DNA of 28,295 bases from a virus. A program made the position numbers and the translations under genes. Shown in pieces: positions 1 to 28,295 of the stretch (within the stretch, counting starts at the first letter, position 1; each line of letters begins with the position of its first letter). The notes under the pieces were generated by a model, which saw nothing but the letters and a program-made list of their open reading frames with translations, was not told where the DNA came from and made no database searches. The stretch covers positions 1-28,295 of the IMG/VR virus record IMGVR_UViG_3300019760_000011; one strand, 5' to 3'.

Positions 1-21
1 GTTTTCATCTAAATGTATCAT
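1..21 (-). CDS. Possible 5' end of a gene leaving the window
   Basis: An ATG at 21 opens a minus-strand frame (MIHLDEN) that runs off the left edge. It is preceded by an A-rich leader and, further up, the TACGAG motif (minus strand, 65-70) that also precedes two genes of the plus-strand cassette island. Only seven codons are visible, so the call rests on the leader alone. Confidence 0.25.
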
Positions 22-136
22 AAATTTTGTTTTTTGCCCTCGCACCGTATGCGAAGCGTTAATACTCGTATCTAAGTGTCTGCGTAATTTCAACGGCAAC
101 CGCAAACATATTGCCAACCGTTATAAACAATAAAAG

Positions 137-313
137 TTAATTTTTATGCCAATCTTTTTCTCCGGCAATTAATTCATTTGCGGTTATGTCTTTAGGTGCG
201 TACACCATAAAATTTCCATTCAATTTACCTTGTACTTCTTTGTTATTTTTGAATCTAACTGTAACCATTTCGCCTTGCGGTGGTTGTTGTTTTGTAAATT
301 TTATCCAATCCAT
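137..313 (-). CDS. Small hypothetical protein (58 aa)
   Basis: The frame can be extended upstream to 385, but I chose the internal ATG at 313 (MDWIKFTKQQPP). It follows an A-rich stretch of the Bacteroidota type, and the longer N-terminus would be translated from a hairpin (339-365) and would overlap the previous gene. The protein is short and basic; its middle, with MVTVRFKNNKEVQGKLNG, suggests a small beta-barrel or strand-rich fold, but I recognise no family. It is probably cotranscribed with the gene at 378-560, 64 bases upstream. Downstream (left) the sequence holds TAACGG and TACGAG motifs like those bounding genes at 11.8-12.9 kb. Confidence 0.6.
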   Translation of the reverse strand: MDWIKFTKQQPPQGEMVTVRFKNNKEVQGKLNGNFMVYAPKDITANELIAGEKDWHKN

Positions 314-338
314 AATTTTAATTTTTAAAGGTTTATAA

Positions 339-365
339 CAAGGGCTATAAATAATAAAACCCTTG
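339..365 (-). other. Intergenic hairpin between two small genes
   Basis: CAAGGG and CCCTTG form a 6-bp stem with a 15-base AT-rich loop between the genes at 378-560 and 137-313. A short T-containing tract follows on the minus strand. It could be a weak terminator, an mRNA-processing hairpin, or a boundary palindrome of a cassette-like unit. Confidence 0.4.
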
Positions 366-377
366 CCACCGCACGCA

Positions 378-560
378 TTATTCACATATGTAGTCTTGCA
401 AACCTTTTATAATCTGCCTCGCTTCGTTAGCGCTTATTGAGAAAAACACCTCCTCCTCAAATCCATCTTCGTCTTTTTTAACTTGCAATTGTCCCAAGCG
501 CCCTTTTTCGTAAACCAATTTTATTTCGTGGCTTCCATCATTCATTAATTCTACTATCAT
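378..560 (-). CDS. Small hypothetical protein (60 aa)
   Basis: The start chosen is ATG at 560 (MIVELMNDGSHE). The frame extends to 602, but that adds 14 residues coded by a GTGCG/CGCAC hairpin-like leader and is unlikely to be translated. The product is acidic with an amphipathic C-terminal helix (EARQIIKGLQDYI). No family recognised. A TATATTTG promoter element with a palindrome just upstream of it (660-690) lies about 100 bases before the start, so this is probably the first gene of a short left-end transcript. Confidence 0.6.
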   Translation of the reverse strand: MIVELMNDGSHEIKLVYEKGRLGQLQVKKDEDGFEEEVFFSISANEARQIIKGLQDYICE

Positions 561-659
561 CGTTTTATATTTAAGTTTCGTGCGTTTTATCCCTCCGCAC
601 AAAAAAGGGTTTTACTATTCATAGCTCAATGCCGTTGGGAGTAATAACGCTCCGCACAA

Positions 660-690
660 CAAATATAATACTATTTTCCTAAATAGGAAA
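660..690 (-). promoter_or_regulatory. Minus-strand promoter with overlapping palindrome
   Basis: TATATTTG (minus strand, 667-660) matches the Bacteroidota -7 element TAnnTTTG. Directly upstream, within the expected 20-base spacer, TTTCCTA-AA-TAGGAAA (675-690) is a palindrome with 7-bp arms. A palindrome at that place would suit a repressor operator. No good -33 TTTG is present. The palindrome lies 41 bases beyond the end of the nuclease-like gene, so it might instead be a weak terminator, although no T-run follows. Confidence 0.5.
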
Positions 691-730
691 TATAAATGCA
701 AAATAATTTAGTAAATAGTTTAATTAACCA

Positions 731-1024
731 TTATTTATAGTCTATTATCTTTAAAATATCTTGAGTATTTAAAATAACATCAGCTTGACCCTTCCATGAG
801 TCATGAAAGATCTTTTCATCTGGAGTTAATTTTCGTGCGCTAGGAGGGTAATTAGGGTTCTTTATTTCAAATAGGTAGTTTTTACCATTGTAACCGACTA
901 CAATGTCTAAGAACTTCTTTATTTGAGCCACAGACTTAACAGATACGCCGTTTAGTTTCTCTAAATCTTTAACTATGCTTTTATGATTTCCGTCTACTTT
1001 TGAGTTTCTTCTATCGTGTCCCAT
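731..1024 (-). CDS. PD-(D/E)XK nuclease-like / VRR-NUC-like phage protein (97 aa)
   Basis: The core looks like a minimal PD-(D/E)XK fold: an N-terminal helix, then FLDIVVGY with D40, a strand, and FEIKNP with E53-x-K55. This is the metal-binding D...ExK arrangement of this nuclease superfamily. The following PPSARKLTPDEKIFHDSW segment is typical of a widespread small phage protein annotated as VRR-NUC-like or hypothetical. Members may act as structure-specific or nicking nucleases, but activity is unproven here. It is the last gene of the left-end late operon, starting directly at the stop of the membrane protein at 1024-1311. The call is secure at fold level, not at function level. Confidence 0.65.
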   Translation of the reverse strand: MGHDRRNSKVDGNHKSIVKDLEKLNGVSVKSVAQIKKFLDIVVGYNGKNYLFEIKNPNYPPSARKLTPDEKIFHDSWKGQADVILNTQDILKIIDYK

Positions 1025-1311
1025 TATTTTTCATTCTGCATTTTAATAATGTAATCATAGATTTTATCTACCTTCTTTTCATACTTGCTGTAATTCTCAT
1101 CTATTTTTGCAGCGTTGGCTTTTATTGCTTCGTCTTGAGTCTTGTCTTTTTTATCTACATATGTAATATCTGCCTTCTTATTTATAGAAGCTTTTAGAGC
1201 TTTTCTTTCCTCGGCATTACTAGAAATACTAGCAGCTATAAGTACGCCAGTAATGGTAATTATTAACGATATTGCGAAGTTTATGGTTCTATCTCTGTGT
1301 TTTTCTGTCAT
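1024..1311 (-). CDS. Single-pass membrane protein with coiled-coil tail (95 aa)
   Basis: Residues about 10-29 form one hydrophobic membrane segment preceded by a short, charged N-terminus. The rest is highly charged and probably coiled coil (residues 33-90, rich in K, E, D and A). The layout resembles small phage holin/spanin-like or tail-associated membrane proteins, and its place after the tail genes next to another membrane protein fits a lysis cassette, but no endolysin is visible and no family motif decides it. It overlaps the upstream gene (1289-1630) by 23 bases and abuts the nuclease-like gene, so translation is probably coupled. Confidence 0.6.
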   Translation of the reverse strand: MTEKHRDRTINFAISLIITITGVLIAASISSNAEERKALKASINKKADITYVDKKDKTQDEAIKANAAKIDENYSKYEKKVDKIYDYIIKMQNEK

Positions 1312-1630
1312 AACCGAAAATTGCTAAAATTATAAGCATGAATGCTACGTGTATAATTGTGTCTATCTCGTTGGTAATATTAACAAGTCCGACCACAAAA
1401 CCAACATCAGTTATAAATTTAATTAAATAAATTATTATAGCAACTACACATAGTGCCTTATCTTGCTTATTGACCACATATCCTCTTAGCTCATTTATTA
1501 AGAAAATAGGGAATACGTAATCTTTAGAATAGAAGAAGGCGTCCCAAAACGGGACACCATCATCACTAAATATGCAATAAAATATCGATAGCGATACCCA
1601 AAATAATATATAGTGTCTTATTTTTAACAT
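1289..1630 (-). CDS. Multi-pass membrane protein, holin candidate (113 aa)
   Basis: About four hydrophobic stretches (roughly residues 7-22, 37-48, 59-85 and 90-107) are separated by short polar loops, with a basic C-terminus (YDRKTQR). A small multi-pass protein just after the tail genes is a usual holin position, so holin is the leading inference, without a diagnostic motif. Its ATG overlaps the stop of the 37-residue gene upstream (TAATG), indicating translational coupling, and it overlaps the next membrane gene by 23 bases. Confidence 0.6.
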   Translation of the reverse strand: MLKIRHYILFWVSLSIFYCIFSDDGVPFWDAFFYSKDYVFPIFLINELRGYVVNKQDKALCVVAIIIYLIKFITDVGFVVGLVNITNEIDTIIHVAFMLIILAIFGYDRKTQR

Positions 1631-1743
1631 TACGGATCTGTTGGTCTTGGTGGTTTTGTTGGTCTTATTACCTCTTGTTCATTTTCATTTTCAGCCGAAT
1701 CGTCCACTTCCGGCTCGTTGTAATTCAAAAAAAATTTCTTCAT
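1630..1743 (-). CDS. Proline-rich micro-protein (37 aa)
   Basis: ATG at 1743 opens a 37-codon frame: basic start (MKKFFLNYNEP), acidic middle, then a proline-rich end (RPTKPPRPTDP). The stop overlaps the next gene's ATG as TAATG, and a TATCTTTA promoter-like element lies 24 bases upstream of the start, so the frame is well supported despite its size. Short proteins ending in such a PPRPTDP tail recur after tail genes in Bacteroidota prophages; their role is unknown to me. Confidence 0.6.
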   Translation of the reverse strand: MKKFFLNYNEPEVDDSAENENEQEVIRPTKPPRPTDP

Positions 1744-1767
1744 TGCGTAAATTGTTTGTTAATAATG

Positions 1768-1775
1768 TAAAGATA
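1768..1775 (-). promoter_or_regulatory. Late-type minus promoter element TATCTTTA
   Basis: On the minus strand TTTACTATCTTTACATT matches the Bacteroidota -7 element with A in place of the final G. It lies between the end of the long tail gene and the 37-residue gene, where it could start the membrane-protein/nuclease transcript. No clear -33 TTTG. Confidence 0.45.
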
Positions 1776-1780
1776 GTAAA

Positions 1781-4700
1781 TTATTCGTTCTCTATTGTAA
1801 CACTATGTATCTGCATTGGATAATTACTTGTCTGACTTCCATAATCATCTTCATGTCTAAAAATAATTAATTCACCAGCACTTTCATAAGCAGGCACTAA
1901 AATTTCAAATATCTGTTCCATCCATCCAAAGCTAATCTGCTTAGATTGAAAAGAACCATTAAAGCCAGAATTTAACTTTAAAGAAACACATAGCCTTGCA
2001 AAATCGTAAGTATCATCAGTTATTAATTGACTGTCAGTAGTCCAAGTATCATCAACACCTGTATAAATTAATGGGAACACCCTTGCAACAACCCTAACCT
2101 TTAACTTTTGATACCCCCCCGATTCAGTCCACGCAATATTTCTTTTAAGCACATGAGGAAAATTATCAGAATCCCACTCCAATCTTACATGCTGATTAAT
2201 GGCTGGGCTTGATGGATAATCTGTATAAGGTTCTGGTATGGCTTCTAAAGATCCCGTTGTAGTCCAATCTCCAAGCACATCAAACCCCTTCGTTGCATAA
2301 AGAGTATTTGATCTTAAAAGTGCATTGTACTTAGGAAGTTCTAGCGTTTTGTTAATGCCACCAATAACATCTAGTTTTGCATAACTAATTTCAGGGGCTA
2401 AAGTACTGTTTATAATAACAGACAACTTATCAAAATCCATCACCTCATACAGCTTTTCTACTTCAAAAGTTAATGCTCCGTTTGAGTAATTAAAAGGAAT
2501 TTCCCTTAGTTCGCCTGAAAATTTATTAGTGTAAAATTTAATTGGCTGCTGTGATATGTCTCGATAAGCATTTAAATAAGAGTAATTATCTACACCTTTA
2601 ACAATCGTGCCGCTTCCTAAGTCTGCTGAAAGTGTTGTGCCTGTAAAGAATAAATAATAACCGCTATCATTCTTTAATGAATAAGATTTCAATTTTCCAG
2701 CAAACGTTAAGGTTACGGCTGGTAGATTAGCATCTGTATATCCTGTCGTTCCAACTACATCTACAAACGAATTATAAACAGCCTCAGAAACCTCATAAGC
2801 TACATTATTTCTATAGTCAGATAAAGTGTAAGATTCATCAATAATACCCATAGAATCTTTAATATATACATTCTGAGGAGCTGTATCTGTCAATATGGTT
2901 ACAAGCCCTTTTCTAGCCTTTAATACGGAAGTGGTAAACTCAACCAAATATTTAAATGTCATAGGAATATGGAATTGTGTCATTAACATGCCGTACTCAT
3001 TATTAAAGTCATTAGATCCAGCATAACTTGTGCCAATTCTATCATACACAGTATCCCCATTGATTAAATATTGTTCGCCGTTACTTATTTCCTGCCAGTT
3101 TTCAGCACGTTGATAATTATTATTGAAATTTAATTCCGAAATAGGCTTGCTATTAGAGTTGCTTCTAAGTCTAAATATTTTTGTTGATTTGGTTGGTCTA
3201 GGCATTGTTTCAAAGAAGTTAGCCCATTGCAGAGTAGTCCAAGTGTTAGTTCTTGTTCCTGGATGCCCACCGTTCCAAAATTCTGCATAATCCTCTCTGT
3301 TTATAACCCTACCGTTTGAGCCAAAAGGAAAGTATGGAATGTTATTTTTTCTTGCATCTTCATGAAGTGTTACGTCATTCTCTGGTCTGTTGATCTTGTG
3401 ATCCGTTCCTAAAATTGGAAACATTCCGTAAGATTTAGCTGTATTAACCACCTCTTCAACCTCCCTGCTATAAAATAGATGGTCATTACCTCTCTGTGAA
3501 TTGATTCTCTCATTGGCAATCAGTGCAAGTATGCAATACTTTGGCGAAATTGCCTCTAGTGGAGCGTTACTCCAAAATGGATTTTCACCAAGTCTCATTC
3601 TCTCTATTATATCAACAAAGCTGTTCCCAGACTCGCCAAAGTTACAAAGTGGATAATCTATAAAGTTGGATAATTTTCTCATCCAACTTTTCCCAAAGAT
3701 GGCGTAAAATGATGCAGTGTAAGAGTTTCCATAGATAGCAATATAGTCTGAGTTCTGTATATTAACCTCTTTATCTTGCTCGTCATATTCTTCAAAACTA
3801 AGTATGTCAGTGTTTAATTGTCTTGTTGGTTTATCTATGTTGAAAGCGAAATATTTAGCACCAATTGGAGCTGTAAATTTAGATCCTTTTAATATAGAAA
3901 CATAAGTATTGGTGTCGGTTGCCACAAAAGTTTCTCCAATTGGATCGAAATTTTCATCAAAAAATCCACCAGCTTGATTATTACTAAGTGTTAATCCTTT
4001 TAGCACATAATCAACACCTTCTTTTATTTCCATAAATCCAGAAAAACTCCATCCAGACAATATAGTAACATTCTCTAATGATGAATATTTTTCGGATTCA
4101 GATTTGTGCGAACCAAAAGATATGACCTGATCTTGCTTAATGCCTTTGATTAGGTTTTTAGGTTTTGTTTTGATGAACTCTAGATAAGATTCTGGAATTA
4201 TTTTGCCAGCATAATCAACAATATCCGTAGATACTGCACCTTTTTCTAATTGAATTGTATTTAAATCAACCGTCTGAGATGTAGACTTAACAGAAAAAAC
4301 AAAATACTTATAACCTACTGGCATAGTAAAAGTATTATCGTTAATTCTTACGCCTACTTCTTCTGGATCTAATGTTTTGAAAACACCAGCAAAAAGTAAA
4401 TTAGAGTTAATTGTAAAGCCTTGTAAAGTATACTCTTCTCCTTCTTTCAATAAAATATAATCAGATCTATCAAAACCAACTAACGATTGAACATCTACAT
4501 CTTGACCACTAGCACTAACCAGCTCGCCAGACACTACCGAATCTTTATCGAAATAATTCAATCTATCGGCAATTATAGACTCCCCTAGTGATTTTAAATT
4601 CTCTCTTAGCTTAAATTCATCGAAGCTTTTTTTAACCCAAGTAGCCGACTCGTAAACAAAAACACAAAGTTCATTGTCTTTTTTTAAGCCTCCAAAATTA

Positions 4701-4924
4701 GAATAAATTCCATCTTCTAAAGGCAGTACTGTTGCATTCTCTTCCACTCCTACAATAACTGGACTACCAGGCACTATTGCACCATAATAATTAGAGCCTA
4801 TATTGGTTAAGTTATCTAAAATTAAATCTAACGAATCCCTTAAGTCCTCTGGGCTTATTTCATTATTATCGTTATCAGGAAGTAGATTCCCATAAAGTGT
4901 TTTAATATCGTCTATCAAGCTCAT
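1781..4924 (-). CDS. Large tail protein with SGNH/GDSL-type hydrolase domain (1047 aa)
   Basis: The N-terminal ~100 residues look like a virion attachment region (helical, then beta-rich). Two related beta-rich modules follow, about residues 143-229 and 281-381, sharing the patterns EYTLQG/DYVLKG and PVGYKYFVFSV/PIGAKYFAFNI. Next is an SGNH hydrolase domain: block I GNSYTAS (399-405, Ser401), block II GESGNS (430-435), a block III-like ANE (470-472) and a C-terminal GGHPGT with His554. The last ~400 residues are beta-rich and unassigned. SGNH domains on tail proteins generally remove acetyl or other ester groups from surface polysaccharide, so a receptor-modifying tail fibre or baseplate protein is inferred. 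It starts one base after the previous stop. The GGHPG motif in place of the usual DxxH is a mild deviation. Confidence 0.7.
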   Translation of the reverse strand: MSLIDDIKTLYGNLLPDNDNNEISPEDLRDSLDLILDNLTNIGSNYYGAIVPGSPVIVGVEENATVLPLEDGIYSNFGGLKKDNELCVFVYESATWVKKSFDEFKLRENLKSLGESIIADRLNYFDKDSVVSGELVSASGQDVDVQSLVGFDRSDYILLKEGEEYTLQGFTINSNLLFAGVFKTLDPEEVGVRINDNTFTMPVGYKYFVFSVKSTSQTVDLNTIQLEKGAVSTDIVDYAGKIIPESYLEFIKTKPKNLIKGIKQDQVISFGSHKSESEKYSSLENVTILSGWSFSGFMEIKEGVDYVLKGLTLSNNQAGGFFDENFDPIGETFVATDTNTYVSILKGSKFTAPIGAKYFAFNIDKPTRQLNTDILSFEEYDEQDKEVNIQNSDYIAIYGNSYTASFYAIFGKSWMRKLSNFIDYPLCNFGESGNSFVDIIERMRLGENPFWSNAPLEAISPKYCILALIANERINSQRGNDHLFYSREVEEVVNTAKSYGMFPILGTDHKINRPENDVTLHEDARKNNIPYFPFGSNGRVINREDYAEFWNGGHPGTRTNTWTTLQWANFFETMPRPTKSTKIFRLRSNSNSKPISELNFNNNYQRAENWQEISNGEQYLINGDTVYDRIGTSYAGSNDFNNEYGMLMTQFHIPMTFKYLVEFTTSVLKARKGLVTILTDTAPQNVYIKDSMGIIDESYTLSDYRNNVAYEVSEAVYNSFVDVVGTTGYTDANLPAVTLTFAGKLKSYSLKNDSGYYLFFTGTTLSADLGSGTIVKGVDNYSYLNAYRDISQQPIKFYTNKFSGELREIPFNYSNGALTFEVEKLYEVMDFDKLSVIINSTLAPEISYAKLDVIGGINKTLELPKYNALLRSNTLYATKGFDVLGDWTTTGSLEAIPEPYTDYPSSPAINQHVRLEWDSDNFPHVLKRNIAWTESGGYQKLKVRVVARVFPLIYTGVDDTWTTDSQLITDDTYDFARLCVSLKLNSGFNGSFQSKQISFGWMEQIFEILVPAYESAGELIIFRHEDDYGSQTSNYPMQIHSVTIENE

Positions 4925-4925
4925 A

Positions 4926-7205
4926 TTATTCGTATTTTTCTGTTATTGTAAAAATAGTATTAGTATTATAATTATCATCTCCGCTTTCTTTAGCTATAAT
5001 ATAATCAACGTACATTTCTCCAGTATTACCTGCAACCCTAGAGAAATAAACCTCTTTTATATCGCCGCTTGGAATTGTTATATTTAATATATTTTCGCCA
5101 GTTGTGAGAAGTGTTTTATGTATAGTGTCACTTAAATCCTTGTAAAAAAACTGCATTGTGCCGTTAGCGGTTATTAGATTGTATTTTATAGTTATATTAA
5201 TATCTACCGATGGAGTATTTGTCAGTGTCTGCATTAATTTATTATATATACTAGATGGTGCATGATAAGCTTCTCCAGAAACTATCGTCCAATATGTAGT
5301 ATCCCAACCGTCTAGATTATTACTAAACATTCCGTTTTTGATTAGGTTGTATGAGTTATCAAATCCACTATCGTAACCCCTATCAAATGCGCCAAGTGTA
5401 TTTTTATATTCGAAAACTTCAACCCATTCGGCATTATTTATTCTATCATTAACTAAATCCCAAGTTCCAGAATTAAGCATTAGTATTTTGCCCTGGTCTT
5501 TTATGTTCGTCCACACATCCCATTGCCAAAATAAAGACCCTGATATTTGTCTTGATACTTTATTATTTAAAAGATCATAACCCTCTGCGACCACCTGTAA
5601 TAGTGTTTTATTTGTCGAATCGCCTTTTCTGTGCCATCCTGTTAGTGCGCTTCCTGAAGAGTCGAATAAGCCGCCTAAAAAAATTATTTTAGAGTTATTT
5701 ACATTTGGAACTTCACCTATTGATAATCTAAATTCATCCTTAACGTTATTATTATCATCAATATCTCCTATTATAGTTTTCTCAGACGGATTACCCCCAA
5801 ATACAGTATCTAAAATAAGTTTAGCTTCTGCAAATTTTGTTGCTCCAACACCTACAGATGGATTACTAGCGAAAAATTTAATTTTAACATCTCCACTTAT
5901 AGGGAATCCATCAATAATAAGCTTTAAATCTGTTAATATATCTGTAGAAATTCCACTAAATTGTATTTCTCTTTCTTGAGAAGTATATGCGACCCACCCA
6001 CTATCCGTTAATATTCTAACATCTCCAGCTCCGTCGTCTATTAGTAAATCTACCTCTACCTTATCGCCTATACCTGCAAGCAAACTACTAGGGCAAGCCC
6101 TGAGACTTAAAGTTACTGCTAAGTCAGTTTGTTCTACAGGAATTACGGGAGGCTCTATCCAATCTTCTGAAACTACCACTTTCCTTATTATAAACTCACT
6201 TCCGCCATTAGATGTGGTTATGTAGTTTATATCTTTCATATCCCAACCGTTAATTGTGGCCGTGTTTGGCAATGGAGGATTGTCGTTAGTATATGTATAA
6301 TCTTCTTCTGTTTTTGGGAAATCATCAAATATAGTATCTACAGTTCCGTAATCTTGTATTAATTCAAAACTTTTCCAGGCTGGCTGTAATGCTAATCTAG
6401 CCGATTGATTCAGCCAATAAGTTTCATTAGGAACAACTGGAAAATTTAATCTATCCTGCATAAATCTAGGGAGAACATCATCAACGTCAATATTTGGAGC
6501 GTTATAATAACCCGCCTGTTCTCTTATTTCCCAAAACTCACCAACCTGTCTAATCTGAGCGCCGTAACCTTTTAATATTCGCTCCAAAACATCAAAACAT
6601 GATATAGGTTCATTATTTGTCACATTCCAAAATCCCGAAGTGTTTATGTATGTCTGCCCCCAATGATCAATATTTTCATCTTGACCGCTTGCGTATATAT
6701 CTATAAAATTATTGGTCAGCAGGGAGTTGCCAGTTTTGCCAAGCACAAAAGATAGTATCTGGGTTATTCTTTGTAAGCCTGTAATTCTATCGCCAGATGA
6801 ATCTACGTAGTCAATATCCTCAAGTCTTCCTAGGTTGTCTCGTGCCGTTAATTCTATTTCGTAATTTTCATAAAATGAATATGGCTCTTCGTAAGAGTCA
6901 GATTCAAGAAAGCCAGTAAAAACTAAATCAGAATCGTAATATACCTTAACTTGATACTTTCTGTCGTCAGAGGTAAATAAGTGTTCGAACTGTAAAGATC
7001 TTTCGCTTAACATCTTTAAAATGCAAGTCTTTTTCTTTATCGACTCTTCTCTTCCATCTCCTGATTTACTAATTGATATAAGAGGCTGTACCTTTATTTG
7101 AGAAGATGAACCAACGTAATCTCTTTCAAGGATCTCAACCCTTACAGCTTTTTCAAACCTCTGAGAGCTTGTAATATCATTATAATATATTAATCCAAAT
7201 GCCAT
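4926..7205 (-). CDS. Baseplate/tail-tip protein with C-terminal carbohydrate-binding-like domain (759 aa)
   Basis: Position directly after the tape measure gene and before the SGNH tail protein, with TAATG coupling to the tape measure stop, marks it as the distal-tail or hub-like protein. The N-terminal ~240 residues (FTGFLESDSYEEPY, ELTARDNLGRLEDIDY, CFDVLERILKGYGAQIRQ) resemble the tail protein that follows the tape measure in many Bacteroidota siphophages. The C-terminus from about residue 620 (NLIKNGMFSNNLDGWD) has the opening signature of a CBM4/9-like jelly roll and probably binds glycans. The precise structural role (distal tail, hub or fibre anchor) is inferred from gene order. Confidence 0.65.
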   Translation of the reverse strand: MAFGLIYYNDITSSQRFEKAVRVEILERDYVGSSSQIKVQPLISISKSGDGREESIKKKTCILKMLSERSLQFEHLFTSDDRKYQVKVYYDSDLVFTGFLESDSYEEPYSFYENYEIELTARDNLGRLEDIDYVDSSGDRITGLQRITQILSFVLGKTGNSLLTNNFIDIYASGQDENIDHWGQTYINTSGFWNVTNNEPISCFDVLERILKGYGAQIRQVGEFWEIREQAGYYNAPNIDVDDVLPRFMQDRLNFPVVPNETYWLNQSARLALQPAWKSFELIQDYGTVDTIFDDFPKTEEDYTYTNDNPPLPNTATINGWDMKDINYITTSNGGSEFIIRKVVVSEDWIEPPVIPVEQTDLAVTLSLRACPSSLLAGIGDKVEVDLLIDDGAGDVRILTDSGWVAYTSQEREIQFSGISTDILTDLKLIIDGFPISGDVKIKFFASNPSVGVGATKFAEAKLILDTVFGGNPSEKTIIGDIDDNNNVKDEFRLSIGEVPNVNNSKIIFLGGLFDSSGSALTGWHRKGDSTNKTLLQVVAEGYDLLNNKVSRQISGSLFWQWDVWTNIKDQGKILMLNSGTWDLVNDRINNAEWVEVFEYKNTLGAFDRGYDSGFDNSYNLIKNGMFSNNLDGWDTTYWTIVSGEAYHAPSSIYNKLMQTLTNTPSVDINITIKYNLITANGTMQFFYKDLSDTIHKTLLTTGENILNITIPSGDIKEVYFSRVAGNTGEMYVDYIIAKESGDDNYNTNTIFTITEKYE

Positions 7206-9010
7206 TATCTATCTAATTGTTTTTGACCTTGTGCGTTACTTAATGCTATTACTGTGTTTTGTATTTGCCCCTCTACTTGAACGGTAACTGGTTGCACTTC
7301 TACTTGCTGTAAACTCCCTGATGTGTTAGCCGTACCTCTTGTATCTATTGTGGTTATAGCTGCACCTCCGCCACCACCTCCGCCACCAGAAGCAGCCGAA
7401 CCAATCGCCGAACCAATTGCCACCAAGGCAGCACCCGCCGCTATCATTGCGACGGCAGCAGGTCCAGCAGTAGCAGGATTAGCTAAAGCCTTAGCAAGTG
7501 TAGAGTAAACTAAAGCGGTAACTCCAAATTGAATCATCATCTTTCCAAGCATGGTTAAAAAATTCCCTATTCCTTGAAGTAGTAACTTTCCAAAATCCTC
7601 CACATTAAAATCACCAGCAAATAATTCACCTAACCCAGCCGAAAAGACTTCAACCGTATCAGCGATAAAGTCGGTAGCTAAACCTGCCGCATCTGCATTA
7701 AATTGTCTGAACGACTCTAAAAAAGCCGCTTGATCATCTAATATCTGCTGTCCAAAAGTTCCCTCTGTGGTTATTGTCTTTGGCAATCCTTCACCTTCAA
7801 CTCCTGTAACTATTCCGCCTTGTGTTGCTGCTGTAACGGGTGCCTGTTGTGCTGCTCTTACTGTGATAGTTGCAGTGCCTAGCTCTTCTAATGCTTTCTT
7901 TTGCTCTTTTAAAGCTTTTATCTGCTTGTTTATATTGGATAGATTCTCGCCGCTTGCATCGCCTTGAAGCGTTTGTAAATTTTCAATCTCTTTCTTAATG
8001 GAATTGATTGTGTCGGCAACTTCCTTGTTGGCTTTAGGCTCTTTATTAATTACTTTTAACCTATCCTCAAGAAGCTTTATTAGCTCCAAATTTCCTTTTC
8101 TTCTATCTCTTGTGGATTTATTAGCAAAATCACCACTCCTTAAAAGTGCAGAAGCTTCATCTTCTAGGAGTTTTATTCTCTCATTTAAAAAATCCTCTGT
8201 TAATTTGCCTTGCTTATCCCAAGCATCAAACAGTCTATTAGCTCCTTCTTCTAGCTTACTTGTTTCTTTATTTGTTGTGGTTAATAATCCATTTAAACCT
8301 TCAGCTAATTGAGATATTATACCAAACTCTCTAGATGCCGTAACAGCTCTACCTATCGAAAGCTTTAGGTTATCCCAAGTAGCTGAAAAAGATTGTATTT
8401 TCTGTCCGTTGGTTGTGGCAGCATTCCCAATCTTATTTAGTTCTTCAGTGGCAATCTTTCCAACTGCTTCAGCAACATCACCAACCGAAGCGGTACCAAG
8501 CCCTACGCCGTCTAATTTGTCTTTTAATGCAATTGCACTAATACCCAAGTTATCTAGGATTAAAGGAGATTTTCTACCAATACCAACCACAATAGAGTTA
8601 ACTAAGAAATCAACACTTTCTCCTGTGTCTGCTGCTCTAGCTGTAGCAAATTCAAATAGAGAAGCTAAATTTTTAATTGGTACGCCTAATTGTTGAGCAG
8701 ATACAGTCTTTCGCATTAATTCCAAATTAGAGACTGTGCCTCGTGTTGATTTTTGAAGATCAGCGAGTATGTCTTGACCACCTATCCTGGTAAATGCTCT
8801 TTCTACACCTTCCGCTTCTGCTGAGAGCTTTACAACCTCCTTTGTAAAGTCTGTTATTTGAGATACGGCAAATGCACCAGCTATTAACCCACCAATTTTA
8901 CTAATGCCTTTAGAAAATGAACTTACTTTCTTTTCAGACCTCTTTAAGCCATCATCAAACTCTTTATTTTTTAGTCCGAGCTTTACAAATAAATCTGCTA
9001 TCTTACCCAT
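7205..9010 (-). CDS. Tail tape measure protein (601 aa)
   Basis: The tape measure sets tail length and enters the host membrane at infection. The N-terminus (FVKLGLKNKEFDDGLKRSEK) is typical of tape measure proteins. A long helical, Ala/Ser/Lys/Glu-rich middle follows, then hydrophobic segments (about 475-545) suited to membrane insertion, and an eight-glycine run before a polar C-terminus. At 601 residues, the usual 1.5 angstrom per residue gives a tail near 90 nm. The ATG lies within the last codons of the frameshifted chaperone reading frame, the standard arrangement for chaperone then tape measure in siphophages. Confidence 0.88.
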   Translation of the reverse strand: MGKIADLFVKLGLKNKEFDDGLKRSEKKVSSFSKGISKIGGLIAGAFAVSQITDFTKEVVKLSAEAEGVERAFTRIGGQDILADLQKSTRGTVSNLELMRKTVSAQQLGVPIKNLASLFEFATARAADTGESVDFLVNSIVVGIGRKSPLILDNLGISAIALKDKLDGVGLGTASVGDVAEAVGKIATEELNKIGNAATTNGQKIQSFSATWDNLKLSIGRAVTASREFGIISQLAEGLNGLLTTTNKETSKLEEGANRLFDAWDKQGKLTEDFLNERIKLLEDEASALLRSGDFANKSTRDRRKGNLELIKLLEDRLKVINKEPKANKEVADTINSIKKEIENLQTLQGDASGENLSNINKQIKALKEQKKALEELGTATITVRAAQQAPVTAATQGGIVTGVEGEGLPKTITTEGTFGQQILDDQAAFLESFRQFNADAAGLATDFIADTVEVFSAGLGELFAGDFNVEDFGKLLLQGIGNFLTMLGKMMIQFGVTALVYSTLAKALANPATAGPAAVAMIAAGAALVAIGSAIGSAASGGGGGGGGAAITTIDTRGTANTSGSLQQVEVQPVTVQVEGQIQNTVIALSNAQGQKQLDR

Positions 9011-9673
9011 TTCCTAGAATCTTTTTATTTCTCTTATATATCGCATCCATATCAAGCCTGTTCGCGAAGTCGGTAGGCACTTGCCATAATTGTTCTATTG
9101 GTCTTTTTTCTTTGCTCCACAACTTTATCATGGCTCCGTATAGGTTTCTAAAGTTCGATGAATCGTTACTGTTTTTTATTACATATCCTGCAATTAATCC
9201 GATAGTTTCCGCCTCTGTTAATCTCCAATACTCATTTGGTTTTATCCCAACCTCACCAATGCAAAAAGCATATAATTCAGAATAGCTTAATGCTTCTCCG
9301 CTTTTTTTTTACCTGGCACGTCCTTAGACCCGTAAGACTCAGACTTTTTCCAACACTCTACAAGCCTTTTAGTTTGATCTTCTCCAATATTTGATATCGA
9401 AACCATAAACTTTGCCTTATCTATATCTTTATTAATTCGGTTGTGCATGTTGTAACTCTGATGTGCTGAGTATAACGTCTCAACCAAAAACATATTTTGA
9501 CCGTGTTTCTTAACCCACTCATCCAAATCTTTATGAGTTTCTAATCCTAATCCTTCTCTTAGATTGAACTTTGCGAGATTATCAAAACTAAAACCTACTT
9601 TCTTTTTTCGGTTAAAGAAAAATACCCCCACCTTAACGGGTAGAGGTAGTTCCATTTCTATTCTATTTATCAT
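9003..9673 (-). CDS. Tail assembly chaperone, -1 frameshift long form (about 223 aa)
   Basis: A second open frame without its own start runs from the A9 run (9310-9302) to a stop at 9003-9005, inside the start of the tape measure gene. Reading frame 0 to 9302 (124 codons) and slipping back one base gives 99 further residues beginning SGEALSYSELYAF and containing KPNEYWRLTEAE, a phrase typical of the C-terminal half of G/GT-type chaperones. The slip site is A_AAA_AAA in frame 0, a classic -1 heptamer. A weak stem (9290-9295 with 9266-9271) begins six bases downstream. In lambda-like phages the long form bridges tape measure and tube subunits. Confidence 0.8.
9287..9673 (-). CDS. Tail assembly chaperone, short form (128 aa)
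   Basis: Product of frame 0, ending soon after the slippery A9 run (...VPGKKKAEKH). It is soluble, mixed-charge and without membrane segments. It sits between the major tail protein and the tape measure gene, the place of lambda G and its analogues, and is made in excess of the frameshifted form in such systems. No sequence motif of its own is decisive; the call rests on gene order plus the frameshift architecture. It starts two bases after the major tail protein stop, so it probably shares that mRNA. Confidence 0.75.
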   Translation of the reverse strand: MINRIEMELPLPVKVGVFFFNRKKKVGFSFDNLAKFNLREGLGLETHKDLDEWVKKHGQNMFLVETLYSAHQSYNMHNRINKDIDKAKFMVSISNIGEDQTKRLVECWKKSESYGSKDVPGKKKAEKH

Positions 9674-9675
9674 TT

Positions 9676-10104
9676 TTATGCGTTTGTTGTATCTACTGTT
9701 TTTCCATCAAAAGAAACATCTAAACTAAAGGTCATTCTATCGTCATCTGGAATATCCCAAGATACATTTGAAATGACTGCGTTACCTGTTGTTTTCAAAG
9801 AGCCTACAACTTCTGCGCCTAACTCGTCATATTCTGTGATTACAGCCTCTACTTTTGTTTTTGCATACATGGCTTCTTTTGCTTCCTTGTATCCGAATTG
9901 CGTTCCCGCTGGATCTGTTGAAGCTAGAGATGTAAATGAACCCGTTTCGCTAACTCTGCCATATTCTACATTTGTTTGATTTCCAGATGCTTTTGAACTA
10001 ACATCAATCACATTACATGCGGCGGCAAGATTTCCCGACACTTCCCCAATTAGATCTTTACCTCCTATTGTAATTTTTACTAATGTTCCAATTTTTGTTG
10101 CCAT
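9676..10104 (-). CDS. Major tail (tube) protein, TP901-1-like family (142 aa)
   Basis: Forms the stacked hexameric tube through which DNA passes. The length and pattern fit the phage_tail_2/TP901-1 major tail protein family: an N-terminal strand (GTLVKITIGGKDLIGEVSG), a DVSSKASGNQTN loop, an ETGSFTSLAS strand pair and a C-terminal DRMTFSLDVSFDG strand. It has its own upstream TATCTTTA element (10131-10150) with a leader of about 28 bases, which would suit the high expression needed for a tube subunit. Confidence 0.85.
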   Translation of the reverse strand: MATKIGTLVKITIGGKDLIGEVSGNLAAACNVIDVSSKASGNQTNVEYGRVSETGSFTSLASTDPAGTQFGYKEAKEAMYAKTKVEAVITEYDELGAEVVGSLKTTGNAVISNVSWDIPDDDRMTFSLDVSFDGKTVDTTNA

Positions 10105-10130
10105 TATTAATTAATTAAGTTATAACTTTC

Positions 10131-10150
10131 TATAAAGATACTAATTTTTA
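10131..10150 (-). promoter_or_regulatory. Late-type minus promoter, identical 20-mer copy 1
   Basis: The 20 bases TATAAAGATACTAATTTTTA (plus-strand spelling) are identical to 15212-15231. On the minus strand this reads TAGTATCTTTATA, with the -7-like core at 10140-10133. It precedes the major tail protein gene. Confidence 0.6.
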
Positions 10151-10156
10151 TTTAAT

Positions 10157-10570
10157 CTAAATAAGCTCATCTTGAATAAGAAACCCCAACCTAATAAGCC
10201 CTATGTCAAGAATTCCTGAGTCTGTTTTTAGATCTGTCGATTCGCTATTAGATATTAAGCTCGTTTTCATTATACTAAAATCATCAGTTAGCGCAAATCC
10301 AGAAGCGTTATCTACCATTCCCAATATGGCGTTTTGATTGTCATATCTATCTGAAGGGTCTGATTCGCCCTTATATACAACTTGAATTAATACGTCATAG
10401 TTATATTGATAGCTATTTTTAGGTCCGTCTTCATCTTGGTATATGTCAGATATCCATATATAAGGATAAGCTTTCTTTTTTGGAACTTTAGTGTAAACTT
10501 GCGCTCCTGGAATTCTCGTCTTTATGTCAGCAATTAAAGCCGTTACCAGTTGTTTTCTTGCGTCTCTCAT
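10157..10570 (-). CDS. Tail completion/terminator protein, DUF3168-like (137 aa)
   Basis: The pattern (helical N-terminus RKQLVTALIADIKTRIPG, VYTKVPKKKAYPYIWISD strand, YNYDVLIQVVYKG, a mid helix DNQNAILGMVDNA, and C-terminal LDIGLIRLGFLI strand) matches the gp17/DUF3168 tail completion family that caps the tail tube at the neck. It lies between gp10-like and major tail protein genes, the usual siphophage order. Start and upstream stop overlap by four bases (ATGA), so translation is coupled. Confidence 0.75.
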   Translation of the reverse strand: MRDARKQLVTALIADIKTRIPGAQVYTKVPKKKAYPYIWISDIYQDEDGPKNSYQYNYDVLIQVVYKGESDPSDRYDNQNAILGMVDNASGFALTDDFSIMKTSLISNSESTDLKTDSGILDIGLIRLGFLIQDELI

Positions 10571-11013
10571 TGTATAAATTTAATTTCTTTTAATTCTCTT
10601 GCTAGCTCACTAACTCTCTTCTTTACATTGACGTGTTTTGCAGCCCAATAAATATAAGAGTCATGTAAAAACTCTATGGTTTGCGCATAAATAACATTAG
10701 AGCCAAAAGCTCCTTCGAAATCTCTTAGCTTAACACTCTTTAAATCTCCGTCAAATATCTCACCCTCATTGTCTGAGTATTTAGTATCGTCACCTTCGCC
10801 CTTTGTAGGTGTTTTAACCATTATTGAATTTCTGAGGCGAGATGTAACTATATGCTCATCTGCTTTTAATTTTTGCTGAGCTAAAAACTTCATATCAAAA
10901 AGCATCTTAACGACCATCTCCCATGTGCGCTTTGGGTATTCTTTTTTTATTACCCTAAAGTTCCTTTCAAGATTCTTTCTGCTTTTCTTATCGAGCTTTA
11001 ATTCAACAGGCAT
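10567..11013 (-). CDS. HK97 gp10-like neck/tail protein (148 aa)
   Basis: Highly basic N-terminus (LKLDKKSRKNLERNF), a helix with AQQKLKADEHIVTSRLRNSI (the 'xxxGxLrxSI' pattern of the gp10 family), and the GAFGSNVIYAQTIEF segment that corresponds to the family's V-x-Y-A-x-x-x-E-F signature. These proteins sit in the neck between connector and tail terminator. It begins one base before the adaptor's stop region (end-to-end with 11014) and overlaps the next gene by ATGA. Confidence 0.75.
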   Translation of the reverse strand: MPVELKLDKKSRKNLERNFRVIKKEYPKRTWEMVVKMLFDMKFLAQQKLKADEHIVTSRLRNSIMVKTPTKGEGDDTKYSDNEGEIFDGDLKSVKLRDFEGAFGSNVIYAQTIEFLHDSYIYWAAKHVNVKKRVSELARELKEIKFIQ

Positions 11014-11346
11014 CTAATCAGTCCTTTCATTAGCGGTTACAACAACTTCTCTTTTATATTCGTCAATCTCGTTAACAGATATAACCCTAAGCTCTACGCC
11101 CTCATATGTAAGTTTAGTTGTTTGATCAAATTGATTGCCTATTTCATATCTAAGCTTAAATTGAAAAGTAGACTCCCCGAGGGATAAGCCGAAAAAAATG
11201 GTTTCTTTTTGGCTCAACTTCTTAGCGCTACACCAAATTGTTTTTGCAGTATCATAAGTGGGAGTTGTGCCTCCTGTTGGAGTGTCAACCGTTCCTGTTA
11301 ATATCTGATAAGTTAATCTTCTGTTATATCTTCCAATGTTTGCCAT
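11014..11346 (-). CDS. Head-tail adaptor (Phage_H_T_join / SPP1 gp16-like, 110 aa)
   Basis: The start MANIGRYNRRLTYQ and the core (IWCSAKKLSQKETIFFG, FQFKLRYEIG, LTYEGVELRVISVNEIDEYKREVVVTA) match the family that joins connector and tail. Length is typical. It is the first gene of the tail block downstream of the plus-strand island. A TATCTTTA element lies only four bases upstream of the ATG, which would give an almost leaderless mRNA; otherwise the gene needs read-through across an oppositely oriented 2-kb island. The family signature near residue 1 supports the chosen start. Confidence 0.8.
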   Translation of the reverse strand: MANIGRYNRRLTYQILTGTVDTPTGGTTPTYDTAKTIWCSAKKLSQKETIFFGLSLGESTFQFKLRYEIGNQFDQTTKLTYEGVELRVISVNEIDEYKREVVVTANERTD

Positions 11347-11350
11347 GCCC

Positions 11351-11358
11351 TAAAGATA
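11351..11358 (-). promoter_or_regulatory. Late-type minus promoter element just before the adaptor gene
   Basis: Minus strand TTTTTTCGTATCTTTAGGGC precedes the adaptor ATG by four bases. Same core as the other late elements. It would restart transcription of the tail genes after the plus-strand island. Confidence 0.5.
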
Positions 11359-11399
11359 CGAAAAAACAATAACTTTTAAATTTTGATAGAAAAAATCTA

Positions 11400-11431
11400 T
11401 TTGATTGCTGTGTTTAAAGTGATTAGATTTG
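11400..11431 (+). promoter_or_regulatory. Consensus Bacteroidota promoter for the plus-strand island
   Basis: TTTG (11400-11403), a 20-base spacer and TAGATTTG (11424-11431) match TTTG-N19-21-TAnnTTTG. The start codon at 11459 follows after a short leader. The 30 bases from 11424 to 11453 are repeated exactly on the minus strand at 26898-26927. Confidence 0.75.
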
Positions 11432-11458
11432 TATTATTATTAATTAAAACTAAAAGTA

Positions 11459-11836
11459 ATGAAGAAAATGTTTAGGCTAATTTTTACGCCCCCATCCATA
11501 GAGATAATAAACTTCTTAAGAGAATTAGCTGAAGCTGCTGAAATTCCTGAATACGTTGATTCTGACCAAGTTGAATTCAACCCTGATTCAATAGAATATA
11601 AGTACAAAAAGGCTTTAGCTAAAATAGAATTATTAGAGAAGCCAAAAACTCAAGTAGAAACTGTTGTGAGCGAAATAAAACAACAATACAAGACAGTAGC
11701 ACAAGCTTTCGATGCTAAAAGATTAAAAGACCTTGAGAAAGAAAATAATAAGCTTAAACAAGCTAATTCTGCTCTTAAAGAGTGTAATGATGATCTGGTT
11801 TCTAGGATTAGGAAGTGTGGCGAGGGGTTGGGTTAG
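11459..11836 (+). CDS. Coiled-coil hypothetical protein (125 aa)
   Basis: First gene of the plus-strand island inserted between head and tail genes. The N-terminal half is acidic; residues about 78-118 form a heptad-rich coiled coil (LKDLEKENNKLKQANSALKE), suggesting oligomerisation. It has a good promoter and an AACTAAA-type leader like the non-structural genes at the right end of the window. Immediately after its stop comes a TAACGG motif and palindromic sequence. I recognise no family; being transcribed against the late genes, an accessory ('moron') role is plausible. Confidence 0.65.
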   Translation: MKKMFRLIFTPPSIEIINFLRELAEAAEIPEYVDSDQVEFNPDSIEYKYKKALAKIELLEKPKTQVETVVSEIKQQYKTVAQAFDAKRLKDLEKENNKLKQANSALKECNDDLVSRIRKCGEGLG

Positions 11837-11838
11837 GG

Positions 11839-11898
11839 TAACGGTTTGAATATGTGGCGTGTAGCGCAGCGGAATGACATATATTTGTTGTTATCGGC
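11839..11898 (+). repeat. Palindromic cassette-like boundary 1
   Basis: TAACGG (11839-11844) follows the first island gene. TATG and CATA near 11851 and 11879 and GTTATC at 11890 make an imperfect dyad. GTTATCGGC (11890-11898) is the exact inverse of GCCGATAAC at 12261-12269, so the next gene is bracketed by 9-bp inverted repeats. Confidence 0.5.
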
Positions 11899-11938
11899 TG
11901 CCTTTTATCAATGAAATACAAACTTAAAAATAAAACAA

Positions 11939-12256
11939 ATGGAATTAAATTGGGACAATGCCAAGGCGTGGCAAGAAAACGTAAATGAGAAAAAAGAGAT
12001 ACACGATGAACCTAAGTGGGAGTGGGATTGTGGGTTTAAGTTGGACTTCGATGGTTCATTGCTTTCGATTAATAGCAGATTTTATCCTCCGCATAAAAAT
12101 AAAGGTGACTGGTGGGAGGGCAATTTGAGCGTTGTTTTATTTGGTGAAACGATACTTACAAAGGAGTTCAAAGAGAATACGCTTGAGGAACTTAGAACAT
12201 CGGTAGAAAAGTACCTTAAACATTATGTTGGCTGTGTAAAAGCACGGATGTCATAA
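11939..12256 (+). CDS. Hypothetical protein bracketed by inverted repeats (105 aa)
   Basis: An acidic, tryptophan-rich protein (W5, W11, W27, W29, plus a DWWEG motif); the alternating FKLDFDGSLLSINSRFY and GNLSVVLFGETILTKEF segments suggest a small beta-sheet followed by a C-terminal helix (LEELRTSVEKYLKHYV). No family recognised. The gene and its short leader lie between GTTATCGGC and GCCGATAAC, as if it were a discrete cassette. Leader is A-rich; the ATG at 11939 is the only reasonable start. Confidence 0.6.
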   Translation: MELNWDNAKAWQENVNEKKEIHDEPKWEWDCGFKLDFDGSLLSINSRFYPPHKNKGDWWEGNLSVVLFGETILTKEFKENTLEELRTSVEKYLKHYVGCVKARMS

Positions 12257-12260
12257 GGTT

Positions 12261-12317
12261 GCCGATAACGGACAGCAATAAGAAACGTGCGAAATAACGC
12301 ACAAAACCAAATACGAG
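12261..12317 (+). repeat. Palindromic cassette-like boundary 2 and leader
   Basis: GCCGATAACGG (12261-12271), then a GTGCG/CGCAC hairpin, then TACGAG (12312-12317) and an A-rich leader to the next ATG. TACGAG recurs at 12761, 12913 and, inverted, at 65-70. Confidence 0.5.
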
Positions 12318-12341
12318 TACTAATTAAAAAATAAAAAAGCG

Positions 12342-12713
12342 ATGGCAAATTTTGAAGATTTAAAAGGTAAAGTATTAGCGAGCATTGAGAGAGTAGATAA
12401 TGAAGAGCTGATATTTACATGCACGAACGGAACTAAGTATAAAATGTACCACGAGCAAGACTGCTGTGAGAATGTTGAAATAGAAGACATAAATGGCGAC
12501 TTAGATGACTTACTTAATAGTGAGATACTGGTAGCTGATGAAAAAACAAACGATGGCGAAACTAATTGGGGTAGCGAAACTTGGACATTTTATACGATTA
12601 GAACGCAGAAAGGTAGCGTTGATATTAGATGGCACGGAGAAAGCAACGGCTATTATAGCGAAAGTGTTGACTTTGCCGAAGCTGATAAAGACGGGAACTT
12701 TAGTAGATGGTAG
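12342..12713 (+). CDS. DUF7448-family phage protein (123 aa)
   Basis: Recognised from the motif series HEQDCCENVEIEDI (residues 37-50), GDLDDLLNSEILVADE, the WTFYTIRTQKGSVDIRW strand pair and GESNGYYSESVDF near the C-terminus; this small beta-rich protein occurs in many unrelated phages as DUF7448. Its function is unknown. The His-x-x-Asp-Cys-Cys cluster might bind metal, but that is a guess. It is the third gene of the plus-strand island, with a TACGAG-containing leader 24 bases upstream and a long palindromic region downstream. Confidence 0.75.
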   Translation: MANFEDLKGKVLASIERVDNEELIFTCTNGTKYKMYHEQDCCENVEIEDINGDLDDLLNSEILVADEKTNDGETNWGSETWTFYTIRTQKGSVDIRWHGESNGYYSESVDFAEADKDGNFSRW

Positions 12714-12918
12714 AGCGTGGGCTTTTATTTTTTAATTGCCACAATAACCAACTAAGCTGATACGAGGCACAGGACTAAGCATGTTTTTTATTGCATGTTA
12801 GCAACCGTGCCTTGTGTAAGGCTTTTCGAGTGTTGGCAATTATTTAAAGGCATTGTTGCTAACGGAATGGCAATAAGAATAGTTGGCTCTTTCGAGCTTG
12901 CACAGACTTTAATACGAG
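12714..12918 (+). repeat. Long palindromic cassette-like boundary 3
   Basis: Contains a GTTAGCAAC / GTTGCTAAC inverted pair (12797-12805 and 12855-12863) enclosing a GCCTT-GTGT-AAGGC hairpin (12809-12822), plus two TACGAG motifs (12761 and 12913). The first ~90 bases resemble 13287-13371 (GGCTTTT-T-run start, CACGATGCACA/ACGAGGCACA middle, TTTTTATTGC-TGTT end). Confidence 0.55.
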
Positions 12919-12940
12919 AACAAATAAAAACAAAATAGGG

Positions 12941-13285
12941 ATGGAAACACACGAAATTAAATTGATAAAAGATAATGATAACCGAACAGATTCGGATATT
13001 GAAAAGATGGAAGAGTTTTATAACTTTTTGCAAGGTGAATGCCCGGATAATTTACGATTTGCGCGGGGGCATCAGCCTAAATTGAGCCACAAAAAAGCGT
13101 TTTCAATTATATACTACTTGCAAGAGCATTTAGCTGTATTCCCAGATAGGATTGAAAAGTGCGCAAACTGCAATGAGCTTTTTGATACATGGAGCGAGGG
13201 GCTTTATTGGGAGACAAAAGGCAAGCATTATTGCGGTGGGTGTGAGGATATAGTACCACCTAATTATGATAGGGGCAAAAAGTAG
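12941..13285 (+). CDS. Hypothetical protein with zinc-ribbon-like C-terminus (114 aa)
   Basis: Two cysteine pairs, C74-x-x-C77 (CANC) and C98-x-x-C101 (CGGC), spaced 20 residues apart, form a treble-clef or zinc-ribbon candidate. The N-terminal half is acidic and helical (DIEKMEEFYNFLQGE, HKKAFSIIYYLQEHL). It may bind nucleic acid or protein; I recognise no family. Last convincing gene of the island, preceded by the TACGAG-type leader and followed by a second copy of the palindromic 3' flank. Confidence 0.65.
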   Translation: METHEIKLIKDNDNRTDSDIEKMEEFYNFLQGECPDNLRFARGHQPKLSHKKAFSIIYYLQEHLAVFPDRIEKCANCNELFDTWSEGLYWETKGKHYCGGCEDIVPPNYDRGKK

Positions 13286-13286
13286 C

Positions 13287-13374
13287 GTTGGCTTTTGTTT
13301 TTATTCCTTCAATTACACACCGACCTTAGCACGATGCACAAGCCAATTATTTTTATTGCGTGTTGTGCTTAACG
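13287..13374 (+). repeat. Palindromic cassette-like boundary 4
   Basis: Partial copy of the flank at 12714-12805. GCACGATGCACAA and TTGTGC-like arms (GTTGTGCTTAACG at the end) form a dyad. TAACG at 13370-13374 corresponds to the TAACGG of the other boundaries. Confidence 0.45.
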
Positions 13375-13472
13375 AAGTGGCGTTTTAATGAAGCACAACA
13401 ATTGTATAAAGCTAACTAACACACGTAAGCCAATAAATTCGCACGATTACATTTTTTACATCTTCCAAAAAC

Positions 13473-13519
13473 TTGCGCAATTACGCAACATTAACAATCA
13501 AACTTGCGCAGATACGCAA
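13473..13519. repeat. Twin TTGCGCA-n2-TACGCAA elements
   Basis: TTGCGCAATTACGCAA (13473-13488) and TTGCGCAGATACGCAA (13504-13519) are two near-identical dyads, each with 5-bp TTGCG/CGCAA arms, 31 bases apart (three helical turns). They lie just beyond the converging ends of the plus-strand island and the minus-strand gene at 13551-13682. Confidence 0.6.
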
Positions 13520-13551
13520 AAGCCTCTCCGTGTTGGAAAGGCTTTTATTTT
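13518..13551. terminator. Bidirectional terminator between converging genes
   Basis: AAAAGCCT (13518-13525) pairs with AGGCTTTT (13539-13546), with three more inner pairs (TCC/GGA). T-rich tract follows on the plus strand; TTTT follows on the minus strand. It separates the plus-strand island from the minus-strand head genes. Confidence 0.75.
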
Positions 13552-13682
13552 TAAAATAATCCAGATAAAACAACTCTAATAAACAAAATCTTAAATTCAA
13601 AATATTTGCTTTTTTTACTCCTCTTGTAGTGTGGAATAAAATCTATAGTAGCCTCTATGTGTAACTGTATTTTCTTTTTCAT
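13551..13682 (-). CDS. Small basic protein after the virion gene (43 aa)
   Basis: ATG at 13682 overlaps the previous gene's stop as ATGA, which strongly suggests coupled translation. The product is very basic (MKKKIQLHIEATIDFIPH, then KRSKKSKYF) and ends in a hydrophobic stretch (FKILFIRVVLSGLF) before the terminator. No family recognised. It lies where many phages keep a neck or tail gene, but it is too short for the usual ones; it may be the truncated remnant of a gene cut by arrival of the plus-strand island, though no remainder is visible on the other side. Confidence 0.45.
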   Translation of the reverse strand: MKKKIQLHIEATIDFIPHYKRSKKSKYFEFKILFIRVVLSGLF

Positions 13683-14518
13683 TCTACCTTATGCCCTTCC
13701 GCTATCATCGTTAATCTTACCAAGCCAGTTAAATCATCCTGAACTATAACCTCTAGGTTATCATCTTGACCTATTCTAATTGCTACACCCAACTTATTTT
13801 GCCCCGCAAAAGTTAATCTCGTTACAAATCCGTCTATTCCTTGGGCTGGATTGCTTGCGGCATAAACCGTGAAATCATAAGTTATATTAGCAATATCAGA
13901 GTTACTTTTTACATTAAAAATATTCTCGTTTGATAAATTTGTTTTTCTAAACACTAACCCGTTTGTTAGTATTGGCAAATCTCCAAATTTATTTAGGTCA
14001 ATTGGACTATCAGCTTCACAAGATATTATTATCCTTGTTATGTCTGTATCTGAAGGAGTTGACGGAACACCTAACCTGTGCTTAAATACAACAGGAGTAA
14101 CAGAGCCATCAACCGCCATATTTGTAATAGCATCGACAACTTGAGATCCTAATACATATTCAAAATCCAAAGGCGTATCTAATGTTATTACATTTATATT
14201 AATGTCCAATATTGTGCCATAATAAAATCTATCTGATGATGGGTCTACGATTCTTAGGTGATGCCCAACGACGAAGCCAGTAGAATCAACTACTGTAATA
14301 GTGTTGTCGTTTTGTACCGCCTCTACAGCTAGTGTTGTTCTTGTATTTTCTAAAACAACAGGTAATATAATCATGGGTGTTGTTTGATCCTGGATTTTTA
14401 CATCCACAACGTTTTCCCCATCTTTATTTAATGGGATTACACCCCTTACAAAAGAGCCATCGCCATACCTCCATCGATATTCAAATGTTCCTAGCTTTTT
14501 TACATCCTGACCGCTCAT
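13679..14518 (-). CDS. Unknown protein of the virion module (279 aa)
   Basis: Beta-rich throughout, no cysteine cluster, no membrane segment. A central stretch (NTITVVDSTGFVVGHHLRIVDP...YYGTILDI, residues about 71-110) resembles the repeating beta-barrel fold seen in capsid-decoration and fibre domains, but no family is certain. It overlaps the head-tail connector gene by ATGA, so it is translated from the head mRNA; its place between the connector and the neck genes suggests a structural or decoration protein. I cannot assign it further. Confidence 0.55.
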   Translation of the reverse strand: MSGQDVKKLGTFEYRWRYGDGSFVRGVIPLNKDGENVVDVKIQDQTTPMIILPVVLENTRTTLAVEAVQNDNTITVVDSTGFVVGHHLRIVDPSSDRFYYGTILDININVITLDTPLDFEYVLGSQVVDAITNMAVDGSVTPVVFKHRLGVPSTPSDTDITRIIISCEADSPIDLNKFGDLPILTNGLVFRKTNLSNENIFNVKSNSDIANITYDFTVYAASNPAQGIDGFVTRLTFAGQNKLGVAIRIGQDDNLEVIVQDDLTGLVRLTMIAEGHKVE

Positions 14519-15039
14519 AAAATAACAAATTTCATCAAATTAGAATAAGTATTTTCGGATAACTCAGCAACAGAGCCAACAAAGGTGTTTCCCCTCATTT
14601 CATGCTGTTCTAATAATAATCTTTTCATTTCTGTTTTTATAGCCTGTGGGCATTCTCCAGTAGTGGTGTATTTACAATAAAAACCACTATCATCATTAGT
14701 TATGCCCGTTGAAAATCCATTAATTTGATTAGGCGTAATTATAAATTGATTTAATCCAGTTTTCGAATATCCATCCGTCACAACTCCATTAATCTTAACC
14801 TCATCAACAATGTCGTGATTTGGATAAGGCAATACCACTACATCGTCAACAACTTCATCAAAGTATTCAATAGTCTTTACAACTAAAGATCTATTCAAAT
14901 ACTCTTCTAACTGCTCTCTTACGCCAGTGATCATAGATGTGATTAGTGAATCCTCATCTGTGAAATCAATCTTTGCATACGCTTTAAAATCTGCTAACGT
15001 GATAGGTTCATCACCTTCATTTGAAAACTTTATCTGCAT
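14515..15039 (-). CDS. Head-tail connector protein, gp6-like (174 aa)
   Basis: The N-terminus (EPITLADFKAYAKIDFTDEDSLITSMITGVREQLEEYLNRSL, key pattern only) is the hallmark of the phage gp6-like connector family: a strand, then 'DD/EDxLI' and a helix ending in E-x-Y-L-x-R. The connector ring attaches below the portal. C-terminal helix (AIKTEMKRLLLEQHEMRG) also fits. The small gene upstream overlaps its start by ten bases and the next gene by ATGA. Confidence 0.8.
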   Translation of the reverse strand: MQIKFSNEGDEPITLADFKAYAKIDFTDEDSLITSMITGVREQLEEYLNRSLVVKTIEYFDEVVDDVVVLPYPNHDIVDEVKINGVVTDGYSKTGLNQFIITPNQINGFSTGITNDDSGFYCKYTTTGECPQAIKTEMKRLLLEQHEMRGNTFVGSVAELSENTYSNLMKFVIL

Positions 15040-15209
15040 GATTTATTTTTTGTTCCCTCGCTTTCGGGATCGATTTTCTTTTTACGCTTAATTGGATCGG
15101 CTTTTACGGCTAAGCCTTTTTTAATAGCCCAAAGCCCTCTTTCATCGTCAACCTTAATCGTGTCGCCTGAATCATTGCCCCATAACGCTCTATTTAATTT
15201 TATTCTCAT
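15030..15209 (-). CDS. Small conserved-type head-module protein (59 aa)
   Basis: ATG at 15209 gives MRIKLNRALWGNDSGDTIKVDDERGLWAIKKG (shown by its parts RIKLNRALWG, GDTIKVDD and GLWAIKKG) followed by a lysine-rich tail. The strand-turn-strand pattern resembles the tiny SH3-like proteins found after the capsid gene in many Bacteroidota phages. It overlaps the connector start by ten bases. A TATCTTTA element lies four bases before its ATG. Confidence 0.6.
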   Translation of the reverse strand: MRIKLNRALWGNDSGDTIKVDDERGLWAIKKGLAVKADPIKRKKKIDPESEGTKNKSCR

Positions 15210-15211
15210 GA

Positions 15212-15231
15212 TATAAAGATACTAATTTTTA
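15212..15231 (-). promoter_or_regulatory. Late-type minus promoter, identical 20-mer copy 2
   Basis: Identical to 10131-10150. The TATCTTTA core (15221-15214) lies four bases before the ATG at 15209. It follows the capsid-gene terminator and would start the connector transcript. Confidence 0.6.
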
Positions 15232-15245
15232 ATGATTATAAATAA

Positions 15246-15277
15246 CAATAAAAGCCCACTCGTAGTGAATGGGCTTT
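15246..15277 (-). terminator. Terminator after the capsid gene
   Basis: AAAGCCCA (15251-15258) pairs with TGGGCTTT (15270-15277); on the minus strand TTTTATTG follows. It lies about 20 bases beyond the capsid stop, separating the capsid mRNA from the connector operon. Confidence 0.75.
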
Positions 15278-15297
15278 ATTTAATTATAGAATGATTA

Positions 15298-16521
15298 CTA
15301 AACGGCTGTAATCTCAGTAATGGTATCGGCAAATGTATCTTTAACAAATGCTAACTTATCCGCATCTTTTACAACTAAAGTACCTCTCATATAAAGAGTG
15401 ATAGTTTTTAATTGTTTCAATACGTCGTCCTCGTTCTGTTCCCACACCTTCAAATCCATTTCTTTTCTACTCCAGAACTTAGCTTTTGTGAAGTCGCCAA
15501 CCAAATAAGAACCTTTAGTTACTCCGTTGTTTGCGATAATTCTTACGCCATCAACAGCCACATTCATTCCCGTTGCCATTGTTGGAGGAATTAAATAAGC
15601 TCCCTGATCATCTCTGGTCAGTTTCATGTCTCTAACATCCGAAGGATTCAGTACAATAAAGTTAGCCATGAAGTTAGCCAATTGAATCTGTGTTAAAGCA
15701 TATGATAAAGCATCCCACTTATTAGGAGTCACACCAGTTGGCATAGTATCACCAGCAGCACTAAAAGCAGTTGCAACAGTGTTAACGCCATCAAAACCAT
15801 TAGCCGCAACCGTACCGTTCAAAATAGCAGCATCAAGCTTTAAAACCATTAATGTTACAAGTTCCGTCTGAACCTCTGACATTAACCAATCAATATCATC
15901 GAAGGAGTTATTAGACACTTTGATGAATTCAGATAGATTCTGCATTGCAGCAGTCTTAGTTTCGTAACCCAAAACAGTTTGAGCAGCAGGAGCGGTAGCT
16001 TCATCAACCCATTCCGTACCATCCGTACGTGTTTTTCTCTGTACCCAATAGATCGTTAAACTATTCGCAATGCCTCTTGCGACAATATCCAACATAAAAG
16101 GTGATCTGTCTGGCGCTTTTGATACTCCAGGATCTAACTGATAAGCTGGCAATAAAGAACCAGTAGTAATAGATGCGTTGTCTGTTGACAAGAAAGACTT
16201 AATTTCCATCTTAAATGCTTCAGCATCTTTTCTACTTAATCCGCTTACCTTCTGGATATCCTTATTAAGCTTATCTCTTAAAGAACTTGCAAATGTTGCC
16301 TTTTGCTCTTCGTTTAACTTACCGTCTTTTTCAGCCTTCTTTAAAGACACAGCAATCTCATCCAATTGTTTTTGCATGACATCCTTAGTCTTATTCATTG
16401 TCTCAAGCTCAGCCTTAAGCTTTTCGTTATCCTCATTAAGACCCTTTACAATCTCTTCGTTTTTTAATTCAATAGCTTTGCCATGTTCCGCAAGAGCTTC
16501 TTCCAATTCTTTTTTTTCCAT
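15298..16521 (-). CDS. HK97-fold major capsid protein with N-terminal scaffold domain (407 aa)
   Basis: The first ~100 residues are a charged coiled coil (ELEEALAEHGKAIELKNEE, then LNEDNEKLKAELETMNK), the 'delta' scaffold domain normally cut off by the prohead protease. The remainder fits the HK97 gp5 family: SITTGSLLPAYQLDPG at the mature N-terminus, then the P-domain and E-loop region, TLMVLKLDAAILNG (spine helix), NFMANFIVLNPSDVRDMKLTRD, and the strand-rich GSYLVGDFTKAKFWSRKEMDL C-terminal part. I chose ATG at 16521 (MEKKELEE) over 16533 because it directly follows the protease stop. Own terminator downstream. Confidence 0.9.
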   Translation of the reverse strand: MEKKELEEALAEHGKAIELKNEEIVKGLNEDNEKLKAELETMNKTKDVMQKQLDEIAVSLKKAEKDGKLNEEQKATFASSLRDKLNKDIQKVSGLSRKDAEAFKMEIKSFLSTDNASITTGSLLPAYQLDPGVSKAPDRSPFMLDIVARGIANSLTIYWVQRKTRTDGTEWVDEATAPAAQTVLGYETKTAAMQNLSEFIKVSNNSFDDIDWLMSEVQTELVTLMVLKLDAAILNGTVAANGFDGVNTVATAFSAAGDTMPTGVTPNKWDALSYALTQIQLANFMANFIVLNPSDVRDMKLTRDDQGAYLIPPTMATGMNVAVDGVRIIANNGVTKGSYLVGDFTKAKFWSRKEMDLKVWEQNEDDVLKQLKTITLYMRGTLVVKDADKLAFVKDTFADTITEITAV

Positions 16522-16522
16522 T

Positions 16523-17227
16523 TTATAAACCATTTAAAAATTTTAATATATCTGATTTGCTCATTTGCGGCTCATTCACTTCTAGAGTGATTTCTCGGCT
16601 CTTTTTGATTATGAGTGCATCTATATGATTCTTTAATAATTCTAGATTAGATAATTTGGCATCTTTAAAGCTGCAATTAAGAAGGTTCTTGTAAAACCTT
16701 TCTTCGACTACAAGCTCTTCAATATCCATATCATCAAACGACTTAATCCCAACCGTCAAAGCGTCGGGGTGTGCAGGTCGTTTTGTTAGTGTTGATATTT
16801 CAAACAATGCTATTTCCTTTAGTAAATTATAACCCTTGCCGTCCGGCTCTTCTTTTACAGGATAGTATCCAATTGAATGACTCATGCTCTTTCCAGCTTC
16901 AGCCATTGCCTTGTATTCCTCGTGCGTTTCTCTCCCTAATTGAGTACCTAATATTAATTGAGATTTAGCGAGTAGTCCGTAATTATCCTCAGAAAGCTCC
17001 TTTATAACCCCAGGCATTAAAGTACTATCGTGGTTCTTATAGTGTTGTATCTCCTTAAAACTTTCCGCTATAGTCTTTTTATATGCACCTTTTACTGCAA
17101 TATCTTTAACTCTATCGGGAGTATTAAACGCTGAGCCATAAAACACAACCGTACCCTTTTCGTCAACATCCTTAATTAATGTAAGGCAAGACTTTTGTAA
17201 TTGATTCTGACTTTTAATATTACCCAT
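16523..17227 (-). CDS. Prohead maturation protease, HK97 gp4-like S78 (234 aa)
   Basis: Serine protease that removes the capsid scaffold domain. Family landmarks: YGSAFNTPDRVKDI near the N-terminus, HYKNHDSTLMPGV with His66, SMSHSIGYYP with the serine at 116-118, and ALFEISTLTKRPAHP with Glu143 and the PAHP turn. The C-terminal ~70 residues are an extra helical region ending in SKSDILKFLNGL, which probably contacts the scaffold. It starts the capsid operon and is directly followed by the capsid gene. A TATCTTTA element lies 18 bases upstream of its ATG. Confidence 0.88.
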   Translation of the reverse strand: MGNIKSQNQLQKSCLTLIKDVDEKGTVVFYGSAFNTPDRVKDIAVKGAYKKTIAESFKEIQHYKNHDSTLMPGVIKELSEDNYGLLAKSQLILGTQLGRETHEEYKAMAEAGKSMSHSIGYYPVKEEPDGKGYNLLKEIALFEISTLTKRPAHPDALTVGIKSFDDMDIEELVVEERFYKNLLNCSFKDAKLSNLELLKNHIDALIIKKSREITLEVNEPQMSKSDILKFLNGL

Positions 17228-17245
17228 GATTTTCTATTTACGCTA

Positions 17246-17253
17246 TAAAGATA
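17246..17253 (-). promoter_or_regulatory. Late-type minus promoter element for protease-capsid
   Basis: Minus strand AATTTTGTATCTTTATAGCG; core 17253-17246, about 18 bases before the protease ATG. It would restart transcription after the plus-strand genes at 17.4-18.0 kb. Confidence 0.5.
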
Positions 17254-17366
17254 CAAAATTTTATTTATTATTTAGAATGAATATAAACTATACAAATATT
17301 AGGCTATTTGTTTTGATTCGATTGATTTGTTTATGAAATTGCAATTGGAACCAAATCTTAAAAGAA

Positions 17367-17666
17367 ATGAATAGTAAGATAAGAGATGCCATAATAAATA
17401 ATAGTAAGATACTAGATAGGCTGAAATGTTTTGTTCAAATTGATAAAACTAAAAATATAGATGATCAGCTTATAAAATATAGATACTCAAATTTGCCTCG
17501 AATAGTACCTATCCAGTGTAAATTCGCCATGATCATGGAGATTGTATATGTAGATTCATCGTGTTATTTAACTAGTATTAAGTGGGATGTTCAAAAACAA
17601 AAAATTGTAAATATAAAATATAGAGATAGTATTAAAGATGATTGGATTAATATTGAAGAATTGTAA
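17367..17666 (+). CDS. Plus-strand hypothetical protein (99 aa)
   Basis: First of three small genes transcribed against the head genes between the protease and MuF genes. Basic N-terminal helix (KIRDAIINNSKILDRLKCF), then probable beta-strands (IMEIVYVDSSCYLTSIKWD). Two to three TTTG motifs (17307-17329) lie upstream, but no clean TAnnTTTG promoter. No family recognised. Together with its neighbours it looks like an accessory insertion. Confidence 0.55.
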   Translation: MNSKIRDAIINNSKILDRLKCFVQIDKTKNIDDQLIKYRYSNLPRIVPIQCKFAMIMEIVYVDSSCYLTSIKWDVQKQKIVNIKYRDSIKDDWINIEEL

Positions 17667-17676
17667 ATGAACAAAT

Positions 17677-17850
17677 ATGATAGTAGAGCTTAAATTAATT
17701 GATATCGCCCCGCGAGATGTGGAAGCCGCTGAAGAGATTGCTGGCAGGATAAGTAAAGATATGATGAAAGAGCAGATTTATGAGCTGTTTAGATACTCTA
17801 AATTTCACGCTAATGTTTATGGAAATAAAATTGTAATTAGAAATAAATAA
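17677..17850 (+). CDS. Plus-strand hypothetical protein (57 aa)
   Basis: ATG at 17677 follows the previous stop by 10 bases. The product begins MIVELKLIDIAPRDVEAAEEI, has a helix (ISKDMMKEQIYELF) and ends in a short strand (NVYGNKIVIRNK). The alternation suggests a small alpha/beta fold. No family recognised; supported by tight spacing on both sides. Confidence 0.55.
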   Translation: MIVELKLIDIAPRDVEAAEEIAGRISKDMMKEQIYELFRYSKFHANVYGNKIVIRNK

Positions 17851-17853
17851 GAA

Positions 17854-18027
17854 ATGAAAAACTACAAAAAAGAATTAGAAGACGCTAAAATATCACTAAC
17901 GCTTCTAAGGCAAGAGGTCAAAAAACAAATTAAAATGCGAAGACAAAGAAAGTCTTTATCCTTTATTTTAGGCTTGGCTTGTGGGCTTATTTTCGGAGTT
18001 GTTGGAACTTTTTTAATGATGATGTAG
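17854..18027 (+). CDS. Plus-strand small membrane protein (57 aa)
   Basis: ATG three bases after the previous stop. A charged, helical N-terminus (KKELEDAKISLTLLRQEV, KMRRQRK) is followed by one hydrophobic segment (about residues 36-55, FILGLACGLIFGVVGTFLMM), with the basic residues on the inner side by the positive-inside rule. Such short N-in membrane proteins are common phage accessory products, but I cannot give a function. A strong terminator follows. Confidence 0.6.
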   Translation: MKNYKKELEDAKISLTLLRQEVKKQIKMRRQRKSLSFILGLACGLIFGVVGTFLMMM

Positions 18028-18047
18028 AATTAATTTAACTAAACATT

Positions 18048-18073
18048 AAAAGCCCCTTAGTCGGGGCTTTTTT
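18048..18073. terminator. Bidirectional terminator between island 2 and MuF gene
   Basis: AAAAGCCCC (18048-18056) and GGGGCTTTT (18063-18071) form a 9-bp stem with a 6-base loop, flanked by T on both strands. It ends the plus-strand trio and also the minus-strand packaging operon, whose last stop begins at 18074. Confidence 0.85.
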
Positions 18074-18845
18074 ATTGCACTACAATTAAAAGCGTACACC
18101 TACAATTAATTATTTCGTCAGCGCTTCCATTAGGATCTCCGGGGAACATCAACCCATTCGGGAACAACTGATCCCTTCTAAGTCCTCCCACTTGTTGACT
18201 ATAACTCTCTGCGGCTATGTGTGTGGCTCTAATGTTTGGCAAGCCTGAAGTGCTCCAAAACTTACGATAATTAAGACCAGTAGATTCAGCGGCATAAACA
18301 GCAGCCTTATTGCTACCGCCTATTATTTCAGTTTGAGCGATTGCCCTTGCTCTTGCTTTGGTATTGCCCTTTAAATCATTACCAACGGCTTTAATCAAGT
18401 TTCTTTTAATCTCGGGTATTCCCAAGCCTCTTTCTGTGCCGTCTTCCAAAACACCCCTAACTAATGATAGTGTTCTTTTTCTTGTCGTTCCTGCTATTTG
18501 AGTTATTTTTTCGCCAGCTTCATTAGTAACAAAATTAAGCAAGAACCTTTCGAATTCGTTTATCCAAAAATCATCCTCTTCGTTCTTTTGCCCTATAATG
18601 TTCTTTCGCTGCATTAAAGCTAATGGTGCAAATCTCTTATAATATATCTTTAAGGCTTTTTCTATTGGCTCATCTGGAATTAAAGATACTTGAGCTTCCC
18701 ACTGAACAGGATCTAATAGGCTAACGCTTTTCAAGTAAGCGTCATACTGATCAGCTATAGCATTACGAAAAAGACGAATACCACCCCTTTCGATTTGATC
18801 TCGTCTTCTCTTATATACTTTCTCGAATTGTTTAGTCCTTGGCAT
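18072..18845 (-). CDS. MuF-like head morphogenesis protein (257 aa)
   Basis: The C-terminal motif PGDPNGSADEIINCRCTL is diagnostic of the Phage_Mu_F family (gp7 of SPP1, gpF of Mu), minor head proteins bound to the portal. The ARARAIAQTEIIGGSNKAA helix and the WSTSGLPNIRATHIAAES segment also fit. The N-terminal half is helical. No toxin domain is fused. It overlaps the portal gene by 14 bases. Confidence 0.88.
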   Translation of the reverse strand: MPRTKQFEKVYKRRRDQIERGGIRLFRNAIADQYDAYLKSVSLLDPVQWEAQVSLIPDEPIEKALKIYYKRFAPLALMQRKNIIGQKNEEDDFWINEFERFLLNFVTNEAGEKITQIAGTTRKRTLSLVRGVLEDGTERGLGIPEIKRNLIKAVGNDLKGNTKARARAIAQTEIIGGSNKAAVYAAESTGLNYRKFWSTSGLPNIRATHIAAESYSQQVGGLRRDQLFPNGLMFPGDPNGSADEIINCRCTLLIVVQ

Positions 18846-20142
18846 TTATGTAATCTTCAAATGATTTATTTTCATCGCTTAAAGTTTCGCCCATTTGTGA
18901 TAAAGGTATATCCTGCATTGAAAACTTAGGTTCATCCATGACGTCGGAATCAAACTTTTTCTTTCCTGTTGCTTGTCTTATCTCGTTAGGAGTCCAATAA
19001 GCCTTATTCATCCAATCAACTCTATCTTTAAAGCCCTCTTGTAGTTCTTCAACCTCTGAATAATCAAAAGCCCAGAACAGGTCTTTATATTCCTCTATAT
19101 TTTCAATTGTAGCCTCGTTAAGTGTTGTTTCCACCTTCGCTAGATTAGGCATGATGCAATCAGTCCACGCTGATTTTCTAGCCTCTCTCTTAGAGTTGTA
19201 CGTTGAACCGCTTGGATCATTCATTAAGTCCATAGGGAAAGCATAAACATTTCCTAAAATTCTTCTGCCATCCTTTGACGATTCAATTACGTTAAGATCC
19301 GCAACGGTAGAACCCAAGTCAAGCTTGCCCATTTTGTTTTTAGCAACATAAGGCAATCCTCTTTTTTTGCCGCTTCCTTGATTCTTAATGTCTTTCTCTA
19401 CTTGCTGTTGTTGCGGTGTTGAAAAGCCATCTTGAGCGCTACCACTAACATCTCTATATAAAATGTGCTTAGGTCCTTGATTCTCGAATTGCTTTAGTTC
19501 CGTATCTTCAGCTTGATTTTGCTTGCTCACAATTCTTGCAGCCGCCTTTAATGGAGATTGTCCGTGAAGTGATCTATCCTCAAGCCAAAGAGGATTAAAC
19601 ATTTTTGTATGAACAACCTCTTCGAATGCAAATTCTTGATTATACGAATCATCAATCTTATAGCCTCTTATGGGATCTAAAATTGTACCTTCGATAATGT
19701 CTACGCAACTAGCGGGTAGTAGGTGTAATTCTTGAGCTTTCCCCGCATTAACACCCGAATCAAGCTTTAGTGTATATGTGAAATTCTCACCAATAGATAA
19801 CCAGTAGGTTAAAAATCCGGTGATATAATCATCTGTGTTCATGAACGGATTCACCTTTTTCTTGAACTTCAACAACTCGTGATCTGTCACCTCCTCGCTT
19901 GTGCCGTCTGGATTTTTCTTTCGAAGTGTGAGCGTTGCCTGCCTACGCATTAGATCAATCCTGTTGATTATAGAGTAAACGTCAACATTGCCAGAATAGC
20001 CTTGTTTTAGATACTCTACGGCAGTATCACTAATAATATTTGCCGTCCCATCGCTTATCCACCATTGAAAAAGAGCCGTGTTGAGTAGTGTTCTGTTGAC
20101 GGAATTGCGCAAAGCGTCAACAGCTTTCTTGAATATATTCAT
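18832..20142 (-). CDS. Portal protein, HK97-type (436 aa)
   Basis: Dodecameric portal at the capsid vertex, entry and exit channel for DNA. Family features: N-terminal helix; VYSIINRIDLMRRQATLTLR with the conserved arginines; LKFKKKVNPFMNTDDYITGFLTYWLSIGEN-type wing region (given by its parts NPFMNTDDY and YWLSIGENF); PLWLEDRSLHGQSPLKAA; the FSTPQQQQVEKDIKNQ stem helix; and DLMNDPSGSTYNSKREA, the highly conserved 'P-x-x-x-T-Y-x-N' region. Length typical. It lies directly after the large terminase and before MuF. A TAACTTTA element lies about 20 bases upstream. Confidence 0.87.
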   Translation of the reverse strand: MNIFKKAVDALRNSVNRTLLNTALFQWWISDGTANIISDTAVEYLKQGYSGNVDVYSIINRIDLMRRQATLTLRKKNPDGTSEEVTDHELLKFKKKVNPFMNTDDYITGFLTYWLSIGENFTYTLKLDSGVNAGKAQELHLLPASCVDIIEGTILDPIRGYKIDDSYNQEFAFEEVVHTKMFNPLWLEDRSLHGQSPLKAAARIVSKQNQAEDTELKQFENQGPKHILYRDVSGSAQDGFSTPQQQQVEKDIKNQGSGKKRGLPYVAKNKMGKLDLGSTVADLNVIESSKDGRRILGNVYAFPMDLMNDPSGSTYNSKREARKSAWTDCIMPNLAKVETTLNEATIENIEEYKDLFWAFDYSEVEELQEGFKDRVDWMNKAYWTPNEIRQATGKKKFDSDVMDEPKFSMQDIPLSQMGETLSDENKSFEDYINAKD

Positions 20143-20161
20143 ATCAAAATATTATTTTCTT

Positions 20162-20169
20162 TAAAGTTA
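20162..20169 (-). promoter_or_regulatory. Late-type minus promoter element for portal-MuF
   Basis: Minus strand ATTTTTTCGTAACTTTAAAG: same upstream TTTTTTCGTA as at 11351, core TAACTTTA. It sits between the large terminase stop and the portal ATG. Confidence 0.4.
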
Positions 20170-20186
20170 CGAAAAAATATAGAACT

Positions 20187-21404
20187 TCATAAGTCATTCG
20201 GATCAACCCAGAAATCAGAGGTATTGCCCATCATGTCGCCCAATGAGTAAGCATATCTACAGGCATCAATAGCGTGGTTCATCCAATCTTTAGGTTTGTT
20301 TATGAACTTACCGTTTTTGTCTTGCATCCATTGATAGTATCTGTTTTCTTTTATCAGGTTAGAGCTTTTCTTTGTGACAAGTATCTTGTGTCTCTTTAGA
20401 AAATCTATACCAGCCATAATAGAGCCTGGCTTCTTATCTGCACCTATTGCATTTATACCATATCGCTGAAGCTCTTCAATACTCTTAGGCTCTGCACTAT
20501 CACATATAACAATTTCCCCATTATAGCCATTAGAGTGGAAATAATCAGCTATTTCAGAGTTTATTAAGCCTGTCTGATACATGAACTCATCAAAATATAT
20601 CCTCCCATGCCCCTTTAAGGTTTTCACTATTGCCGTCGGGTCGTTCGAAAACCCAAAGTCTAAGGCGTACCAGCAACCGTCTATGTCTGGGAAATTATCT
20701 ATCTGCTCCCAAATAGGGAACACTCTACCGTCCGTTATTCCTCCCCAATCACCTAGCGCATATATTTTATAGTAGTTTTTATCTATGTGTTTATACGACT
20801 CTAAAACCTTTTTATACTCTTCATCAATAAACTTATTGTTTAGGTATGTGGTTTTAATGATGGTGGTTTTCTCTCTAATCTCTGGCGTGTCAAAGAAATG
20901 CTTTTTAATCCAATGCTCTTCATCTATTGGGTTGAATGTTATAGTCATTTGAAGGTCGTCGCGCCCCCTAAGTCTCAAGTTAAGTTGATTAAAGTCAGAA
21001 TGTGCCAACTCGCTAGCCTCTTCAATCCATATTCGCGTAATACCAGCAATTGATTTTATTTTTTCAGGATCATCCATACCCTTGAATAGTATTTGAGATC
21101 CATTTGCGAAAGTTATGAACTGAGTTGCTTTATTCTCCTCGTAGTATGGGGTCAAGCCCCATCCATCAAGAATAGACTTAAATAGAGCTATTACTGAATC
21201 TTTTAGTGTCGTTCCAACCTTACGTATAACTAAAAGCTTTTCTTTCTTCTGTAAGCATCTTATTATCTCGTATTGTGTTTGTGAGAATGACTTGCTAGAC
21301 CCTGCGCCACCATAAGATACAACAAAACGGGAAGAAGCGTTCTGCAACTTCCCGATTAACGGATTAAATAAATCCTCTTGGTGTTTTGAAAAATCAATCA
21401 GCAT
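20187..21404 (-). CDS. terL: Terminase large subunit (405 aa)
   Basis: ATPase-nuclease that packages DNA. Walker A: YGGAGSSKS (31-39). Walker B: RIWIEEAS (124-131) with the catalytic glutamates. The C-terminal RNase H-like nuclease shows the acidic triad: D249 in YALDFGFSNDP, D302 in ICDSAEPKSI, and D380 in NHAIDACRY. This pattern is that of the Terminase_3/PBSX-like family. It overlaps the small terminase by 11 bases. The motif set is complete, so the enzyme should be functional. Confidence 0.93.
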   Translation of the reverse strand: MLIDFSKHQEDLFNPLIGKLQNASSRFVVSYGGAGSSKSFSQTQYEIIRCLQKKEKLLVIRKVGTTLKDSVIALFKSILDGWGLTPYYEENKATQFITFANGSQILFKGMDDPEKIKSIAGITRIWIEEASELAHSDFNQLNLRLRGRDDLQMTITFNPIDEEHWIKKHFFDTPEIREKTTIIKTTYLNNKFIDEEYKKVLESYKHIDKNYYKIYALGDWGGITDGRVFPIWEQIDNFPDIDGCWYALDFGFSNDPTAIVKTLKGHGRIYFDEFMYQTGLINSEIADYFHSNGYNGEIVICDSAEPKSIEELQRYGINAIGADKKPGSIMAGIDFLKRHKILVTKKSSNLIKENRYYQWMQDKNGKFINKPKDWMNHAIDACRYAYSLGDMMGNTSDFWVDPNDL

Positions 21405-21813
21405 CGAACTTTGGAGGCTTAATTATCAGGTTCATTTGCCCAGTCTGTTCTACTTCTTGCTTATCTTTCCACCCCATATTTTTAAGTGCAAAAATTGCAC
21501 CCGTAGCGCCATTATGAGATAATCTTTTTTCATATCCATTTTCAACTCTTAACAGTGCTTTTTTTATGGTGTAAGCAAACTCTTCCTTTCCTTTGTAATC
21601 ATAAATACTTTGCCTAGAAGCAAAGCCAAGTGCCAAAGCCAAGCCTGTAATGGTAGGAGTGCCAAAATCAATAATATTTCCTTCCTCAACAATTGGCTTG
21701 CAAGTGCCAAAGTAATCAATTATCTTCTGCTCTAACTCATCTACATTATCCCACATTGCTGGTCTTCCTCCTTCATTCCCCAATGCAAATTTATTCCCTT
21801 TCGGCGCTCCCAT
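21394..21813 (-). CDS. terS: Terminase small subunit, gp3-like (139 aa)
   Basis: DNA-recognition subunit. It starts with MGAPKGNKFALGNEGGRP, the hallmark of the gp3-type DNA-packaging family, followed by a helix-turn-helix-like region (ITGLALALGFASRQSIYDYKG), an oligomerisation helix (AYTIKKALLRVENGYEKRL) and the ALKNMGWKDKQE motif before an acidic tail. It heads the packaging-head operon; a TATCTTTA element lies 20 bases upstream of its ATG. Confidence 0.85.
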   Translation of the reverse strand: MGAPKGNKFALGNEGGRPAMWDNVDELEQKIIDYFGTCKPIVEEGNIIDFGTPTITGLALALGFASRQSIYDYKGKEEFAYTIKKALLRVENGYEKRLSHNGATGAIFALKNMGWKDKQEVEQTGQMNLIIKPPKFDAD

Positions 21814-21833
21814 AGTTTAATCTTTTAGTCCTG

Positions 21834-21841
21834 TAAAGATA
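21834..21841 (-). promoter_or_regulatory. Late-type minus promoter element for terminase genes
   Basis: Minus strand TTTTCGTATCTTTACAGG, core 21841-21834, directly downstream of the terminator at 21851-21883 and about 20 bases before the small terminase ATG. Confidence 0.5.
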
Positions 21842-21850
21842 CGAAAATAT

Positions 21851-21883
21851 AAATAAAAAACACCCACTCGTTAGAATGGGTGT
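21851..21883 (-). terminator. Terminator before the terminase genes
   Basis: ACACCCA (21860-21866) and TGGGTGT (21877-21883) form a 7-bp stem; on the minus strand it is followed by TTTTTTATTT. It ends the upstream transcript of unknown genes seven bases after the last stop. Confidence 0.8.
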
Positions 21884-21889
21884 GAATTG

Positions 21890-22363
21890 TTAGTTATTTA
21901 ATCTTCTGCTCAGTTCGTCTAATCCAGATCTAAATTGATCTTCTGTCAATTGCTCTCTGAAGATATCTATTAGTAATCTGTCTTTAGATTCTAGCCTTTC
22001 CTTTTTGGCTTGTTGCTGCCTCTCAACTCTTAATAGGTATTCTTTGTTTATTCTGTCTTTTTCTTTTTGTTTTTCTTTTATTTTTTCAGACTTGAGTTGA
22101 TTTTGTAATTCTGATATTCTAATAGTAATCAATCTTTTTAGCAGTTCGATTACTTTAATAAAACTCTTAGCTTTGCCATATTCCTTTTGATTCGAATTAT
22201 CTCCATTATAAAAATCACTTGATAGCTTAAAAATCCTCTCTTCAACTTCTATTTTCTCCATATCAAGAGATAATTTCCACTCTGTAAGATCTTCTACGCT
22301 TGACGAGTTTTTAATGTCTGTTTCATTAATTCCAAGTCTTTCGTTTTTTAGTTCTTTTCTCAT
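21890..22363 (-). CDS. Charged coiled-coil protein (157 aa)
   Basis: Almost entirely helical and rich in K, E, R and Q. Residues about 85-130 form a long coiled coil (SELQNQLKSEKIKEKQKEKD, then RVERQQQAKKERLESKD). Ends with LTEDQFRSGLDELSRRL. No domain recognised; a DNA-binding or scaffolding role is possible. It is the last gene before the terminase block and has the AAAACTAAAGA leader of the non-structural genes. Confidence 0.6.
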   Translation of the reverse strand: MRKELKNERLGINETDIKNSSSVEDLTEWKLSLDMEKIEVEERIFKLSSDFYNGDNSNQKEYGKAKSFIKVIELLKRLITIRISELQNQLKSEKIKEKQKEKDRINKEYLLRVERQQQAKKERLESKDRLLIDIFREQLTEDQFRSGLDELSRRLNN

Positions 22364-22385
22364 TTCTCTTTAGTTTTACCCCTAC

Positions 22386-23000
22386 TTATCGGCTTTGGGA
22401 CTCCGTTGAATTGTTTGAGATGTACTCCTCGGCAGCATCTAAGGCGATTTTAAAAACAAATGAATCATCTATTGTTTTTATTAAATTATCAGATTGAGCT
22501 TTCTCGTAAGCCTTTTGCATGTGATCACTAAATGAAGGCGGCTTCTTTTCTTGAACTATCTCTGCCCACTTTCCTGTTTTACAATCAAATAAAATACCTA
22601 TTCCAGATGGAATTTCAACGAGTAATCTATTATTTTCAAGCCAAGGATTAGATAATGTTGTCTTTTCAATGCCATCGCAATCAATAAAGTTTGCCCCCTT
22701 CTTAGTACCCCTTTTCTCAGCCTCAGCAATTAAAAGTTTTTCAACTTCTTTCATGTCGGCATCCGTGCATCCTTCTAAATCTACACACAAATCAGAAAAC
22801 CACTCCCATTTTCCTTTTTCATGTCTGAACCCATTGCAATAATATTCGTTTTTACTGAGCATTCTGGTAATTAATCCAAAGAATCCATCACACATATACC
22901 ATTTGTGCTGTTCGTATTGCTTAGCCTCCTTACTCTCAAAAATAATAACATCACCATCGATTATTACTCTGGTGTTTTCTGGAATTGTAATGTTTTTCAT
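22386..23000 (-). CDS. Hypothetical phage protein (204 aa)
   Basis: N-terminal part (ITIPENTRVIIDGDVIIFES) is a strand-rich unit. The middle has CTDADMKEVEKLLIAEAEKRGTKKG, a phrase I associate with a family of uncharacterised proteins in Bacteroidota phages. The C-terminal region (PSFSDHMQKAYEKAQ) is helical and ends in a Ser/Asn-rich tail. Function unknown. Between the YopX-like and coiled-coil genes in one operon. Confidence 0.6.
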   Translation of the reverse strand: MKNITIPENTRVIIDGDVIIFESKEAKQYEQHKWYMCDGFFGLITRMLSKNEYYCNGFRHEKGKWEWFSDLCVDLEGCTDADMKEVEKLLIAEAEKRGTKKGANFIDCDGIEKTTLSNPWLENNRLLVEIPSGIGILFDCKTGKWAEIVQEKKPPSFSDHMQKAYEKAQSDNLIKTIDDSFVFKIALDAAEEYISNNSTESQSR

Positions 23001-23009
23001 CTTATTAGT

Positions 23010-23402
23010 TTATTTATTATGAATATTTTCAATTACTTCAAGTATAATATCTTTAGACCCACTATTCCAATGGGAATTCCTTAGTGATCCGGTATTGAGC
23101 ATGAATGATGTTTGAGTCCACTCTACAAATCCCTCATATACAACACTGGGTTTATAATTATGATCCTTTACAGGCACCTTATCCCCCTCAAATATCTTAA
23201 CTCCATTCTTATCGGTTAAGCCTGTGAATTGCTCTGAATTATCCCAATTGAATTCTTTGCAAATTCTTTCAGATATCTTATTGCTTATTTTCTTACCAGA
23301 TATTAGTGTGAATTTTTCAGGCTTAGAATAATAACACCCATCTATAAAGTAATAGAATTGTTTTTTATCCTCATTGTATGATCTTAATATTATTTCTCTC
23401 AT
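23010..23402 (-). CDS. YopX-family protein (130 aa)
   Basis: The phrase EQFTGLTDKNGVKIFEGDKVPV is the YopX (pfam09643) signature. The protein has a beta-barrel-like C-terminal half (VVYEGFVEWTQTSFML). Role in phages unknown, often near replication or regulation genes. The frame opens at 23471, but I place the start at ATG 23402: it has an AAAACTAAAAAC leader, and a TAGATTTG promoter element (23433-23426) lies between the two candidate starts, so the longer form would begin upstream of its own promoter. Confidence 0.8.
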   Translation of the reverse strand: MREIILRSYNEDKKQFYYFIDGCYYSKPEKFTLISGKKISNKISERICKEFNWDNSEQFTGLTDKNGVKIFEGDKVPVKDHNYKPSVVYEGFVEWTQTSFMLNTGSLRNSHWNSGSKDIILEVIENIHNK

Positions 23403-23425
23403 AGTTTTTAGTTTTAAATTATACC

Positions 23426-23443
23426 CAAATCTAACACATCCAA
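23426..23443 (-). promoter_or_regulatory. Minus promoter with shared upstream element
   Basis: TAGATTTG (minus, 23433-23426) is a -7 element; TTGGATGT (23443-23436) lies immediately upstream. ATTG at the -33 position replaces TTTG. The same TTGGATGT precedes the divergent plus promoter at 23540-23557. Confidence 0.6.
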
Positions 23444-23539
23444 TTAACCTGTGCAATAGAGTTAAACACATTCAATCAAACTAATTTTTCAATAGAAACA
23501 ATCTATAAAGAACATGTTAAAAAACACATTTTAATTAAT

Positions 23540-23557
23540 TTGGATGTTGTATATTTG
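23540..23557 (+). promoter_or_regulatory. Plus promoter divergent from the YopX gene
   Basis: TTGGATGT (23540-23547) followed by TATATTTG (23550-23557). No clear -33 TTTG. Start codon at 23580. Confidence 0.6.
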
Positions 23558-23579
23558 ACTTAAACTAATATTTAAAATC

Positions 23580-23756
23580 ATGACAAGACAAGAACTAATT
23601 ACCAAAACAGGATCGGAACAAGTCGCTAAACAAGTTTGTAAGAGAGCGATCATTGATTTAAAACTAAGATTATCACTTCTTACTGTCTCTTACCATAAGA
23701 TTGAGCAGTATAATAATGAAATAATTGAATGGAGTAATTTAAGTAAAACTTTTTAA
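23580..23756 (+). CDS. Small basic hypothetical protein (58 aa)
   Basis: ATG at 23580, 22 bases after the -7 element. Product: MTRQELITKTGSEQVAKQV, then basic helix KRAIIDLKLRLSLL and a polar end. Helical and basic, so a small DNA-binding regulator is conceivable but no HTH motif is clear. First gene of the plus-strand operon, facing the YopX operon across a shared promoter region. Confidence 0.6.
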   Translation: MTRQELITKTGSEQVAKQVCKRAIIDLKLRLSLLTVSYHKIEQYNNEIIEWSNLSKTF

Positions 23757-23766
23757 AACTAAAGAT

Positions 23767-23952
23767 ATGAATGAATTTAATTTTACTAACAACGCAGGGG
23801 AAAAATTTAACTTCTTCCTTAATGAGGATAATGAGCCATGTTTAAATGTAAGTTTTAAAGATGAGCTGACTGGTTGTTTTAGGCTTCAAAAAGATGAACT
23901 TGGCGATCTAATTGGAAGCCTTAACGAAATTTATAAAAACACTATTAGATAA
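23767..23952 (+). CDS. Small acidic hypothetical protein (61 aa)
   Basis: Starts 10 bases after the previous stop with the leader AACTAAAGATATG. The pattern FNFFLNEDNEPCLNVSFKD suggests beta-strands, followed by a helical end (DELGDLIGSLNEIYKN). No family recognised. Same leader repeats before the next two genes, so the four genes form one operon. Confidence 0.6.
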   Translation: MNEFNFTNNAGEKFNFFLNEDNEPCLNVSFKDELTGCFRLQKDELGDLIGSLNEIYKNTIR

Positions 23953-23960
23953 CTAAAGAT

Positions 23961-24377
23961 ATGAATGAAAGATTAAAGTGGTTTGGAATTTATTTGGGCT
24001 GTAATATGTCTCACACTTTATATCCAGAAATACTAATAGAGGCGACATTGGGTAAAATTAATACCTTCCAAAAGGATATAAAAAGGGGGCGGATTAAATT
24101 AGTTCTAAAAGAGCTTAAGGATATTACAAGTGATGAAATTATACACCTATTAAATAGAACTGTACACATTCACGGATTAACAACTTTTGATAAGATTAAT
24201 ACTGATGATTATGGCGTATTCCTGAAGCTTCACTATTCATCTCAAAATACAGAATATCATTGTAGGGAGATATATTTAAGCGTAAGAGACATGATGTCTT
24301 CTGACTTCCTCCGCTCAAAAGGCTATGCGGTTGGGATTCCAAAAAAGTATTACATTACTGAAGATGAATTAAAATAA
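23961..24377 (+). CDS. Hypothetical protein (138 aa)
   Basis: Starts eight bases after the previous stop with the same TAACTAAAGATATG leader. The product has LYPEILIEATLGKINTF, a basic KRGRIKLVLKELKDI helix and a CREIYLSVRDMM strand-helix. The overall composition is mixed alpha/beta with no catalytic motif. I do not recognise the family. Confidence 0.6.
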   Translation: MNERLKWFGIYLGCNMSHTLYPEILIEATLGKINTFQKDIKRGRIKLVLKELKDITSDEIIHLLNRTVHIHGLTTFDKINTDDYGVFLKLHYSSQNTEYHCREIYLSVRDMMSSDFLRSKGYAVGIPKKYYITEDELK

Positions 24378-24385
24378 CTAAAGAC

Positions 24386-24814
24386 ATGAAAATAGAAATC
24401 AAACAGCTTTATACTGCATTACAGTATTATAAAATGCTTCAAAAAGAAAGATTATTCATTCATCCTGATGAGCCAGATGGGGGAATGTCAGAGTGTGCGG
24501 ATAATTGGGTCCACTATGGAGATTATTTAAGACTACTAGACCAACCACTTACTAAAGAGATGTTTATTAATCCTCTTGAAGAGCCTACGGATATGTTTCA
24601 AGGTGAGCAGTATTATGGATCAATGATGGATTCATTCCAAGAAGCTGAAAAGAAAGTGATACTTGACGGGTGGAGTGAACGAAAGTTGAATGGTGGTGTA
24701 GTGTACGATAATGATGAATTAGATGTATTTATAGACCTAGAAGAGTATAGTTTATTATCTGATCTTGCGGAAGGTTTTAATGGTAAATTAAAACTTAAAA
24801 ACGTAGAAATTTAA
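24386..24814 (+). CDS. Acidic hypothetical protein (142 aa)
   Basis: Leader TAACTAAAGACATG. Strongly acidic; contains aromatic-rich DNWVHYGDYLRLLDQP and DMFQGEQYYGSMMD. No known domain seen. Last gene of the plus operon. Its stop is followed two bases later by a TATATTTG element and, after about 70 bases, a strong terminator. Confidence 0.6.
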   Translation: MKIEIKQLYTALQYYKMLQKERLFIHPDEPDGGMSECADNWVHYGDYLRLLDQPLTKEMFINPLEEPTDMFQGEQYYGSMMDSFQEAEKKVILDGWSERKLNGGVVYDNDELDVFIDLEEYSLLSDLAEGFNGKLKLKNVEI

Positions 24815-24815
24815 C

Positions 24816-24918
24816 TATATTTGTAATCTAAATTTCTAAATCAGTACGTATATTCTCACCACCAAATGAGGCGTACAAAAATCGGTGCAGGGGCTAAGGG
24901 GTTAGCTCCTGTTTTTTT
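24816..24918 (+). ncRNA. Candidate small RNA: -7 element, structured body, terminator
   Basis: TATATTTG (24816-24823) is followed by GTACG (24844-24848) pairing with CGTAC (24872-24876), an inner CTCA/TGAG pair (24855-24858, 24867-24870), and a loop CACC (24860-24863) able to pair with GGTG (24884-24887) as a small pseudoknot. The terminator follows directly. A transcript of about 90 nt is predicted. There is no -33 box, so it could also just be the structured 3' UTR of the plus operon. Confidence 0.4.
24888..24918 (+). terminator. Strong plus-strand terminator
   Basis: CAGGGGCTAA (24888-24897), GGGG loop, TTAGCTCCTG (24902-24911), then seven T. The single G-U pair exists only in plus-strand RNA, so the stem is stronger in that direction. 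Confidence 0.9.
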
Positions 24919-24934
24919 GTGCTAAATTTTGGGC

Positions 24935-24968
24935 AAGAAGAAACCCAGGCTCATGACTGCCCGGGCTT
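24935..24968 (-). terminator. Minus-strand terminator after the RNA ligase
   Basis: In minus-strand RNA, AAGCCCGGGC (24968-24959) pairs with GCCTGGGTTT (24950-24941) through 10 bp including two G-U pairs, followed by CTTCTT. In plus-strand RNA those become A-C mismatches, so it serves the leftward transcript. Confidence 0.75.
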
Positions 24969-25005
24969 GAATACAAGAAAGTAAAACTAAAAAACCTTTC
25001 TTGCT
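24935..25005 (-). ncRNA. Candidate leftward small RNA (about 70 nt)
   Basis: A consensus promoter (25044-25012) predicts a start near 25005. The RNA would carry an 8-bp stem (CAAGAAAG 25003-24996 with CTTTCTTG 24981-24974, 14-base loop) and end at the terminator 24968-24935. No start codon-led frame of useful size lies within it. Confidence 0.5.
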
Positions 25006-25011
25006 ATGGTT

Positions 25012-25044
25012 CAAAGATAGTGTAAATTATCTTCTAATCCCAAA
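25012..25044 (-). promoter_or_regulatory. Consensus promoter overlapping the 3' end of the RNA ligase gene
   Basis: Minus strand TTTG (25044-25041), 21-base spacer, TATCTTTG (25019-25012). A complete match to the Bacteroidota consensus, pointing away from the ligase gene into the gap. Confidence 0.65.
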
Positions 25045-25629
25045 ATCAGACTTTCTAATTTTACACATTCTTCCATCGGTTATGTGATGAAACACAATTC
25101 CCTCTATATCTCTAGTGTTTAGATAAGCTTTCAGTTCGTCAAATCCAAAATCATCAACCATACACTTTTCTCCGCCGTGCCTTATTAATTTGTGGCAGTC
25201 TAATCTTTCGGGATTACCCTGTACTTTAGGACCGCAAAGCTCGTAAGTTCCATCGTATCTATTAGGATCAAAATTATCTGTAATAATATTTTTCATTAAT
25301 GAGTCGAAAGCCTCGAAATGATATTTGTTTGATTTGTCAGATCTTTCACATTTAATCCAATGTGGGTGATGTCCGCTTAACCTGTCTGCATCTTGACATG
25401 GGATCGCTCCAGTTGGAATGGGCTTTTTATATTCTCCAGTCTCTTTGTTTATCTTGCAGTCGTATCTCTTATATAGTTCACCGTTAATAATAGCGCATGA
25501 TGTTCCATCAAATTTTCTTGTTGGTAACGCAAATCCACCGTAAACCCATTCATTTTCTGGATTAACTTCGTTTATTACTCGACCTAAATTATTAGGATCT
25601 TTTTTAAATAATGTACTAATCTTTTTCAT
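25027..25629 (-). CDS. RLIG1-like (C12orf29/DUF5565) RNA ligase (200 aa)
   Basis: Nucleotidyltransferase-fold ligase that would seal 5'-phosphate/3'-hydroxyl RNA ends through ligase-AMP. Motif I is RKFDGTS with Lys39 as AMP acceptor; then LYKRYDCK; IPCQDADRLSGHHPHW; HFEAFD (104-109, motif III-like); YELCGPKVQGNP (129-140); IEGIVFHH (175-182, motif IV); and MCKIRKSDFG with Lys190 (motif V). The series GxxxNGNP/EGIVxH/KIxxxxxG parallels the vertebrate RLIG1 family. I chose ATG 25629 because of its AAATAAAAGATATG leader; the frame reaches 25707, adding a hydrophobic 26-residue start that could be a membrane anchor. Likely role: repair of tRNA or other RNA cut by host defence nucleases (inference). 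Confidence 0.75.
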   Translation of the reverse strand: MKKISTLFKKDPNNLGRVINEVNPENEWVYGGFALPTRKFDGTSCAIINGELYKRYDCKINKETGEYKKPIPTGAIPCQDADRLSGHHPHWIKCERSDKSNKYHFEAFDSLMKNIITDNFDPNRYDGTYELCGPKVQGNPERLDCHKLIRHGGEKCMVDDFGFDELKAYLNTRDIEGIVFHHITDGRMCKIRKSDFGIRR

Positions 25630-25693
25630 ATCTTTTATTTCTTCTTTGTGATAAAATACAGCCCCTAATATTATAAGGGCTGGAATTAATGGT

Positions 25694-26008
25694 TTAAGTA
25701 GTTTCATTTAATTCACATGCTTTAAACAATCCAGCCTCCAGAGCTTCTTCGTACGAATCAAACTCTATTTTAGTTTGACTATACGCAAAAGCAAATGGCT
25801 TCTTTGGGTTTGATTCTAAAATGTACTCAAAGCAATCTAGGTCATAATTACACTCTATTGTAACTATTATATTTTTCTGTTCTCTAAACCACATTTTAGC
25901 TAATTCCAAGGCTGGAGCTTTCATACCGTAAAAATCATTGACTTTTGCATTAAAGCCAACTTCTTTAAGTTTTTTAGCTAATTCTAATGATACTAATTGT
26001 AATTTCAT
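25694..26008 (-). CDS. Hypothetical protein of a Bacteroidota-phage family (104 aa)
   Basis: The layout SLELAKKLKEVGFNAK, then APALELAKMWFREQKNIIVTIE, and C-terminal SYEEALEAGLFKACELN is shared by a group of small uncharacterised proteins in Bacteroidota phages. No catalytic residues evident. Leader AAACTAAAAATAAATAATATG. Its end runs into the possible longer N-terminus of the ligase gene. Confidence 0.65.
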   Translation of the reverse strand: MKLQLVSLELAKKLKEVGFNAKVNDFYGMKAPALELAKMWFREQKNIIVTIECNYDLDCFEYILESNPKKPFAFAYSQTKIEFDSYEEALEAGLFKACELNETT

Positions 26009-26009
26009 A

Positions 26010-26111
26010 TTATTTATTTTTAGTTTGACTATTTATAAACACTCTTACCGCCTCCTTATACTTCTTAGGATCTTCTGGCTCGAATGTTGTATGTAGTGTT
26101 GGTTTGCTCAT
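26010..26111 (-). CDS. Micro-protein (33 aa)
   Basis: ATG at 26111 gives MSKPTLHTTFEPEDPKKYKE and a short basic end (SQTKNK). Helical, highly charged. It has the leader CTGAAGATATG, nearly the ACTAAAGAT leader of its neighbours, and fits exactly between genes with one base before the next start region. Function unknown. Confidence 0.45.
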   Translation of the reverse strand: MSKPTLHTTFEPEDPKKYKEAVRVFINSQTKNK

Positions 26112-26115
26112 ATCT

Positions 26116-26259
26116 TCAGTTTAAATATTCTAAATTATTACTCATCTCTATAAACATATCTAATCCTATTGGCATAATTCTAACAATATCGAAGATTTCG
26201 CCTTTTAATCTGAATTCGATTTGATGCTGCATGTATATGTCAAGTACTGGAGTGTTCAT
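26116..26259 (-). CDS. Micro-protein (47 aa)
   Basis: ATG at 26259 overlaps the preceding stop as TAATG. Product starts MNTPVLDIYMQHQIEFRLKG and is methionine-rich with a helical C-terminal half (MPIGLDMFIEMSNNLEYL). No family recognised. Coupling with the upstream gene and close spacing to the next support it. Confidence 0.5.
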   Translation of the reverse strand: MNTPVLDIYMQHQIEFRLKGEIFDIVRIMPIGLDMFIEMSNNLEYLN

Positions 26260-26603
26260 TATTTTAAGTCTTCAATTTCATTCTGCAATTCCTTAATTTT
26301 CTTTTCCCTGTCTGAAATTTCTTTATTTTTCCTGTGTGCTATTATGGCAGGTTTAACATGAATAAATGCTTCTTCTTGCTCTGATTCGCTTAGTTTGCCA
26401 AACTTTATAAAATTAGGATCGCAGTCAAATAATGGAGAAGTTTGATTGTATCCACTTGTGCCATTTGCTATCCACATGCTAAAGACGTACTCTTCATCTA
26501 CAATTATAGTCATGTCGTGAGATTCTATATTGACTATCTCAAAATCACCTTCAATAATTTTGGCTTTAAAGTATTCCTGAACTTGCTTAATTTGGTCTTT
26601 CAT
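26259..26603 (-). CDS. Hypothetical protein with C-terminal coiled coil (114 aa)
   Basis: I place the start at ATG 26603 (MKDQIKQVQEYF), which follows an AAAACTAAAATC leader; the frame extends to 26627 without a leader. N-terminal mixed alpha/beta (FEIVNIESHDMTIIVDEEYVF), then a polar loop and a coiled coil (SDREKKIKELQNEIEDLK). Function unknown. Confidence 0.6.
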   Translation of the reverse strand: MKDQIKQVQEYFKAKIIEGDFEIVNIESHDMTIIVDEEYVFSMWIANGTSGYNQTSPLFDCDPNFIKFGKLSESEQEEAFIHVKPAIIAHRKNKEISDREKKIKELQNEIEDLK

Positions 26604-26613
26604 GATTTTAGTT

Positions 26614-26892
26614 TTATAATATTTCAAACAATTCTCTATCTATAACAAAATTATCATCTACACATTCAAAATAATCATCACAACCCTCGTGATAAGTACG
26701 GTGAAATAATTCTACATTTTTACCAGCTATTCTTTCAGATAACCGAACAAAGACATCACATAAATAAAACTCTTTAGCCTTATCTATCGTTACGTTCTCA
26801 TTTCTAGATGCACATTCAAACCACCTATTAAAGAAGTCATCACATATCTTTACTTTAATTTTATCTTTTGATTTTAGATTATCAGAAATCAT
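26614..26892 (-). CDS. Cysteine-containing hypothetical protein (92 aa)
   Basis: First gene after the 26898-26927 promoter. Acidic with five cysteines (DDFFNRWFECASRNE, FYLCDVF, HEGCDDYFECVDD) and aromatic residues. Possibly metal-binding, but no regular CxxC pair. I recognise no family. Confidence 0.6.
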   Translation of the reverse strand: MISDNLKSKDKIKVKICDDFFNRWFECASRNENVTIDKAKEFYLCDVFVRLSERIAGKNVELFHRTYHEGCDDYFECVDDNFVIDRELFEIL

Positions 26893-26897
26893 CGTTC

Positions 26898-26927
26898 TTA
26901 GTTTTAATTAATAATAATACAAATCTA
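26898..26927 (-). promoter_or_regulatory. Minus promoter and leader, duplicate of 11424-11453
   Basis: TAGATTTG at 26927-26920 followed by 22 bases of leader, identical over 30 bases to the plus-strand promoter-leader at 11424-11453. No -33 TTTG; a terminator hairpin occupies the upstream side. Confidence 0.7.
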
Positions 26928-26930
26928 CTA

Positions 26931-26949
26931 AAACGGAGCCGAAGCCCCG
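26931..26949 (-). terminator. UUCG-tetraloop terminator after DUF4494
   Basis: In minus-strand RNA, CGGGGC-UUCG-GCUCCG forms a 6-bp stem with an extra-stable C(UUCG)G loop, then UUUU. It separates the SSB/DUF4494 transcript from the next promoter only a few bases on. Confidence 0.8.
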
Positions 26950-26975
26950 AATTTTTAAATGTGTTGTGCAGCATG

Positions 26976-27407
26976 TTATTCAAAATACTGAAACACATCA
27001 ATAATTTTACTTTCAGAAATTGAAGGTATTTCAAACGGAACAATCATATCAGATAAGCACTCAGTTAAAAAAGAATATGCTTCATCTACATTATTAGATT
27101 CTACCAACATATAATTATTTGTTTTCTTTTCTTTACCGCTTGTTTCATCGATATCAACAAATGAAACTTTAGCTTTAAACCAACGATCACCGTTTTCATT
27201 AGGGTAAATCTCAGAAATATTTGATTCTTTACCTGATATCACTTTAAACTCGCCAGAAACTACTTGTTCCAACTCTTTAACCATTCTACTTTCCATTTCA
27301 GTCAATGACATTGCATCTACTAAATATGTTTCTGTTACATTTTTCTCTTTACCTGATTGCTCGTCAATCTTAGTGTACTTTGCTTTTGCTTCGAAATAGT
27401 TTTTCAT
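26976..27407 (-). CDS. DUF4494-family protein (143 aa)
   Basis: Two related halves: KAKYTKIDEQSGKEKNVTETYLVDA and KVSFVDIDETSGKEKKTNNYMLVE (given here by their cores). The pattern (Y/F)xxxDExSGKEK...(Y/M)LVxA, GEFKVISGKESNISEIYP and the C-terminal DVFQYF is that of DUF4494, frequent next to SSB in Bacteroidota phages and plasmids. The function is not established; context suggests replication or recombination. It starts with an A-rich leader. Confidence 0.8.
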   Translation of the reverse strand: MKNYFEAKAKYTKIDEQSGKEKNVTETYLVDAMSLTEMESRMVKELEQVVSGEFKVISGKESNISEIYPNENGDRWFKAKVSFVDIDETSGKEKKTNNYMLVESNNVDEAYSFLTECLSDMIVPFEIPSISESKIIDVFQYFE

Positions 27408-27425
27408 TTTTAAAAATTTTAATTG

Positions 27426-27731
27426 TTAATGTTTAATATTTGGATCAGAATAATAAGCCTTTTTAAGCTCTTGTTTTTTATCCTGAAATACTTCGTACTG
27501 TTCTTGGTTTTCGTGTTCCTCTGGAGTGCCTAAAAGGATATTGTCAGGGTTTAATTTGTAAGCTGGATATGCACCTTTAGATAATACGTGAAGGAATTGA
27601 AAATGCCATTTAGGATGATTGATATGGTAGAGCTGATTGTCAGTCAGCTCCGATTTATATCCATTTGCCTCTCCTCTTGTGTTCCATATATACAGGAACA
27701 TTTCTTTTTGATTCTTAAAAAGCTGGCTCAT
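27426..27731 (-). CDS. HNH-like small protein next to SSB (101 aa)
   Basis: The segment LHVLSKGAYPAYKLNPDNILLGTPEEH has the H48...N64...H73 spacing of HNH proteins, with SKG and 'NIxLG' as in related phage proteins. The zinc-binding CxxC pairs of classic HNH enzymes are absent, so nuclease activity is doubtful. I use ATG 27731, which overlaps the SSB gene end by 17 bases; an upstream ATG at 27752 would overlap it more. Common partner of phage SSB genes. Confidence 0.65.
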   Translation of the reverse strand: MSQLFKNQKEMFLYIWNTRGEANGYKSELTDNQLYHINHPKWHFQFLHVLSKGAYPAYKLNPDNILLGTPEEHENQEQYEVFQDKKQELKKAYYSDPNIKH

Positions 27732-28083
27732 CCTCTTGTTTTTTACTTCCAATCATCTGTAAAGTATCACCAAAGCCATTTAAAACTATTTCAGTAATAT
27801 ACTTTTTATCGCCGTTTTGATCTTCCCAATATCTTGTTTTAATCTTACCCTCAACGTAAAGCTCTTGACCTTTTTTTACGTAAGATTCTACAATTTCAGC
27901 AAGCTTGCCAAATACAGCTATATTATGCCATTCGGTTTGCTCTTTCTTTTCTCCTGTATTTTTATCCTTCCAAGTTTCTGAAGTAGCCAAAGAAAAATTA
28001 GCTACTTTATTCCCATTATCAAAATCTCTGATCTCTGGATCTTTTCCAACTCTTCCTAATAGGATTGCCTTATTTACGCTCAT
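27715..28083 (-). CDS. ssb: Single-stranded DNA-binding protein (122 aa)
   Basis: Complete OB-fold SSB: MSVNKAILLGRVGKDPEIR start, NKVANFSLATSETW, TEWHNIAVFGKLAEIVESYV with the conserved WHNI/V and GK, QELYVEGKIKTRYWED, and an acidic C-terminal tip (EDEPAF) comparable with the DDDIPF of bacterial SSBs that recruits partner proteins. The linker is very short. It covers ssDNA during phage replication or recombination. Confidence 0.93.
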   Translation of the reverse strand: MSVNKAILLGRVGKDPEIRDFDNGNKVANFSLATSETWKDKNTGEKKEQTEWHNIAVFGKLAEIVESYVKKGQELYVEGKIKTRYWEDQNGDKKYITEIVLNGFGDTLQMIGSKKQEDEPAF

Positions 28084-28093
28084 ATTTTAATTT

Positions 28094-28237
28094 TTAATTC
28101 CCACAATGTGGGCAGTTAGTATAAATTCTTAAATCGTATTCCCAATTGCAGTAAACGCAGATTTTAAATACTTCGTGATTTTTTAAAGTCTTTGAATCCA
28201 TTCTTAATGGACGCTTTAAGATCTTTTGGTAATTCAT
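28094..28237 (-). CDS. Zinc-ribbon micro-protein (47 aa)
   Basis: Two CxxC pairs (CVYC and CPHC, the latter in TNCPHCGN at the C-terminus) make a rubredoxin-like zinc ribbon. Starts possible at 28237 (MNYQKILKRP) or 28201 (MDSKTLKNHE); both overlap the upstream frame. Its stop is 11 bases before the SSB start region, so it is cotranscribed with SSB. Function unknown; such ribbons often bind nucleic acid. Confidence 0.6.
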   Translation of the reverse strand: MNYQKILKRPLRMDSKTLKNHEVFKICVYCNWEYDLRIYTNCPHCGN

Positions 28238-28295
28238 GTTCTTTTTGCTTTTCTTTAATTTTAATCACTTCTTTTTCTTTATTAAGCTCGTTTAA
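28164..28295 (-). CDS. C-terminus of a charged protein entering from the right edge
   Basis: Open frame of 43 codons from the window edge to a stop at 28164, very rich in K and E (NELNKEKEVIKIKEKQKEHE) and ending KNGFKDFKKSRSI. Probably coiled coil. The 5' end lies outside the window. It overlaps the zinc-ribbon frame by up to 74 bases, so one of the two starts is likely further in than shown. Confidence 0.45.
   Translation of the reverse strand, partial: LNELNKEKEVIKIKEKQKEHELPKDLKASIKNGFKDFKKSRSI

What the first reader, a model, noticed from the sequence alone, without database searches (positions are those of the whole stretch)
25027..25629. Phage-encoded RLIG1-like RNA ligase
Seen: the nucleotidyltransferase motif I KFDGTS, YELCGPKVQGNP, IEGIVFHH and CKIRK in order in a 200-residue protein. 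Known: RLIG1 (C12orf29) is the vertebrate 5'-3' RNA ligase family (DUF5565). Inference: the phage uses it to repair RNA cut by host anticodon nucleases, or to process its own small RNAs. Related ligases in Bacteroidota phages appear little studied.
Basis: partly seen in the sequence, partly recalled or inferred. Interest (0 to 1): 0.72.

Follow-up and report, generated by a model that had tools for sequence, protein, structure and literature searches.

The report
Phage RLIG1-type RNA ligase
A phage of Bacteroidota bacteria carries a small but apparently complete RNA-joining enzyme of the same family as the human enzyme RLIG1, most likely to mend tRNAs that the bacterium cuts to stop infection; its nearest bacterial relatives sit in chromosomal RNA-repair islands beside arrays of extra tRNA genes.

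Summary
Window 25030-25629 (minus strand, 200 codons) is an intact gene. Its protein belongs to the RLIG1 (C12orf29) RNA ligase family by Pfam profile (at the cut-off alone, but all 45 relatives match), by PDB sequence search, by predicted fold (Yasminevirus RLIG1 Z 18.4; next ligase Z 9.2), and by the seven catalytic residues shown by mutation to matter in Yasminevirus RLIG1. It is not novel in kind: PHROG 14301 and many phage records already say 'RNA ligase', and a 2024 PNAS paper cloned bacterial and phage RLIG1 homologs, showed tRNA-half ligation by several, and proposed the anti-immunity role. Two points are added here. First, most phages with this ligase have no detectable polynucleotide kinase, so the likeliest direct substrates are cuts that already carry 5'-phosphate and 3'-OH, such as those made by the PARIS nuclease AriB, rather than PrrC ends. 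Second, the closest chromosomal relatives (Chryseobacterium, Flavobacterium) sit in RNA-repair islands (Rnl2, cREC, RNase T, Band-7, TROVE) with tRNA genes nearby in 24 of 25 loci. Substrate and role in infection are inferred. New member of a known kind.

The parts
25030..25629 (-). RLIG1-type ATP-dependent 5'-3' RNA ligase, 200 aa (stop codon 25027-25029)
   Evidence: Pfam RLIG1 25.0 bits at cut-off 25 for the 200-aa form; PHROG 14301; PDB 9c6l; fold Z 18.4
25504..25515 (-). motif I KFDG: K39 (AMP-accepting lysine, = Ysp K73), D41 (= Ysp D75)
   Evidence: invariant in 45 aligned relatives; aligned with Ysp
25465..25467 (-). motif Ia R55 (= Ysp R89)
   Evidence: invariant, aligned
25240..25242 (-). 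motif III E130 in YELCGPK (= Ysp E174)
   Evidence: invariant, aligned
25177..25179 (-). motif IIIa H151 (= Ysp H195)
   Evidence: invariant, aligned
25102..25104 (-). motif IV E176 in IEGIVFHH (= Ysp E240)
   Evidence: invariant, aligned
25060..25062 (-). motif V K190 in CKIRK (= Ysp K253)
   Evidence: invariant, aligned
20187..21813 (-). terminase large and small subunit genes downstream of the ligase, the same order as ligase and terminase in Cellulophaga phage phi10:1; phage context
   Evidence: PHROG terminase matches; phi10:1 order
27715..28083 (-). single-stranded DNA-binding protein, phage context
   Evidence: Pfam SSB E 2.6e-38, PHROG 44

Best explanation
The gene encodes a minimal, catalytic-domain-only ATP-dependent RNA ligase of the RLIG1 family. 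By homology it forms a lysine-AMP adduct at K39, transfers AMP to an RNA 5'-phosphate and seals it to a 3'-OH. Family membership and an intact catalytic set are shown here; the chemistry is established for family members in the literature. In infection it most likely reseals tRNAs nicked in or near the anticodon loop by host defence nucleases, keeping translation going (inferred). Because the window and most related phages carry no detectable polynucleotide kinase/phosphatase, the primary damage is probably cuts that already carry 5'-P and 3'-OH ends, for example those left by two-metal nucleases such as AriB of PARIS; other ends would need host healing enzymes (inferred).
For: Sequence family. 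Fold: AlphaFold2 model pLDDT 93.6, best match Yasminevirus RLIG1, Z 18.4, 2.4 A over 182 residues; next Naegleria RNA ligase Z 9.2 and T4 Rnl1 Z 8.2. Catalytic residues K39, D41, R55, E130, H151, E176, K190 invariant in 45 relatives and aligned with Ysp K73, D75, R89, E174, H195, E240, K253, whose mutation reduced adenylation and ligation (PMC11494293). The same paper shows that several homologs ligate tRNA-Lys halves with 5'-P/3'-OH and that a 'C. phage RLIG1' was among the clones. Chromosomal relatives: 24 of 25 loci have tRNA genes nearby, in islands with Rnl2 ligase, cREC, RNase T, phosphoesterase, Band-7 and TROVE. No kinase: AAA_33 over cut-off in only 2 of 28 virus records and no match in the window; HAD_PNKP in 1 of 22 virus records, the 433-kb one. 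AriB leaves 5'-P/3'-OH tRNA ends (PMC12409363).
Against: No activity has been measured for this protein. Only 6 of 33 phage loci have tRNA genes nearby and the window has none, so the genomic tie to tRNA comes from chromosomal relatives, not from the phages. The window is a 28-kb fragment and most related records may be fragments, so a kinase could lie outside them; AAA_33 and HAD_PNKP do not cover every healing enzyme. No defence system that this phage faces has been identified.
Confidence: 0.72

Rival explanations
1. It works as the sealing step of a T4-like heal-and-seal pathway against PrrC/RloC-type anticodon nucleases, with kinase and phosphatase supplied by the host or by unrecognised phage genes.
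For: T4 precedent and the prediction for viral RLIG1 (PMC11494293); the 433-kb relative G017 has AAA_33 and HAD_PNKP matches side by side in open frames of the same length (323 aa); the Flavobacterium and Chryseobacterium genomes searched have AAA_33 genes.
Against: Complete genomes of phi10:1, Collard and NTR1 have no AAA_33 match and 26 of 28 virus records lack one over cut-off; cREC is in only 1 of 19 virus records.
Confidence: 0.3
2. It processes or circularises the phage's own small RNAs or mRNA, or repairs rRNA, rather than tRNA.
For: Human RLIG1 is reported to be required for 28S rRNA integrity under oxidative stress (PMC13244148 abstract); the enzyme has no separate tRNA-binding domain.
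Against: Rfam found no known RNA in the window. Chromosomal relatives sit near tRNA arrays.
Confidence: 0.12
3. It is a DNA ligase or capping-type nucleotidyltransferase.
For: These share the catalytic fold; DNA ligases appear lower in the fold list.
Against: No Pfam match to DNA ligase or capping families at E<=0.1; DNA ligases score Z 6.8 or less against 18.4 for RLIG1.
Confidence: 0.03

Closest known systems
RLIG1 / C12orf29 family (PF17720), especially Yasminevirus RLIG1 (PDB 9c6l, 9c6m)
   Same: Fold, all seven catalytic residues, lack of an added RNA-binding domain
   Different: 200 aa against 277 aa for the Yasminevirus crystal chain; about 29% identity over structurally aligned residues; phage of Bacteroidota
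PHROG 14301 'RNA ligase'; Cellulophaga phage phi10:1 gp57; Mycobacterium phage RNA ligases (Collard gp74 and others)
   Same: Same family over the full length; 55% (phi10:1) and 43% (Collard) identical; already annotated as RNA ligase
   Different: The window protein has two insertions not shared by most relatives (about residues 64-70 and 115-121)
T4 Rnl1 with Pnkp tRNA repair
   Same: Same catalytic core fold and proposed purpose, sealing cut tRNA
   Different: No C-terminal RNA-binding domain; different family; no detectable partner kinase in most carriers
Bacterial RNA-repair gene clusters with Rnl2, cREC, Band-7, TROVE (cREC, TROVE and RNA repair discussed in PMC7824862)
   Same: Chromosomal relatives of this ligase are components of such clusters
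   Different: In the phage the ligase stands apart from other recognisable repair genes, near the terminase genes

Membership tests
RLIG1 / C12orf29 (PF17720) | Significant match to the curated family profile | tested here: met
   25.0 bits at gathering score 25 for the 200-aa form; 45 of 45 relatives match, best E 8e-13. Borderline alone: 24.4 bits for the 226-aa form
RLIG1 / C12orf29 (PF17720) | Catalytic residues of motifs I, Ia, III, IIIa, IV, V as in Yasminevirus RLIG1 | tested here: met
   All seven invariant in 45 relatives and aligned (residue list from PMC11494293)
RLIG1 / C12orf29 (PF17720) | Predicted fold closest to RLIG1 among ligases | tested here: met
   Z 18.4 against 9.2 for the next ligase
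RLIG1 / C12orf29 (PF17720) | Auto-AMPylation on the motif I lysine and 5'-P/3'-OH RNA ligation | not testable with these tools
   Needs purified protein
T4 Rnl1 / Rnl2 families | Match to Rnl1 or Rnl2 profiles | tested here: not met
   No Pfam match other than RLIG1 at E<=0.1
T4-like heal-and-seal pathway | Partner polynucleotide kinase/phosphatase in the same phage | tested here: inconclusive
   None in the window or in complete phi10:1, Collard, NTR1, present in the 433-kb relative; the window is a fragment
ATP-dependent DNA ligase | DNA ligase profile match | tested here: not met
   No match at E<=0.1

The most novel reading that the evidence does not exclude
Phage RLIG1-type ligases are kinase-free sealers specialised for 5'-P/3'-OH tRNA cuts, and a phage copy was captured by Flavobacteriales chromosomes into RNA-repair islands that also keep an array of divergent duplicate tRNAs, giving a two-part host system of spare tRNAs plus repair.
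Probability: 0.25. Interest if true: 0.68.

Novelty: new member of a known kind. Interest (0 to 1): 0.42.

Why it matters
It adds a group of phages of Bacteroidota to the family of a recently discovered human RNA ligase, with a 180-200 residue form that looks catalytically complete, and makes a testable claim: which host tRNA cuts a ligase can reverse without healing enzymes. Its chromosomal relatives link the family to tRNA arrays, a genomic setting that speaks for tRNA as the natural substrate.

Tried and rejected
DNA ligase or capping enzyme: rejected on profile and fold. Longer 226-aa start: not supported by relatives. Non-coding RNA at the locus: none in Rfam, no tRNA in the window. NCBIfam and PADLOC: no match for the ligase or the island proteins tested. 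Direction of transfer between phage and chromosome: chromosomal copies are nested among phages in the best tree, but holding the phages together is not rejected (p-AU 0.08) and the chromosomal group has only 63/75 support, so direction is left open. Burroughs and Aravind 2016 on RNA repair systems, recalled from memory, could not be read, so whether the tRNA-array islands were already described is unverified. The identity of 'C. phage' in PMC11494293 is not given in its main text and its supplement could not be read; the text says 'several homologs' were active without naming the phage one. Absence of other families from the fold lists is not taken as evidence.

Full report
Observation. The gene is real, intact and on the minus strand: 200 residues from the methionine at 25629, with the stop codon at 25027-25029. 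A longer start at 25707 exists, but relatives begin at the 25629 methionine.

Identity. Pfam gives RLIG1 as the only family at E<=0.1 (24.4 bits for the long form; 25.0 bits, exactly at the cut-off, for the 200-aa form). All 45 aligned relatives match RLIG1 and no other ligase family. PHROG 14301, annotated RNA ligase, matches at E 9.8e-65. The only PDB sequence matches are the two Yasminevirus RLIG1 entries (E 5.3e-11; with the family profile E 5.1e-21). An AlphaFold2 model from 33 sequences has mean pLDDT 93.6; Foldseek ranks the Yasminevirus chains first at E 1e-12 with the next ligase at E 0.04, and VIA-align gives Z 18.4 over 182 residues against 9.2 for Naegleria RNA ligase, 8.2 for T4 Rnl1 and 6.8 or less for DNA ligases.

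Active site. The PNAS 2024 study (PMC11494293) lists the Yasminevirus residues that act in adenylation and ligation: K73, D75, R89, E174, H195, E240, K253. They align with K39, D41, R55, E130, H151, E176 and K190 of the window protein, and these seven are invariant in 45 relatives. Activity is therefore expected but not measured.

Context. The window is a 28,295-base virus record with terminase, portal, major head protein, head protease and head morphogenesis genes, and SSB. The ligase lies upstream of the terminase genes on the same strand, as in Cellulophaga phage phi10:1. There are no tRNAs in the window.

Relatives. 39 viral contigs and 20 phage records carry it, including Cellulophaga, Mycobacterium, Burkholderia and Nocardia phages. 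In bacterial genome contigs 26 loci were found, mostly Chryseobacterium; 28 of 118 Chryseobacterium genomes have it, against 84 of 118 for the neighbouring Rnl2 ligase, so it is an optional part of a wider island. In 395 Bacteroidota-level genomes 8 had a match.

Chromosomal islands. In Chryseobacterium the gene follows an Rnl2-type ligase and lies among a cREC domain protein, two ATP-grasp proteins, an RNase H-like protein, a metallo-beta-lactamase protein, a calcineurin-like phosphoesterase, RNase T-type exonucleases, a Band-7 protein and a TROVE protein, downstream of a tRNA array. A second group of chromosomes, with ligases close to that of Flavobacterium pectinovorum, has Band-7, phosphoesterase, RNase T and ATP-grasp genes around the ligase in varying combinations and tRNAs in all but one. 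tRNA genes occur near the ligase in 24 of 25 chromosomal loci but in 6 of 33 phage loci. In Chryseobacterium sp. ZHDP1, which has 88 tRNA matches, the 14 array tRNAs repeat anticodons that also exist elsewhere in the genome but are only about 50-68% identical to the best such copy.

Tree. The window protein pairs with L002 (91/95) inside a Bacteroidota phage group; the two chromosomal groups fall among phages. Direction of transfer is not established.

Mechanism. RLIG1 enzymes join 5'-P to 3'-OH (PMC11494293). PrrC-type cuts need kinase and phosphatase first. AAA_33 kinase genes over cut-off were found in 2 of 28 virus records, none in the window, none in complete phi10:1, Collard or NTR1; HAD_PNKP only in the 433-kb relative. 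AriB of PARIS leaves 5'-P/3'-OH tRNA ends (PMC12409363). The best inference is a stand-alone sealer for such cuts. The link to AriB is chemical plausibility, not evidence that these phages meet PARIS.

Novelty. The family, its viral members, their activity class and the counter-immunity idea are published. Added here are the kinase-poor pattern across carriers and the tie of the closest chromosomal relatives to tRNA arrays in RNA-repair islands; whether the latter was described earlier could not be checked.

Noticed in passing
L068 (Chryseobacterium sp. ZHDP1) 2762-5541 and L124; also L049-L070: Arrays of up to 16 tRNA genes upstream of the RLIG1-like gene in Chryseobacterium; in ZHDP1 the array tRNAs repeat anticodons present elsewhere in the genome but are only about 50-68% identical to the best such copy.
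   Followed up: partly
L093 (ZHDP1 3942700-3944600): A second, odder tRNA-like array about 15 kb upstream of the first, with genes whose anticodon ARAGORN could not assign to an amino acid.
   Followed up: no
L046 9563-9634: A tRNA-like gene with a four-base anticodon call (aata) just upstream of the ligase in Flavobacterium pectinovorum; Rfam scores it as tRNA, 50.3 bits.
   Followed up: no
window 1781-4924: 1047-aa protein in the structural gene region with a YGNSYT stretch that resembles SGNH-type esterases by eye; not searched.
   Followed up: no
window 26976-27407: DUF4494 protein (Pfam E 1.5e-44), function unknown, two genes from SSB.
   Followed up: no
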